Virus record (IMG/VR): IMGVR_UViG_3300031364_000007
Location: 1 to 40,554 of that record
DNA length: 40,554 nt
Strand: one strand, 5' to 3'
Source: a virus
Shown: in pieces, positions 1 to 40,554 of the stretch
Layout of the letters: every line of letters starts with the position of its first letter
Numbering within the stretch: the stretch's first letter is position 1
The notes under the pieces: model-generated
The model's input: the letters and a program-made list of their open reading frames with translations, nothing else
What the model was told of the DNA's origin: nothing
Databases searched by the model: none
Program-made: the position numbers and the translations under genes

Positions 1-138
1 TGTTCTTTTATTGTTTGAGGTTTTTTAGGGTTTATTTTTTGATTTAGATAACCTTCGAATTTGTTTCCGAACAATGTTTCCGGTCTCAAATACTTTTCGT
101 GCTCCGTCCCGATCCATTCGGCTGTTTTCTTATCAATC
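1..138. repeat. Terminal overlap repeat, left copy
   Basis: Matches 40417-40554 in the same orientation. Bases 8 and 12 differ (T here, C in the right copy); bases 13-138 are identical over 126 bp. The repeat lies inside the replication initiator gene and both copies keep its frame open, so the simplest reading is an assembler overlap of a circular or circularly permuted genome rather than a true duplicated end. The two mismatches would be strain variation or low-quality contig ends. Confidence 0.9.
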
Positions 139-704
139 ACCGCCATAAAGTCCTTTCCAACATAACCTTCTTTGATTCGTGCTTTAATCAAGGAAATTGT
201 TTTCTTAGTTGTAGATTTATAATTGGTACTGGCTTTTTTATTCAAATACTGGACAACAAATTCGACTTTAGTATTTAAATCAGGATCAGGATCAGGATCT
301 AAAATAGGATCTATAGTAGTGTCTTTTGATCTGCTTTTTTTCTGTTCTTCTTCTGCTTTTTTTCTGTCTTTCAAATCTTGTGAAACCTTACTATCAATGA
401 ATCTTATCTGTCCTTTTTCTGTTTCTTTTCTGTCTTTTTTCTGTTTTTTGATCTGTCCTTTTTGTTTTTGCAATATTTTGGTATCGTTTTTGTATTCAAT
501 CTCAATTCCATAGCGTTCAAAAAATGCATTAACTTTTGTACGGGACCATTTCCATTGAGTTGCATATCCAGTCACAGAAACAGACTTATCGTTGTCATAA
601 TCGATGGATACAGATAGCATAGCTTCATGTTCCCCATAAGGCCGATCCAATGGTAAAAATTTGGCAAATCCTTTATGGATTGGAACCCAGTTTCCATGAA
701 TCAT
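1..704 (-). CDS. Phage replication initiator / replisome organiser (N-terminal and most of C-terminal part)
   Basis: Reads leftward from an ATG at 704 and runs off the left end. Joined to 40416-40317 across the contig joint it gives a 267-aa protein. The N-terminal 75 residues look like a winged-helix DNA-binding domain (GYATQWKWSRTKVNAFFERYG). A Lys/Gln/Glu-rich linker with an Asp-Pro repeat follows. The C-terminal part (VVQYLNKKA, then LIKARIKEGY, then KYLRPETLFGNKFEGYLNQ) carries the signature of the conserved phage C-terminal domain (Phg_2220_C type) of replisome organisers. Role inferred: origin binding and recruitment of the helicase loader encoded next. The start overlaps the stop of the upstream HTH gene by one base (TAATG), so translation is probably coupled. 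Confidence 0.8.
   Translation of the reverse strand, partial: MIHGNWVPIHKGFAKFLPLDRPYGEHEAMLSVSIDYDNDKSVSVTGYATQWKWSRTKVNAFFERYGIEIEYKNDTKILQKQKGQIKKQKKDRKETEKGQIRFIDSKVSQDLKDRKKAEEEQKKSRSKDTTIDPILDPDPDPDLNTKVEFVVQYLNKKASTNYKSTTKKTISLIKARIKEGYVGKDFMAVIDKKTAEWIGTEHEKYLRPETLFGNKFEGYLNQKINPKKPQTIKE
284..480. repeat. Iteron-like short repeats inside the replication gene
   Basis: On the + strand TCTGT or TCTGC occurs nine times between about 330 and 460, several in near-identical contexts (TTTTCTGTCTTT twice, ATCTGTCCTTTTT twice), next to a tandem ATCAGG repeat at 281-299. The tract is strongly T-rich on this strand. Placement inside the initiator gene resembles lambda, whose origin iterons lie in gene O. 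The alternative is simple low-complexity coding for the Lys/Gln linker. Origin function is inference. Confidence 0.35.
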
Positions 705-898
705 TATTCTTCGGGAAAAAGCTTTAAGTATTCGTTGATTTTGAAAACTGTCACAGCTCTTGGGATTCCTCCGGCTTCAATTCTCCCAATGGTTTGTCTT
801 TGGATTTTTGTTTTTTCAGCAAGTTTTTCTTGAGTTAATCCTAACTTTTCCCTGACTTCTGGCAACTTTTCAGAAGCATTTTTTCTAGTCAATATCAT
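704..898 (-). CDS. Small XRE-family helix-turn-helix regulator
   Basis: 64 aa, nearly all one Cro/CI-type HTH: LPEVREKLGLTQEKLAEKTK (helices 1-2) then IQRQTIGRIEAGGIPRAVTV (recognition helix and following turn). It is the first gene behind the promoter at 935-962 and its stop overlaps the start of the replication initiator. Likely a repressor or activator that controls its own promoter and the replication gene; the target is inferred from position only. Confidence 0.8.
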   Translation of the reverse strand: MILTRKNASEKLPEVREKLGLTQEKLAEKTKIQRQTIGRIEAGGIPRAVTVFKINEYLKLFPEE

Positions 899-934
899 GA
901 TAATCCTGTTTTATAGTTAAAATCACAGTCGAAC

Positions 935-962
935 ATTACATGACAAAAAAACACCCTGTCAA
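935..962 (-). promoter_or_regulatory. Sigma70-type promoter with operator-like inverted repeat
   Basis: Leftward -35 TTGACA (962-957, perfect), 16-base spacer, -10 TGTAAT (940-935, 5 of 6). An inverted repeat TGACA-N11-TGTCA (941-961) covers the spacer and the -35 box. The site lies immediately after the end of the upstream gene and 37 bases before the HTH start codon, so it should drive the HTH-replication pair and is placed for autoregulation by the HTH protein. Confidence 0.6.
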
Positions 963-963
963 G

Positions 964-1209
964 CTAAAAACAATCCTCAATGAAATCATTGATGGCATCA
1001 ATCAAATGCAGATTAACAATATCATCCCAATTGACCATTCTGCAGAAATCGGAATATCCCATCTCCTGATCGAACTTTCGATAATAGGTATCAAAAAACT
1101 GTTTCGGTGACATATCCCGATCGGCAAGACGGTTTTTCAGATCTTCAATGGTGGCGGCATTCGGACACTCTATCGAATATTTCCGCTTAGTTTTTCCTTT
1201 GTAGTACAT
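964..1209 (-). CDS. Hypothetical protein, 81 aa
   Basis: Not recognised. It starts MYYKGKTKRKYSIEC, a Lys/Arg-rich N-terminus, then reads as an acidic, mostly helical small protein with no membrane segment. Its start overlaps the last base of the stop of the 132-aa gene upstream, as is usual in this tightly packed early operon. Its stop lies against the promoter of the HTH-replication pair, so it is the last gene of the upstream transcript section. Confidence 0.6.
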   Translation of the reverse strand: MYYKGKTKRKYSIECPNAATIEDLKNRLADRDMSPKQFFDTYYRKFDQEMGYSDFCRMVNWDDIVNLHLIDAINDFIEDCF

Positions 1210-1607
1210 TATGGTTCCATCAAAAATTCGTGGACTTCCAAATAACCGGATGGAAATTCTGTAATTGTGTCCCCGACTTGTAATTTCGTTATTTTACCAC
1301 CTGAATTTAAATATTTCTGAATAGCTTTATCAATTTCCTCCTGAGTGATTTTAAAGTTTTTATCTACAATAACTTTTTTTCTTCCGTGCTTTAATTTTGT
1401 CCATTCGAATTTGACTTTTTCGCCCTTATTTTTTCTACGGCTGAGCTTTCTTTTTTCTCTGCAATCGTCACAAATGATGTATCGATATTTATCTGGAATC
1501 GTCCAATTTCCACATTTGCATTGGGCATGCTCAACGCCATCTATAATTTTACGGGGTCTTCTTGGTTTGCCTTTTTTTCTATGTTTTATAATTGTAAAAG
1601 CCATCAA
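1209..1607 (-). CDS. Basic protein with CxC/CxxC zinc-knuckle, 132 aa
   Basis: Very basic N-terminal half with a four-cysteine cluster, AQCKCGNW then ICDDCREKR (CxC-N15-CxxC), typical of a small zinc-binding module, followed by KLSRRKNKGEK. The C-terminal half is ordinary and acidic at the end (EFPSGYLEVHEF). Nucleic-acid binding is a reasonable inference but no family is recognised. Start overlaps the stop of the preceding C39-like gene by 4 bases. Confidence 0.65.
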   Translation of the reverse strand: MMAFTIIKHRKKGKPRRPRKIIDGVEHAQCKCGNWTIPDKYRYIICDDCREKRKLSRRKNKGEKVKFEWTKLKHGRKKVIVDKNFKITQEEIDKAIQKYLNSGGKITKLQVGDTITEFPSGYLEVHEFLMEP

Positions 1608-2077
1608 TCCTCCTGATGATATAATATGGGAATAAATTGAATTACTTTGTACTCGGATAATGAAGGTAAATCCTTCTGCAATGGATTCGGATCAAAAATA
1701 TGAAATCCATCCCAATAAATAACATGGTGACAGTTTTTCAATCGCTGCGATTCGACAATGATTACTGCTTTAGTACCCTCAATTATAAGGTTTAATTCAA
1801 TACTATTAAAATGAGCCAAATTTATTGGATGATCCTTAAAAACAGCCCATTCCCCTAAAGAATACCTGTGCTCAGATAAATATTGAATTATTTCTATGGT
1901 ACTAATTCCACGTCTTTTTTCTGGATGAGAAGATTTTTCATCAAACCCTGATCCGTCATGACCTAAAAAATTAAAAACATCTTCGACTGGTTTTCCCGTT
2001 ATCATTGCAGCAACACAGGCATAGCAAGACCATGTATCTTTTTGAATAATTCTTTTGTTTGAATAAGGTTGGTTCAT
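1604..2077 (-). CDS. C39/papain-like cysteine peptidase-type protein
   Basis: 157 aa. Opens with a Cys-containing helix start (QKDTWSCYACVAAM, Cys18), and later carries CHHVIYWDG (His117/118) and FHIFDPNP (Asp129), the Cys-His-Asp order and spacing of C39-like peptidases. No signal peptide or transporter domain. Phages often carry such cytoplasmic C39-like proteins in early regions; the substrate is unknown. It could act on a host protein early in infection, which is inference. Confidence 0.6.
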   Translation of the reverse strand: MNQPYSNKRIIQKDTWSCYACVAAMITGKPVEDVFNFLGHDGSGFDEKSSHPEKRRGISTIEIIQYLSEHRYSLGEWAVFKDHPINLAHFNSIELNLIIEGTKAVIIVESQRLKNCHHVIYWDGFHIFDPNPLQKDLPSLSEYKVIQFIPILYHQED

Positions 2078-2083
2078 GTTTAG

Positions 2084-2314
2084 TTATTTCGGAAAAGGTT
2101 CTATCAATCGGAACCGCTTACCGCAATCCTCACAAACAACTGTCCTGGTTTCAGTTCCCGTGATTTTATAAGATATAAGCCGCTTGTTTGATATTCCATT
2201 GCCCCAATTGACAGAAAACCTTGCGTAAGCATGCTGATAGAATTTTACGCCTGTTTTACCTCCACAATGAGGGCAGGAATTAACGACTTCAGGGGAAATG
2301 TTTTGTAGTGTCAT
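2084..2314 (-). CDS. Zinc-ribbon protein, 76 aa
   Basis: Two CxxC pairs about 43 residues apart: SCPHCGGKTGV near the N-terminus and VCEDCGKRFR near the C-terminus. This is the layout of a zinc ribbon as found in small phage regulators and nucleic-acid-binding proteins. It lies 6 bases from its neighbours in the early operon. Partner and target unknown. Confidence 0.65.
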   Translation of the reverse strand: MTLQNISPEVVNSCPHCGGKTGVKFYQHAYARFSVNWGNGISNKRLISYKITGTETRTVVCEDCGKRFRLIEPFPK

Positions 2315-2319
2315 TATTT

Positions 2320-2664
2320 TTAAGTCCAGAATGGAGGTTTAAAATTTTCAACAGCTTTGAGAATCATAAGCGCGTCCGTCCCATTGAGAGTAATTTTTCT
2401 ATTTTCATCGTAGGTAATCTTTATCGCTCCTTTGAAATCATTCCATCGTTCCATGAAAGCTTTAATTTCTAAAAGCTCTTCAAATTTATCTGGGAAATGT
2501 AAAACATCTTCTTCAAATACTTTTAAAAGCTTTTCCCGGATAAGATCCCGCTCGGAAATCAAAGCAGCTTCAATCTCTTCCCTCATCTCCCCCTTAGTAA
2601 TTTCAGGAGCTCCTGTATAAATCTTGTCGCAGAGTTTATCAACTCTATCTTTTAATGTTTCCAT
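2320..2664 (-). CDS. Hypothetical helical protein, 114 aa
   Basis: Charged, mostly helical sequence (ETLKDRVDKLCDKIYTG at the start; LLKVFEEDVLHFPDKFEELL in the middle) without transmembrane segments. Not recognised. The last Trp-containing residues (NFKPPFWT) may be a short peptide tail. Sits between the zinc-ribbon gene and the DUF1643 gene, same strand, short gaps. Confidence 0.6.
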   Translation of the reverse strand: METLKDRVDKLCDKIYTGAPEITKGEMREEIEAALISERDLIREKLLKVFEEDVLHFPDKFEELLEIKAFMERWNDFKGAIKITYDENRKITLNGTDALMILKAVENFKPPFWT

Positions 2665-2687
2665 TGTTTTATTTGTTATAGTGTAAC

Positions 2688-3179
2688 TTAAAATTCAATC
2701 GGTTTAAGATCTTTTTTCAAATATAGCGTATGACCAGGTTGCCCTAATTTTGTTTTAGTCAGGCAATAGACCTTTCGTTCTGCTTTGATCATATCAACAA
2801 CCTGTATTCCTCTATCCATAAATAAACCATCATTTCCCCATGCAAATAACACAAGGTCGCACAATGAAACCGCCGCCGTTATCCAAAAATCATTTTCTGG
2901 CCCAATTGGGTCAATTGCTTTCTTCATAACCTTTGGCTCTTTGGTCCTGAATGCGAATAGATTAGCCTTATAGAGCCCACCATATCCCCATGAATCGGCA
3001 TAGTTTATTTCCTTTCTCATTGTTTGATCATCATTTTCGGCATCTGCAGTTGATGGATTTAAGCCGATGAAACAAACAAACGGTTTTTCTCTATCCCATA
3101 TTCTAGTTAAACAATATCGATAGAGGCCATCCTTTGAAATGTAAGCTGATTTGTCCATTTTTTTATTCTTGAGGCCCAA
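2688..3179 (-). CDS. DUF1643 family protein
   Basis: 163 aa. Shows the family's hallmarks in order: CLTRIWDREKPFVCFIGLNPSTAD, then DDQTMRK, YADSWGYGGLYKANLFAFR, and ILFAWGN-type segment (LVLFAWGNDG). DUF1643 proteins are widespread in phages and restriction-rich bacterial loci; biochemical role not established. The gene overlaps the end of the DUF7694-like gene by 17 bases. Confidence 0.85.
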   Translation of the reverse strand: MGLKNKKMDKSAYISKDGLYRYCLTRIWDREKPFVCFIGLNPSTADAENDDQTMRKEINYADSWGYGGLYKANLFAFRTKEPKVMKKAIDPIGPENDFWITAAVSLCDLVLFAWGNDGLFMDRGIQVVDMIKAERKVYCLTKTKLGQPGHTLYLKKDLKPIEF

Positions 3180-3540
3180 CCATTACCGCCGGCGGTAATG
3201 GAATGGGTTGATTTTTAGGTTTCCAGAGATGCAAGGTGAATGGATGATAGTCAACATAATCTTCGAGTTTGGGATGAATCTGAATCACAGCCTCATCATT
3301 AGACCAGAAAGCACTTTTAACATAACACATTTCCTGCCAGGTCGGACAACGTTTGATGTCCTTTGTCAGTTTGCGATCCTTGATACTGATCGAAACATGT
3401 TCCCATCCTTCACCGTCTCCACAAACACAGAAAAGCATCACCCCAAAATGTGGAAGCAAAAACAAACCATTATTTCCATTTTTTTCTGTTGTGCCAAGCA
3501 CGCCTTTCCTATATCTGAATTGTTCTGGAGCTTTAAACAT
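3163..3540 (-). CDS. DUF7694-like phage protein
   Basis: 125 aa. Recognised from the sequence RCPTWQEMCYVKSAFW followed by AVIQIHPKLEDYV and HPFTLHLWKP, the conserved core of a small phage family (I believe DUF7694). No known activity. The many Trp/His/Phe residues suggest a compact beta-rich fold. It follows the DnaJ-type zinc-finger gene by 2 bases in the early operon. Confidence 0.65.
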   Translation of the reverse strand: MFKAPEQFRYRKGVLGTTEKNGNNGLFLLPHFGVMLFCVCGDGEGWEHVSISIKDRKLTKDIKRCPTWQEMCYVKSAFWSNDEAVIQIHPKLEDYVDYHPFTLHLWKPKNQPIPLPPAVMVGPQE

Positions 3541-3542
3541 TA

Positions 3543-3737
3543 CTAATCCTCTTCAAAATATTGTTCCCTGCATGAATCACAGATTTGACTTAGCCCGGTT
3601 CCTTCACAAGCTGGGCATGTTTCCAGATCGTCCAGATCATCACATTTGTTATTTCCCAAATATTCACCAGAGAAAGAAATCCATACCGTTCCGGATCCTT
3701 CGCACTCGGAACATGGAATACAGCCACATGGTTTCAT
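3543..3737 (-). CDS. DnaJ-type cysteine-rich zinc-finger protein, 64 aa
   Basis: Contains CSECEGSGTV and CPACEGTG, two copies of the CxxCxGxG repeat of DnaJ central zinc fingers, plus CGC at the start and CDSC near the end: eight cysteines, enough for two zinc sites. No J domain. Such stand-alone modules are common in phage early operons. Role unknown. Confidence 0.7.
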   Translation of the reverse strand: MKPCGCIPCSECEGSGTVWISFSGEYLGNNKCDDLDDLETCPACEGTGLSQICDSCREQYFEED

Positions 3738-3748
3738 AATTATGCTTT

Positions 3749-4462
3749 TTATTTATCAGCAATATAAACAGGAACGCCCGTTGCTCTTGCCATCATGCTT
3801 TGAAATCTTTCGGCATCGGAATGGGCGTCTGATAAGTGTAAGAGGTAAATCTGTTTCAGTGTTTTCAAATGTTTCTTGGCAAATTCGATGGCTATATTTA
3901 TCTCAAGGTGACCATCAAAAACCCTGCCAAGTGATGATTTATCCCTGGTCGACTCTACCAGCAAATCAAAAGCGTAGTTTGTCTCAATCATTAAGTGGGT
4001 GAGCCCGGGAATTTCAATTTCAAGTTCTCCGGTATCCGTGACATATAACAAAACCTCATCTTTTGTCATGAATCCCGAATCAGATACATTTTTATAATGC
4101 TGCACTTCAAAACCAAGGCATTGAGCATCATGGGTCATTCCGTGAACTTCCAGATATAAATTATTGTTAATTCTGAGAGATTCACCGGGCTCAATAATAT
4201 TGACAATGGAAGAGTGAAACCGTTCCGAAACCTCTTCTGTTGAGAAGATAGGAATCGCAAGTTTTGAAATCTCTGGAACATACTTGCAGTGATCCTGGTG
4301 GACATGGGAAACAAGACAGGCAGCGACTTTCGAAAAATCAAAACCTTCTGCCCTTCTGATTTTATCCACGGAAACACCAGACTCAAGAATGATCTGATGT
4401 TTCCCAAAATCTACCAGGTAACAGCAGCCTAAACTGCTACTTGCTATCGATATGATTTTCAT
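3749..4462 (-). CDS. Metallo-beta-lactamase-fold hydrolase, probable nuclease
   Basis: 237 aa. Metal-binding HxHxDH at residues 53-58 (SHVHQDHCKY), then THDAQCLGF, YVTDTGE, a THLMIETNY stretch, GHLEINIAIEF and LLHLSDAHSD, in the order of the YycJ/WalJ-like branch of this fold. Length fits that branch. Close to the RecT, Rad50-like and DnaQ-like genes, so a DNA-processing nuclease role in phage recombination is likely. Its start overlaps the upstream 91-aa gene by 26 bases. Confidence 0.8.
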   Translation of the reverse strand: MKIISIASSSLGCCYLVDFGKHQIILESGVSVDKIRRAEGFDFSKVAACLVSHVHQDHCKYVPEISKLAIPIFSTEEVSERFHSSIVNIIEPGESLRINNNLYLEVHGMTHDAQCLGFEVQHYKNVSDSGFMTKDEVLLYVTDTGELEIEIPGLTHLMIETNYAFDLLVESTRDKSSLGRVFDGHLEINIAIEFAKKHLKTLKQIYLLHLSDAHSDAERFQSMMARATGVPVYIADK

Positions 4463-4712
4463 TTCTTCCCATCAAATTAACGCCATTTATTATGGCCTCG
4501 ATTATTAATTTGTTAGATTCAATAAAATCCTGGACTTTACCCACAGCGGATTTCGTTTCTGATAAAAAATTATAACCCTTTCCAAGATCAATTTCATCGC
4601 CAGGAGATAGGCTTTTTAAATTCCCATAGTATTGGTTAAGGAATTTTTCAAGCTCCTGGTGGCTGACTTCACAGATATATTTGCGGTTTTTTGCTTCGCC
4701 TAATATCTTCAT
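4437..4712 (-). CDS. Hypothetical protein, 91 aa
   Basis: Unrecognised. Begins MKILGEAKNRKYICEVSHQE and contains FLNQYYGNLKSLSPGDEIDLGKG, a pattern seen in small phage proteins that may form a beta-barrel-like fold, followed by a helical tail. The first codons overlap the end of the 157-aa gene (ATGA), indicating translational coupling. Confidence 0.55.
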   Translation of the reverse strand: MKILGEAKNRKYICEVSHQELEKFLNQYYGNLKSLSPGDEIDLGKGYNFLSETKSAVGKVQDFIESNKLIIEAIINGVNLMGRNENHIDSK

Positions 4713-5182
4713 GATCTACTCCCAACTAACAATTTAACCCCGGCTTTTTTACAAAGCTTTTCGTAGAGCTTTTTAGTAACATAACCACTGTAAAAGGTGT
4801 AACCAACCTTCATCACTTCAGGATCATCCGTAATCGAAACAGATCGATATTCAGGAACGTTCGACATATCATCAAATCCCATTGGGTCCCAAAGACAACC
4901 CTTGTATGTAATTCTATCACCTCCAACATTCAAGGTTAATTCCCATCCCCCGAATCCATCTTTGCTCCCAGGCTCGTGCTTGAAGATCTTTACAAATCCA
5001 TCTCTTTCAGCAAACAGAAATTTTCCGATTCTTTTGAATTCAAAGTCGGAAGCTTTGGGGACTTCATTGACAAGAACTTGAATTGTTCCTGAATAGACCA
5101 TATGACCGGATAATAAACGAACAGGTTTTCCGTTATATGTGGCAGGTTTATATTTAACTTTTTTAATTTTAAATTTTTTCAT
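4709..5182 (-). CDS. Hypothetical protein, 157 aa
   Basis: Unrecognised. Lys-rich N-terminus (MKKFKIKKVKYKPATYNGKP), then an alternating hydrophobic/polar pattern consistent with beta strands. No cysteine cluster, no membrane segment. Overlaps both neighbours by 4 bases, so it is part of the same translationally coupled run as the recombination genes. Confidence 0.55.
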   Translation of the reverse strand: MKKFKIKKVKYKPATYNGKPVRLLSGHMVYSGTIQVLVNEVPKASDFEFKRIGKFLFAERDGFVKIFKHEPGSKDGFGGWELTLNVGGDRITYKGCLWDPMGFDDMSNVPEYRSVSITDDPEVMKVGYTFYSGYVTKKLYEKLCKKAGVKLLVGSRS

Positions 5183-5421
5183 TCGAAATCCCTCTCCAAA
5201 AATATTCGGTTCGCTTTGGAAGTTTCGATTTTACCGGCTTTTTCTATCAGTTCATCAACAACCTGATGTCTTGAATTGAGGTTGTTCACATCCTGCTGGG
5301 TAATTTCTTCTGATAAAGTCATTCTTCCCGCTTTCCGTTCAATAACATCTCTTTTCTGAAGGAGAAGTTCTTTGAGTCGATAAAAGCGGATTTCCCAAAT
5401 TGAGCGCCTTTGACTTGCCAT
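5179..5421 (-). CDS. Hypothetical coiled-coil protein, 80 aa
   Basis: Basic, helical sequence (YRLKELLLQKRDVIERKAGR, then QQDVNNLNSRHQVVDELIEK) likely to form a helical hairpin. No recognised family. Lies between the exonuclease gene and the 157-aa gene, overlapping the latter by 4 bases. Confidence 0.55.
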   Translation of the reverse strand: MASQRRSIWEIRFYRLKELLLQKRDVIERKAGRMTLSEEITQQDVNNLNSRHQVVDELIEKAGKIETSKANRIFLERDFE

Positions 5422-5441
5422 AATTGCCTTATGTTTAAAAA

Positions 5442-6170
5442 TTAAAATTCAATCCCGTCATCAGTTTCAAGATCCGGATCGGGAAGTGGATCATGCTTAA
5501 AGTTCGCAGTTTCCGTTTTCAAATCATCAAATTCAGCATCCACCACAGATTTTTTTTCAAGCTTCCGAATTGCAAAGTAGATTTCCCGGCAGGCTTCAGC
5601 ATCAAATCTGGAATTGTGGGCTTCTTCTCCCAAATCTTTTCCGGTGAAATACTTATAAGCTTCTGTCAAATTTGGATTTTTCCATCCCCAGCGTTTGTTG
5701 AACGGCGGTAACTCCATTATGGGTTTCGCCATTTTCATAGTACATTCGTGGGTTTTATCTTTCCATCCATCAATAACATCTTGAGAAAATCCATAGCGTT
5801 TCAGCTGGATCCTGATCATTCGGTAATCAAAATACCAATTTTGGGCAACTGTTGAACATCCTCTGCAAAGATCAAGAAATGTCTGAACAATAAATGCTTC
5901 AGGCAATCCAACTTTTTGAGAATATTCCTTCGTAATTCTATGTCTTTCAAAAGCCTTTTCAGTACTTTCCCAGCCTTCAGATGCAACAATCAGGCTGATT
6001 CTCTGGATTTCTTCACCGGTTTCCTTGTTACAACGAATGGCAGTCAGAGAAACGAGGTGAGGTTGATTTTCTCCATCGCTCTTGTTCTTCCAATCCGGTA
6101 GGTCTGTCGTTTCGGTGTCATATACAACAACTTCTTCCTGATTTAGTTCATTTTGTTCAATGTTTTCCAT
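5442..6170 (-). CDS. DnaQ-like DEDDh 3'-5' exonuclease
   Basis: 242 aa. Exo I is VVVYDTETTDLP (Asp18, Glu20), Exo II is AQNWYFDYRM (Asp115), Exo III is EEAHNSRFDAEA (His185, Asp190), the complete DEDDh set. Family activity is 3'-5' degradation of single strands with two metal ions. The acidic C-terminus (DPLPDPDLETDDG) may bind partner proteins. Next to RecT and the Rad50-like ATPase it likely supplies end processing for annealing. An inverted repeat at 6191-6219 sits just upstream. Confidence 0.88.
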   Translation of the reverse strand: MENIEQNELNQEEVVVYDTETTDLPDWKNKSDGENQPHLVSLTAIRCNKETGEEIQRISLIVASEGWESTEKAFERHRITKEYSQKVGLPEAFIVQTFLDLCRGCSTVAQNWYFDYRMIRIQLKRYGFSQDVIDGWKDKTHECTMKMAKPIMELPPFNKRWGWKNPNLTEAYKYFTGKDLGEEAHNSRFDAEACREIYFAIRKLEKKSVVDAEFDDLKTETANFKHDPLPDPDLETDDGIEF

Positions 6171-6190
6171 GAATTTCCTTTTTATTTAGT

Positions 6191-6219
6191 GGAAATACGA
6201 AATTAATCATCGTATTTCC
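6191..6219. repeat. Intergenic inverted repeat between recT and exonuclease
   Basis: GGAAATACGA (6191-6200) and its exact complement TCGTATTTCC (6210-6219) separated by 9 bases: a 10-bp stem in the only larger gap (78 bases) of this gene run. On the leftward RNA it is not followed by a U tract but by the exonuclease ribosome site (AAGGAAA), so mRNA stabilisation, processing or translational control fits better than termination. Confidence 0.6.
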
Positions 6220-6248
6220 GAGTGTAAAAAATTAAGGAATAAAATTAT

Positions 6249-7139
6249 TTATTGATTCACAGTCTGACCGAATCCCGGTTTCCTGTTTTCAACGTTTTGA
6301 GCATCTTCCTGGGTCTGACCTGTTTGTTCCTGGTTTTGTTCTTGATTCGGTTCTTGATTTGGAGGGGTAGAATCATCGTTTTGATTTCCGTTATCATCCC
6401 CATCAAATGGATTCTCTTCTTTTCCAAGTAAAATAGGTGCTTCTTGCGAAAACAGAAAATCAACACTTTTGGGGGCATAAATATCTAAAATATGATTCAG
6501 CACTGTTTTGCAAGCCATTTCCTTAAAATTGTTCACCCATGAATCAACCTTTGCCCGATACCCAGGACTATACCTTTGGGCATGTTTAATCACCTTTTCT
6601 TTTGACCAGCATTCTGCCTTGGAAAATCCGTTAGTCAATTCAAAGTAGGCAAAGTAGTGAGTCTCTTTTTCGGATTTCGCTTCACCGCCAAAAGTCAAAT
6701 CTCCAGACAGCAAATCTTCTTTAACCGTCTGGCCCTCATAAAGGCACCCCATGTTAATCTTTTTCAACATGGATGTTCGCTGAACCAGCTGAACGTCTCC
6801 CTTATAACCTGGAATAAAAGTTGGCTCATAAACATCATAGCCAAGTCTCTTTGACAACTTCCCGTTTTTGAATGGAAGGATGTAAGCAAATCCAAGGGAT
6901 TTATTTAAAGGAAGCTTGAGCAGGGCTGCTCTTAGTGCTTCTCTAATAATTGCGGCAGGTTCACAAAGCTGAAGTTTTGTGTCCCCTGAGACAATATCGA
7001 TCAAAGAAGCGAAGAAAACGTCTTGGTGTTTACCAAGGGCATTTTCGAACTGGGATTTTACCCGTGGAATAGTCAACACCTTTTGTAGGGCATCAATTAT
7101 ATTCCTGGATTGTTTCGTAACTTGTTGTTGATTAGCCAT
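6249..7139 (-). CDS. recT: RecT family single-strand annealing protein
   Basis: 296 aa. Typical RecT order: KVLTIPRVKSQFENAL near the start, EPAAIIREALRAALLKLPLN, the hallmark FIPGYKGDVQLVQRTSM (residues about 108-124), and NFKEMACKTVLNHIL near residue 205. The last 55 residues are Asn/Gln/Glu-rich and probably disordered. RecT binds single-stranded DNA and anneals complementary strands without ATP. Usual partner exonuclease RecE is absent; the neighbouring DnaQ-like, MBL-fold and Rad50-like genes may replace it. Confidence 0.93.
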   Translation of the reverse strand: MANQQQVTKQSRNIIDALQKVLTIPRVKSQFENALGKHQDVFFASLIDIVSGDTKLQLCEPAAIIREALRAALLKLPLNKSLGFAYILPFKNGKLSKRLGYDVYEPTFIPGYKGDVQLVQRTSMLKKINMGCLYEGQTVKEDLLSGDLTFGGEAKSEKETHYFAYFELTNGFSKAECWSKEKVIKHAQRYSPGYRAKVDSWVNNFKEMACKTVLNHILDIYAPKSVDFLFSQEAPILLGKEENPFDGDDNGNQNDDSTPPNQEPNQEQNQEQTGQTQEDAQNVENRKPGFGQTVNQ

Positions 7140-7153
7140 ATTTTTCTAATCTC

Positions 7154-9109
7154 CTATGCTTCTTGATCAACTAATAATTGGCATTTTCCGGCGAGAGTGC
7201 CGTCCAAACTTTGGAAGGTCTTTTCCGAAATATAATTCCCAAACCAATCAACGGCAAATGCCTTTTCCAGAGATTTTTCCCAGGAACACTTGTACAGTTC
7301 GATTACCTGACAATCCATTTCCGGAATGTTGGAAACGCTTTCGGCGTTGTCAATGATAATGGGAACGTAAAGGTCGAGGTGTTTTTGAAGAACTTTAATG
7401 ATATCCAATCCAATTTTGATTTTTGTTCCACTATTAACATTGGTGTAAAAATCATCGCCATTCGGCCCAAGAATATCACAGCGAAAATCGAGTTCACCAT
7501 TCATCTGTTTTCGGAACATTCTAAACTTCGCAATTTTGAACAGTTTGTTAACCTTCTTTTCGGTTTCCTCTGCAATCTTATGTTCGTATTTTTCGGCAAG
7601 GTCAAAAAATTCCGAAATGAGGTTATATTCCGCAGCCAGTTTTTTATGTATGGCTGTCTTTTCCTCATATTCTTTTCTTTGATCCTCAAGAACGGTGAAT
7701 TCTGAAACTGATTCCTGAGCCCTTTTAAGCTCATTTTTGGCCATTTCCAAATTGTGGGTTAATTCGTCTGGAATCTCAACTTCACCTTTTTTCTCGATAA
7801 GATGATTAATCTCAGCTTGAATTTTTGACATTTCCGGAGATTTATCCTGTTTCACAATTTCATAAGGCTCAATTTTCTGCAGTTCTTCAAGCTCCTTTTC
7901 TTTTTCCTTGACCTTTTCCCGCAAGGCTTTGATTTCGTTTTCTGCGTCCTGACCTCTCTTTTCAATTTCAGAAAGGCGAGTCGATTTGTGTTCGTTGAAG
8001 TCATCAATCGAAGTGAGCATTCCATCAGGGAGCGGCTGTTTACAGTTGAAACAAAGCTTATCCTGGACTAATTGCTCTACTTTTACCGTTTCCCATTGCT
8101 TCAAAAGATCTCTTACGAGATCCAGATGATCAGATATCTCCTGATTCAGCGTAGAGATATCATTCTGTAAGTTTCTGATATCTTCCTGCCTTGCAGATTC
8201 GAATCGTGTCTGCTTTCCCTTTTCAGCGTAAAATTCATTAGTGATGGTGGTAAGCCTCTGGTTAAGTTCCTTCAGCTTTTCATTAACTCCAGAGTCACCC
8301 GTTTTTATTCTGTCAATTTCGGTCTGATATTTTTCAATCAGATTTTCAGCATCAACGACAGCTTTTTCCAGCAGCTTTTTATCCTGAATGGCGCCAAAAT
8401 TATCAAGTCTTTCCTTGATATTTTTCAAAACGGCGGGAATTGACTGAAAATTATTCCCATCTATCGTGTCGGAATCGTCTAACACTTTTTTTCTCTGCTG
8501 GTAAATCTTCTTTACTTGCTCAACCGATCGTTTACCGATTTTCGTTTTCAGGTCACCGATCGAGGAAATAATTTTGTCTTTTTCTTCTTCGGTAAGGTCC
8601 GCAATCTTCGTCAATAAATCACGTCTCTTCTGAGTTGGAAGGCTGGGAAAATAACGGGGATCGGAAACTAATTTATAGTCGTCTCCCCTGAGATTTTCAC
8701 GGGCAAAAGATTGAAAATTAGTTGGACTGACATCAACATCCGATCCAATGATGAAAGCTGTTTTGTGAGAGGTGAGTTGCTTTGTTCTCTGTTTTCTCGG
8801 TTTTGTCCAAACTTCAGTGACAGATCTGGATATTGCGGGAACCAGTTCATCATCACGCCTGAACTGGGCAGCAACAGAATAGGTCAAATTATGAAGGGGT
8901 TCTCCATTTTTATCTAATGGTTTAATATCAAACCGTTCTTTTCCAAGGCTGTCTTTTCCGTCAATGAGCCAGGTAGGACCATCCGCAAACGTGGTTTTTC
9001 CTGTCTCATTGTCCCCTATCAAAATGTTTCTCCCGGGGAAAAGCTCAAAGCTTTTGTTATCAAATCCTTTGAAATTTTCAAAAGAAATGTTTGCGATTTC
9101 AATTCTCAT
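7154..9109 (-). CDS. Rad50/SbcC-like ATPase with zinc hook
   Basis: 651 aa. Walker A GDNETGKTT at 32-40, coiled coils from about 240, zinc-hook-like CFNCKQPLP at 353-361, second coiled coil to about 520, ABC-type signature region near 559-575 (NSGTKIKIGLD) and Walker B IIIDNAES at 584-591. Shorter than cellular SbcC (about 1050 aa) and lacking an SbcD-type nuclease partner next to it; the MBL-fold protein or the DEDDh exonuclease may play that part. Role inferred: DNA-end tethering or processing for RecT-mediated recombination. Confidence 0.88.
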   Translation of the reverse strand: MRIEIANISFENFKGFDNKSFELFPGRNILIGDNETGKTTFADGPTWLIDGKDSLGKERFDIKPLDKNGEPLHNLTYSVAAQFRRDDELVPAISRSVTEVWTKPRKQRTKQLTSHKTAFIIGSDVDVSPTNFQSFARENLRGDDYKLVSDPRYFPSLPTQKRRDLLTKIADLTEEEKDKIISSIGDLKTKIGKRSVEQVKKIYQQRKKVLDDSDTIDGNNFQSIPAVLKNIKERLDNFGAIQDKKLLEKAVVDAENLIEKYQTEIDRIKTGDSGVNEKLKELNQRLTTITNEFYAEKGKQTRFESARQEDIRNLQNDISTLNQEISDHLDLVRDLLKQWETVKVEQLVQDKLCFNCKQPLPDGMLTSIDDFNEHKSTRLSEIEKRGQDAENEIKALREKVKEKEKELEELQKIEPYEIVKQDKSPEMSKIQAEINHLIEKKGEVEIPDELTHNLEMAKNELKRAQESVSEFTVLEDQRKEYEEKTAIHKKLAAEYNLISEFFDLAEKYEHKIAEETEKKVNKLFKIAKFRMFRKQMNGELDFRCDILGPNGDDFYTNVNSGTKIKIGLDIIKVLQKHLDLYVPIIIDNAESVSNIPEMDCQVIELYKCSWEKSLEKAFAVDWFGNYISEKTFQSLDGTLAGKCQLLVDQEA

Positions 9110-9147
9110 GTTTAAAAAATCTCCATGTATAAAGGGTTAAACAAAAA

Positions 9148-9378
9148 TTAAAGATTGGAGAACTCCTTTTCCAATTCCTGTAGCTTGTTCTCCATTTCTG
9201 CAATGCAAATCTGTTTGATGTTATTCAGAGTTTGCTCAGAGAGATCGGCATTAAAGCCATGAAACCTGACGAATACATAATCTCCAGATTCCATCTTTTT
9301 AAAATTCTCAATTTTTTTCTTTAAGGTTTTCATTCTGTCCGTTAAAACGTTCCCTCTCTCCAACTGTTCTTCATTCAT
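9148..9378 (-). CDS. Small coiled-coil protein, first gene of leftward early block
   Basis: 76 aa, charged and heptad-rich (RMKTLKKKIENFKKME; MENKLQELEKEF) with a short central strand (GDYVFVRFHGF). No family recognised. It is the first gene behind the leftward promoter region at about 9430-9456 and precedes the Rad50-like gene by 38 bases; it may be an accessory factor of that ATPase, which is only suggested by position. Confidence 0.6.
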   Translation of the reverse strand: MNEEQLERGNVLTDRMKTLKKKIENFKKMESGDYVFVRFHGFNADLSEQTLNNIKQICIAEMENKLQELEKEFSNL

Positions 9379-9427
9379 GATTTTCCTTTTTAGGTTTATA
9401 ATTGGTTGTTTGAAATTCGTTAAACTG

Positions 9428-9456
9428 AGTTAACCTCGAAAAAGATACTATGTCAA
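9428..9456 (-). promoter_or_regulatory. Candidate leftward early promoter
   Basis: Perfect -35 TTGACA on the minus strand (9456-9451), 17-base spacer, weak -10 TTAACT (9433-9428). It points at the recombination operon. A 7-bp inverted repeat (CAATACT at 9454-9460, AGTATTG about 26 bases further right) spans the space between this box and the opposing promoter, a possible operator. Confidence 0.4.
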
Positions 9457-9489
9457 TACTAAAAAGATATATAAGATACAAAAAGAGTA

Positions 9490-9518
9490 TTGCATGATTA
9501 AAAATATTGATTTACGAT
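9490..9518 (+). promoter_or_regulatory. Candidate rightward promoter for tRNA-like block
   Basis: TTGCAT, 17 bases, TACGAT (4 of 6 to TATAAT) lies about 25 bases before the first tRNA-like unit. Position within 1 base is uncertain. The -35 box is poor, so an activator may be needed. Inference from spacing and context. Confidence 0.35.
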
Positions 9519-9542
9519 CTAACTAACATGTCAGAAAAATAT

Positions 9543-9639
9543 GGAGTGGTGGCAGAATTATCGCGAGTGAGGGAGCTGCTAAACGGTTGCAAACGTCCTC
9601 TCGAATATAGCAAGCAGGTATCCAGCCCTGCCCGCTCCA
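9543..9639 (+). tRNA. tRNA-like unit 1 (isotype unclear, possibly degenerate)
   Basis: 7-bp acceptor stem GGAGTGG/CCGCTCC (one G-T pair) followed by ACCCA, and a 5-bp T-stem GCAGG/CCTGC directly next to it, as in a tRNA of 97 nt. The T-loop is 8 bases and lacks the usual TTCGA; a D-type stem GCAG/CTGC encloses an oversized loop; the best anticodon stem (ACG/CGT) is short with TTGCAAA in the loop (Cys-like GCA). Either a decayed or unusual tRNA. The 3' end reads ACCC rather than ACCA. Confidence 0.4.
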
Positions 9640-9660
9640 CCCAACAATTAATGGAAAAAT

Positions 9661-9756
9661 GGAGTGGTTCTGATTGGCAGAGATTGAGAGCTCCTCGATT
9701 TTTAGACGTGGAAATCGTGATAATTCAATCGGGGTTCGAATCCCTAAACCGCTCCA
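9661..9756 (+). tRNA. tRNA-like unit 2 (isotype unclear)
   Basis: Same acceptor ends as unit 1 (GGAGTGG and CCGCTCCACCCAACAA), extendable to 9 bp (GGAGTGGTT/AACCGCTCC). It carries an orthodox T-arm, GGGGTTCGAATCCC, and a D-arm-like stretch containing ATTGGCAGAG. The middle is hard to fold: ATTGA/TCGAT encloses GAGCTCC, which lacks T33. 9+4 pairing of acceptor and T-stem recalls selenocysteine tRNA but no TCA anticodon is in place. Twenty bases before the next gene's start codon. Confidence 0.45.
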
Positions 9757-9775
9757 CCCAACAACAAGAGGGGTC

Positions 9776-10066
9776 ATGCAAGAATTTTCAACATTCATGG
9801 ACGGTGAAGATTGCCCGTTGTGTAAAGACTATGAAAAGAAGATTGAAAAGCTTGAAAAAGCAATTGTTGAAGAACGAATGATTGCTTTAGATGATAAGGT
9901 TCGAGTTAGGGAATTGAAATTGGAAATCGAAACATTTATTAAATTGATTGAAGAAGAACTTAAGAAAGATCAGAAAATTGAGAATGTGTCATTCCGTGAA
10001 CTTTGCTCTGATCAAAAGGAGAGGTTTAAAGAAATACTTACCAGATATGGGGATCATGGAGACTAA
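9776..10066 (+). CDS. Coiled-coil protein with CxxC, 96 aa
   Basis: Start chosen at the ATG at 9776, which has AGAGGGG seven bases upstream and lies after the second tRNA-like unit; a longer frame back to 9674 would run through that unit. Sequence: DCPLC knuckle near residue 13, then a long charged coiled coil (DYEKKIEKLEKAIVEERMI). Unrecognised. First protein gene of the rightward block; its end overlaps the next start. Confidence 0.55.
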   Translation: MQEFSTFMDGEDCPLCKDYEKKIEKLEKAIVEERMIALDDKVRVRELKLEIETFIKLIEEELKKDQKIENVSFRELCSDQKERFKEILTRYGDHGD

Positions 10067-10244
10067 AAAAGCAAACGATAGCTGTTTTGAATGCATTCAT
10101 CTTCAAGTCTGTAAGTGGCATGAAGTTAACCATCAGTTTGGTATGTTTGATACTGATTCAAAGGACTATTCAAAGAATTTCGCAAATTTATTCATTGCAG
10201 TTGCTCAAATCTGCAGATTTTTTAAACTAAAAAAGAAGGACTGA
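10056..10244 (+). CDS. Small cysteine-rich protein, 62 aa
   Basis: Start ATG at 10056 overlaps the preceding gene by 11 bases. SCFECIHLQVCKWHEV (CxxC-N5-C) with a later Cys near residue 52 (QICRFFKLKKKD) suggests one metal site, a layout common in small phage proteins. Unknown function. Confidence 0.55.
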   Translation: METKKANDSCFECIHLQVCKWHEVNHQFGMFDTDSKDYSKNFANLFIAVAQICRFFKLKKKD

Positions 10245-10245
10245 T

Positions 10246-10455
10246 ATGCCGGTACCATTCGATAAAGTAAAATATACAACATTCACCTGTGTTGCTGAAA
10301 GGGAGATCTGGAAGGACTTCCGGAGGATCTTTAAAACTCAATCTGTCGAACGTCAAAACGCAATAACTGAAGCGATGAAGCTTTATAATAGAGCCCATGC
10401 TCACGAAGTATTCTCGGAGGAATTAGCGAATGAAATCGTTCAAAGAACGCGCTGA
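10246..10455 (+). CDS. Hypothetical protein, 69 aa
   Basis: Starts one base after the previous stop, with AAGAAGGACTGAT upstream giving a good ribosome site. TCVAEREIWKDFRRIFKTQS and VERQNAITEAMKLYNRAHAH suggest two or three helices, perhaps a ribbon-helix-helix-like small regulator, but no family is recognised. Overlaps the next gene by 26 bases. Confidence 0.5.
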   Translation: MPVPFDKVKYTTFTCVAEREIWKDFRRIFKTQSVERQNAITEAMKLYNRAHAHEVFSEELANEIVQRTR

Positions 10456-10927
10456 GCGTGCTAATGAATATATCAAGCGATGCACAGAAGCTCCTGGAAT
10501 AAGCCAGGATACTTTGTCCGATTGTCTTCAGGAATTTTATCTTGAGGTTTACGAGGAATCTTATGCAAAAGGCTTTGCTTGTGGTTGGGATCTTGGAATC
10601 GATTACTGTTATAAAACAACCGTCGAAACAACTGGACTCGATAAAGAGTTAAAATCTGGGGAAGAAATGGCAAATAGATGCACATTGCACAAGTCGAAAC
10701 TTGAGGATTTCAAGCAATATTTGATTGACCAGAATATTGCTTTCAGGCCCGGAAAAGGTCCATATCAGGTTTTACAAGTGATGACTGAAAAGGGCTTTAA
10801 ATGTGTTTATGAAAGAAATGATATGCCGGAGCACTTAACCGTTCAGGACGATTTAGTTCCGACCGTCTTTGAATTTATCAGGCTAGCAAAAGATGGCAAT
10901 AAAACTGAAAGCAAAGATAACGATTGA
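10430..10927 (+). CDS. Hypothetical protein, 165 aa
   Basis: GGAGGAATTAGCG precedes the ATG at 10430, supporting this start inside the end of the 69-aa gene. Mixed helices (LQEFYLEVYEESYAKGF) and a later part, FKQYLIDQNIAFRPGKGPYQVLQV, reading as a compact alpha/beta domain. Not recognised. Its end overlaps the start of the 74-aa gene by 35 bases. Confidence 0.55.
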   Translation: MKSFKERAERANEYIKRCTEAPGISQDTLSDCLQEFYLEVYEESYAKGFACGWDLGIDYCYKTTVETTGLDKELKSGEEMANRCTLHKSKLEDFKQYLIDQNIAFRPGKGPYQVLQVMTEKGFKCVYERNDMPEHLTVQDDLVPTVFEFIRLAKDGNKTESKDND

Positions 10928-11117
10928 ATTCGAATATGAAACAAGCCCGAATTTCTATCGAGATGAAGGCGATTATCTGACCATAGATCAGATAATTAGT
11001 ATTGATAAGAAGAATGCAGAAAAAAATCCTGTTATGTTCATCGGGTGCTTAAAAAGTGAAGTGAGAAAGGGAACGGTTGAGGCTTTGATCAACGAAGTTA
11101 AAGATGGAGGAAATTAA
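10893..11117 (+). CDS. Hypothetical protein, 74 aa
   Basis: Begins with alternating hydrophobic residues (MAIKLKAKITIEFEYETSP), a likely beta hairpin, followed by DYLTIDQIISIDKKNAEKNP and a short C-terminal helix. Resembles small phage beta proteins of unknown function. Overlaps the preceding gene, 9 bases before the next. Confidence 0.55.
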   Translation: MAIKLKAKITIEFEYETSPNFYRDEGDYLTIDQIISIDKKNAEKNPVMFIGCLKSEVRKGTVEALINEVKDGGN

Positions 11118-11126
11118 AGAACAGTC

Positions 11127-11525
11127 ATGAATATTAAATCATTTTTTTTAGCAAGCATTCTTTGTATCATTTCGATGTCCTGCCAAGCTTATGAATGGTT
11201 CACTCCATTATCAAAACAACAAATAAAACTTCAAGCTGCTTACATCTCGGTAACAGTCATTGACTGGATGCAAACAAAAGAATTCCGTTCCAAGAAAGTT
11301 AAAGAATCAAATCCCTGGTTGGGCTCTGAGCCTAGTCAAGAGAAGATTAATCTCTACATTGGCGCTGCAATAATCGCTCATACCTTTGTTACCTGGGCAC
11401 TTCCAACCAAATTTCGATCCGGTTGGATTGGATCATTCTTGACAATTGAGTGTTTAGCCGTTATTCACAATTATCAACGCGGATACGGACCAAAACTTAC
11501 AATACCAATAGCGTTTAAATTCTAG
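11127..11525 (+). CDS. Exported/membrane phage protein, 132 aa
   Basis: N-terminal signal-type segment (FFLASILCIISMSCQAYEWF; Cys18 could be a weak lipobox) then DWMQTKEF, ESNPWLGSEPS, two further hydrophobic stretches (LYIGAAIIAHTFVTWALP and WIGSFLTIECLAVI). The pattern iDWmQT...NPwLG.ePs occurs in a family of phage and bacterial small membrane proteins of unknown role. It closes the rightward block, and its stop interlocks with the stop of the tail-fibre gene on the other strand. Confidence 0.6.
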   Translation: MNIKSFFLASILCIISMSCQAYEWFTPLSKQQIKLQAAYISVTVIDWMQTKEFRSKKVKESNPWLGSEPSQEKINLYIGAAIIAHTFVTWALPTKFRSGWIGSFLTIECLAVIHNYQRGYGPKLTIPIAFKF

Positions 11526-12406
11526 GCCGCAGTTTTAAATACTACAAAATTAAATGCAGCAAATGAATATCCAGCACCAATGGTATAGGTAGTTATCATT
11601 ACACTACTTGTATTGTTATAATAACCAGCAGCATTTATTGAATAATGCTCGCCACTTACAACGACTATAGTATTATTTGATGCTATAGTACTACTTAAAT
11701 TTACAGTTACAAAACCTGTACTTCCTTGCACAACAGAATTTACACCCTTACTTGCTGTAATACTTCCTGTATATTCTACCCTTCCATAGGCTATAGGTAT
11801 CAATAATCCTTCGTTTCCCCGCTTAGTCACTATATCTCCATTGGAGGTTCCGTCTACAGTTAACCCGTCCAACTGGTTAAGCTCATCAGAATCAACCGTT
11901 AGAGCCCCGCCTCCGTTTAAGGTTCCCCCCGTTATAACGGGAGAGCTCATAATTGGCGTGTTTATAATAGGACTTGCAAGAGTTTTATTTGTCATTGTTA
12001 TAGTTCCGGATGAAATATAAGCCTTTGCGCTTTGTTGAGATGGAGCGTTTATGGCACTATCACTTGCAAAGTCGTCTTCATCCAGAATATTGGAAGGGGT
12101 TGCCGTTACATTGAATGCGCGATATAAAACATTTTTGTTTTTATCTTTTACCGTAATGCTAAATCCAAGTTCTGCAATATAAACATTTGTCGGAGTTCCT
12201 TTTCTAACCATGAAACCGGATAGTGTTCTTATTGGCTGTGGGGCAGTTATTGTCAAATCAGAATCCCAATAAGTTGTCAAAGGGTTTGCTTCTGCATCAT
12301 AGTTAGCAGCCCCGATATAGATATAACCTGATTCTAAAGGTTTACCCGTTCTCGGATCAATGAAAATAGCGAAAGGACTAACAACTCCCAAATATGCTGT
12401 TGCCAT
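11522..12406 (-). CDS. Tail spike/fibre with P22-tailspike-type head-binding domain
   Basis: 294 aa. Residues 1-105 (GVVSPFAIFIDPRTGKPLES, GYIYIGAANYD, LSGFMVRKGTPTNVYIAEL) match the head-binding domain of P22 gp9-type spikes that attaches to the virion. The rest is a short fibre with NKTLASPIINTPIMSSPVIT and GGALTVDSDELNQLDG repeats, typical of triple-stranded fibre stems, ending in a small beta-rich tip. No endorhamnosidase-sized catalytic domain (P22 gp9 is 667 aa), so it binds rather than cuts host sugar, or the enzyme is elsewhere. Last gene of the late block. Confidence 0.8.
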   Translation of the reverse strand: MATAYLGVVSPFAIFIDPRTGKPLESGYIYIGAANYDAEANPLTTYWDSDLTITAPQPIRTLSGFMVRKGTPTNVYIAELGFSITVKDKNKNVLYRAFNVTATPSNILDEDDFASDSAINAPSQQSAKAYISSGTITMTNKTLASPIINTPIMSSPVITGGTLNGGGALTVDSDELNQLDGLTVDGTSNGDIVTKRGNEGLLIPIAYGRVEYTGSITASKGVNSVVQGSTGFVTVNLSSTIASNNTIVVVSGEHYSINAAGYYNNTSSVMITTYTIGAGYSFAAFNFVVFKTAA

Positions 12407-12407
12407 G

Positions 12408-15086
12408 TTATTCTTCCTCTTGTGTTAATTGTTGACGACCAACTTGAATAGAGCTCATAATCCAATCAATTTTCCCTTTTTCGCTAAGATCGGGAGCAAC
12501 TTTTTTAATGAAGGCACTAAAGGGTTTACTTTTTGCTAATCTTCTAATGGCCCCCGCTTCCTTTCTATCCCCGATATTTCTGGTTAAATAGATAAACTCG
12601 GGGGAAGATATCAGCTTGTCGGCAGCTCTGACAGTATTGTTTTTGCCCTTGGTTAAAATATTGGCTAATCCAATACTTAAACCTTCTCCAACCATTCCAG
12701 TAGGTCTCAATGCTTTTCTCGCAGTTACGTAAATAGCGGCCTTTTTGCTTGTTTGGTAGATGTCTTTAATCAGGTTATCGGCTCCCTGTAAATCGCTGAG
12801 TATGTTTGATCTTCCTGTTGTTATGCGTTCTTTAGAAGCCCTGGCAATTCCTCTCGATACTCGGTAGAGATTAGATAATCCTTTTCTTGCCTCTTTTGGG
12901 AGATTGACCATTAAAGTGTTGTAAGCTTTTTTATTTCTAAGTAGCCCTTCATACCATTTCGAATAACTGCTAAAACTTAATTGACCATTTTTGGCAGTGA
13001 CCCCAAAAGCGGATGACAAACCGGAAGCGGTTAATTCCTGCCTCATATCCTCTGGAGTAGCCTTAAGTAATTTGTTAAACGCAGTAACATCTCCTTGAGA
13101 AAGCTTTTTAACGGATTTGGAAAGATCACCAACCAATGATTTTTGAAGGTTCTTTCCATAAATAGCCTTCATATCATCTTCAACGCCTTTTCTCAATGCT
13201 ACAGTTTTTTTTGCCAGACTAAATTCTTCACCTGCGCCAAGTTTTTGAGCAATGACCTGTTGATCATCTGAAAGAAGGTTATAAAGCTTTTTAAGCATCC
13301 CGGAATCAGCATCCTTAAAAACACCTTGTTTTTTTCTAAAACCGGTACCAATTTCTTTCCTGGTTCTGTCGAGTAGGGCATAAGACGGTTGTTTTGAATA
13401 AACTGGTTTCCCTCCCTTCATTTTTACTTTTCCCGTTTTTGTCAGTTCTGGTTGAGGTTTTAACCGTTTATAAAGCAATTTTTCTTCGCTGGTAAGATTT
13501 TCAATCCCTCCAAGTTCATCGATCTGACCTTCTATCCATTCAATCGTATTGGTTGCTGGGGCTTCGGTTTTGGGGGGAATCTTATTATTGATTTTTTTGT
13601 AGATGGCACTGGATTTTTTCTCTAGGGATTCAATAGTGTCGTTAAGCCTTCCTTTGATGGTCATATCAAGTTGGCTCAAATCCCTGGTACCACCGAATTC
13701 TTTGATCAAATCATCTGCTTTTTTTCCAATCTCTTCATATCCTTTTAGTTCTACTGCTCTTGCTTCTGATCCGGGAATTGATTTTATAGCCTGAGCAATT
13801 TCTCGATAGGTCTGGTTTGTCGATACATGATCGGGTTGGAGATACTGAGCGATGCCTAATCTTTCAGCAGCCTGGATTGTTTTTTGATCCGGGGCGGCTT
13901 CTTCTGCCAGTACTTTTAATGCTTTTTCTTTTCCGGAAATAGCCTGTCTTGTAGTAGAAACCAAATCTTTAGTTGCTTCGGCTCCAGTTTTTTTACCTGC
14001 CATTTGTCCGGCTTCAGCGCCAGTTTTCCCAAAAGCCTTTCCTCCGAGGTATTCCATTCCAGCAGCAATCGGTATTTGTTCGGCGTCAAATTCACCACCG
14101 GCTAATGCCTGACCTGCTTCTATTCCTGTCTGGACAATTCCCGTTTTTGCAGCTTGAAGTAATGGTCCTCCTTTACCACCTGTCATCATATAGATTCCCA
14201 TCCCGCCAAGAGTTTTTGGGATGTCACTTGGCTGGAATCCCGGTTTAATTCCGTATTTTTTTCCATCAATCGCCGATTGTAACATTAAATTACCTTTGGC
14301 GTCTTTTGTTACAACAACTCCAGGATTGCTTGATTTTATTATCTTTGCGGCTTCATTTGGATCGGAAACAAAATAACCCAGGACATTAACAACCGAATCA
14401 AAGGAAAGGCTGTTCATCTCGGGCATGAGGGTAATATCTTTTGTCGCTTCAATTTCCGGCGTTGTTCTTTCTTTTCCGGTAATCATCTCAACCAAACCTA
14501 ATTCACCTGGTTTTTTCTCGAATGAGGTAGCAATATTTGGAATACCAGAAAGTGCATTCAAATCCTGTTCAAATTGCCTTTTTTCCTCCTCCGACATCTT
14601 ACCGGTTCTGTAGGCTTCAATGACCTTTTGGGGGAATTTTTGTAAAATTTGGGGAATTTTTAAACCTGGCATATTGCTTCTTGCATCTTCTGATACTTTT
14701 TCTCCTGTTCTCGTGTCTATTCCATTTAAAATTAATCTCGGATGACCTTCGCGTTTAAATTCAGAAGGCCAATGACCGTTTTTATCTGGTTTTGCCCCAG
14801 CAAGATAGGCCGATCTATAATCATAGAAATGTAGCGGATCGTCCGGATCAGGATTTAGATCATACTGATTAGAAACCTCTTTATACCATGATTGAAACTT
14901 TGCTTCTGTTCCGGATGATTTGAACGGGCCAGTCATTAAATCAGGGACTTTTGAATTTTTTAATGAGATTCCAGGAGGCAAGCCTATCAGACCGGAATTG
15001 ATATCCGCTTCATACTGGGCTTTTTCGCTTTCGTTCATTTGACCCGAGCTATAAGCGTTATAAAGTTTTTCTTCTAAGGTTGCCAT
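12408..15086 (-). CDS. Large ejection protein (P22 gp16-like position)
   Basis: 892 aa. Last and largest of three consecutive genes in the position of P22 gp7/gp20/gp16. Residues 8-31 and 156-179 share a duplicated motif (aY.sGqMnEsEKaqyE.Din). Residues 60-130 carry WYKEV, then PDDPLHFYDYRSAYLAG, GHWPSEFKREGHP and NGIDTRTGEK, a module found in many phage internal virion proteins. The middle has glycine-rich hydrophobic segments (GGMGIYMMTGGKGGPLLQA) that may enter membranes; the remainder is helical. Role inferred: expelled with the DNA to form a channel across the envelope. Confidence 0.7.
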   Translation of the reverse strand: MATLEEKLYNAYSSGQMNESEKAQYEADINSGLIGLPPGISLKNSKVPDLMTGPFKSSGTEAKFQSWYKEVSNQYDLNPDPDDPLHFYDYRSAYLAGAKPDKNGHWPSEFKREGHPRLILNGIDTRTGEKVSEDARSNMPGLKIPQILQKFPQKVIEAYRTGKMSEEEKRQFEQDLNALSGIPNIATSFEKKPGELGLVEMITGKERTTPEIEATKDITLMPEMNSLSFDSVVNVLGYFVSDPNEAAKIIKSSNPGVVVTKDAKGNLMLQSAIDGKKYGIKPGFQPSDIPKTLGGMGIYMMTGGKGGPLLQAAKTGIVQTGIEAGQALAGGEFDAEQIPIAAGMEYLGGKAFGKTGAEAGQMAGKKTGAEATKDLVSTTRQAISGKEKALKVLAEEAAPDQKTIQAAERLGIAQYLQPDHVSTNQTYREIAQAIKSIPGSEARAVELKGYEEIGKKADDLIKEFGGTRDLSQLDMTIKGRLNDTIESLEKKSSAIYKKINNKIPPKTEAPATNTIEWIEGQIDELGGIENLTSEEKLLYKRLKPQPELTKTGKVKMKGGKPVYSKQPSYALLDRTRKEIGTGFRKKQGVFKDADSGMLKKLYNLLSDDQQVIAQKLGAGEEFSLAKKTVALRKGVEDDMKAIYGKNLQKSLVGDLSKSVKKLSQGDVTAFNKLLKATPEDMRQELTASGLSSAFGVTAKNGQLSFSSYSKWYEGLLRNKKAYNTLMVNLPKEARKGLSNLYRVSRGIARASKERITTGRSNILSDLQGADNLIKDIYQTSKKAAIYVTARKALRPTGMVGEGLSIGLANILTKGKNNTVRAADKLISSPEFIYLTRNIGDRKEAGAIRRLAKSKPFSAFIKKVAPDLSEKGKIDWIMSSIQVGRQQLTQEEE

Positions 15087-16279
15087 TATTCAGCGAATCT
15101 CATATAGCTACGGTTTTTAATTTTATCAAGAACTTCCGGAGAGGCATTGCCAGATTGCTCTGTTCCCCCCTGAACCTGTTCTGGTTCTACGTAAAAAATG
15201 TTTTTCTCATTTAAACCATATTGTTTGGCAATCTTTACCAGCTTTTCTCTAACGTCCTTCTCACGTTCTTTTGAGCTTTCGAAAAGTTTTCCGGATTGAG
15301 TTTTAAAATCTTTTCTTTGTTCCGGACCCAACTTTTCACCGCTCAAAAGTTTGTTATATTGGACTTTTATACGTTCCGGAACTCCAGCGGCATTCTCGGC
15401 GGTTGCATATTCCGATTCTCTTACAACAGAATTAGGATCAAGCATTTTCATGTAATTAAAGATTAATGCAATATCACCAGCCGGTGATGCATCGACCGCT
15501 TTTATTCTACCGTATGCTTGTTCAATTGTGGTGAAATCTTTGGTTTGCCCCGCATATTCTTTTCTGAGACCGTTTTCAGCCTCAAACATCTTTTCAGGAT
15601 CCTTAGGAATTTCGCCGGATTCCATTGCTTCGAGTTGCTTTTCAATTTTCTTGATCTCATAACCTTCACGGGCCTGTTTTCTCAGCTCTTCCTGAATTTT
15701 GGTGAAGTTTTCAATTGTCTTTTCCGGACCCATCACATAAGAGGCATAAAGGGCAGATCCTGTCTTTGCGGCTTCCGTGTTACCATTATCAATCATGTCC
15801 ACCAAACCCTGCATCATCTGGGCCTCTTCTTCATTTCCGGAATTCTTTGCTGCTTCCTTATTTTCAATTAGCATTTCCTTTGCCTTTTCCGGCATATCAT
15901 TCTGAAGAGCGGTATAGACACTAAGAGACTTGGCAGCGTTGGCGTTTTTGACTTCTTCCGAAAGGGGTTGAGTTACATATTTCAAGTGCTCGGCAAGAGA
16001 AGGGTTTCTGGTGATAACATCGTAATAGTCTTGAAGTTTTTGTTTAGGGTTATCATATTCTTTTTGGGTCAGAGCGGTTAATTCCTTTTGAAGAGATATA
16101 GCTGCATCCTGTTCTTTTTTAATTTTTTCCTGCTTTTGCTTTGCTGCTTCCTGTTGCATTTCTCTCATTTTTCGCTGTTCAGCAGCGTTTTCACCCGATA
16201 AGGCTAAAGAATAACCCTGCATCGCTGTTTCAATGGGAGTCTTTATCCCGGCAAAATAATCTGCATAATTTATGGGCAT
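15086..16279 (-). CDS. Ejection protein 2 (P22 gp20-like position)
   Basis: 397 aa, almost entirely helical and Lys/Glu/Gln-rich (EQRKMREMQQEAAKQKQEK, then AISLQKELTAL), which is usual for internal ejection proteins. LDPNSVVRESEY near residue 290 and GERIKVQYNKLL-like text (VPERIKVQYNKLLSGE) match a segment common in phage internal virion proteins. Stop and start overlap with the 892-aa gene by one base. Confidence 0.65.
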   Translation of the reverse strand: MPINYADYFAGIKTPIETAMQGYSLALSGENAAEQRKMREMQQEAAKQKQEKIKKEQDAAISLQKELTALTQKEYDNPKQKLQDYYDVITRNPSLAEHLKYVTQPLSEEVKNANAAKSLSVYTALQNDMPEKAKEMLIENKEAAKNSGNEEEAQMMQGLVDMIDNGNTEAAKTGSALYASYVMGPEKTIENFTKIQEELRKQAREGYEIKKIEKQLEAMESGEIPKDPEKMFEAENGLRKEYAGQTKDFTTIEQAYGRIKAVDASPAGDIALIFNYMKMLDPNSVVRESEYATAENAAGVPERIKVQYNKLLSGEKLGPEQRKDFKTQSGKLFESSKEREKDVREKLVKIAKQYGLNEKNIFYVEPEQVQGGTEQSGNASPEVLDKIKNRSYMRFAE

Positions 16280-16291
16280 GTCTTTAACCTT

Positions 16292-16942
16292 TTAAAAGTT
16301 ACGATTGGAATTTTGATTAGCTCCATACAGGAAACCGGCTGCATTTCCAACACTTCCCCATAATTTAGCGTCGGCGGCTCCTGTTAATAATGCTTGTTGA
16401 GCTCGTGCATTTCCAGCAGATAACAATAGATTTGATACATTGCCTGACAGTTGAGTTCCTGCCGTAGCTGTACCGGCTGCAGAAGCTTGCCCCAACTGAG
16501 AAATAGAAGCTAATCGATTATATTGATCTTCAATTTCAGTTTTAAGCATTGCTGGTCGATATTGAGCTAAAACAGATTGGATATTTCCACCTCTTAAACC
16601 TCCGGTTGCAGACGCATTTTGTAAAATTCCCTGTTCGCCCTGCTTTACCAATGAGTTAAAAATAGGTGAATTTTCAATCTGACTAATTGCATTTTGCTGG
16701 GATTCAGGACCGGCTAATCCTGCCAATGCCATCTGCGCTGTAAGTGATGTTTTCCCAGATTCAACATATGGTTTAAGTAAATTCTGAATTGCCTCGAATT
16801 GTCGTCTTTGTTCTGCAATTGCGGCTTTTGTCCCCTCGTCCTGAGCGTCTGCCGCATTTTCTGCCGCTTTTTTCTGAGCTTCGGATTGCATATAACCTGA
16901 GATTACTATTGCCGCTCCTACTGCTACCGCTGCGCCTGACAT
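16292..16942 (-). CDS. Ejection/DNA transfer protein 1 (P22 gp7-like position)
   Basis: 216 aa, Ala/Gly/Gln-rich. Starts with a hydrophobic helix (AAVAVGAAIVISGYMQS) then AAENAADAQDEGTKAAIAEQ, LLKPYVESGKTSL, ALAGLAG, SPIFNSLVKQGEQGILQNAS and ATGGLRGGN. This order is the hallmark of a widespread family of podovirus DNA-transfer proteins. First of the three ejection genes. Confidence 0.75.
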   Translation of the reverse strand: MSGAAVAVGAAIVISGYMQSEAQKKAAENAADAQDEGTKAAIAEQRRQFEAIQNLLKPYVESGKTSLTAQMALAGLAGPESQQNAISQIENSPIFNSLVKQGEQGILQNASATGGLRGGNIQSVLAQYRPAMLKTEIEDQYNRLASISQLGQASAAGTATAGTQLSGNVSNLLLSAGNARAQQALLTGAADAKLWGSVGNAAGFLYGANQNSNRNF

Positions 16943-16943
16943 G

Positions 16944-17696
16944 TTAAAACCTATAATTGATCGTTAATTCGGTTCCTTTGGTTGAGCCAATACAACCCGG
17001 GATTTCACAGTTTGACTTTAAAAAAACATTATCGCCAACTTTTTTAAGTCTACAGCTGGGATAGATGGAATGATTCACATACCGTCCAAATTGGGTGAGT
17101 TTTCCATCGATTGAGACTGGACAAATAATTTCATTTTCCTTTATCTTAAGACTTGAGAAAACGCCTTTTCCATGGATTGCTGAATCCCTAATAGTCTGTA
17201 CATATCCATCAATTTCTTTGAATTTGGCATAATTTAGAGAATATTCTTCATCGGTTCTTTTGACTTCATTGAGAAATAATTGAAAATCATCGCGATCCGA
17301 TTGAGTTATAATTGCAGATAGCCTTTCGATTTCTCGATTGTTCTCTTTCCAATCATCGCTTTTATCCAGAAACATTTCTTCAAGTTTTTCAATATCTGTT
17401 TCATCAGTCGAATAGACATTTAACCAGGTACAAGTTTCAATCACATACCCCATTTTACGGCCAGGTTTACCAACAAATCTTAGTGGTGCCGTTATTTCAT
17501 TTACTTGTAAGGTTTTTTCGTCAATCATCGCAATTTTACCAGAAAGCATGATGTTGAGATGTTCTTTTTTTTGTCGGTGTCCAATAACAAAAATGCCTTT
17601 AAAAAAAGTTACTTCTCTGATGTAAATTCCAGGTCCAAAGCTGTGAATGACGGGACATTCTGTTTGATTATGCTGTAAAATTAATTTTTCTATCAA
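16944..17696 (-). CDS. Cupin-like + SET-like domain fusion protein
   Basis: 250 aa. Residues 15-115 form a cupin-like domain seen in many phages (GPGIYIREVTFFKGIFVIGH, EHLNIMLSGKI, then PGRKMGYVIE, STDETDIEKLEEMF). Residues 165-250 look like a reduced SET domain: GKGVFSSLKI (176-185), GRYVNHSIYPS (204-214, the NHS motif that binds S-adenosylmethionine) and GTELTINYRF at the C-terminus. SET proteins methylate lysines; whether this one is active is unknown, as the domain is short. It lies between ejection and tail genes in the late operon, so a virion- or assembly-related task is likely. Confidence 0.65.
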   Translation of the reverse strand: MIEKLILQHNQTECPVIHSFGPGIYIREVTFFKGIFVIGHRQKKEHLNIMLSGKIAMIDEKTLQVNEITAPLRFVGKPGRKMGYVIETCTWLNVYSTDETDIEKLEEMFLDKSDDWKENNREIERLSAIITQSDRDDFQLFLNEVKRTDEEYSLNYAKFKEIDGYVQTIRDSAIHGKGVFSSLKIKENEIICPVSIDGKLTQFGRYVNHSIYPSCRLKKVGDNVFLKSNCEIPGCIGSTKGTELTINYRF

Positions 17697-17699
17697 TTT

Positions 17700-18275
17700 T
17701 TAATCCTCATTTTTTATTTGTTCTATCATGCAATATGCATAACCGATGCTTGTGACATTTGCTTGTGAAATGATTCTCGTTTCTATTTTTATATCTGCAG
17801 TTGGAGTAATCTTAGCGAAGGAAAAAGGAGTAATTGTGTCATTGGAGCTATAACTTGGAGCAATGGCTTGGGCTAATATTCCTCTATTAACTGAATTAGT
17901 CCGATCATAACAAATATAGTTAACATACCCAGGACTCGAAGCTGAGAAACCAACTCCCGATTTAATTTTATATGTTTTTTTTGCTTTCAGCTCGACAATT
18001 CCTAGATCTTGTCCTGTATCGCTTCCCCAATCACTTGGTGTCGATAGATCATCTTTATAAACGTCAAATGTACCACTTTTTTGTATAACATCCCATTGTA
18101 TATGATTATTACCGGTCAAATTAACCGTTTGACTTGTAGACAAAGTTAAAAAGCACCAATCCCTTGATAAATCATTAACAGCCTTAAACAATTTTTCAAT
18201 TTGCCTAATCACGTCAGGATCGGAACTAATTTTTAAAAGTTGATCTCTTCGTAATCCGAGTTTATTACTAGGCAT
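17700..18275 (-). CDS. Virion structural protein, 191 aa
   Basis: N-terminal helix with LGLRRDQLLKISSDPDVIRQ then IEKLFKAVNDL, followed by a beta-rich, Ser/Thr-rich body (LTLSTSQTVNLTGNNHIQWD). Reads like a small head/tail fibre or decoration protein. Overlaps the gp10-like gene by 8 bases in the late operon. No specific family recognised. Confidence 0.55.
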   Translation of the reverse strand: MPSNKLGLRRDQLLKISSDPDVIRQIEKLFKAVNDLSRDWCFLTLSTSQTVNLTGNNHIQWDVIQKSGTFDVYKDDLSTPSDWGSDTGQDLGIVELKAKKTYKIKSGVGFSASSPGYVNYICYDRTNSVNRGILAQAIAPSYSSNDTITPFSFAKITPTADIKIETRIISQANVTSIGYAYCMIEQIKNED

Positions 18276-20511
18276 CCAAACCTTCCATTTCAGCTTCTAA
18301 AGCTGCTATTGTAAAATTTGCAATGGAGTTACCCCAAAATTTTTGCATTCTCTGTTGTCTCATTTTCCCCTGTTTGAAAAATACGGCCCTTTTATTTCTG
18401 TTTCCGATTTTTCCCAGTTTTGCCGGTTTTGCTGATGACCATGTTTCACCATCAATGGAGTATTCTGTCCATGCCTTCGTTTCGGTATCGGCGGCATTCC
18501 TACCCGTTAACCCCACTAGTTCCAATTGATGTAAGACCGCCCCCTTTGCCTGATTGTAAATAATCAATGTTTGAAATTCCCACCTAACAGGGTTTGAATA
18601 ATGGTTAGCGGAATCGCTGGTGATATATCCTATTTTAGTTGAACTCGGATCCTCAATCATCCACTTATCGTAAACCCATATGAAATTTCTAGCGAGATAT
18701 TGGCTTTTAGTTTCGGTTAATGAGCTTGTGAGATGAAACCAAACCTTAGTATCGGTATCAGAACTCGCAGCGCCATCAAAAACAAGCGCTTCATTGGGAA
18801 GGTGGACAAACAAAAATTGATGATTTTCATCCAGAACAGATTCTAAGAGTACTGTCGATAATTCGGTTTCCGTATACTCCTTTAGAATCAAATCTATTTC
18901 CCTGGTAGCTATTTTCTCGGTTATCCCATTATATCCGAGATAAATAGAAGGAGATTCGTTCCTGCCACTTCCTAGAAAAGCTATTCTTTCAAGGAAAACA
19001 CAACAAGTTTGAGTTCCCAGGGTTCCTTTTTCTATTTGGGAAGTTTCGATTCTTGCAAAAGGAAAACCTGATCCACCAACATTGTCATAAGCTTCTATAG
19101 TATATCTATTTAAGGCGTAGGGTTCATTCCTTATTTTTAAAAGTGCTTTGATCGAATCCGGATCCGCTTCAGAGCTTCCGTATTTGGCAGGGTCCACCGA
19201 AAAGGGATCAGCCAATTCAGTGACAATCAGGTAAGTACCGTCTGTTGTCATGAAATACCCATCAACATAGATATGGTCAATAACGGTTCCTAAGTCTGCA
19301 TCTGTGACCTGCTTCAAATCTGTGCCGTCATACAACCAAAGCTTATTGTTCGCACTTAATGAAAGATAGTCAGAAGAGTAATCAAACGTTGCAAGATCAC
19401 TTCCCGAAATTGAGCTATTGGAAGCTTTGATAAACCTGGTAACATCATCATCGGCAAAGTTTGTCACCCAGAAATAAGTCGAATCAATCACAAAACCCTT
19501 GGGAGTATCCCCAACAGCAATTAAGGATATATATTCGGTTGCGATGGTGATTCGATTAATTTTATCGTCGCCCTCACAAATTACATAGACATAAGTTCCA
19601 TCCGAATAAATGTCTAGTGGATCTTGACCAACCGAAATTGTCGATAAAATCTGATCGGTGGCCACGTCAACTTTTGATACAGTATCATTTCCATTATTTG
19701 AAACATAAACATTACTTGAATCGGAGTAGAGCCATTTTGGAGTTGTTCCTACCAATATTGTAGAAAGAACAGTTGTATTCAAAATCTTACTGATTGTATT
19801 TGATCCGCTCCCGCTATTAGCCACGAAAATAAAGGTTCCATCTCCGTCTAATCCCCATGGAGTATCACCAACGGAAATGGTGTCTGTAACCGCGCTTGTG
19901 CCAATATCAATTTTTGATACAGTATCAGATCCGCTATTAGCAACCCAAACGGAAGAAGCATCAGAATAAATCCCAACCGGGGCATTCCCAACTGCGATAT
20001 TGGCTGTTGCGCTAGTCGCAATAGTTATTCTGGTAACATTGTTTGAACCGAAATTACTGACCCAGCAATAGGTTGTATCTGAAAAACATGCAATTGGATT
20101 CGTTCCTACCGCTATTGTTGAAACGGCGCTTGTGGCTATTGTTATTCTTGATACCGTTCCATCAGTATAGTTTGGTACCCAAACATAAGTTCCATCAGAA
20201 TGTGGCTTTTGTGGTCCTGCCCCAACATTAATTGAAGACCTTAATCCAAAAAGTTCTACTGTTGTAACGTTCCCAGAACTATCAATACTGACCAAATCAT
20301 TACCAATCACACGATATAATACACCTTTCCAATTGATTCCACCTCTGCCAATTCCAGGACCGGTACCATTGGAAACAAGACCCCATGCTGGTCTTAAATA
20401 TCCATTAGCAATTCCAGTGGGCTTTGGCACAGGGATCAAATTTACCGGATAAGATGTCCTGTAATCCGAATTCTGAGCTGTATAAATTCCATTTAATAGA
20501 GGAATTTGCAT
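18268..20511 (-). CDS. P22 gp10-like tail/DNA-stabilisation protein with inserted beta-propeller
   Basis: 747 aa against about 472 in P22 gp10. N-terminus (MQIPLLNGIYTAQNSDYRT, PVNLIPVPK, GYLRPAWGL) and the part after residue 365 (YIVDGY-like IDHIYVDGYFM, ERIAFLGSGRNE, DENHQFLFVHLP, KVWFHLTSS) fit gp10, which seals packaged DNA below the portal. Residues 94-363 are seven tandem repeats of about 39 aa of form I.VG..P...SD.tyvwVsN.gsntVsrI, a YVTN-type seven-blade propeller. Removing them leaves about 477 aa, close to the P22 length. The propeller is probably displayed at the tail; ligand unknown. Confidence 0.75.
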   Translation of the reverse strand: MQIPLLNGIYTAQNSDYRTSYPVNLIPVPKPTGIANGYLRPAWGLVSNGTGPGIGRGGINWKGVLYRVIGNDLVSIDSSGNVTTVELFGLRSSINVGAGPQKPHSDGTYVWVPNYTDGTVSRITIATSAVSTIAVGTNPIACFSDTTYCWVSNFGSNNVTRITIATSATANIAVGNAPVGIYSDASSVWVANSGSDTVSKIDIGTSAVTDTISVGDTPWGLDGDGTFIFVANSGSGSNTISKILNTTVLSTILVGTTPKWLYSDSSNVYVSNNGNDTVSKVDVATDQILSTISVGQDPLDIYSDGTYVYVICEGDDKINRITIATEYISLIAVGDTPKGFVIDSTYFWVTNFADDDVTRFIKASNSSISGSDLATFDYSSDYLSLSANNKLWLYDGTDLKQVTDADLGTVIDHIYVDGYFMTTDGTYLIVTELADPFSVDPAKYGSSEADPDSIKALLKIRNEPYALNRYTIEAYDNVGGSGFPFARIETSQIEKGTLGTQTCCVFLERIAFLGSGRNESPSIYLGYNGITEKIATREIDLILKEYTETELSTVLLESVLDENHQFLFVHLPNEALVFDGAASSDTDTKVWFHLTSSLTETKSQYLARNFIWVYDKWMIEDPSSTKIGYITSDSANHYSNPVRWEFQTLIIYNQAKGAVLHQLELVGLTGRNAADTETKAWTEYSIDGETWSSAKPAKLGKIGNRNKRAVFFKQGKMRQQRMQKFWGNSIANFTIAALEAEMEGLDA
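19423..20232 (-). repeat. Seven tandem blades of YVTN-like propeller repeat
   Basis: Codes residues 94-363 of the gp10-like protein. The blades start INVGAGP, IAVGTNP, IAVGNAP, ISVGDTP, ILVGTTP, ISVGQDP and IAVGDTP, spaced 38-41 residues, each with a V.N/S.G..T or related inner strand. The regular 115-125 base DNA period shows clear internal duplication. Confidence 0.85.
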
Positions 20512-20512
20512 G

Positions 20513-21004
20513 TTAAGCGGGTGCTTGGATGTTATACCAGTTCATTGACTGGGAATCGTATTTTAGTTTGAATGTCTGATTTGCTGCCAATGCGGAAGGT
20601 CCGTTGATCACTGCCGTTGCCCCATTAACATCAATAGTTAAAGCTGTGATTTCCTGGGAGCAATAAATAAGCATTTCTTGTAAATCAACCAAATCGGCAA
20701 CAGCAGGCAGTTTAATTGTTAAGGTCGCCAGAGTTCCAGCCGGTGTAATAATAAGCCACATATTGGAATCATCATCAGCACCATCTGTTACGGTTATAGT
20801 TGCCCCTGCAGTTGGCGTAGAATATTGCTTCGTAAATTCCGGTTTTCTGGATGACCCGGGAAAGGTTAAATCTGCATTTAATTCGGTGAGTAAGTTTGCA
20901 TATGAAATTCCCCGATCATCGCTGTCATTTCCATCCCACTTTGGAATAATATCGGATGAATTCATGCTGTCGGTTGTTGTTAACCGATTGATTGCACTAC
21001 CCAT
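20513..21004 (-). CDS. Virion structural protein, 163 aa
   Basis: Short N-terminal arm (INRLTTTDSMNSSDIIPKWD) followed by a beta-rich domain with TPTAGATITVTDGADDDSNM and LTIKLPAVADLVDLQEM, and ending NQTFKLKYDSQSMNWY, the usual style of small phage head or fibre proteins. Lies 3 bases after gp4-like gene, 1 base before gp10-like gene. Function inferred from neighbours only. Confidence 0.55.
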   Translation of the reverse strand: MGSAINRLTTTDSMNSSDIIPKWDGNDSDDRGISYANLLTELNADLTFPGSSRKPEFTKQYSTPTAGATITVTDGADDDSNMWLIITPAGTLATLTIKLPAVADLVDLQEMLIYCSQEITALTIDVNGATAVINGPSALAANQTFKLKYDSQSMNWYNIQAPA

Positions 21005-21007
21005 GTT

Positions 21008-21505
21008 TTATTTCTCCCTAAAATCAAGTTTTCCATCCTTATCAATAGAAAGTGGATCATCATCCGGCAAACTAACAAATGGTCTTCTTGTACTTCGCCA
21101 TGATTTATATCCAGCACCTAATGGGGTTGTTTCGGGCATTTGCATAGTAGGTATTTCTTGTGAAACGGCAAAAGCCATCATCTCTTTATAGGAATATTTG
21201 GCACCGGCTCTCAAATCGGCTGTTATTGTTTTCCCGTGGCTTCCTGCTATTCTTAAAGCCAAATTAAGATAAATGGCTTCATTTGCGGCGCTGGGAACAT
21301 TCGTTTCTGTGTCCAGGCTTGCATTTTCTGGTTCACTTGCTAAGGGATATTTAATGTTTATCCCCTTTCCAGCCCATATTGCAACCATGGCTTCCATTTT
21401 AACAAGGGCAGATTGAAGGCTGTCAACACCAATATCAAATTCGTCTGACCCGAAGCCGATTGAATCAAAAGCCTGAATCACAAATTGTCTTTTGGTCCAG
21501 CTCAT
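21008..21505 (-). CDS. P22 gp4-like tail accessory protein
   Basis: 165 aa; P22 gp4 is 166. Opens MSWTKRQFVIQAFDSIGFGS, then LQSALVKMEAMVAIWAGKGIN and SAANEAIYLNLALRIAGSHG, the helical core of the gp4 family that binds under the portal and starts tail assembly. P22 gp4 also has a peptidoglycan-cutting activity; I cannot see whether it is kept here. Upstream of the gp10-like gene, as in P22. Confidence 0.85.
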   Translation of the reverse strand: MSWTKRQFVIQAFDSIGFGSDEFDIGVDSLQSALVKMEAMVAIWAGKGINIKYPLASEPENASLDTETNVPSAANEAIYLNLALRIAGSHGKTITADLRAGAKYSYKEMMAFAVSQEIPTMQMPETTPLGAGYKSWRSTRRPFVSLPDDDPLSIDKDGKLDFREK

Positions 21506-22074
21506 TGTTTACTTTTATTTTTGCGCCCATGTTTTTTTGGTGCTTCTTTTTCTTCGACGGGTTTGGAGTCATTTTCTTCCTGATCACTCTGATCATATGC
21601 GGAAAGATAGTCATTTTCGGAAAGTGGAAAATCATCTTCCGTGACCTCTGGTCTTGCTTCGGTTTCAGCTTCCAACTCTTGACCAAAAGTTGGTTTTGAG
21701 TCTAAATCTACTTTTTTTGCCTCAGGATCAAACAAATGTTCAACGTCATTCTCTGATTCAGGGTTGTCAGATTCGACTTTATCTTCAGGTTCAATTACCT
21801 CTGTTTTCATCTCAAAATCGCCCAAATCTTTAACTTCCTTATCCGCCTGAGCGTCGGCATTCACTTGATTATCGTTTTTAGTTTTTTCCGGGAATAATTC
21901 ACCAGAAACCACCTTTTCATATAATTCTTTTGCTTTTTTTGGAGATCTTTCCCAGCCCTGATCAAGATATTCATCCAGATCCTTTGGTTCAATCACAATG
22001 TAATCGACATGAATTTTGTGGAGAAAGTGCTTTCCCTTTCCAGGTCCAGGGTATTTATAGAGCATGATTGACAT
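21502..22074 (-). CDS. Acidic structural-region protein, 190 aa
   Basis: N-terminal 60 residues are ordered (YKYPGPGKGKHFLHKI, then VIEPKDLDEYLDQGWERSPK), a layout found in small proteins near phage head genes; the rest is highly acidic and likely disordered (EVIEPEDKVESDNPESENDV) with a basic tail (KKHGRKNKSKQ). Could be a head-completion or scaffolding-like protein. Overlaps gp4-like start by 4 bases. Confidence 0.55.
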   Translation of the reverse strand: MSIMLYKYPGPGKGKHFLHKIHVDYIVIEPKDLDEYLDQGWERSPKKAKELYEKVVSGELFPEKTKNDNQVNADAQADKEVKDLGDFEMKTEVIEPEDKVESDNPESENDVEHLFDPEAKKVDLDSKPTFGQELEAETEARPEVTEDDFPLSENDYLSAYDQSDQEENDSKPVEEKEAPKKHGRKNKSKQ

Positions 22075-22264
22075 AATTATTTCCTTTTTTTAGATTTTCC
22101 TGTTTTTTCTTTGTCGGTTTCCAGCCATGATCTATGGCATTGAGGAGCTTGACAAGTTTTTTACCTTTGGCTGGTGTCGTTGCTTTTGCCTTGACGCCTC
22201 CAGAGGTCGAGACCCTAACCTTGCCCTTGTTCTTTCCCGACAATTTCCGCATTTTTGCTGGCAT
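22055..22264 (-). CDS. Very basic small protein, 69 aa
   Basis: Lys-rich throughout (MPAKMRKLSGKNKGKVRVS, then AKATTPAKGKKLVKLLNAI) with a C-terminal DHGWKPTKKKQENLKKG. Might bind DNA or the acidic neighbour whose start it overlaps by 20 bases. Start overlaps the preceding gene by 50 bases. Not recognised. Confidence 0.5.
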   Translation of the reverse strand: MPAKMRKLSGKNKGKVRVSTSGGVKAKATTPAKGKKLVKLLNAIDHGWKPTKKKQENLKKGNNYVNHAL

Positions 22265-22505
22265 TATTTTTAGCTTCAGCTGGAGTGTGTTTGTTCAAAA
22301 TGGCAGATAAAACGGCAATCGCTCCTTCGGTTTGGTTCACAATCCTTAACCGTTCCGCAATGGTCTGACGGCAATTTTCAATAATCTGCTCAGATTCTTT
22401 TTGCAGTTTCCTTTGGAAATCCAGTTCCCTTTGCATTGTCTCGCCCATTGTTTGCGGTTTTTCATTTTCGACTTTATTCGCCAGTTTTATCTGCTTTTGG
22501 TTCAT
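22215..22505 (-). CDS. Hypothetical helical protein, 96 aa
   Basis: Helical and charged (KQIKLANKVENEKPQTMGET, QRELDFQRKLQKESEQIIEN) with a later AVLSAILNKHTP. No family recognised. Preceded by a strong hairpin at 22526-22542 that separates it from the Gly-rich structural gene. Confidence 0.5.
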   Translation of the reverse strand: MNQKQIKLANKVENEKPQTMGETMQRELDFQRKLQKESEQIIENCRQTIAERLRIVNQTEGAIAVLSAILNKHTPAEAKNNASKNAEIVGKEQGQG

Positions 22506-22525
22506 TTTTTCCTCAAAATGTTAAA

Positions 22526-22542
22526 GCCGGGGCAAGCCCGGC
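22526..22542. terminator. Intergenic GC hairpin after Gly-rich head protein gene
   Basis: GCCGGG (22526-22531), 5-base loop, CCCGGC (22537-22542). On the leftward RNA it is followed by UUUAACAUUUU, a broken U tract, so at most a leaky terminator that lowers expression of following genes, or an mRNA end stabiliser. Its shape resembles the hairpins of the rightward cluster at 32.4-33.3 kb. Confidence 0.45.
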
Positions 22543-22554
22543 ATTGTTTTTTGA

Positions 22555-23829
22555 TTAAGCGATACGATAAGTTACAAACGTATTCGCGGCTGTTTTCCTG
22601 GTTCTGAAACGTCCGGAGTTTCCGTACAATTCACCGGTCGTTGAATGAGCCGATTGAACAATTCCATTCCCAACAACAGTATGACCTGTGTTAGCAGTGA
22701 CCGTAACTGTATCAGCTGCAGCTGCAGACAGATTGATCAATGTCCAGTCGAAACTGTCATTTACTGCCATCTGTGCAGCCGCATCCATGTTCGTACCGGT
22801 CGGCAGGGTATAATCAACATCCGCTCCAGCTGCATGGGTACCAGTGATAATTTCACCCAACAATTCTGCACCTGTTAAGGTAACAGCGGTTGTTTTAGCA
22901 GTTGGAGCTGCCTGGGTTCTCATTATCACACCACGGTTTCTGATATGACCTGTTAATCCTGCAGTCCCACCGGATGAAGTTCCACCGGATCCAGGAGTCA
23001 GATCAAGATTTCCACCTGCACCACCATCGCCAGTTCCAGCACTTGCAGCGCCACCGGTACCAGCTGTTAAGGTAATACTTGCACCCGCTCCACCATCATG
23101 TGCACCGGTTGAATTAGTTGCTCCACCGGTTCCACCAGTAATTGTGATCGCTCCTCCAGCTCCACCGGCTTCGCCTGTTGCACCACCAGTGTTGGCACCA
23201 CCGTTCTGTGATTTTAAGGTCACAGCTCCGGAAGCACCACCAGCAACGGCGGCAGCTGAAGCAGCTCCGGCACCGGATTGAATAGTGATTGCTCCGGTTG
23301 CGCTTCCACTTCCTGCCGTGGTCGTCCCGGTCGCAATTGTCAATGCTCCGGAAGCTCCTGAAGTTGAACCACCTGCGCCTGAAGTAAGCGTGATGGCTCC
23401 ACCAATACCGGTTGCACCTGGAGTCCCACCAGTCAGTGTAATAGCCCCACCGGCATTGGCAGAAGTACTCGAAGTACCACCGGAAAGTGCAAGTGCCCCA
23501 CCCTGTGCCGCATCTTCACCGGAAATATTCCGTGTTGATTCACTTCCTGAAGTATCCGGGGCTTGTATTTCAACGGTTGGAGCCGTACCGGTACTGTAAT
23601 ACACCTCGTGTTCATCGGCATCAATCCTATAAACAGTCTCATAAGTCACAGCTGATGAAAGGTAGGTTGTATTTGTAACAGTAGTCTCCAAATCGAAAGT
23701 ATTCGGATGATTTGGATATCCAACCTGTTTGTATAACTTTGCGGACCCTTTGGTAAAAAGAGTTATTTTCTGATTTGCAGAAAGTGTTATCTTTTTAGTT
23801 CCGAAGGGGAAAATTTTTGTTGCACTCAT
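22555..23829 (-). CDS. Gly-rich repeat virion protein (head fibre/decoration type)
   Basis: 424 aa. Residues 1-105 are a beta domain (FPFGTKKITLSANQKITL, YRIDADEHEVYYSTG). Residues about 110-295 are Gly/Ala/Thr/Ser-rich repeats of the form GGAI(T)ITGGTGGA.., with a beta step about every 15-20 residues, likely a rod or polyglycine-type stem. The C-terminal 120 residues (LLGEIITGTHAAGADVDYTL, then VNDSFDWTLINLSAAAADTV and HTVVGNGIVQ) resemble a terminal domain seen in many phage capsid-associated proteins. Directly after the coat gene: capsid decoration or head fibre is the best guess. Confidence 0.65.
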   Translation of the reverse strand: MSATKIFPFGTKKITLSANQKITLFTKGSAKLYKQVGYPNHPNTFDLETTVTNTTYLSSAVTYETVYRIDADEHEVYYSTGTAPTVEIQAPDTSGSESTRNISGEDAAQGGALALSGGTSSTSANAGGAITLTGGTPGATGIGGAITLTSGAGGSTSGASGALTIATGTTTAGSGSATGAITIQSGAGAASAAAVAGGASGAVTLKSQNGGANTGGATGEAGGAGGAITITGGTGGATNSTGAHDGGAGASITLTAGTGGAASAGTGDGGAGGNLDLTPGSGGTSSGGTAGLTGHIRNRGVIMRTQAAPTAKTTAVTLTGAELLGEIITGTHAAGADVDYTLPTGTNMDAAAQMAVNDSFDWTLINLSAAAADTVTVTANTGHTVVGNGIVQSAHSTTGELYGNSGRFRTRKTAANTFVTYRIA

Positions 23830-23859
23830 ATTTTATAATCTCCCATGATTTAAAAGATT

Positions 23860-23887
23860 AATGTTAATTTAGTGATCAATTAACATT
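23860..23887. repeat. Inverted repeat after coat gene
   Basis: AATGTTAATT (23860-23869) and AATTAACATT (23878-23887), a perfect 10-bp stem with an 8-base loop, placed 6 bases after the coat gene stop. AT-rich, no U tract on the leftward RNA. Likely a 3' mRNA stabiliser or processing site that keeps coat mRNA abundant. Confidence 0.55.
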
Positions 23888-23893
23888 CACTTC

Positions 23894-25162
23894 CTACGTT
23901 TGAGAAAATAACAGAATTCCTGCCATTTCTGGCTGTACCATCGTGATTCCGTATTTAAAGTCCCATCTCCAATAGATGTTATCGTTAAAACCAGTCGTCC
24001 ACCTACGATAAGTCAACTGAAAACCATTTTCCGTTGTTTCCTGCAGCACCTTAACACCGGAATCCTTTGGCAGAGGAATGGTACCTGGTGTGATATACAT
24101 TGCATCACTATGGAAAAACGGATTAATCGGTTTTGCTGTTGAATTCAAAAATGTCAAGCTTGCCCCATCAGCTGGAGTCGAATTGATATTTTGGTAGGCT
24201 TCTTCAGCATCGGTACCGCCTCCGTTAGAAATAAACGGGGGGCTGATCGTCATCTTGGTTGAAGAATCAACACTGATAACACGGAAGGTTTTCAACTGAC
24301 CAGTTGACTGCTTGGTAATATGATGAACAGCATAAACATCAGCAACGGTAAACGCATCACCGGCAACAACGCCAGTAGTCGTATCAACTGTTATCTGTTG
24401 ACGCCTGTTATCATAATTTGCAGTCTCGCCAGTTGTCGCGGTTGAAGTGGCTTTTGGTGTGTGATACTGATTAGCTCCCGAAATAGTTACGGTTGCTGCA
24501 TTAGCAGCACACTGATTTGCATAATCCAGTTCAAAGGCTTCGAAATTTGCAACCTTTTGGATGTAGGCTTTTTCATATGCCGTTTTTGAAATATCCTGAA
24601 CTGTTCTAGCAGCCAGGTTAGAAGCCATCCCGGAATAATCACGTGAACTTAACATGATATAATTATTCATGTTAGGAATTCCCTGTTCGAGAAAATTGGA
24701 TTTACATTCAGCAATTTTATCGAAACCGGTTTTGGTGGCTGTCGCGGAAGATGAAGCCGAATCACTTGTTACAACAATTGTTCCCTGTTTGGAAGCTACG
24801 TCCAAACAATCAACATTAATTTGACTTGAAAGGCCCTGGATAGCTGCATTAGCAATTCTATTTTCTTGAATAGAATCCCTATATTCCGAAGCCTTCATTT
24901 TCCTAGCAACGTTTTTCCTATAACCGATAGTAATAGGGACGGATAATTGAGTGGTGTCTTTGATGAGGTCTGTTACATCTTCGCCATCTTCAGCAGTGGC
25001 GATATAGGGTTGAGGAACCCAGATTTGATCGTTAGTACGTTCAGCCTGAACCGGATCAACATCATATTTCGTAATCATTTTTGAAATAATCAGTTGGTCC
25101 TCAAATCTCTCCAGGACTCTTTCGTACATCACGATTTCTTCTTTTGAGAAATCATTTGCCAT
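23894..25162 (-). CDS. Major capsid protein, P22 coat-like
   Basis: 422 aa (P22 coat is 430). Features of the family: VMYERVLERFEDQLIISKMI at the start, TIGYRKNVARKMK, IQGLSSQINVDCL, and an insertion-domain-like stretch GDAFTVADVYAVHHITKQST with TFRVIS at 268-296, followed by FHSDAMYITPGTIPLPKDSG. Gene order terminase, portal, scaffold, coat supports it. Builds the icosahedral shell around the scaffold. Confidence 0.9.
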   Translation of the reverse strand: MANDFSKEEIVMYERVLERFEDQLIISKMITKYDVDPVQAERTNDQIWVPQPYIATAEDGEDVTDLIKDTTQLSVPITIGYRKNVARKMKASEYRDSIQENRIANAAIQGLSSQINVDCLDVASKQGTIVVTSDSASSSATATKTGFDKIAECKSNFLEQGIPNMNNYIMLSSRDYSGMASNLAARTVQDISKTAYEKAYIQKVANFEAFELDYANQCAANAATVTISGANQYHTPKATSTATTGETANYDNRRQQITVDTTTGVVAGDAFTVADVYAVHHITKQSTGQLKTFRVISVDSSTKMTISPPFISNGGGTDAEEAYQNINSTPADGASLTFLNSTAKPINPFFHSDAMYITPGTIPLPKDSGVKVLQETTENGFQLTYRRWTTGFNDNIYWRWDFKYGITMVQPEMAGILLFSQT

Positions 25163-25200
25163 AAATCCTCCAGTTCCCTCTGAAGGATTTCAGAGGGGTA

Positions 25201-26079
25201 TTATTTACCGGATTGGCGCATTTTCCGTTTATATGCAAATAACTTGGATGTATCTCCAGTCTTTGCAGCTTCATCGCGCAACCGGTCCAATTCTTTTGAA
25301 TGAACATCCCCGGATAAAGTGGCGTTTCCAACAATCCGTTTTTCCGGTGGAATTTTATTTTTTCTGTGCGGTATTTTTCCCAAAACTGCCTCCAGCTTTC
25401 CAACCGCAAAGGCGAACTTTACGGGGTTTTTAATTTTTGCCAATTCGTCCAATTTTTTAGGATTTGCGCCAAGAACAGAGATTACTTGAGCGGAGTTTTC
25501 AGCTGCATCAATGATCATTCCAATCTGAGGAACGGTCAATTTTGCTTCGACTTCTGCGGCCAGGTCGTCAAAATCTTCGAGAGCAAGTTCATTTCTTTGC
25601 TTATGGTAGACAGTCAGTTTTTGATTCCATTCTGATTCCCTGTCTTCTTCGGCTTTTTTTTGCTCTTCCTTTTGACGTTCAATCCGCTCACTTTTTAAAA
25701 CCCAATCCTTGTGAGCTGCTTTAAAATCCTTTTCGTCATGATCGAAGTCTTCAAACTTTGGTTCAGGACCAAGCTCTTCCTGTTCGTACTCATCCTTATT
25801 TCTTTCTTCCAGTTTTCTTTTCAGTTCACGGTTTATTTTTTTTGTTTCTTGGAATTCCTTTCTGAGATTTTTTACCCAGGCGGGTGCCTGTTTTGTTTGA
25901 TCATCATTATCAATGTCTTCTTCTGTCTCCGGCTTTTGACCTGGAATAATGAGTTCTTCTTCAGATTCGGAATCATTAGAACCTTCTGAACCTTTTTCTT
26001 GATCCATTTCTTCATTAGAAACATTCGGATCTAATGAGAGATCAAGTTCATCTGGAAATTCTAAATTTTCGTTTGGCAT
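25201..26079 (-). CDS. Scaffolding protein
   Basis: 292 aa (P22 gp8 is 303). Highly charged, acidic N-terminus (NVSNEEMDQEKGSEGSNDSE), long coiled coil in the middle (RIERQKEEQKKAEEDRES), and a short basic C-terminal helix (DTSKLFAYKRKMRQSGK) such as P22 scaffold uses to bind coat. Lies between portal and coat genes. Directs shell assembly and leaves before DNA entry. Confidence 0.85.
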   Translation of the reverse strand: MPNENLEFPDELDLSLDPNVSNEEMDQEKGSEGSNDSESEEELIIPGQKPETEEDIDNDDQTKQAPAWVKNLRKEFQETKKINRELKRKLEERNKDEYEQEELGPEPKFEDFDHDEKDFKAAHKDWVLKSERIERQKEEQKKAEEDRESEWNQKLTVYHKQRNELALEDFDDLAAEVEAKLTVPQIGMIIDAAENSAQVISVLGANPKKLDELAKIKNPVKFAFAVGKLEAVLGKIPHRKNKIPPEKRIVGNATLSGDVHSKELDRLRDEAAKTGDTSKLFAYKRKMRQSGK

Positions 26080-26102
26080 ATTCTACCCCTATAATCTCAG
26101 CC

Positions 26103-28238
26103 TTAAGGAGTTGGCTGGTTACCCGTATTCTCAACTGTTTGATTTGCGGACAGTTGGTTACCGCTTGTTACAGATTGGTTTATTTTTGCCGCCATGTCAA
26201 TTGCTGCCTGAGCATCTTCTCTGTCAATATTTGCCAAGGTCTCGGTTACATCAGCCAAGATCTTTTCTATTTCAGCAATCTTTTTCTTAGTATCAGCGGC
26301 AGAATTGATAGATTTCGCTCTTTCATTTTCAGCGGCTGCTTTGAGATATTCCTCATTTGCATCCGGTTTCAAATTCTGGGCTTCTTTGGTCAGTCTTTTC
26401 TGTTCTTCTTCGGATGGTTGAACAACGCCCAGTTTGATAAGTTTCCAGCGGTAATACTCTCTAATTTCTTGCATTCCTTCACCATCCAGATTCATCATGA
26501 TCATAGCGGTTAGAATGATCGCTGTTTCTTGGTTCTGTCCTGCCGGTGTCATTTGCAATACTTCGGTTAATTCTCTTACAATTTTAGCTTTTCTACTGGA
26601 GAAGGAAGGACCAACATCAACCATGATTTCGAAGTTTGCATCTCTAAAATCGTTTTTATAGATAGTTTTACCAGTTTCTTCATCCTTAATAGGCTTCATC
26701 AGTTCAATGTAATCGACCGATTTTTCTTTTCCAAGTGCCATCATTTTACGGCCCTTGTCCCGGTAAATATCTTTTGCCATTGAAAGCCAGATCTGACCGC
26801 CTCTTCTCATCGCCTTCGCAAAATTAGACATATAAATAAAAGATTGCATGTCAAGCCGATTCATAACACGCTCGATCGCTTCTCCTGATATGTTTGAGAC
26901 GAGCTTATCCCCTTCTTTCTGATTGATGAGAATATCCTGCATGTCCTTTTCTGTAATATCAAGCAGGGCTGCAAGAGCTGGAGGAATGGAAGGAACTTTT
27001 GTATATCCAAGAGGTCCGGCGGGAGCTTCATCGCCATCTTTATTGGTGATTGATTCAATGAACAAATATGGGTAGTTTGTTATATTGTCAGCAGCCCACA
27101 TGTTACCATGTTTCCCCATTTGTTCCGGTGTAAAGATTGGTTTTTCGACTGAACTTAGAGCTGAAATCTCAAATAATTTGGAATATTCTGAGTTTTTAAT
27201 GCGCTGGATATCTTTTGCCAATCTGATATGGCCCATCACTCTCTCGATCCCATCAACAATCCAGCGCTTTCCATACATTGGGACAATCGGTATTTCGGTG
27301 CCGGCGATGATTCCACAATCTTCGATAATTTTATCACCACCCATCAAGTATTTATGGATCTGCTTTCGCTTCCTTTTTTTCTTAATTGTGAAGGTGAACT
27401 GCGACAGGGCAAGTTGTTCTGGAATGGAAGGATTATCATCCAGTTCTTTTTGTGTGTAATAATCTTTTTCACCATCCGAGGATACATAAACAAGAACTTC
27501 TTCGGTGACGATTTCTACCTTGTAGTATTCGGCGATGTATACTTTATCCGGAGTACACCAATCGAATTTAGATTGATTAACTTCCTTTGGCCAAGCGGCA
27601 GGATCAAAATCAAGATCGAAATTGTCCTTGTAATAATCATGAGTATAGGCAATCAATACCCAGCATTCCCTTGCATCTGATTTGTCCTGCCGCATAGCAT
27701 CGGCGTTGAAAAAAACACACGAATCCGCATCATAAATAGGCTCAATGTAAATGCTTTGATATTCGTTATCGATATCAAATTCATCTTCTAAATCTGCTCT
27801 ATATCTCCACGTTCCCATCCCGCCACCAACCGCTTCCTCAAATGAGTTGTCGTATGCTTCCGAAGCCTGGCTTTTCTGTTCATCAGCACGGTATAATCTG
27901 TCACAAGTATCGGCCAACTCTGAGCGATCAACCCCATCTCTGGAAATGTAATCGACTGTGATTCGGTTAGCTCTATATTCGTTGAAAATCCTGATTACTG
28001 AAGAGTGTACTTTGTTAACTTCGAGTTGCGGCTTGTTTTTGAAGAGTTCCCCCACTTTTCCTTCCCATTGAGCACCGGGAATGGAATAAAATCGTCTATC
28101 TTCGAGACATTGTTCCCGCTCTTCCTGTGACTGAGAAACAGATAGGTTGAAGGATCTTAACGCCTTTTCATGTATTTCAAGCAGATCTTGGGAATCCGAA
28201 CTGCTTTCTTCCTCTTCCTGTTCGTATTCTTCGGCCAT
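26103..28238 (-). CDS. Portal protein, P22 gp1-like
   Basis: 711 aa (P22 portal 725). Begins with an acidic tail, then SVSQSQEEREQCLEDRRFY, PGAQWEG, RITVDYISRDGV, FEEAVGGGMGTWRYRADLED and DADSCVFFNADAMRQDKSDARECW, all typical of P22-type portals. The C-terminal 150 residues are a helical barrel-type coiled coil (AAENERAKSINSAADTKKK). It forms the twelve-subunit ring through which DNA enters and leaves. Confidence 0.92.
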   Translation of the reverse strand: MAEEYEQEEEESSSDSQDLLEIHEKALRSFNLSVSQSQEEREQCLEDRRFYSIPGAQWEGKVGELFKNKPQLEVNKVHSSVIRIFNEYRANRITVDYISRDGVDRSELADTCDRLYRADEQKSQASEAYDNSFEEAVGGGMGTWRYRADLEDEFDIDNEYQSIYIEPIYDADSCVFFNADAMRQDKSDARECWVLIAYTHDYYKDNFDLDFDPAAWPKEVNQSKFDWCTPDKVYIAEYYKVEIVTEEVLVYVSSDGEKDYYTQKELDDNPSIPEQLALSQFTFTIKKKRKRKQIHKYLMGGDKIIEDCGIIAGTEIPIVPMYGKRWIVDGIERVMGHIRLAKDIQRIKNSEYSKLFEISALSSVEKPIFTPEQMGKHGNMWAADNITNYPYLFIESITNKDGDEAPAGPLGYTKVPSIPPALAALLDITEKDMQDILINQKEGDKLVSNISGEAIERVMNRLDMQSFIYMSNFAKAMRRGGQIWLSMAKDIYRDKGRKMMALGKEKSVDYIELMKPIKDEETGKTIYKNDFRDANFEIMVDVGPSFSSRKAKIVRELTEVLQMTPAGQNQETAIILTAMIMMNLDGEGMQEIREYYRWKLIKLGVVQPSEEEQKRLTKEAQNLKPDANEEYLKAAAENERAKSINSAADTKKKIAEIEKILADVTETLANIDREDAQAAIDMAAKINQSVTSGNQLSANQTVENTGNQPTP

Positions 28239-28243
28239 TGTTT

Positions 28244-29527
28244 TCAGCTACGATAAGGGGTGTGTGTTGGGATCGGTTCTTCAGTTGGTCGTTGTCTTTC
28301 CCTTGCTTTTTGTACCCGCCTGTGTCCTTCATGGGAATATCTCAATGGGTCAATAATGTGATTGTTTTTGTCCTCAATGATCGGCAAGATCTCTGGTTCA
28401 TTTGTTACAGGATCAATGGTATTTTCGTCAACTTTGTACTTATAGTGGGTTAGTTCATCAATGGTATGTTTGCACCTTGGATGGACTATTATTTCATAAC
28501 TCTTAAGCCATTCTATTCCCTCTGCAATCGATGGTTTCTTAACTCCGTAGGTCTTTGGGAAGCCATGATTTTGCATGTAATTGATAGTATCCGGCCTGGC
28601 AGAATCAGCAATGATCGGCCACTTGTCAGAACCGGGAACTTGCCGCCAGAGATCTGGAAGATTTGGTATTTCGCAACCTACCTGGTATGCTTCATAATCG
28701 ATAAAAAGCTTTCTTCCGATAATGTGTGATCTCACAAGTGTAGCCGGATGAACAAATCCAAAGTCGGCCCCAAGTCTGTGCACTGCATCTGCAGGAGCTT
28801 CGAATTCCTCTTCTCTCCAATTTTTGAATACAGCTGCTTTGGAATGCCTTAAATATTTCCCCTTCCAGATATGTAGATACTTGTCCTGATCGCGCTGCCT
28901 ATCGTATGCGATCTCAATTCGTGCATTGTCATCAAGAAAAGGATTATCCTCGAAATTTGACTCAGCAATCACAGTTCCGGGTGGCGGTTCATGTCCTTCT
29001 ATCTTTCTTCCAAACTTGTCATTGCCACGAAAGAAAAAATCAACCGGATCGGTAGGAAGATAGGGATTCCAGGAAAACCAAAGCTCAGCGCCTTTCTTGC
29101 GGATGATTGTTGGTCGAATCAGGTCAAGCGATTTCTGGGAGAAACGGTTTGCTTCTTCCCCCCAAAAAATATCGAAGCCCTCAAACGATTTGATAGAATC
29201 TGCCGTATGATCCCGGATACCTTCAAAGATAATGATTCCACCGGATGGGGCATCGATCCGTTTGTCCTTGATACTGAAATAATCCTCGAGGTGGTATTTT
29301 CTGATTTTGTATTCAAGTAAGCGCTTTGCGGAATGGACGAGGGATTTTTGGTATTCTCTACCGCATATGCTGTCAGTCCTGGCCAACATATGCCTTTTGA
29401 TCATGAGATCAGCAAAAGTATGGGACTTGGCTGAACTTCGGCCACCGAAAGCGGCCCTATATCTTGCCGGCGCAGTTACAAGTTTCTGAAAAACCCTGGG
29501 AACTTGGATGTTTAACTCTCTGCCCAT
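28244..29527 (-). CDS. terL: Terminase large subunit
   Basis: 427 aa. ATPase P-loop variant FGGRSSAKSHT (residues 27-37), Walker B FDIFWGEEANRF, coupling region ELWFSWNPYLPTDPVD, and RNase-H-like nuclease acidic residues in GADFGFVHPATL, IADSARPDTI and NNHIIDPLRY. Packages DNA into the prohead and cuts the concatemer; partner is the small subunit at 31409-31906, here unusually separated from it by six small genes. Confidence 0.95.
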   Translation of the reverse strand: MGRELNIQVPRVFQKLVTAPARYRAAFGGRSSAKSHTFADLMIKRHMLARTDSICGREYQKSLVHSAKRLLEYKIRKYHLEDYFSIKDKRIDAPSGGIIIFEGIRDHTADSIKSFEGFDIFWGEEANRFSQKSLDLIRPTIIRKKGAELWFSWNPYLPTDPVDFFFRGNDKFGRKIEGHEPPPGTVIAESNFEDNPFLDDNARIEIAYDRQRDQDKYLHIWKGKYLRHSKAAVFKNWREEEFEAPADAVHRLGADFGFVHPATLVRSHIIGRKLFIDYEAYQVGCEIPNLPDLWRQVPGSDKWPIIADSARPDTINYMQNHGFPKTYGVKKPSIAEGIEWLKSYEIIVHPRCKHTIDELTHYKYKVDENTIDPVTNEPEILPIIEDKNNHIIDPLRYSHEGHRRVQKARERQRPTEEPIPTHTPYRS

Positions 29528-29536
29528 TTATTTTTA

Positions 29537-29854
29537 CTACCAATCAAAATCATCTGGGTGATATTCTTCTTCAAGACCAAAAGGTGAATTATAACCATCT
29601 GTACATCTGAATCTTTTAGAATCATCCCATGGATCTGATACCGACGAGTTGATAACATGAAACTTGGTCAAGCTTTTGATTCCATTGTTTACTGAATATA
29701 CACCATCAATTGTAAATACATCTCCAACTCGAAGCCCGGGTTTGTCAACTAATACTGATTTAGCAGTATCGGCAACCAATTTGATTCCATTACCAGCAGC
29801 AACAAAAACTCCGGTCAACAATCCTATTCCTGTGATGAATGTTCTTCTTTCCAT
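29537..29854 (-). CDS. Small protein with Tat-like leader and coat-like segment
   Basis: 105 aa. N-terminus MERRTFITGIGLLTGVFVAA has the paired arginines and hydrophobic run of a twin-arginine signal. Residues 44-70 (GDVFTIDGVYSVNNGIKSLT, KFHVINS) resemble residues 268-298 of the phage's own coat protein (GDAFTVADVYAVHHITK, KTFRVIS). The C-terminus is acidic (LEEEYHPDDFDW). Lies between terL and a CGNPRR-motif gene. Could be an envelope protein or a capsid accessory factor; function unknown. Confidence 0.5.
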   Translation of the reverse strand: MERRTFITGIGLLTGVFVAAGNGIKLVADTAKSVLVDKPGLRVGDVFTIDGVYSVNNGIKSLTKFHVINSSVSDPWDDSKRFRCTDGYNSPFGLEEEYHPDDFDW

Positions 29855-30091
29855 TTATAAAATAACTCCATCAGCTTCAATATCAAATTGAACAGTTACC
29901 ATTAATTCCCTTTTTGTTTGCTGTTTGAAATGTCTTCTCGGATTTCCACAACCGATACAAGAACAGGGGTGAGGTGTTTCTGCGATCTTGCCCAATCTAT
30001 TATTTTCCACAGGATTTTTAATAGTTCCGTACCAATATAGCTTTGATTGTTTCTTTAATCGTTGATAATGATGCCGCCTGATCGATCTCAT
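29855..30091 (-). CDS. Small basic Cys-motif protein (CxCxxCGNPRR), 78 aa
   Basis: HPCSCIGCGNPRRHFKQQTK is a motif shared by a group of small phage and bacterial proteins of unknown role; three cysteines and flanking His could hold one metal ion. N-terminus is very basic (MRSIRRHHYQRLKKQSKLYW), suggesting nucleic-acid contact. Packed between terL-side and lysis-candidate genes. Confidence 0.6.
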   Translation of the reverse strand: MRSIRRHHYQRLKKQSKLYWYGTIKNPVENNRLGKIAETPHPCSCIGCGNPRRHFKQQTKRELMVTVQFDIEADGVIL

Positions 30092-30492
30092 ATTTCTAAT
30101 TTGCCAAATATTCTTTCCAACCTGGTGGCCATTGAAACAAAATACTTTTGGAGATCAAACAGAATTCCACCGGTAGCCACCATTTCATTTTTATATACCC
30201 AACGTATAAAGCGATAATCATAAAACTCAGCACGCCAACCAATTGAATTATCAATAAATTGATTGTCACGAAAATTGATGAAGTGAACTGCATAATCAGG
30301 ATCGCTTTGATGTTTGTACATAACAGCAGCTAGCTTTTCATCGCTATTTTTCAAGGCATAATGTGTTGCTACATTTTGACACCTCGAATAATCGTTGAGA
30401 TCGCCTGGCTCAACCGGTATTTTACTATAATTAGCGTCACAGAAATCCCTGACTCGTCTTTCCCATCGTCTAGTAAGCCTTTTTATCTGCAT
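30088..30492 (-). CDS. Hypothetical protein, 134 aa
   Basis: Start taken at the ATG at 30492, which has AGGAAA at a good distance; a longer frame from 30588 would overlap the membrane-protein gene by 119 bases. Sequence RRWERRVRDFCDANYSKIPV, then a mixed alpha/beta body with many aromatic residues (YRFIRWVYKNEMVATGG). No lysozyme or amidase motif seen. Unknown; its place beside a membrane protein could suggest a lysis-region role. Confidence 0.5.
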   Translation of the reverse strand: MQIKRLTRRWERRVRDFCDANYSKIPVEPGDLNDYSRCQNVATHYALKNSDEKLAAVMYKHQSDPDYAVHFINFRDNQFIDNSIGWRAEFYDYRFIRWVYKNEMVATGGILFDLQKYFVSMATRLERIFGKLEI

Positions 30493-30724
30493 TAAATTTC
30501 CTAAGTTCCGCAATTGTTTTGTTGTCGTTTGGAGGAGATTCCACCAGATCGTCAAACCTGGAGCGGAGGTAAGCGGTATCCTTCTCAATGCTGTTTACTT
30601 TTGCCTGCAATTCCCTTTGATTGCCGGAGATTGTAAAAAGCGTGGATCCGACCCACATCAAAAATCCAGCTGTGATAATAACAAGGACAGGATTGATCAG
30701 AGATTTCTGCAGTTTGCTTTTCAT
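30470..30724 (-). CDS. Small membrane protein, spanin/holin candidate
   Basis: 84 aa with one N-terminal transmembrane segment (NPVLVIITAGFLMWVGSTLF, residues 11-30) followed by a periplasm-type coiled coil (NQRELQAKVNSIEKDTAYLR). This topology fits an inner-membrane spanin subunit or a single-span holin. No outer spanin lipoprotein or endolysin is recognised alongside. Overlaps its neighbours by 4 and 23 bases. Confidence 0.5.
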   Translation of the reverse strand: MKSKLQKSLINPVLVIITAGFLMWVGSTLFTISGNQRELQAKVNSIEKDTAYLRSRFDDLVESPPNDNKTIAELRKFNADKKAY

Positions 30725-31038
30725 CTTCGCTTAAACCTCAAATTAGAGTAAGTCTTAAGCTTCATGAAACAACGGCGATAGAATATTTTTCTGACTGCGG
30801 ACGATAGTTTAACGGAAAACCGATACAAATCTGATAACAAAAGAATAATTGCAACTGAAGGGTCTGGAAATTCTATTTCGAAAGCTGGTGTTTCATCAAA
30901 GTCGGGAATTCTTGTAATGATAGATTCTCGTTCTTCATATACCACAAAGCCGACGTTCACGGTATCATCTGTTGTATTAACAGGAATCGTGCCACTAGAA
31001 CCAGCTGCAAGATAAGCTGCACAGGGATTTGTTTTCAT
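30721..31038 (-). CDS. Hypothetical protein with hydrophobic segment, 105 aa
   Basis: N-terminal KTNPCAAYLAAGSSGTIPVN and a beta-rich first half; a hydrophobic stretch at about 64-72 (AIILLLSDLY) and a strongly basic end (YRRCFMKLKTYSNLRFKRR). Not recognised. Overlaps both neighbours by 4 bases, implying coupled translation. Confidence 0.5.
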   Translation of the reverse strand: MKTNPCAAYLAAGSSGTIPVNTTDDTVNVGFVVYEERESIITRIPDFDETPAFEIEFPDPSVAIILLLSDLYRFSVKLSSAVRKIFYRRCFMKLKTYSNLRFKRR

Positions 31039-31274
31039 TTTTTACTTCCTGACCGTTTCTTTTTTGGGACTGTTTTGGGAGCTCTGGCAATCCGCTGGAT
31101 GCTTTTAACTTCCTGCTTTTTCTCTTTCAAAACTCTCGTTCCGGCTTTCTTTGCAGCTGCCATCCGTTTCCGATCTGCTTTGATTTCTTCTGCACGGGTG
31201 AGAGTTCTGAGATCGTCTTCAGCCATCCAGTCACGTTCTTGTTTAGTCACATTAGGACTAATTGATTTTGCCAT
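31035..31274 (-). CDS. Basic hypothetical protein, 79 aa
   Basis: Helical and Lys/Arg/Ala-rich (LRTLTRAEEIKADRKRMAAA, then KKAGTRVLKEKKQEVKSI) ending KKKRSGSKK; nucleic-acid binding or an assembly helper are possible. First gene after the parS-like palindrome at 31289-31304, which lies 15 bases upstream of its start codon. Confidence 0.5.
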   Translation of the reverse strand: MAKSISPNVTKQERDWMAEDDLRTLTRAEEIKADRKRMAAAKKAGTRVLKEKKQEVKSIQRIARAPKTVPKKKRSGSKK

Positions 31275-31288
31275 TTTATTCCTTTCAA

Positions 31289-31304
31289 TGTTTCACGTGA
31301 AACA
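31289..31304. promoter_or_regulatory. parS: Perfect parS-type palindrome (ParB binding site)
   Basis: TGTTTCACGTGAAACA, a full 16-bp palindrome identical to the consensus parS site bound by chromosomal ParB (for example in Bacillus subtilis). It lies in the 134-base gap between the small terminase gene and the 79-aa gene. A leftward TATAAT (31310-31305) abuts it, so it could equally be an operator over a transcription start. No ParB-like gene is visible in the window. Confidence 0.7.
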
Positions 31305-31310
31305 ATTATA
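31305..31310 (-). promoter_or_regulatory. Leftward -10 hexamer next to the parS palindrome
   Basis: Perfect TATAAT on the minus strand immediately upstream of the palindrome. No good -35 at 16-18 bases; it would need an activator or be fortuitous. If used, transcription would begin within the palindrome and serve the small genes before terL. Confidence 0.3.
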
Positions 31311-31408
31311 AATTGGGTCATCATTGACACATTAACTTTCCAGTTTTTGACAGAATGAAGAAAAGAGATTATTCAGATATGTCAGAATCTATCGATTCGC
31401 ACTTGCCT

Positions 31409-31906
31409 CTATTCAGTTTCCTCTTTCTCTCTTTTCTTTTTCGGATCCACGATAACGGTTTTGATTATTTCAACAGGTCCACCCTCTGGGCTTGAGTGAG
31501 TGTTATCAATTCGATCTTTCCAAGCGGACCTTTGTTTCATCGTTCTGTTTTTCAAAAAAAAGATTGCAGCTGCAGTATCGGGCGGATAATGTTTAATGAT
31601 CTTTGTTTTTGTTATTTTCCCTTTATAATTAGTAATATGCAGATCATCATGTTCATAGCCATTCGCCCGTTTATACAGACTGACAGCGGTTTCAGCATTT
31701 GCTATTGTCTTTCCACGATTTAAGGACTCCGAAAAACTTGGATGATTCAGTTTCCATAAATTGATTGTCGATTCAGCAACTTCAAAGAATTCAGCTATTT
31801 CCGTATCAATCAATCCAAGCATTGCCAATTTGTAAACAACCTCGTCATATTCTGGTTTATATTTTGTCGGTCGTCCGTTAGAACTGTTATTTTCCTGGTC
31901 TGGCAC
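31409..31906 (-). CDS. terS: Terminase small subunit
   Basis: 165 aa, GTG start with AAAGAGG seven bases upstream. Residues 10-75 hold the DNA-binding HTH: RPTKYKPEYDEVVYKLAMLG, LIDTEIAEFFEVAESTINLW; then SFSESLNRGKTIANAETAVS and the core ending PPDTAAAIFFLKNRTMKQRS with AWKDRID, all diagnostic of this family. Recognises the packaging site and feeds DNA to TerL. First gene of the leftward late block. Confidence 0.92.
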   Translation of the reverse strand: MPDQENNSSNGRPTKYKPEYDEVVYKLAMLGLIDTEIAEFFEVAESTINLWKLNHPSFSESLNRGKTIANAETAVSLYKRANGYEHDDLHITNYKGKITKTKIIKHYPPDTAAAIFFLKNRTMKQRSAWKDRIDNTHSSPEGGPVEIIKTVIVDPKKKREKEETE

Positions 31907-32299
31907 TTCAAACCTCTTTTTTTCGGATTAGTTATCTGTTGATCATACATTAAACCCATTTGACACAGAAAATCAAGTTTCCCCTGTTTTTGATGGTGCA
32001 GATTAAAAATCGATCACACGTGGTTGAAATCGTCCACGGTCATGATTGATTTTCGTCCATTTTAGAGCATTGATCAGCCAGAATCGATTAAAATCGTGCA
32101 TGCAATAATCGATAATCAATCAAATCGATTATCGTGGTTGAAATTGGGTGATTTTTTCAACTGTCAAGAATTCGTTGACTGTTCGCGGAACAGCGTAAAT
32201 AGAGGGTTTAGTTTTTTATGATTATTCTTTTGGCACTTGGCACAGAAAAAGCAATAGTAAAGATAACTTAATTATTAATAACTCAAACAGGAGATTGAA
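31907..32299. promoter_or_regulatory. Divergent intergenic control region with ATCGAT repeats
   Basis: 393 bases without a gene between terS (leftward) and the small-gene cluster (rightward). Contains four ATCGAT copies (32009, 32083, 32108, 32124), a 9-bp inverted repeat ATAATCGAT-N10-ATCGATTAT (32105-32132), and a 12-base direct repeat CGTGGTTGAAAT at 32019-32030 and 32133-32144. A leftward -10-like TATGAT lies at 31947-31942, 36 bases before the terS start. Could be the late promoter/operator region, an origin, or the packaging site. Rightward signals are listed separately. Confidence 0.55.
32175..32201 (+). promoter_or_regulatory. Candidate rightward promoter with operator palindrome in its spacer
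   Basis: TTGACT (32175-32180) and TAAATA (32196-32201), 15 bases apart, enclose the inverted repeat CTGTTC-GCG-GAACAG (32179-32193). A protein on the palindrome would block polymerase directly. The -10 and spacer are not ideal. Drives, by position, the small-gene cluster starting at 32300. Confidence 0.4.
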
Positions 32300-32425
32300 A
32301 TGAAATATCAAGTTGAATACTCAGAAAATGGAATTAATAAAATCGCTGATTTTGAAACGATCGAAGAAGCTGAAGAATTTGTTGCCAGCTGTGAAGATAG
32401 AGAAGCCAGAATAATCTTAATTTAA
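32300..32425 (+). CDS. Small protein, 41 aa
   Basis: Start ATG with CAGGAGATTGAA upstream, a strong ribosome site also used at 33364. Sequence KYQVEYSENGINKIADFETI then EEAEEFVASCEDREARIIL reads as beta-beta-alpha-beta, a natural small fold. First gene of the rightward cluster. Not recognised. Confidence 0.65.
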   Translation: MKYQVEYSENGINKIADFETIEEAEEFVASCEDREARIILI

Positions 32426-32431
32426 CCAACA

Positions 32432-32449
32432 AGCCGGAGCAATCCGGCT
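32432..32449 (+). ncRNA. GNRA-tetraloop hairpin 1
   Basis: AGCCGGA-GCAA-TCCGGCT: 7-bp stem closed by a GCAA tetraloop, 6 bases after the 41-aa gene stop. Near-identical hairpin at 33316-33333 and related ones at 32532, 33152. No U tract, so not a terminator; likely structural element of the polycistronic RNA (processing, stability or translation control). Confidence 0.55.
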
Positions 32450-32464
32450 CACAAAAGTAAAATT

Positions 32465-32524
32465 ATGAACGAATTGAGAATTAAATGGTCAACCGCAAGA
32501 AAATGGGTTTTGAAAAATTCTTAA
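32465..32524 (+). CDS. Very short peptide gene, 19 aa (uncertain)
   Basis: MNELRIKWSTARKWVLKNS. The first residues resemble MHELKIKW of the 42-aa protein at 33183, so this may be a truncated relative or a leader peptide. A recognisable ribosome site is lacking (AAAAGTAAAATT upstream). Confidence 0.35.
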   Translation: MNELRIKWSTARKWVLKNS

Positions 32525-32531
32525 CCAACCA

Positions 32532-32550
32532 GCCCGGACAAGTTCCGGGC
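32532..32550 (+). ncRNA. GC hairpin 2
   Basis: GCCCGGA-CAAGT-TCCGGGC, 7-bp perfect stem, 7 bases after the 19-codon frame. Followed at 32594-32609 by CCCGG-N6-CCGGG and at 32622-32633 by GCCC-AGAA-GGGC, which ends exactly before the AAAGGAG ribosome site of the 131-aa gene. Three hairpins in 100 bases ahead of one gene. Confidence 0.5.
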
Positions 32551-32644
32551 ATGATCAGAGCATTTAAGGAGTGTTGTGATCATCGAGTACAGGCCCGGCT
32601 GATTCCGGGAATCACACCAACGCCCAGAAGGGCAAAGGAGCGAT

Positions 32645-33040
32645 ATGATTTCTAAATACAATTTGACCTTTTCTGAAATCCGTGAAATTTCCGAAAAAGA
32701 AAACATGTCATGGTTCGGGAATGACAGTTTTCTCTCCTGCGTAGCCCACGAAATGGGCCGCGCTAATCGCTCATACATGAGCGATAATTTAAACCCTTCT
32801 TCGGAAGGGAATTATTTAGATGACTTTTTGAAAGTCCATGGGGACGAGATTGCGTCTCCAATAAGGTTTTTAAAGGGTTCTCCTCATTGTGTTGGGAGAG
32901 GACTAGTTTTTTTAGACGCTAAAAAAATGCGTCGAAAGTTTGAGGACTTTTTGAGAAAGTCTTCACTTGAGGACATGTACGCGGCTATGTCTGCCGTAAA
33001 CATGATCGGAACCTGTGAAGAAGGTTCTGAAAAAGATTAA
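32645..33040 (+). CDS. Hypothetical protein, 131 aa
   Basis: Strong ribosome site AAAGGAG five bases before the ATG. Sequence ISKYNLTFSEIREISEKENM, DSFLSCVAHEMGRANRSYMS, then LDDFLKVHGDEI and a basic helical end. No family recognised. The leader carries three hairpins, so its translation may be regulated. Confidence 0.6.
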   Translation: MISKYNLTFSEIREISEKENMSWFGNDSFLSCVAHEMGRANRSYMSDNLNPSSEGNYLDDFLKVHGDEIASPIRFLKGSPHCVGRGLVFLDAKKMRRKFEDFLRKSSLEDMYAAMSAVNMIGTCEEGSEKD

Positions 33041-33083
33041 TTTTAACGGCGGGAACTGCCGGAAAGTGCCACGTCACGGAATA

Positions 33084-33095
33084 GCCCGAAAGGGC
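33084..33095 (+). ncRNA. GNRA hairpin GCCC-GAAA-GGGC
   Basis: Short 4-bp stem with a GAAA tetraloop 43 bases after the 131-aa gene stop and 8 bases before the terminator stem. Part of the structured spacer series. Confidence 0.4.
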
Positions 33096-33103
33096 AAATC
33101 AAA

Positions 33104-33142
33104 GGCGAGTTGGTCTCTAACGAGATTGGCTCGCCTTTTTTT
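33104..33142 (+). terminator. Rho-independent terminator inside the small-gene cluster
   Basis: A continuous 14-bp stem (33104-33117 with 33122-33135, including several G-U pairs) around the loop TAAC, followed by seven T. It ends the 32.3-33.0 kb sub-unit or acts as an attenuator, because two to four genes follow in the same direction without an obvious new promoter. Confidence 0.8.
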
Positions 33143-33151
33143 GTTTTACAA

Positions 33152-33165
33152 CCGGATCAATCCGG
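33152..33165 (+). ncRNA. GC hairpin 3 before 42-aa gene
   Basis: CCGGA-TCAA-TCCGG, 5-bp stem, 8 bases before the AAGGA ribosome site of the gene at 33183. Same family as hairpins at 32432 and 33317, with the loop changed to TCAA. Confidence 0.45.
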
Positions 33166-33182
33166 CTATCAAAAAGGAACCA

Positions 33183-33311
33183 ATGCACGAACTTAAAATT
33201 AAATGGCAAAACGGATGGATCACGACGATTATCCGAGAATCGTATGATGCATGCCTGAAAGCTGCCGCGAGGGATGCGGTAAGGCGGGGGATGACTTACG
33301 AGATTATTTAA
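33183..33311 (+). CDS. Small protein, 42 aa
   Basis: Start chosen at the ATG at 33183 with AAAAAGGAACC upstream; a longer frame would run through the terminator and hairpins. Sequence HELKIKWQNGWITTIIRESY then ACLKAAARDAVRRGMTYEII: a beta hairpin followed by an amphipathic helix. N-terminus is similar to the 19-aa peptide at 32465. Function unknown. Confidence 0.6.
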   Translation: MHELKIKWQNGWITTIIRESYDACLKAAARDAVRRGMTYEII

Positions 33312-33316
33312 AAATG

Positions 33317-33332
33317 GCCGGAGCAATCCGGC
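33317..33332 (+). ncRNA. GNRA-tetraloop hairpin 4
   Basis: GCCGGA-GCAA-TCCGGC, extendable by one G-U pair, 6 bases after the 42-aa gene stop. Almost the same sequence as at 32432-32449 and, like it, followed by an AGGAG-type ribosome site of the next gene. Confidence 0.55.
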
Positions 33333-33363
33333 TAACTAATCATTAACACAAACAGGAGATAAA

Positions 33364-33828
33364 ATGAAATCTTTAATTGAAAAGTTAAACAAGGCCTGTG
33401 AATGGCCGAAAAAAATTACTGAAGGGATTGTATCAGAAGGGATTTCATTCGATCATGATATAACCAAAGTCATGATCCCGGTATCCACTTCATTAGATGG
33501 ATATGGAGCCGGGACTAACGACGGGATCAGAGATGGTTCCGTTTCTGGTAAAATATTGTCTGCAGGGATGTATCATTTTGTCTTGACTGACCGGGCAAAA
33601 AAAATTCTTGAGGAAGAAGGAATAGAAATTCCAGAAATTCCAGAAAAACCAGAATGGCTCGTTGATATGGAATACGAGTACAACAGGGGATGCCGTAGAT
33701 TCTGGCTGTCTAAAGATGGCAGGGAATATAGATGTGTTCCTGATAGGGGCCGACAGATCGTTATCTCAAAAGAAAAATTCGAGAAAACAGATTTATTTGA
33801 GTTGCTCAGACTAGACGGCATATTTTAA
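33364..33828 (+). CDS. Hypothetical protein, 154 aa
   Basis: ATG preceded by ACAGGAGATAAA. N-terminal helix (SLIEKLNKACEWPKKITEG), a GYGAGTNDGIRDGSVSGK loop, VLTDRAKKILEEEGIEIPEI, and a C-terminal segment YNRGCRRFWLSKDGREYRCV that looks like two beta hairpins. Not recognised. It is the largest gene of the rightward cluster. Confidence 0.6.
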   Translation: MKSLIEKLNKACEWPKKITEGIVSEGISFDHDITKVMIPVSTSLDGYGAGTNDGIRDGSVSGKILSAGMYHFVLTDRAKKILEEEGIEIPEIPEKPEWLVDMEYEYNRGCRRFWLSKDGREYRCVPDRGRQIVISKEKFEKTDLFELLRLDGIF

Positions 33829-33842
33829 CCAACCCAACCAAA

Positions 33843-33900
33843 CCCCGCGAAGGCGTATGCAAACCACCGCGCCCAATTGGTGAGCGGCTGCCTGCCGGGG
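33843..33900 (+). ncRNA. Structured leader upstream of 93-aa gene
   Basis: A nested fold can be drawn: CCCC (33843-33846) with GGGG (33897-33900), then GGC with GCC, GCA with TGC, and an inner CACC/GGTG or CCGC/GCGG choice around GCCCAATTGG. The two inner options exclude each other, as in switching leaders. GC-rich against its AT-rich neighbours. The ribosome site GGAG follows 15 bases later. Could be a regulatory leader; ligand or protein partner unknown. Confidence 0.4.
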
Positions 33901-33924
33901 CTGTCAAACGAAAATGGAGTGTAA

Positions 33925-34206
33925 ATGGCGTCATTTATTATAGTAGAATATTCTAAAGATGATGACTCAACCCCTGTAAAATATTATCGCGGCGGGGAAC
34001 TAAAGGACTTTCAAGATAATATCTATCGGGCTTCAAATTTCAGAATCGAAAAAAATGCTAGGGATATTTTATCCCAAATGAAAAATTTTAATTCGCCCAG
34101 GGAACTCAGAAAAGATAAAGTTTATTCTGTTTTGCCCTTTCAGGAAGCTAAAAAACTGAAACAAAAAATTACTCGGGCATATTGGCGGCGTTATAGGAGC
34201 AACTAA
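33925..34206 (+). CDS. Hypothetical protein, 93 aa
   Basis: ATG with TGGAG five bases upstream. Beta start ASFIIVEYSKDDDSTPVKYY, then RASNFRIEKNARDILSQMKN and KVYSVLPFQEAKKLKQKI with a basic C-terminus (YWRRYRSN). Not recognised. Followed at once by an 8-bp stem with loop ATA (34205-34223). Confidence 0.6.
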   Translation: MASFIIVEYSKDDDSTPVKYYRGGELKDFQDNIYRASNFRIEKNARDILSQMKNFNSPRELRKDKVYSVLPFQEAKKLKQKITRAYWRRYRSN

Positions 34207-34223
34207 AACCGAATATCGGTTTT
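34205..34223 (+). terminator. Hairpin at end of 93-aa gene, weak terminator
   Basis: AAAACCGA-ATA-TCGGTTTT, 8-bp stem ending in four T, overlapping the stop codon. Short stem and short T run make partial termination or mRNA stabilisation the likely effects; the next gene follows in the same direction. Confidence 0.45.
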
Positions 34224-34269
34224 AGCCGAGTCAGAAAGCGCCGTCAATGTGCTTAACAAAAAGGAAACA

Positions 34270-34596
34270 ATGAACAAAAACGAAATCTTAGAAAAAATTG
34301 ATCAAATCCGTGGGAAGGCCGGATCCATTGCAAACCTTATCAGTCCATCAAAAAACCTTTCAATCAGGTTAACCGACGCATGGCAACAGGCCAAAAGCGT
34401 CCATGATGAATTAAAGGAAATCGTCTCTATCAATTTCTCGGAGGAAGAAGAGCCGGAATCATTATGGGATATTGTTATCTCGGTATTGGAAGATATCGAA
34501 AAAGTAAATCCAAGAGATCAAATGCTTTTTCTTCAAAAAATGGTAAACGGTCATAGACGTTTGTCTGATGCAGTAGATCGAGAATCCGGAATTTAA
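34270..34596 (+). CDS. Helical hypothetical protein, 108 aa
   Basis: Start at the ATG at 34270 with AAAAAGGAAACA upstream, the same leader type as at 33183. All-helical (NEILEKIDQIRGKAGSIANL; DAWQQAKSVHDELKEIVSIN; LWDIVISVLEDIEKVNP). Not recognised. Followed by a terminator at 34607-34635. Confidence 0.6.
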   Translation: MNKNEILEKIDQIRGKAGSIANLISPSKNLSIRLTDAWQQAKSVHDELKEIVSINFSEEEEPESLWDIVISVLEDIEKVNPRDQMLFLQKMVNGHRRLSDAVDRESGI

Positions 34597-34606
34597 AGTT
34601 AGTTTT

Positions 34607-34635
34607 TTGGGGTAAAATGCACCCCAACTTTTTTT
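34607..34635 (+). terminator. Rho-independent terminator
   Basis: TTGGGGT (34607-34613), 7-base loop, ACCCCAA (34621-34627), C, seven T. Ends the 108-aa gene transcript; a short frame lies between it and the bidirectional terminator. Confidence 0.75.
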
Positions 34636-34656
34636 AACATTGGCGGAGAGTTTTAA

Positions 34657-34740
34657 ATGAAAATGATTCTTATAGATCCTGGTAATATGGTGTTATGTGA
34701 TTACTGCAATGCTGATTTTGTCAGGGAATACCGCAAATAA
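34657..34740 (+). CDS. Tiny zinc-knuckle peptide, 27 aa
   Basis: GGCGGAGAG before the ATG is a credible ribosome site. Sequence MKMILIDPGNMVLCDYCNAD with CxxC. The stop codon is the first part of the terminator stem. Lies between two terminators, so it would be expressed only by read-through; reality uncertain. Confidence 0.4.
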   Translation: MKMILIDPGNMVLCDYCNADFVREYRK

Positions 34741-34780
34741 AAAAAGCCTGCTTGAGTTTAGCTAAGCAAGCAGGCTTTTT
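34741..34780. terminator. Bidirectional terminator
   Basis: AAAAAGCCTGCTTG (34741-34754) pairs over 14 bp with CAAGCAGGCTTTTT (34767-34780) around a 12-base loop, with A and T tracts on the two sides, so it stops both the rightward cluster and the leftward early block, which ends with the gene at 34829. Confidence 0.9.
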
Positions 34781-34828
34781 CGGCTGGTGTTTGATAAGGC
34801 ATTACCTTAAAAGCAGATTCAAACTTAC

Positions 34829-35467
34829 CTAAAACTTCTTTTTCTGTCCAGATTTTTTTGGATCCTTCTCCTTTTCTTTCACTGCAGGCAAAATCAGAGC
34901 TTCAAATCCGGTCGATTCTTGAAACAAGTAAATTGTCTGGTTGTCTCCACAAACGTTAAACTCTGTTATTTTGCCCGAATCGAATCCTTCCAGGGCGGTT
35001 GCCAAGTTTTTTGGAATAAAAGGTAAATTATTGATAGTCAGTTCCCGTTTGATATTAAATTCGTTTTCAATATCTTTGTACGGATATTTTGGCTGTTCAT
35101 AGGTTACCTGCGAGTCAAAAGATTCCAGACAATCCGGTGAAAGAAAAACGTGGAGGAAGTTGGAATCCCCCTTCTTCAGTTTTTTCGCCTTTTTCTTATC
35201 CTCCTTCATCATTGTTTTAAATGATGACATAACCCCGTAGGGAATAAGAAACTTTTGATCTTTTACCTCTTCAACCGGGGTTGTTGTAGTGTTTTGAACC
35301 GTTAGTTTGGTCCTTTTGAAAATCCCTCCATATCCGGAAGTAAAAATACAAACACCATTTTCAACTCTGACATGCAGGGCACAGTCCGATGAATTATAAT
35401 CGGACTGGTTTATCGCTGATGCCATAAACTTGAAAACGCTTAACAATGCTAATCGCTCTAAATCCAT
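34829..35467 (-). CDS. Possible sliding-clamp-like DNA replication protein
   Basis: 212 aa. Beta-rich with clamp-like sequence points: CIFTSGYGGIFKRTKLTV, KFLIPYGVMSSFKTMMKE, INNLPFIPKNLATALEG and IYLFQESTGFEALILPAV near the end, like the last strand of a clamp domain, followed by a disordered Lys-rich tail (KEKEKDPKKSGQKKKF). Length is about two clamp domains rather than three. No phage polymerase is visible, so a host-directed role would be needed. Assignment tentative. Confidence 0.4.
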   Translation of the reverse strand: MDLERLALLSVFKFMASAINQSDYNSSDCALHVRVENGVCIFTSGYGGIFKRTKLTVQNTTTTPVEEVKDQKFLIPYGVMSSFKTMMKEDKKKAKKLKKGDSNFLHVFLSPDCLESFDSQVTYEQPKYPYKDIENEFNIKRELTINNLPFIPKNLATALEGFDSGKITEFNVCGDNQTIYLFQESTGFEALILPAVKEKEKDPKKSGQKKKF

Positions 35468-35477
35468 TTTGATTCCC

Positions 35478-35747
35478 TTAAAAGAGTTTAAAATTCTGCA
35501 TAATCTTGTTAAAAACTTTCATTCCCCTGGAAATTATTTTCTTATACCAGGGATTAAAAACCTTTGAGTAATCGATCTCCTCAAATTTTACATCATAAAA
35601 GCCCCAATCCATGGAAAGCTTATCTGCCCAATACCATTTATCGGGGTGCTTTCCATCACGTAAAACCGCTGATTTATATCTCAATTTGAGATTTCTTCTG
35701 ATCAGCGGTTTTAGAATTAAAACGTAAAATAGTTTTTTTAGTTTCAT
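35478..35747 (-). CDS. Basic hypothetical protein, 89 aa
   Basis: Begins with a basic helical stretch (KKLFYVLILKPLIRRNLKLR), then HPDKWYWADKLSMDWGFYDV, where the clustered Trp/Tyr residues suggest a small compact fold, and ends with a Lys-rich helix. Not recognised. Ten bases before the clamp-like gene. Confidence 0.5.
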   Translation of the reverse strand: MKLKKLFYVLILKPLIRRNLKLRYKSAVLRDGKHPDKWYWADKLSMDWGFYDVKFEEIDYSKVFNPWYKKIISRGMKVFNKIMQNFKLF

Positions 35748-35761
35748 CGACTAAACCTATC

Positions 35762-36304
35762 TTAGATTAATCTCAAATTTGCAGCTCTCCAAATGACTGT
35801 ATCGATAGTTACCAATCTATCTCCCGTGGTATCAGAAAGCTTTTTGCACATCGAAAAAGGATCTGTTTCAAAATCGTTTGCTATTCGAACCAGGTGTCTA
35901 TCAGGCTTAATGCAATCGATCCCAAGATTTTTGGCTAAGTGGTATTTTAAAATTTTTCCCATATAAGGCATTGATGAGCAAAACTCAAATTTGTCATTTG
36001 CTTTTAAATATTCATTAAAATAATGATTTTTTAGGCCCCAAACGAGGTTGATGGCATTTACTTTGTCAAAATTTTTAAAAACATGCCAAATCGGAATACC
36101 ACTCTCCATGGCTAAGATTACGTTGTTGAATATTCCCCTAGCGATTTGTGCTTTCATCCCAGAATTACAGACAACGAAAATATATTCCGAAAGAAAATCT
36201 CGAATATCTTCACATGGCTTCAGGTTTTCAGACCATTCAATATCAGCTTGATATCCGTTATCAATTATTGATTTTTTCAATTCAAAATACTTTTCAGCGT
36301 TCAT
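35762..36304 (-). CDS. Helix-hairpin-helix/DNA-glycosylase-like protein
   Basis: Start at 36304 (GGGAAG seven bases upstream), giving 180 aa; a longer frame to 36400 would run through the YopX-like gene. SMPYMGKILKYHLAKNLGID followed by CIKPDRHLVRIANDF resembles the HhH-GPD region of base-excision glycosylases (the Asp in KPDRH fits the catalytic position), then TIDTVIWRAA. Role inferred: DNA base repair or removal of modified bases. A canonical GxG hairpin is not clear. Confidence 0.5.
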   Translation of the reverse strand: MNAEKYFELKKSIIDNGYQADIEWSENLKPCEDIRDFLSEYIFVVCNSGMKAQIARGIFNNVILAMESGIPIWHVFKNFDKVNAINLVWGLKNHYFNEYLKANDKFEFCSSMPYMGKILKYHLAKNLGIDCIKPDRHLVRIANDFETDPFSMCKKLSDTTGDRLVTIDTVIWRAANLRLI

Positions 36305-36671
36305 ACTTCCCTTTAAAAAGTTCCCTGTTAAAATGAACATCTCCAATTTTCCTACAACTGATAGAGGCATTTCCTCTCCAGTGGGGTCCAAAAAAATCAA
36401 AAAGAGTATAAATGTTTCCAGCCTCGTTTTGGGCGCAGAAACATCCCCTATTAAAAACTATAAGGAAATTTAAGGATCCGTTGGTAACAATATCACCTGC
36501 AAAGATTTCCTTGTTTTCAGTATCGTGGAAAGTGGACCATTGCTCCAGGATCGGATTATTTCCCCCATTTTTAGCTGACAGGAAGTCATCAAAGAATCCG
36601 GCCAAACTGGAAAACTGATCGGAATACATAAAGCAATGATTAAATTTATCAAAAACTCTGAACTTCAACAT
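36294..36671 (-). CDS. YopX-like phage protein
   Basis: 125 aa from the ATG at 36671. LKFRVFDKFNHCFMYSDQF at the start and TENKEIFAGDIVTNGSLN in the middle are the hallmarks of the YopX family (EIfeGDIV), followed by a beta-rich end (CRKIGDVHFNREL). Function unknown; frequent in phage early regions. A longer frame upstream would overlap the next gene and lacks family sequence. Confidence 0.8.
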   Translation of the reverse strand: MLKFRVFDKFNHCFMYSDQFSSLAGFFDDFLSAKNGGNNPILEQWSTFHDTENKEIFAGDIVTNGSLNFLIVFNRGCFCAQNEAGNIYTLFDFFGPHWRGNASISCRKIGDVHFNRELFKGKYER

Positions 36672-36702
36672 GGTTTTTCTCAACTTGATGTTATTAATTG
36701 CT

Positions 36703-36990
36703 CTATTTTTCTTTCCAATATTTTTCATAAAGCATTTTCAGACCGCCCGCATAAGCAATGAATCCCTTGGGAATTTTAGCATACATATCATTATGGCCAT
36801 CGAACCATTCGCAAAGATAGATCCCTTTTTTATGTTTTGCCCAATGTAGAAAATCTTCAATCTTCTTTAATTCTTTCAAAATCGTCGGATCGGTATCATT
36901 GATTAAAAGATCCATAACAAATGGAAGTTTAGAAATGGGAACCTTCACCATTTTAAAATGTTCTTTTTCTTGTTTAGTCAATTTTTTCAT
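36703..36990 (-). CDS. Hypothetical protein, 95 aa
   Basis: Basic helical start (KKLTKQEKEHFKMVKVPISK), PFVMDLLINDTDPTILKELK, then a Trp-rich part (HWAKHKKGIYLCEWFDGHND) and a C-terminal AYAGGLKMLYEKYWKEK. Not recognised. Its ATG overlaps the stop of the 53-aa gene (ATGA). Confidence 0.55.
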   Translation of the reverse strand: MKKLTKQEKEHFKMVKVPISKLPFVMDLLINDTDPTILKELKKIEDFLHWAKHKKGIYLCEWFDGHNDMYAKIPKGFIAYAGGLKMLYEKYWKEK

Positions 36991-37148
36991 TCCTTGGCTT
37001 TATCCGGATAAATCCCATAATTTGTTTCCAAGTTCCAGCGATCCCAATTGCAACTGATAAAGAAAACGGATTTCACGCAGTGAATACCGGACTTCGTTTT
37101 AAATTCGGATTGTAAGGGAAAGTCGTTAAAAATAAAAAGAATCGCCAT
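36987..37148 (-). CDS. Small protein, 53 aa
   Basis: MAILFIFNDFPLQSEFKTKS then CVKSVFFISCNWDRWNLETN. ATGA overlap with the next gene supports that it is translated, though its ribosome site is weak (no AGGAG). Fills most of the 220-base space between the 95-aa gene and the HTH gene. The remaining 61 bases (37149-37209) show nothing clear. Confidence 0.55.
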   Translation of the reverse strand: MAILFIFNDFPLQSEFKTKSGIHCVKSVFFISCNWDRWNLETNYGIYPDKAKE

Positions 37149-37209
37149 TTCAAAAGAACCAGGTAACCTACGATTTTAACCAGAAGTTTTTCTATGGAAT
37201 TTCAGAATT

Positions 37210-37551
37210 TCAAATTTGATTTATAACTTTAACGATGGCCGATATTAATGCTGTTTCACGCTCTGTATGCTTAAAATCCTGACCGCGTTCGCAAAGCTCT
37301 TCTGTAAAAACATAACTTAAATCGTTATAAGAAACTCTTTTCGCTCTTCCTTTTTTTATTAACTCATTCATTGGAATTTTGAGACGTTTAGAAATATTTT
37401 CAAGCGTCTGCTTTTTTTTAGGAAAATATGTACCATCCAGGTACCGGCAGACAGTTTGTTTTGTTGTATTCAAATAAGCAGCTAAATCTGCCGGAGAGAT
37501 TTCCATTTTTGTCATTTGGGCCAACATCAAATCAGAGTTCAATTGTGTCAT
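37210..37551 (-). CDS. XRE-type helix-turn-helix regulator, 113 aa
   Basis: HTH at residues 16-45: EISPADLAAYLNTTKQTVCR YLDGTYFPKKK-type, followed by ISKRLKIPMNELIKKGRAKR. The C-terminal 50 residues are helical and probably the oligomer part. A second regulator beside that at 704; it might act on the early or rightward promoters. No own promoter is apparent; 23 bases after the resolvase stop. Confidence 0.75.
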   Translation of the reverse strand: MTQLNSDLMLAQMTKMEISPADLAAYLNTTKQTVCRYLDGTYFPKKKQTLENISKRLKIPMNELIKKGRAKRVSYNDLSYVFTEELCERGQDFKHTERETALISAIVKVINQI

Positions 37552-37574
37552 ATTTTCCTTGGTTTCTATGCTTC

Positions 37575-38000
37575 TTAACGTCCGAAAACCAGCATCCCGG
37601 CATCCCTTGAATGCTCATTAGTTCTTTCTTGATGTCCTGTTAATCGCTTGAAAGAATCTGCATCCATTTTTGTTTTATTTCCGGATGGTGGGATCATTTC
37701 AAATTTATGGTTATAAAATTCGCAGAACTCCTGCCAAATCTTGCAGTCACGTTTGATTGAACCGGCACCTTGGAGAGCTTCGCGTCCCTTTGATCCAAAC
37801 CATTTTCTTTGTCTGGCATCCTCAAAGTAAATTTTGAAATCATAACCCGATGACTTAAAATTATTGATCAAAGACATAATCTCAATGATCGAACCCGTTT
37901 TTAAAGTGATGAATTCTTTAGTTAATCTGTTATAAACCGCAAAACCGGTTTTTACTCCCGGATCAATGCCAATTAAATAATCAAATGTTTTATTAATCAT
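37575..38000 (-). CDS. RuvC-like Holliday-junction resolvase
   Basis: 141 aa. RNase-H-fold acidic residues: Asp13 in GIDPGVKTGF, Glu60 in IYFEDARQRK, and the C-terminal NEHSRDAGML (Glu129, Asp133), with GAGSIKRDC between, the layout of the RuvC-like phage resolvase group. Cleaves four-way or branched DNA to debranch replication and packaging intermediates; fits the RecT-type recombination set. Confidence 0.85.
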   Translation of the reverse strand: MINKTFDYLIGIDPGVKTGFAVYNRLTKEFITLKTGSIIEIMSLINNFKSSGYDFKIYFEDARQRKWFGSKGREALQGAGSIKRDCKIWQEFCEFYNHKFEMIPPSGNKTKMDADSFKRLTGHQERTNEHSRDAGMLVFGR

Positions 38001-38003
38001 GTT

Positions 38004-38465
38004 TTAATTTCCTCCAACATATCTCAATGGTTTTCCAAGAAAACCGATCGTTTGTCCTGACCTGAAGATGACAACAACGGATCCGAATCTCGGCCTTCCG
38101 GTTTTTCCCTCCTGATCGGTAAAATGGATTCTTCCACGAACAAAGCGTATTTCTCCATATTTCAGACAATAATCATGAAAATATCTTGTTTCCGTCCTTG
38201 CTGGTATAAGACAAACTACAAAGCCACATTTTTGACTTTCCTTATATGCCTTTTTTACCCAGGATGATAATTGATGCCCAGAATAAGGAGGATTCATAAA
38301 GATTGATCCATATTCGTACCAATCTTTTTCAAGCGCATTATCCTCTTCAGTAAAATAATTCGCGCACCTGTGATTCCAATCCGAGGCACAAGCATCCAGG
38401 TTGAATCTAAATTCTTCGTGGAGCTCGTTAAACAATTCGATTGGGGTTGTCCATTCGTTATTCAT
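38004..38465 (-). CDS. dam: Phage DNA N6-adenine methyltransferase (Dam-like)
   Basis: 153 aa. EWTTPIELFNELHEEF, FNLDACASDWNHRCANYF, then MNPPYSG (catalytic NPPY at 58-61) and CGFVVCLIPARTETRYF with RFVRGRIHF and GRPRFGSVVVIF: the full pattern of the phage N6-adenine methyltransferase family (PF05869 type). Likely protects phage DNA from restriction or marks replicated DNA. Follows a second methyltransferase-fold gene by 7 bases. Confidence 0.92.
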   Translation of the reverse strand: MNNEWTTPIELFNELHEEFRFNLDACASDWNHRCANYFTEEDNALEKDWYEYGSIFMNPPYSGHQLSSWVKKAYKESQKCGFVVCLIPARTETRYFHDYCLKYGEIRFVRGRIHFTDQEGKTGRPRFGSVVVIFRSGQTIGFLGKPLRYVGGN

Positions 38466-38472
38466 ACTTTAC

Positions 38473-38937
38473 CTAACTTTTAAAAAACACTAGCCAATGA
38501 GTTTTTAAGTTTTTTGTCGTTCTATGTCCTAATAACGGCATTCTAGAAAAGCAAGTCATCACAGCTGGAATTGATATCTGATCGGTATTCCATTTGAAAA
38601 TGAGCGTTCCACCAGTCCCCAAAACTCGCCAACATTCATCAAATCCCTTCTTGATCATTTCTTTCCAATCGTTTGGAAGCTTTCCGTATTTCTTTGCCAT
38701 GTAGGCATTATCTCCAACTCGGTTAAAATGCGGAGGATCAAAGATCACAAGATTGAATTGATTATCTTTGAACGGAAGGTCTCTAAAATCGGAAATCACA
38801 TCAGGGTCGATATTGACAACACGGTTCCTTGCGAATTGTAGATTTGATTCTCTTCTGATATCGCAGCTAACGACATCAGAATTGCTTTTATCAAAATAGA
38901 ACATCTTACCGCCACAACAGACATCTAATATTTTCAT
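38473..38937 (-). CDS. SAM-dependent methyltransferase-fold protein
   Basis: 154 aa. Motif I is shortened but present (MKILDVCCGGKMFYFD), motif II VVSCDIRRE, motif IV FDPPHFN (67-70), then WRVLGTGGTLIFKW. This is a widespread phage class I methyltransferase-like group; DPPH rather than NPPY leaves the substrate (base, nucleotide or protein) open. Beside the adenine methyltransferase, DNA modification is the likely purpose. Confidence 0.75.
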   Translation of the reverse strand: MKILDVCCGGKMFYFDKSNSDVVSCDIRRESNLQFARNRVVNIDPDVISDFRDLPFKDNQFNLVIFDPPHFNRVGDNAYMAKKYGKLPNDWKEMIKKGFDECWRVLGTGGTLIFKWNTDQISIPAVMTCFSRMPLLGHRTTKNLKTHWLVFFKS

Positions 38938-38938
38938 T

Positions 38939-39346
38939 TTAATACCTAAAATCAGTCCAATGGATTATTTTTAAAGTCGCGTCCTTGTTAAACCATTTGA
39001 AAAAGTCTTCTACCGATTCGAAACCATCGTTTTTGGCTAACTGTTTCATTTCTTCAAAACCATAGATACAAAGATTTTCACGCCTGCAGTAAAAATAGTG
39101 CCCATCGATTATCACTAATCGTTCACCATTTTCCTTTTTGTATCTAACTTCAATTTTCTGGTCTGACTTACAGACATCCTGATCATTAAAACACCAATAG
39201 TTTCTTGTCCTGACACCAAAAGCCATATGGATCTTAATGCCAGGTTTCCACCGGTTCTTTTTATCTTCCCTCATTGTGTGAATTTTAGTTCCGTCTCCCA
39301 CAACAGGAAGGACCGGTTCGAATCTTCTGTTAAATCCTAGAATCAT
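38939..39346 (-). CDS. ASCH/PUA-like domain protein
   Basis: 135 aa. GFNRRFEPVLPVVGDGTKIH, TMREDKKNRWKPGIKIHMAF, then LAKNDGFESVEDFFKWF and IIHWTDFRY at the end: the G.K.hTiR..rW..G pattern and IHWTdf.Y close match ASCH-like phage proteins. ASCH domains are thought to bind RNA or modified nucleotides. The real partner is unknown. Overlaps the previous gene by 17 bases. Confidence 0.6.
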   Translation of the reverse strand: MILGFNRRFEPVLPVVGDGTKIHTMREDKKNRWKPGIKIHMAFGVRTRNYWCFNDQDVCKSDQKIEVRYKKENGERLVIIDGHYFYCRRENLCIYGFEEMKQLAKNDGFESVEDFFKWFNKDATLKIIHWTDFRY

Positions 39347-39782
39347 TGTTTTTCCAGTGGGGGTATAAGTTGTTCAGTTCTTCATAGAGTTCTTGAAGTG
39401 TTTTATCAAATTCTTCTGATGTGACAGATGGGTTGAAAAAATTTGAATAAGCTTTTCTCGCCAACTTAAGCGCTCGTCTTAATTCATGATCGCGTTCTTT
39501 TCTTCCTTCTAATTTCTCCGCACTAATCGGATCACCTTCAATTTCGTGTAACAAAATCGGTTGTAGTTCTATGGGAATGTCAATTAAAGGAAAATGCCTT
39601 TCTGATTTCGGTTGTAAAGTAAATTCATTATCGTTTTTGGTTGGGACAAACGTCATTCCATCATATTCAGAAAAATGTTTTGCGAGAACGTTTTGATAAC
39701 GAATTGGAATAATTAATTTATACACTTTATCCATTAGTATCCTTCTGTGATTTCGGCGGCTCCTTCTTCCGCAGGTCCGCAT
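39330..39782 (-). CDS. Hypothetical protein, 150 aa
   Basis: Basic start (MRTCGRRSRRNHRRI) may belong to a longer reading of the start; an internal ATG at 39734 (MDKVYKLIIPIRYQNVLAKH) would avoid the overlap with the helicase-loader-like gene and may be the true start. Then TFVPTKNDNEFTLQPKSERH and a charged helical C-terminus. Not recognised. Confidence 0.55.
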   Translation of the reverse strand: MRTCGRRSRRNHRRILMDKVYKLIIPIRYQNVLAKHFSEYDGMTFVPTKNDNEFTLQPKSERHFPLIDIPIELQPILLHEIEGDPISAEKLEGRKERDHELRRALKLARKAYSNFFNPSVTSEEFDKTLQELYEELNNLYPHWKNNDSRI

Positions 39783-40414
39783 TTTAAAAAACGGTTGGCA
39801 ATCCGAACAGTTTGCCCCTTATCATTCTTGATCGGACATGCCTTCATTCTTCGATAAACGTATTTGATCTGCATTGGAGAGGCGTCAAAATGTTTTTTAA
39901 CTTGAGCCCTGAAATGATCAGAATCAACATGACCGGGGCACGCATAGAAAACAGCATTTCCAGTTTTATCGCAGTTTTCAGAAATGTTGAGATGAGGATA
40001 ATCTTTTTGCTCTTCAGGTTCGGCAATGGTTATTTGTTCATTTTTCAGTTTTGCCGCAAGCAGTTTAGATTGTATGTATCCCAGTGATTTCTTATCGTTC
40101 GCCTTATCTTCAAGCAAGTTCGTATTTGACTCTCTTGCTATTTCTTCCAAGTACTCAGAAGCCTTTTCCGATTTAATTGAATCTTTGCAATGTTTAACAT
40201 ATTCCCCGGGAACCGGTTTGTAACCGTTCGGTTTGTCCTGAATAAAGCTTCCAAGGTTTTTGTTGATAATATCCTCATGAACTCCTTTTAAACCAAGAGC
40301 CCATCCGCGCAGTAGGTTATTCTCCATCTTCATGTGAAAGGTTGAGCAAAGAGTCTCCAAAGTCTGCTTGATAATCTGCCCCCTTCTGCTCAAATTCTTT
40401 CCAGAATCGTTCAT
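39734..40414 (-). CDS. Putative helicase-loader-type replication protein
   Basis: 226 aa. LETLCSTFHMKMENNLLRGW then ALGLKGVHEDIINKNLGSFI and PNGYKPVPGEYVKHCKDS fit the pattern of lambda P-like loaders (W...L.gv..e.i..al......y.PtPgEFv..Ck). Encoded right after the initiator, like lambda O-P. It would bring host DnaB helicase to the origin. The start at 40414 overlaps the initiator's end by 98 bases; a start at 40333 would cut into the conserved part. Confidence 0.55.
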   Translation of the reverse strand: MNDSGKNLSRRGQIIKQTLETLCSTFHMKMENNLLRGWALGLKGVHEDIINKNLGSFIQDKPNGYKPVPGEYVKHCKDSIKSEKASEYLEEIARESNTNLLEDKANDKKSLGYIQSKLLAAKLKNEQITIAEPEEQKDYPHLNISENCDKTGNAVFYACPGHVDSDHFRAQVKKHFDASPMQIKYVYRRMKACPIKNDKGQTVRIANRFLKCGPAEEGAAEITEGY

Positions 40415-40554
40415 TGTGTTCTTCTATCGTTTGAGGTTTTTTAGGGTTTATTTTTTGATTTAGATAACCTTCGAATTTGTTTCCGAACAATGTTTCCGGT
40501 CTCAAATACTTTTCGTGCTCCGTCCCGATCCATTCGGCTGTTTTCTTATCAATC
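40317..40554 (-). CDS. Replication initiator, C-terminal end (continues from 1-704)
   Basis: Reads in frame with the gene at the left end. The unique part after the overlap (40416-40317) adds HNERFWKEFEQKGADYQADF and a short acidic tail, ending the 267-aa protein with a stop at 40319-40317. In the overlap, one mismatch is silent and the other changes Lys (left copy) to Glu (right copy). Confidence 0.8.
   Translation of the reverse strand, partial: IDKKTAEWIGTEHEKYLRPETLFGNKFEGYLNQKINPKKPQTIEEHNERFWKEFEQKGADYQADFGDSLLNLSHEDGE
40417..40554. repeat. Terminal overlap repeat, right copy
   Basis: Right copy of the 138-base terminal repeat; see left copy at 1-138. C at 40424 and 40428 where the left copy has T. 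Confidence 0.9.

Follow-up and report, generated by a model that had tools for sequence, protein, structure and literature searches.

Results

The window analysed here is the whole of IMG/VR virus record IMGVR_UViG_3300031364_000007, 40,554 bases in length with a GC content of 39%. A TerL terminase large subunit (minus strand, 28244–29527; PF04466 and PF17288), a TerS terminase small subunit (minus strand, 31409–31906; PHROG 309, E 6e-47), a P22-like portal protein (minus strand, 26103–28238), a scaffold, and a major head protein show that it derives from a phage of the P22-like type. Other genes encode a RecT-like annealing protein, an SbcC-like ATPase, an exonuclease, a Holliday-junction resolvase, a Dam-type methyltransferase and a second methyltransferase, and an HTH repressor-like protein (37210–37551); no tyrosine integrase was found in the record. 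An AT-rich non-coding gap at 31907–32280, between the leftward terS and the rightward early genes, contains ATCGAT/AATCGATTATC and CGTGGTTGAAAT repeats and a short inverted repeat, and is a candidate origin or control region. Elsewhere, a 22-bp perfect loopless palindrome, CCATTACCGCCGGCGGTAATGG (3180–3201), lies just upstream of a DUF1643 ORF (2688–3179), within the upstream ORF, and is longer than the palindrome considered below.

Positions 31289–31304 are occupied by a perfect 16-bp palindrome, TGTTTCACGTGAAACA, which matches the chromosomal-type parS consensus, TGTTNCACGTGAAACA, exactly. It occurs once in the 40,554-nt window, which holds no further match to it with up to three mismatches, and the number of exact matches expected in the window by chance, from base composition or a first-order Markov model, is 1.5e-5. 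On the minus strand, terS (31906–31409) is followed by a TATAAT box (31310–31305) that directly abuts parS (31304–31289), a Shine–Dalgarno-like AAAGGA, and the ATG (31274) of a 79-aa lysine-rich ORF (31035–31274), which carries parS in its 5′ leader, 14 bp from the start codon. Further small ORFs come next, and then terL and the portal gene. The palindrome thus lies in a non-coding gap between packaging genes, with the terS stop codon ~105 bp upstream in the direction of transcription and the terL start 1.76 kb downstream. The original prediction of a perfect parS, very unlikely to match by chance, placed between packaging genes and abutting a TATAAT, is borne out on each of these points. For the 79-aa ORF, a profile search returned no family match and IMG/VR no relative. 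A transcript driven from the TATAAT box would be predicted to start inside parS. A GC-skew extremum at parS was considered and set aside, as the local turn tracks gene orientation and is uninformative.

The site appears to stand alone. Profile searches of the window, whose record may be incomplete, found neither ParB_N (PF02195) nor HTH_ParB (PF17762), and no ParB candidate emerged among the window proteins; a ParA-type ATPase, AAA_31 (PF13614), is likewise absent from the record. The phage had been described as one that shows no ParB, and these searches agree. With neither parB nor parA on what may be an incomplete record, the locus is not a self-contained ParABS cassette.

No DNA-level relative of the phage was present in the phage collection and no relatives of its portal were found in IMG/VR. 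By TerL, the nearest relatives are environmental phages, Xanthomonas phage PBR31, IMG/VR contigs, and proteobacterial prophages. The original prediction had been made to depend on the palindrome recurring in close relatives; it is absent from the relatives compared (54 TerL loci, 6 GenBank phages, and 80 genome loci), but all of these are distant, at about 50–57% TerL identity or less, so that at close range the comparison speaks neither for nor against conservation within the lineage. Across 1.33 Mb of flanking DNA, integrated prophages of the same terminase family likewise had no parS; it may be that a parS distant from oriC is harmful to the host chromosome. Two relatives of the window phage that lack parS, MW202867.1 (15285–15536) and MW202613.1 (19442–19627), have a ParB_N domain inside an ORF annotated as an adenine-specific methyltransferase, which adjoins the terminase genes; fusions of a ParB fold with a methyltransferase are known in phages (PMC12704722). 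The related terminases are found mainly in proteobacterial genomes. Of 48 host genomes in which prophages with related terminases occur, 21 contain exact parS, often clustered within a few kilobases, as chromosomal centromeres should be.

A survey of viral contigs placed this single site in a broader context. Exact parS, TGTTTCACGTGAAACA, was present in at least 120 IMG/VR contigs, and the known parS variant TGTTCCACGTGGAACA also in at least 120, while 34 matches and 1 match in IMG/VR were obtained with two control palindromes that share the base composition of parS, the second of which is a two-base change at positions 6 and 11. The least biased test in the analysis is a core-agnostic scan with AATGTTTNNCGNNAAACATT, in which the flanks and centre are fixed and 256 cores are possible: among the matches listed, 102 of 129 sites, and 40 of 55 clusters grouped by DNA similarity, have the CACGTG core, and most of the remaining sites are one base off the parS core. 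The phages with canonical parS fall into 69 sequence clusters among the matches listed. Partner proteins are rare in this set. ParB_N was detected in 4 of the 120 canonical-parS contigs and HTH_ParB in none of the 42 long ones, again among the matches listed; the contigs are mostly fragments, which makes the absence of ParB weak evidence for any single contig but does not weaken the overall tally. Integrase was found in 8/42 parS contigs and 5/31 comparison records among the matches listed, indicating no difference in lifestyle. The 20 records of cultured phages contained no exact parS, only sites with one mismatch. One of these, in Roseobacter phage CRP-810, lies inside a CDS, and another, in Pelagibacter phage HTVC027P, is intergenic: CGTTTCACGTGAAACA (MN698241.1, 16412–16427; locus L336) sits in the terS–terL gap of a genome without ParB_N.

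The bases just outside the 16-mer raise the question of which protein reads these sites. In the phage sites among the matches listed, with clusters weighted, T is preferred at the two bases outside the 16-mer (0.52 and 0.48, against a local background of 0.26), and this preference is missing from 24 chromosomal sites, drawn from sampled genomes that are mostly GC-rich. This difference might mean that the ParBs of the relevant hosts differ, or that another protein reads an extended site. In the latter case a DNA-binding protein other than ParB, from phage or host, would recognise a 20-bp extended palindrome, AATGTTTCACGTGAAACATT, that contains parS by happenstance, and the HTH repressor-like protein of the window could be such a reader. 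However, enrichment of the known variant TGTTCCACGTGGAACA and the single match to the 6/11 change amount to a parS-like pattern of tolerance, and no shared phage protein is expected among phages as unrelated as the 69 clusters. We therefore regard a reader other than ParB as very improbable.

Placement of the sites was also nonrandom. Among the matches listed, 67 of 146 canonical sites were called intergenic with a simple ORF caller, against a background of 9.4%, as were 51 of 126 variant sites, against 10.4%; phage parS is thus intergenic at ~4 times background among these matches, and the intergenic canonical sites span 30 of the 69 clusters. None of the 34 matches to the first control palindrome was intergenic. 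For 56 of the 120 loci among the matches listed, the DNA retrieved around the site encodes TerL, so that at least these 56 are phages and not stray chromosome. Adjacency to the terminase genes was examined as a sign of a link to packaging and rejected: among the matches listed, 32 of the 56 canonical loci that bear TerL have parS in the 2 kb upstream of terL, against 26.9 expected at random intergenic positions, and the variant set gave 13 observed against 13.4 expected, indicating that closeness to terL is mostly explained by the uneven placement of gaps. In loci L097, L284, L321, and L322, TGTTCCACGTGGAACA and TGTTTCACGTGAAACA occur in tandem, 24 bp apart, and the gene for a phrog_38 terminase large subunit lies ~40–60 bp downstream of them.

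Intergenic placement could instead reflect use of parS as an operator, with host ParB, or its spreading, silencing the TATAAT promoter and so timing expression of the operon of small genes and terminase, and with no role in partition. This proposal, which formed part of the original prediction, fits the locus, where the TATAAT box abuts the site and the start codon is close by, and genes adjoining parS are repressed in Pseudomonas aeruginosa, according to a review of ParB (PMC7022226). As a general account it fares less well: among the matches listed, only 6 of the 146 canonical sites and 9 of the 126 variant ones have a -10-like box within 20 bp, and parS is found about equally between convergent and divergent genes (9 versus 10 among the matches listed). 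In the window itself, scanning for promoters paired the TATAAT box with no acceptable -35 element at 16–18 nt. An operator with no other role is thus unlikely.

Some loci contain more than one site. Among the matches listed, 17 of 120 loci have 2–5 exact copies, mostly with unrelated flanks. Loci L017, L044, and L053 of IMG/VR have 3–5 exact copies within ~1 kb, either next to terminase genes or upstream of them, and no ParB domain was found in these loci; they are better experimental models than the single-site window. Such arrays would suit a decoy, in which many parS copies on replicating phage genomes titrate ParB or SMC off the chromosome and disturb host segregation. The up to five exact copies in ~1 kb (L017 and L044) favour this idea, any site would be multiplied by phage copy number, and parS copies on the mobile element SGI1 destabilise its helper plasmid (PMC10954446). 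However, the window and most loci have a single site, and titration leaves unexplained why sites are intergenic and near gene starts. We consider a decoy function distinctly unlikely.

Taken together, the enrichment, the preference for the CACGTG core, the intergenic bias, the multiple copies, and the rarity of ParB establish that lone parS is a real, recurrent, and selected feature of unrelated phage contigs.

Discussion

The present study suggests that the palindrome at 31289–31304 probably functions as a parS centromere, which this ParB-less phage carries and the chromosomal ParB of its host reads. The simplest interpretation is that host ParB binds the site, because TGTTTCACGTGAAACA, the variant TGTTCCACGTGGAACA, and the intolerance of change at positions 6 and 11 all follow parS in phages that share no other DNA. 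The original prediction that host ParB may be recruited to the phage DNA is upheld as regards a genuine chromosomal-type site, the recurrence of selected, lone parS sites in phages, and, in general terms, a link with the host, but ParB binding in the window, and its effect there, are what we infer from these patterns. According to this model, CTP-bound dimers of host ParB would load at the phage parS and slide into the adjoining phage DNA, which would thereby be marked as ori-like and would link the phage genome to the ParA/SMC machinery of the host. Circular phage DNA could in this way be positioned and partitioned between infection and packaging. Bound ParB may also hold down the promoter of the packaging operon; it would be expected to repress this promoter because the parS copy overlaps the predicted transcript start. 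The downstream effect would most likely be partition or tethering, followed by promoter control at this locus, and then by titration of ParB.

The nearest precedent that we found for phage use of chromosomal ParB is SGI1, whose parS-like sites hijack the ParABS system of IncC plasmids (Muranyi et al. 2024, PMC10954446). For SGI1 it has been demonstrated that ParB binds, that stabilisation results, and that the helper is destabilised (PMC10954446), which shows, by analogy, that the borrowing of a parS can work biologically. In both cases a mobile element without ParB bears the parS of another replicon; the window, too, pairs a foreign parS with the lack of a ParB of its own. However, SGI1 is an integrative mobilizable element that exploits a plasmid ParB, whereas the present case concerns a phage and a chromosomal-type parS, with ParB binding predicted. 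Chromosomal ParABS systems of the Spo0J family use the identical 16-bp site, but the phage lacks parA and parB, and the phage sites have T,T-biased flanks, unlike the sampled chromosomal sites. Phages with partition systems of their own, such as P1, mycobacteriophage RedRock, and the cluster A phages, also have a centromere site on phage DNA, but they carry parABS and encode their own ParA and ParB (PMC7157519); moreover, the parS of RedRock consists of 8-bp direct repeats and not of the chromosomal palindrome. In the open-access literature we found no description of phages with a lone parS of the chromosomal type. The main new point is the wide occurrence of such sites in phages.

We hold it to be an evenly balanced proposition that many unrelated ParB-less tailed phages carry the host centromere site as a selected element, and that a widespread and overlooked layer of phage–host interaction thus consists in their hijacking chromosomal ParB, whether for positioning or partition, for SMC loading, or for silencing. 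If host ParB does load on phage DNA, these phages would be tied directly to the segregation of the bacterial chromosome. This would bear on where infecting DNA is located in the cell, how phage genomes are inherited in carrier or pseudolysogenic states, and how late genes are timed, and it would provide many natural parS contexts for studies of ParB and CTP.
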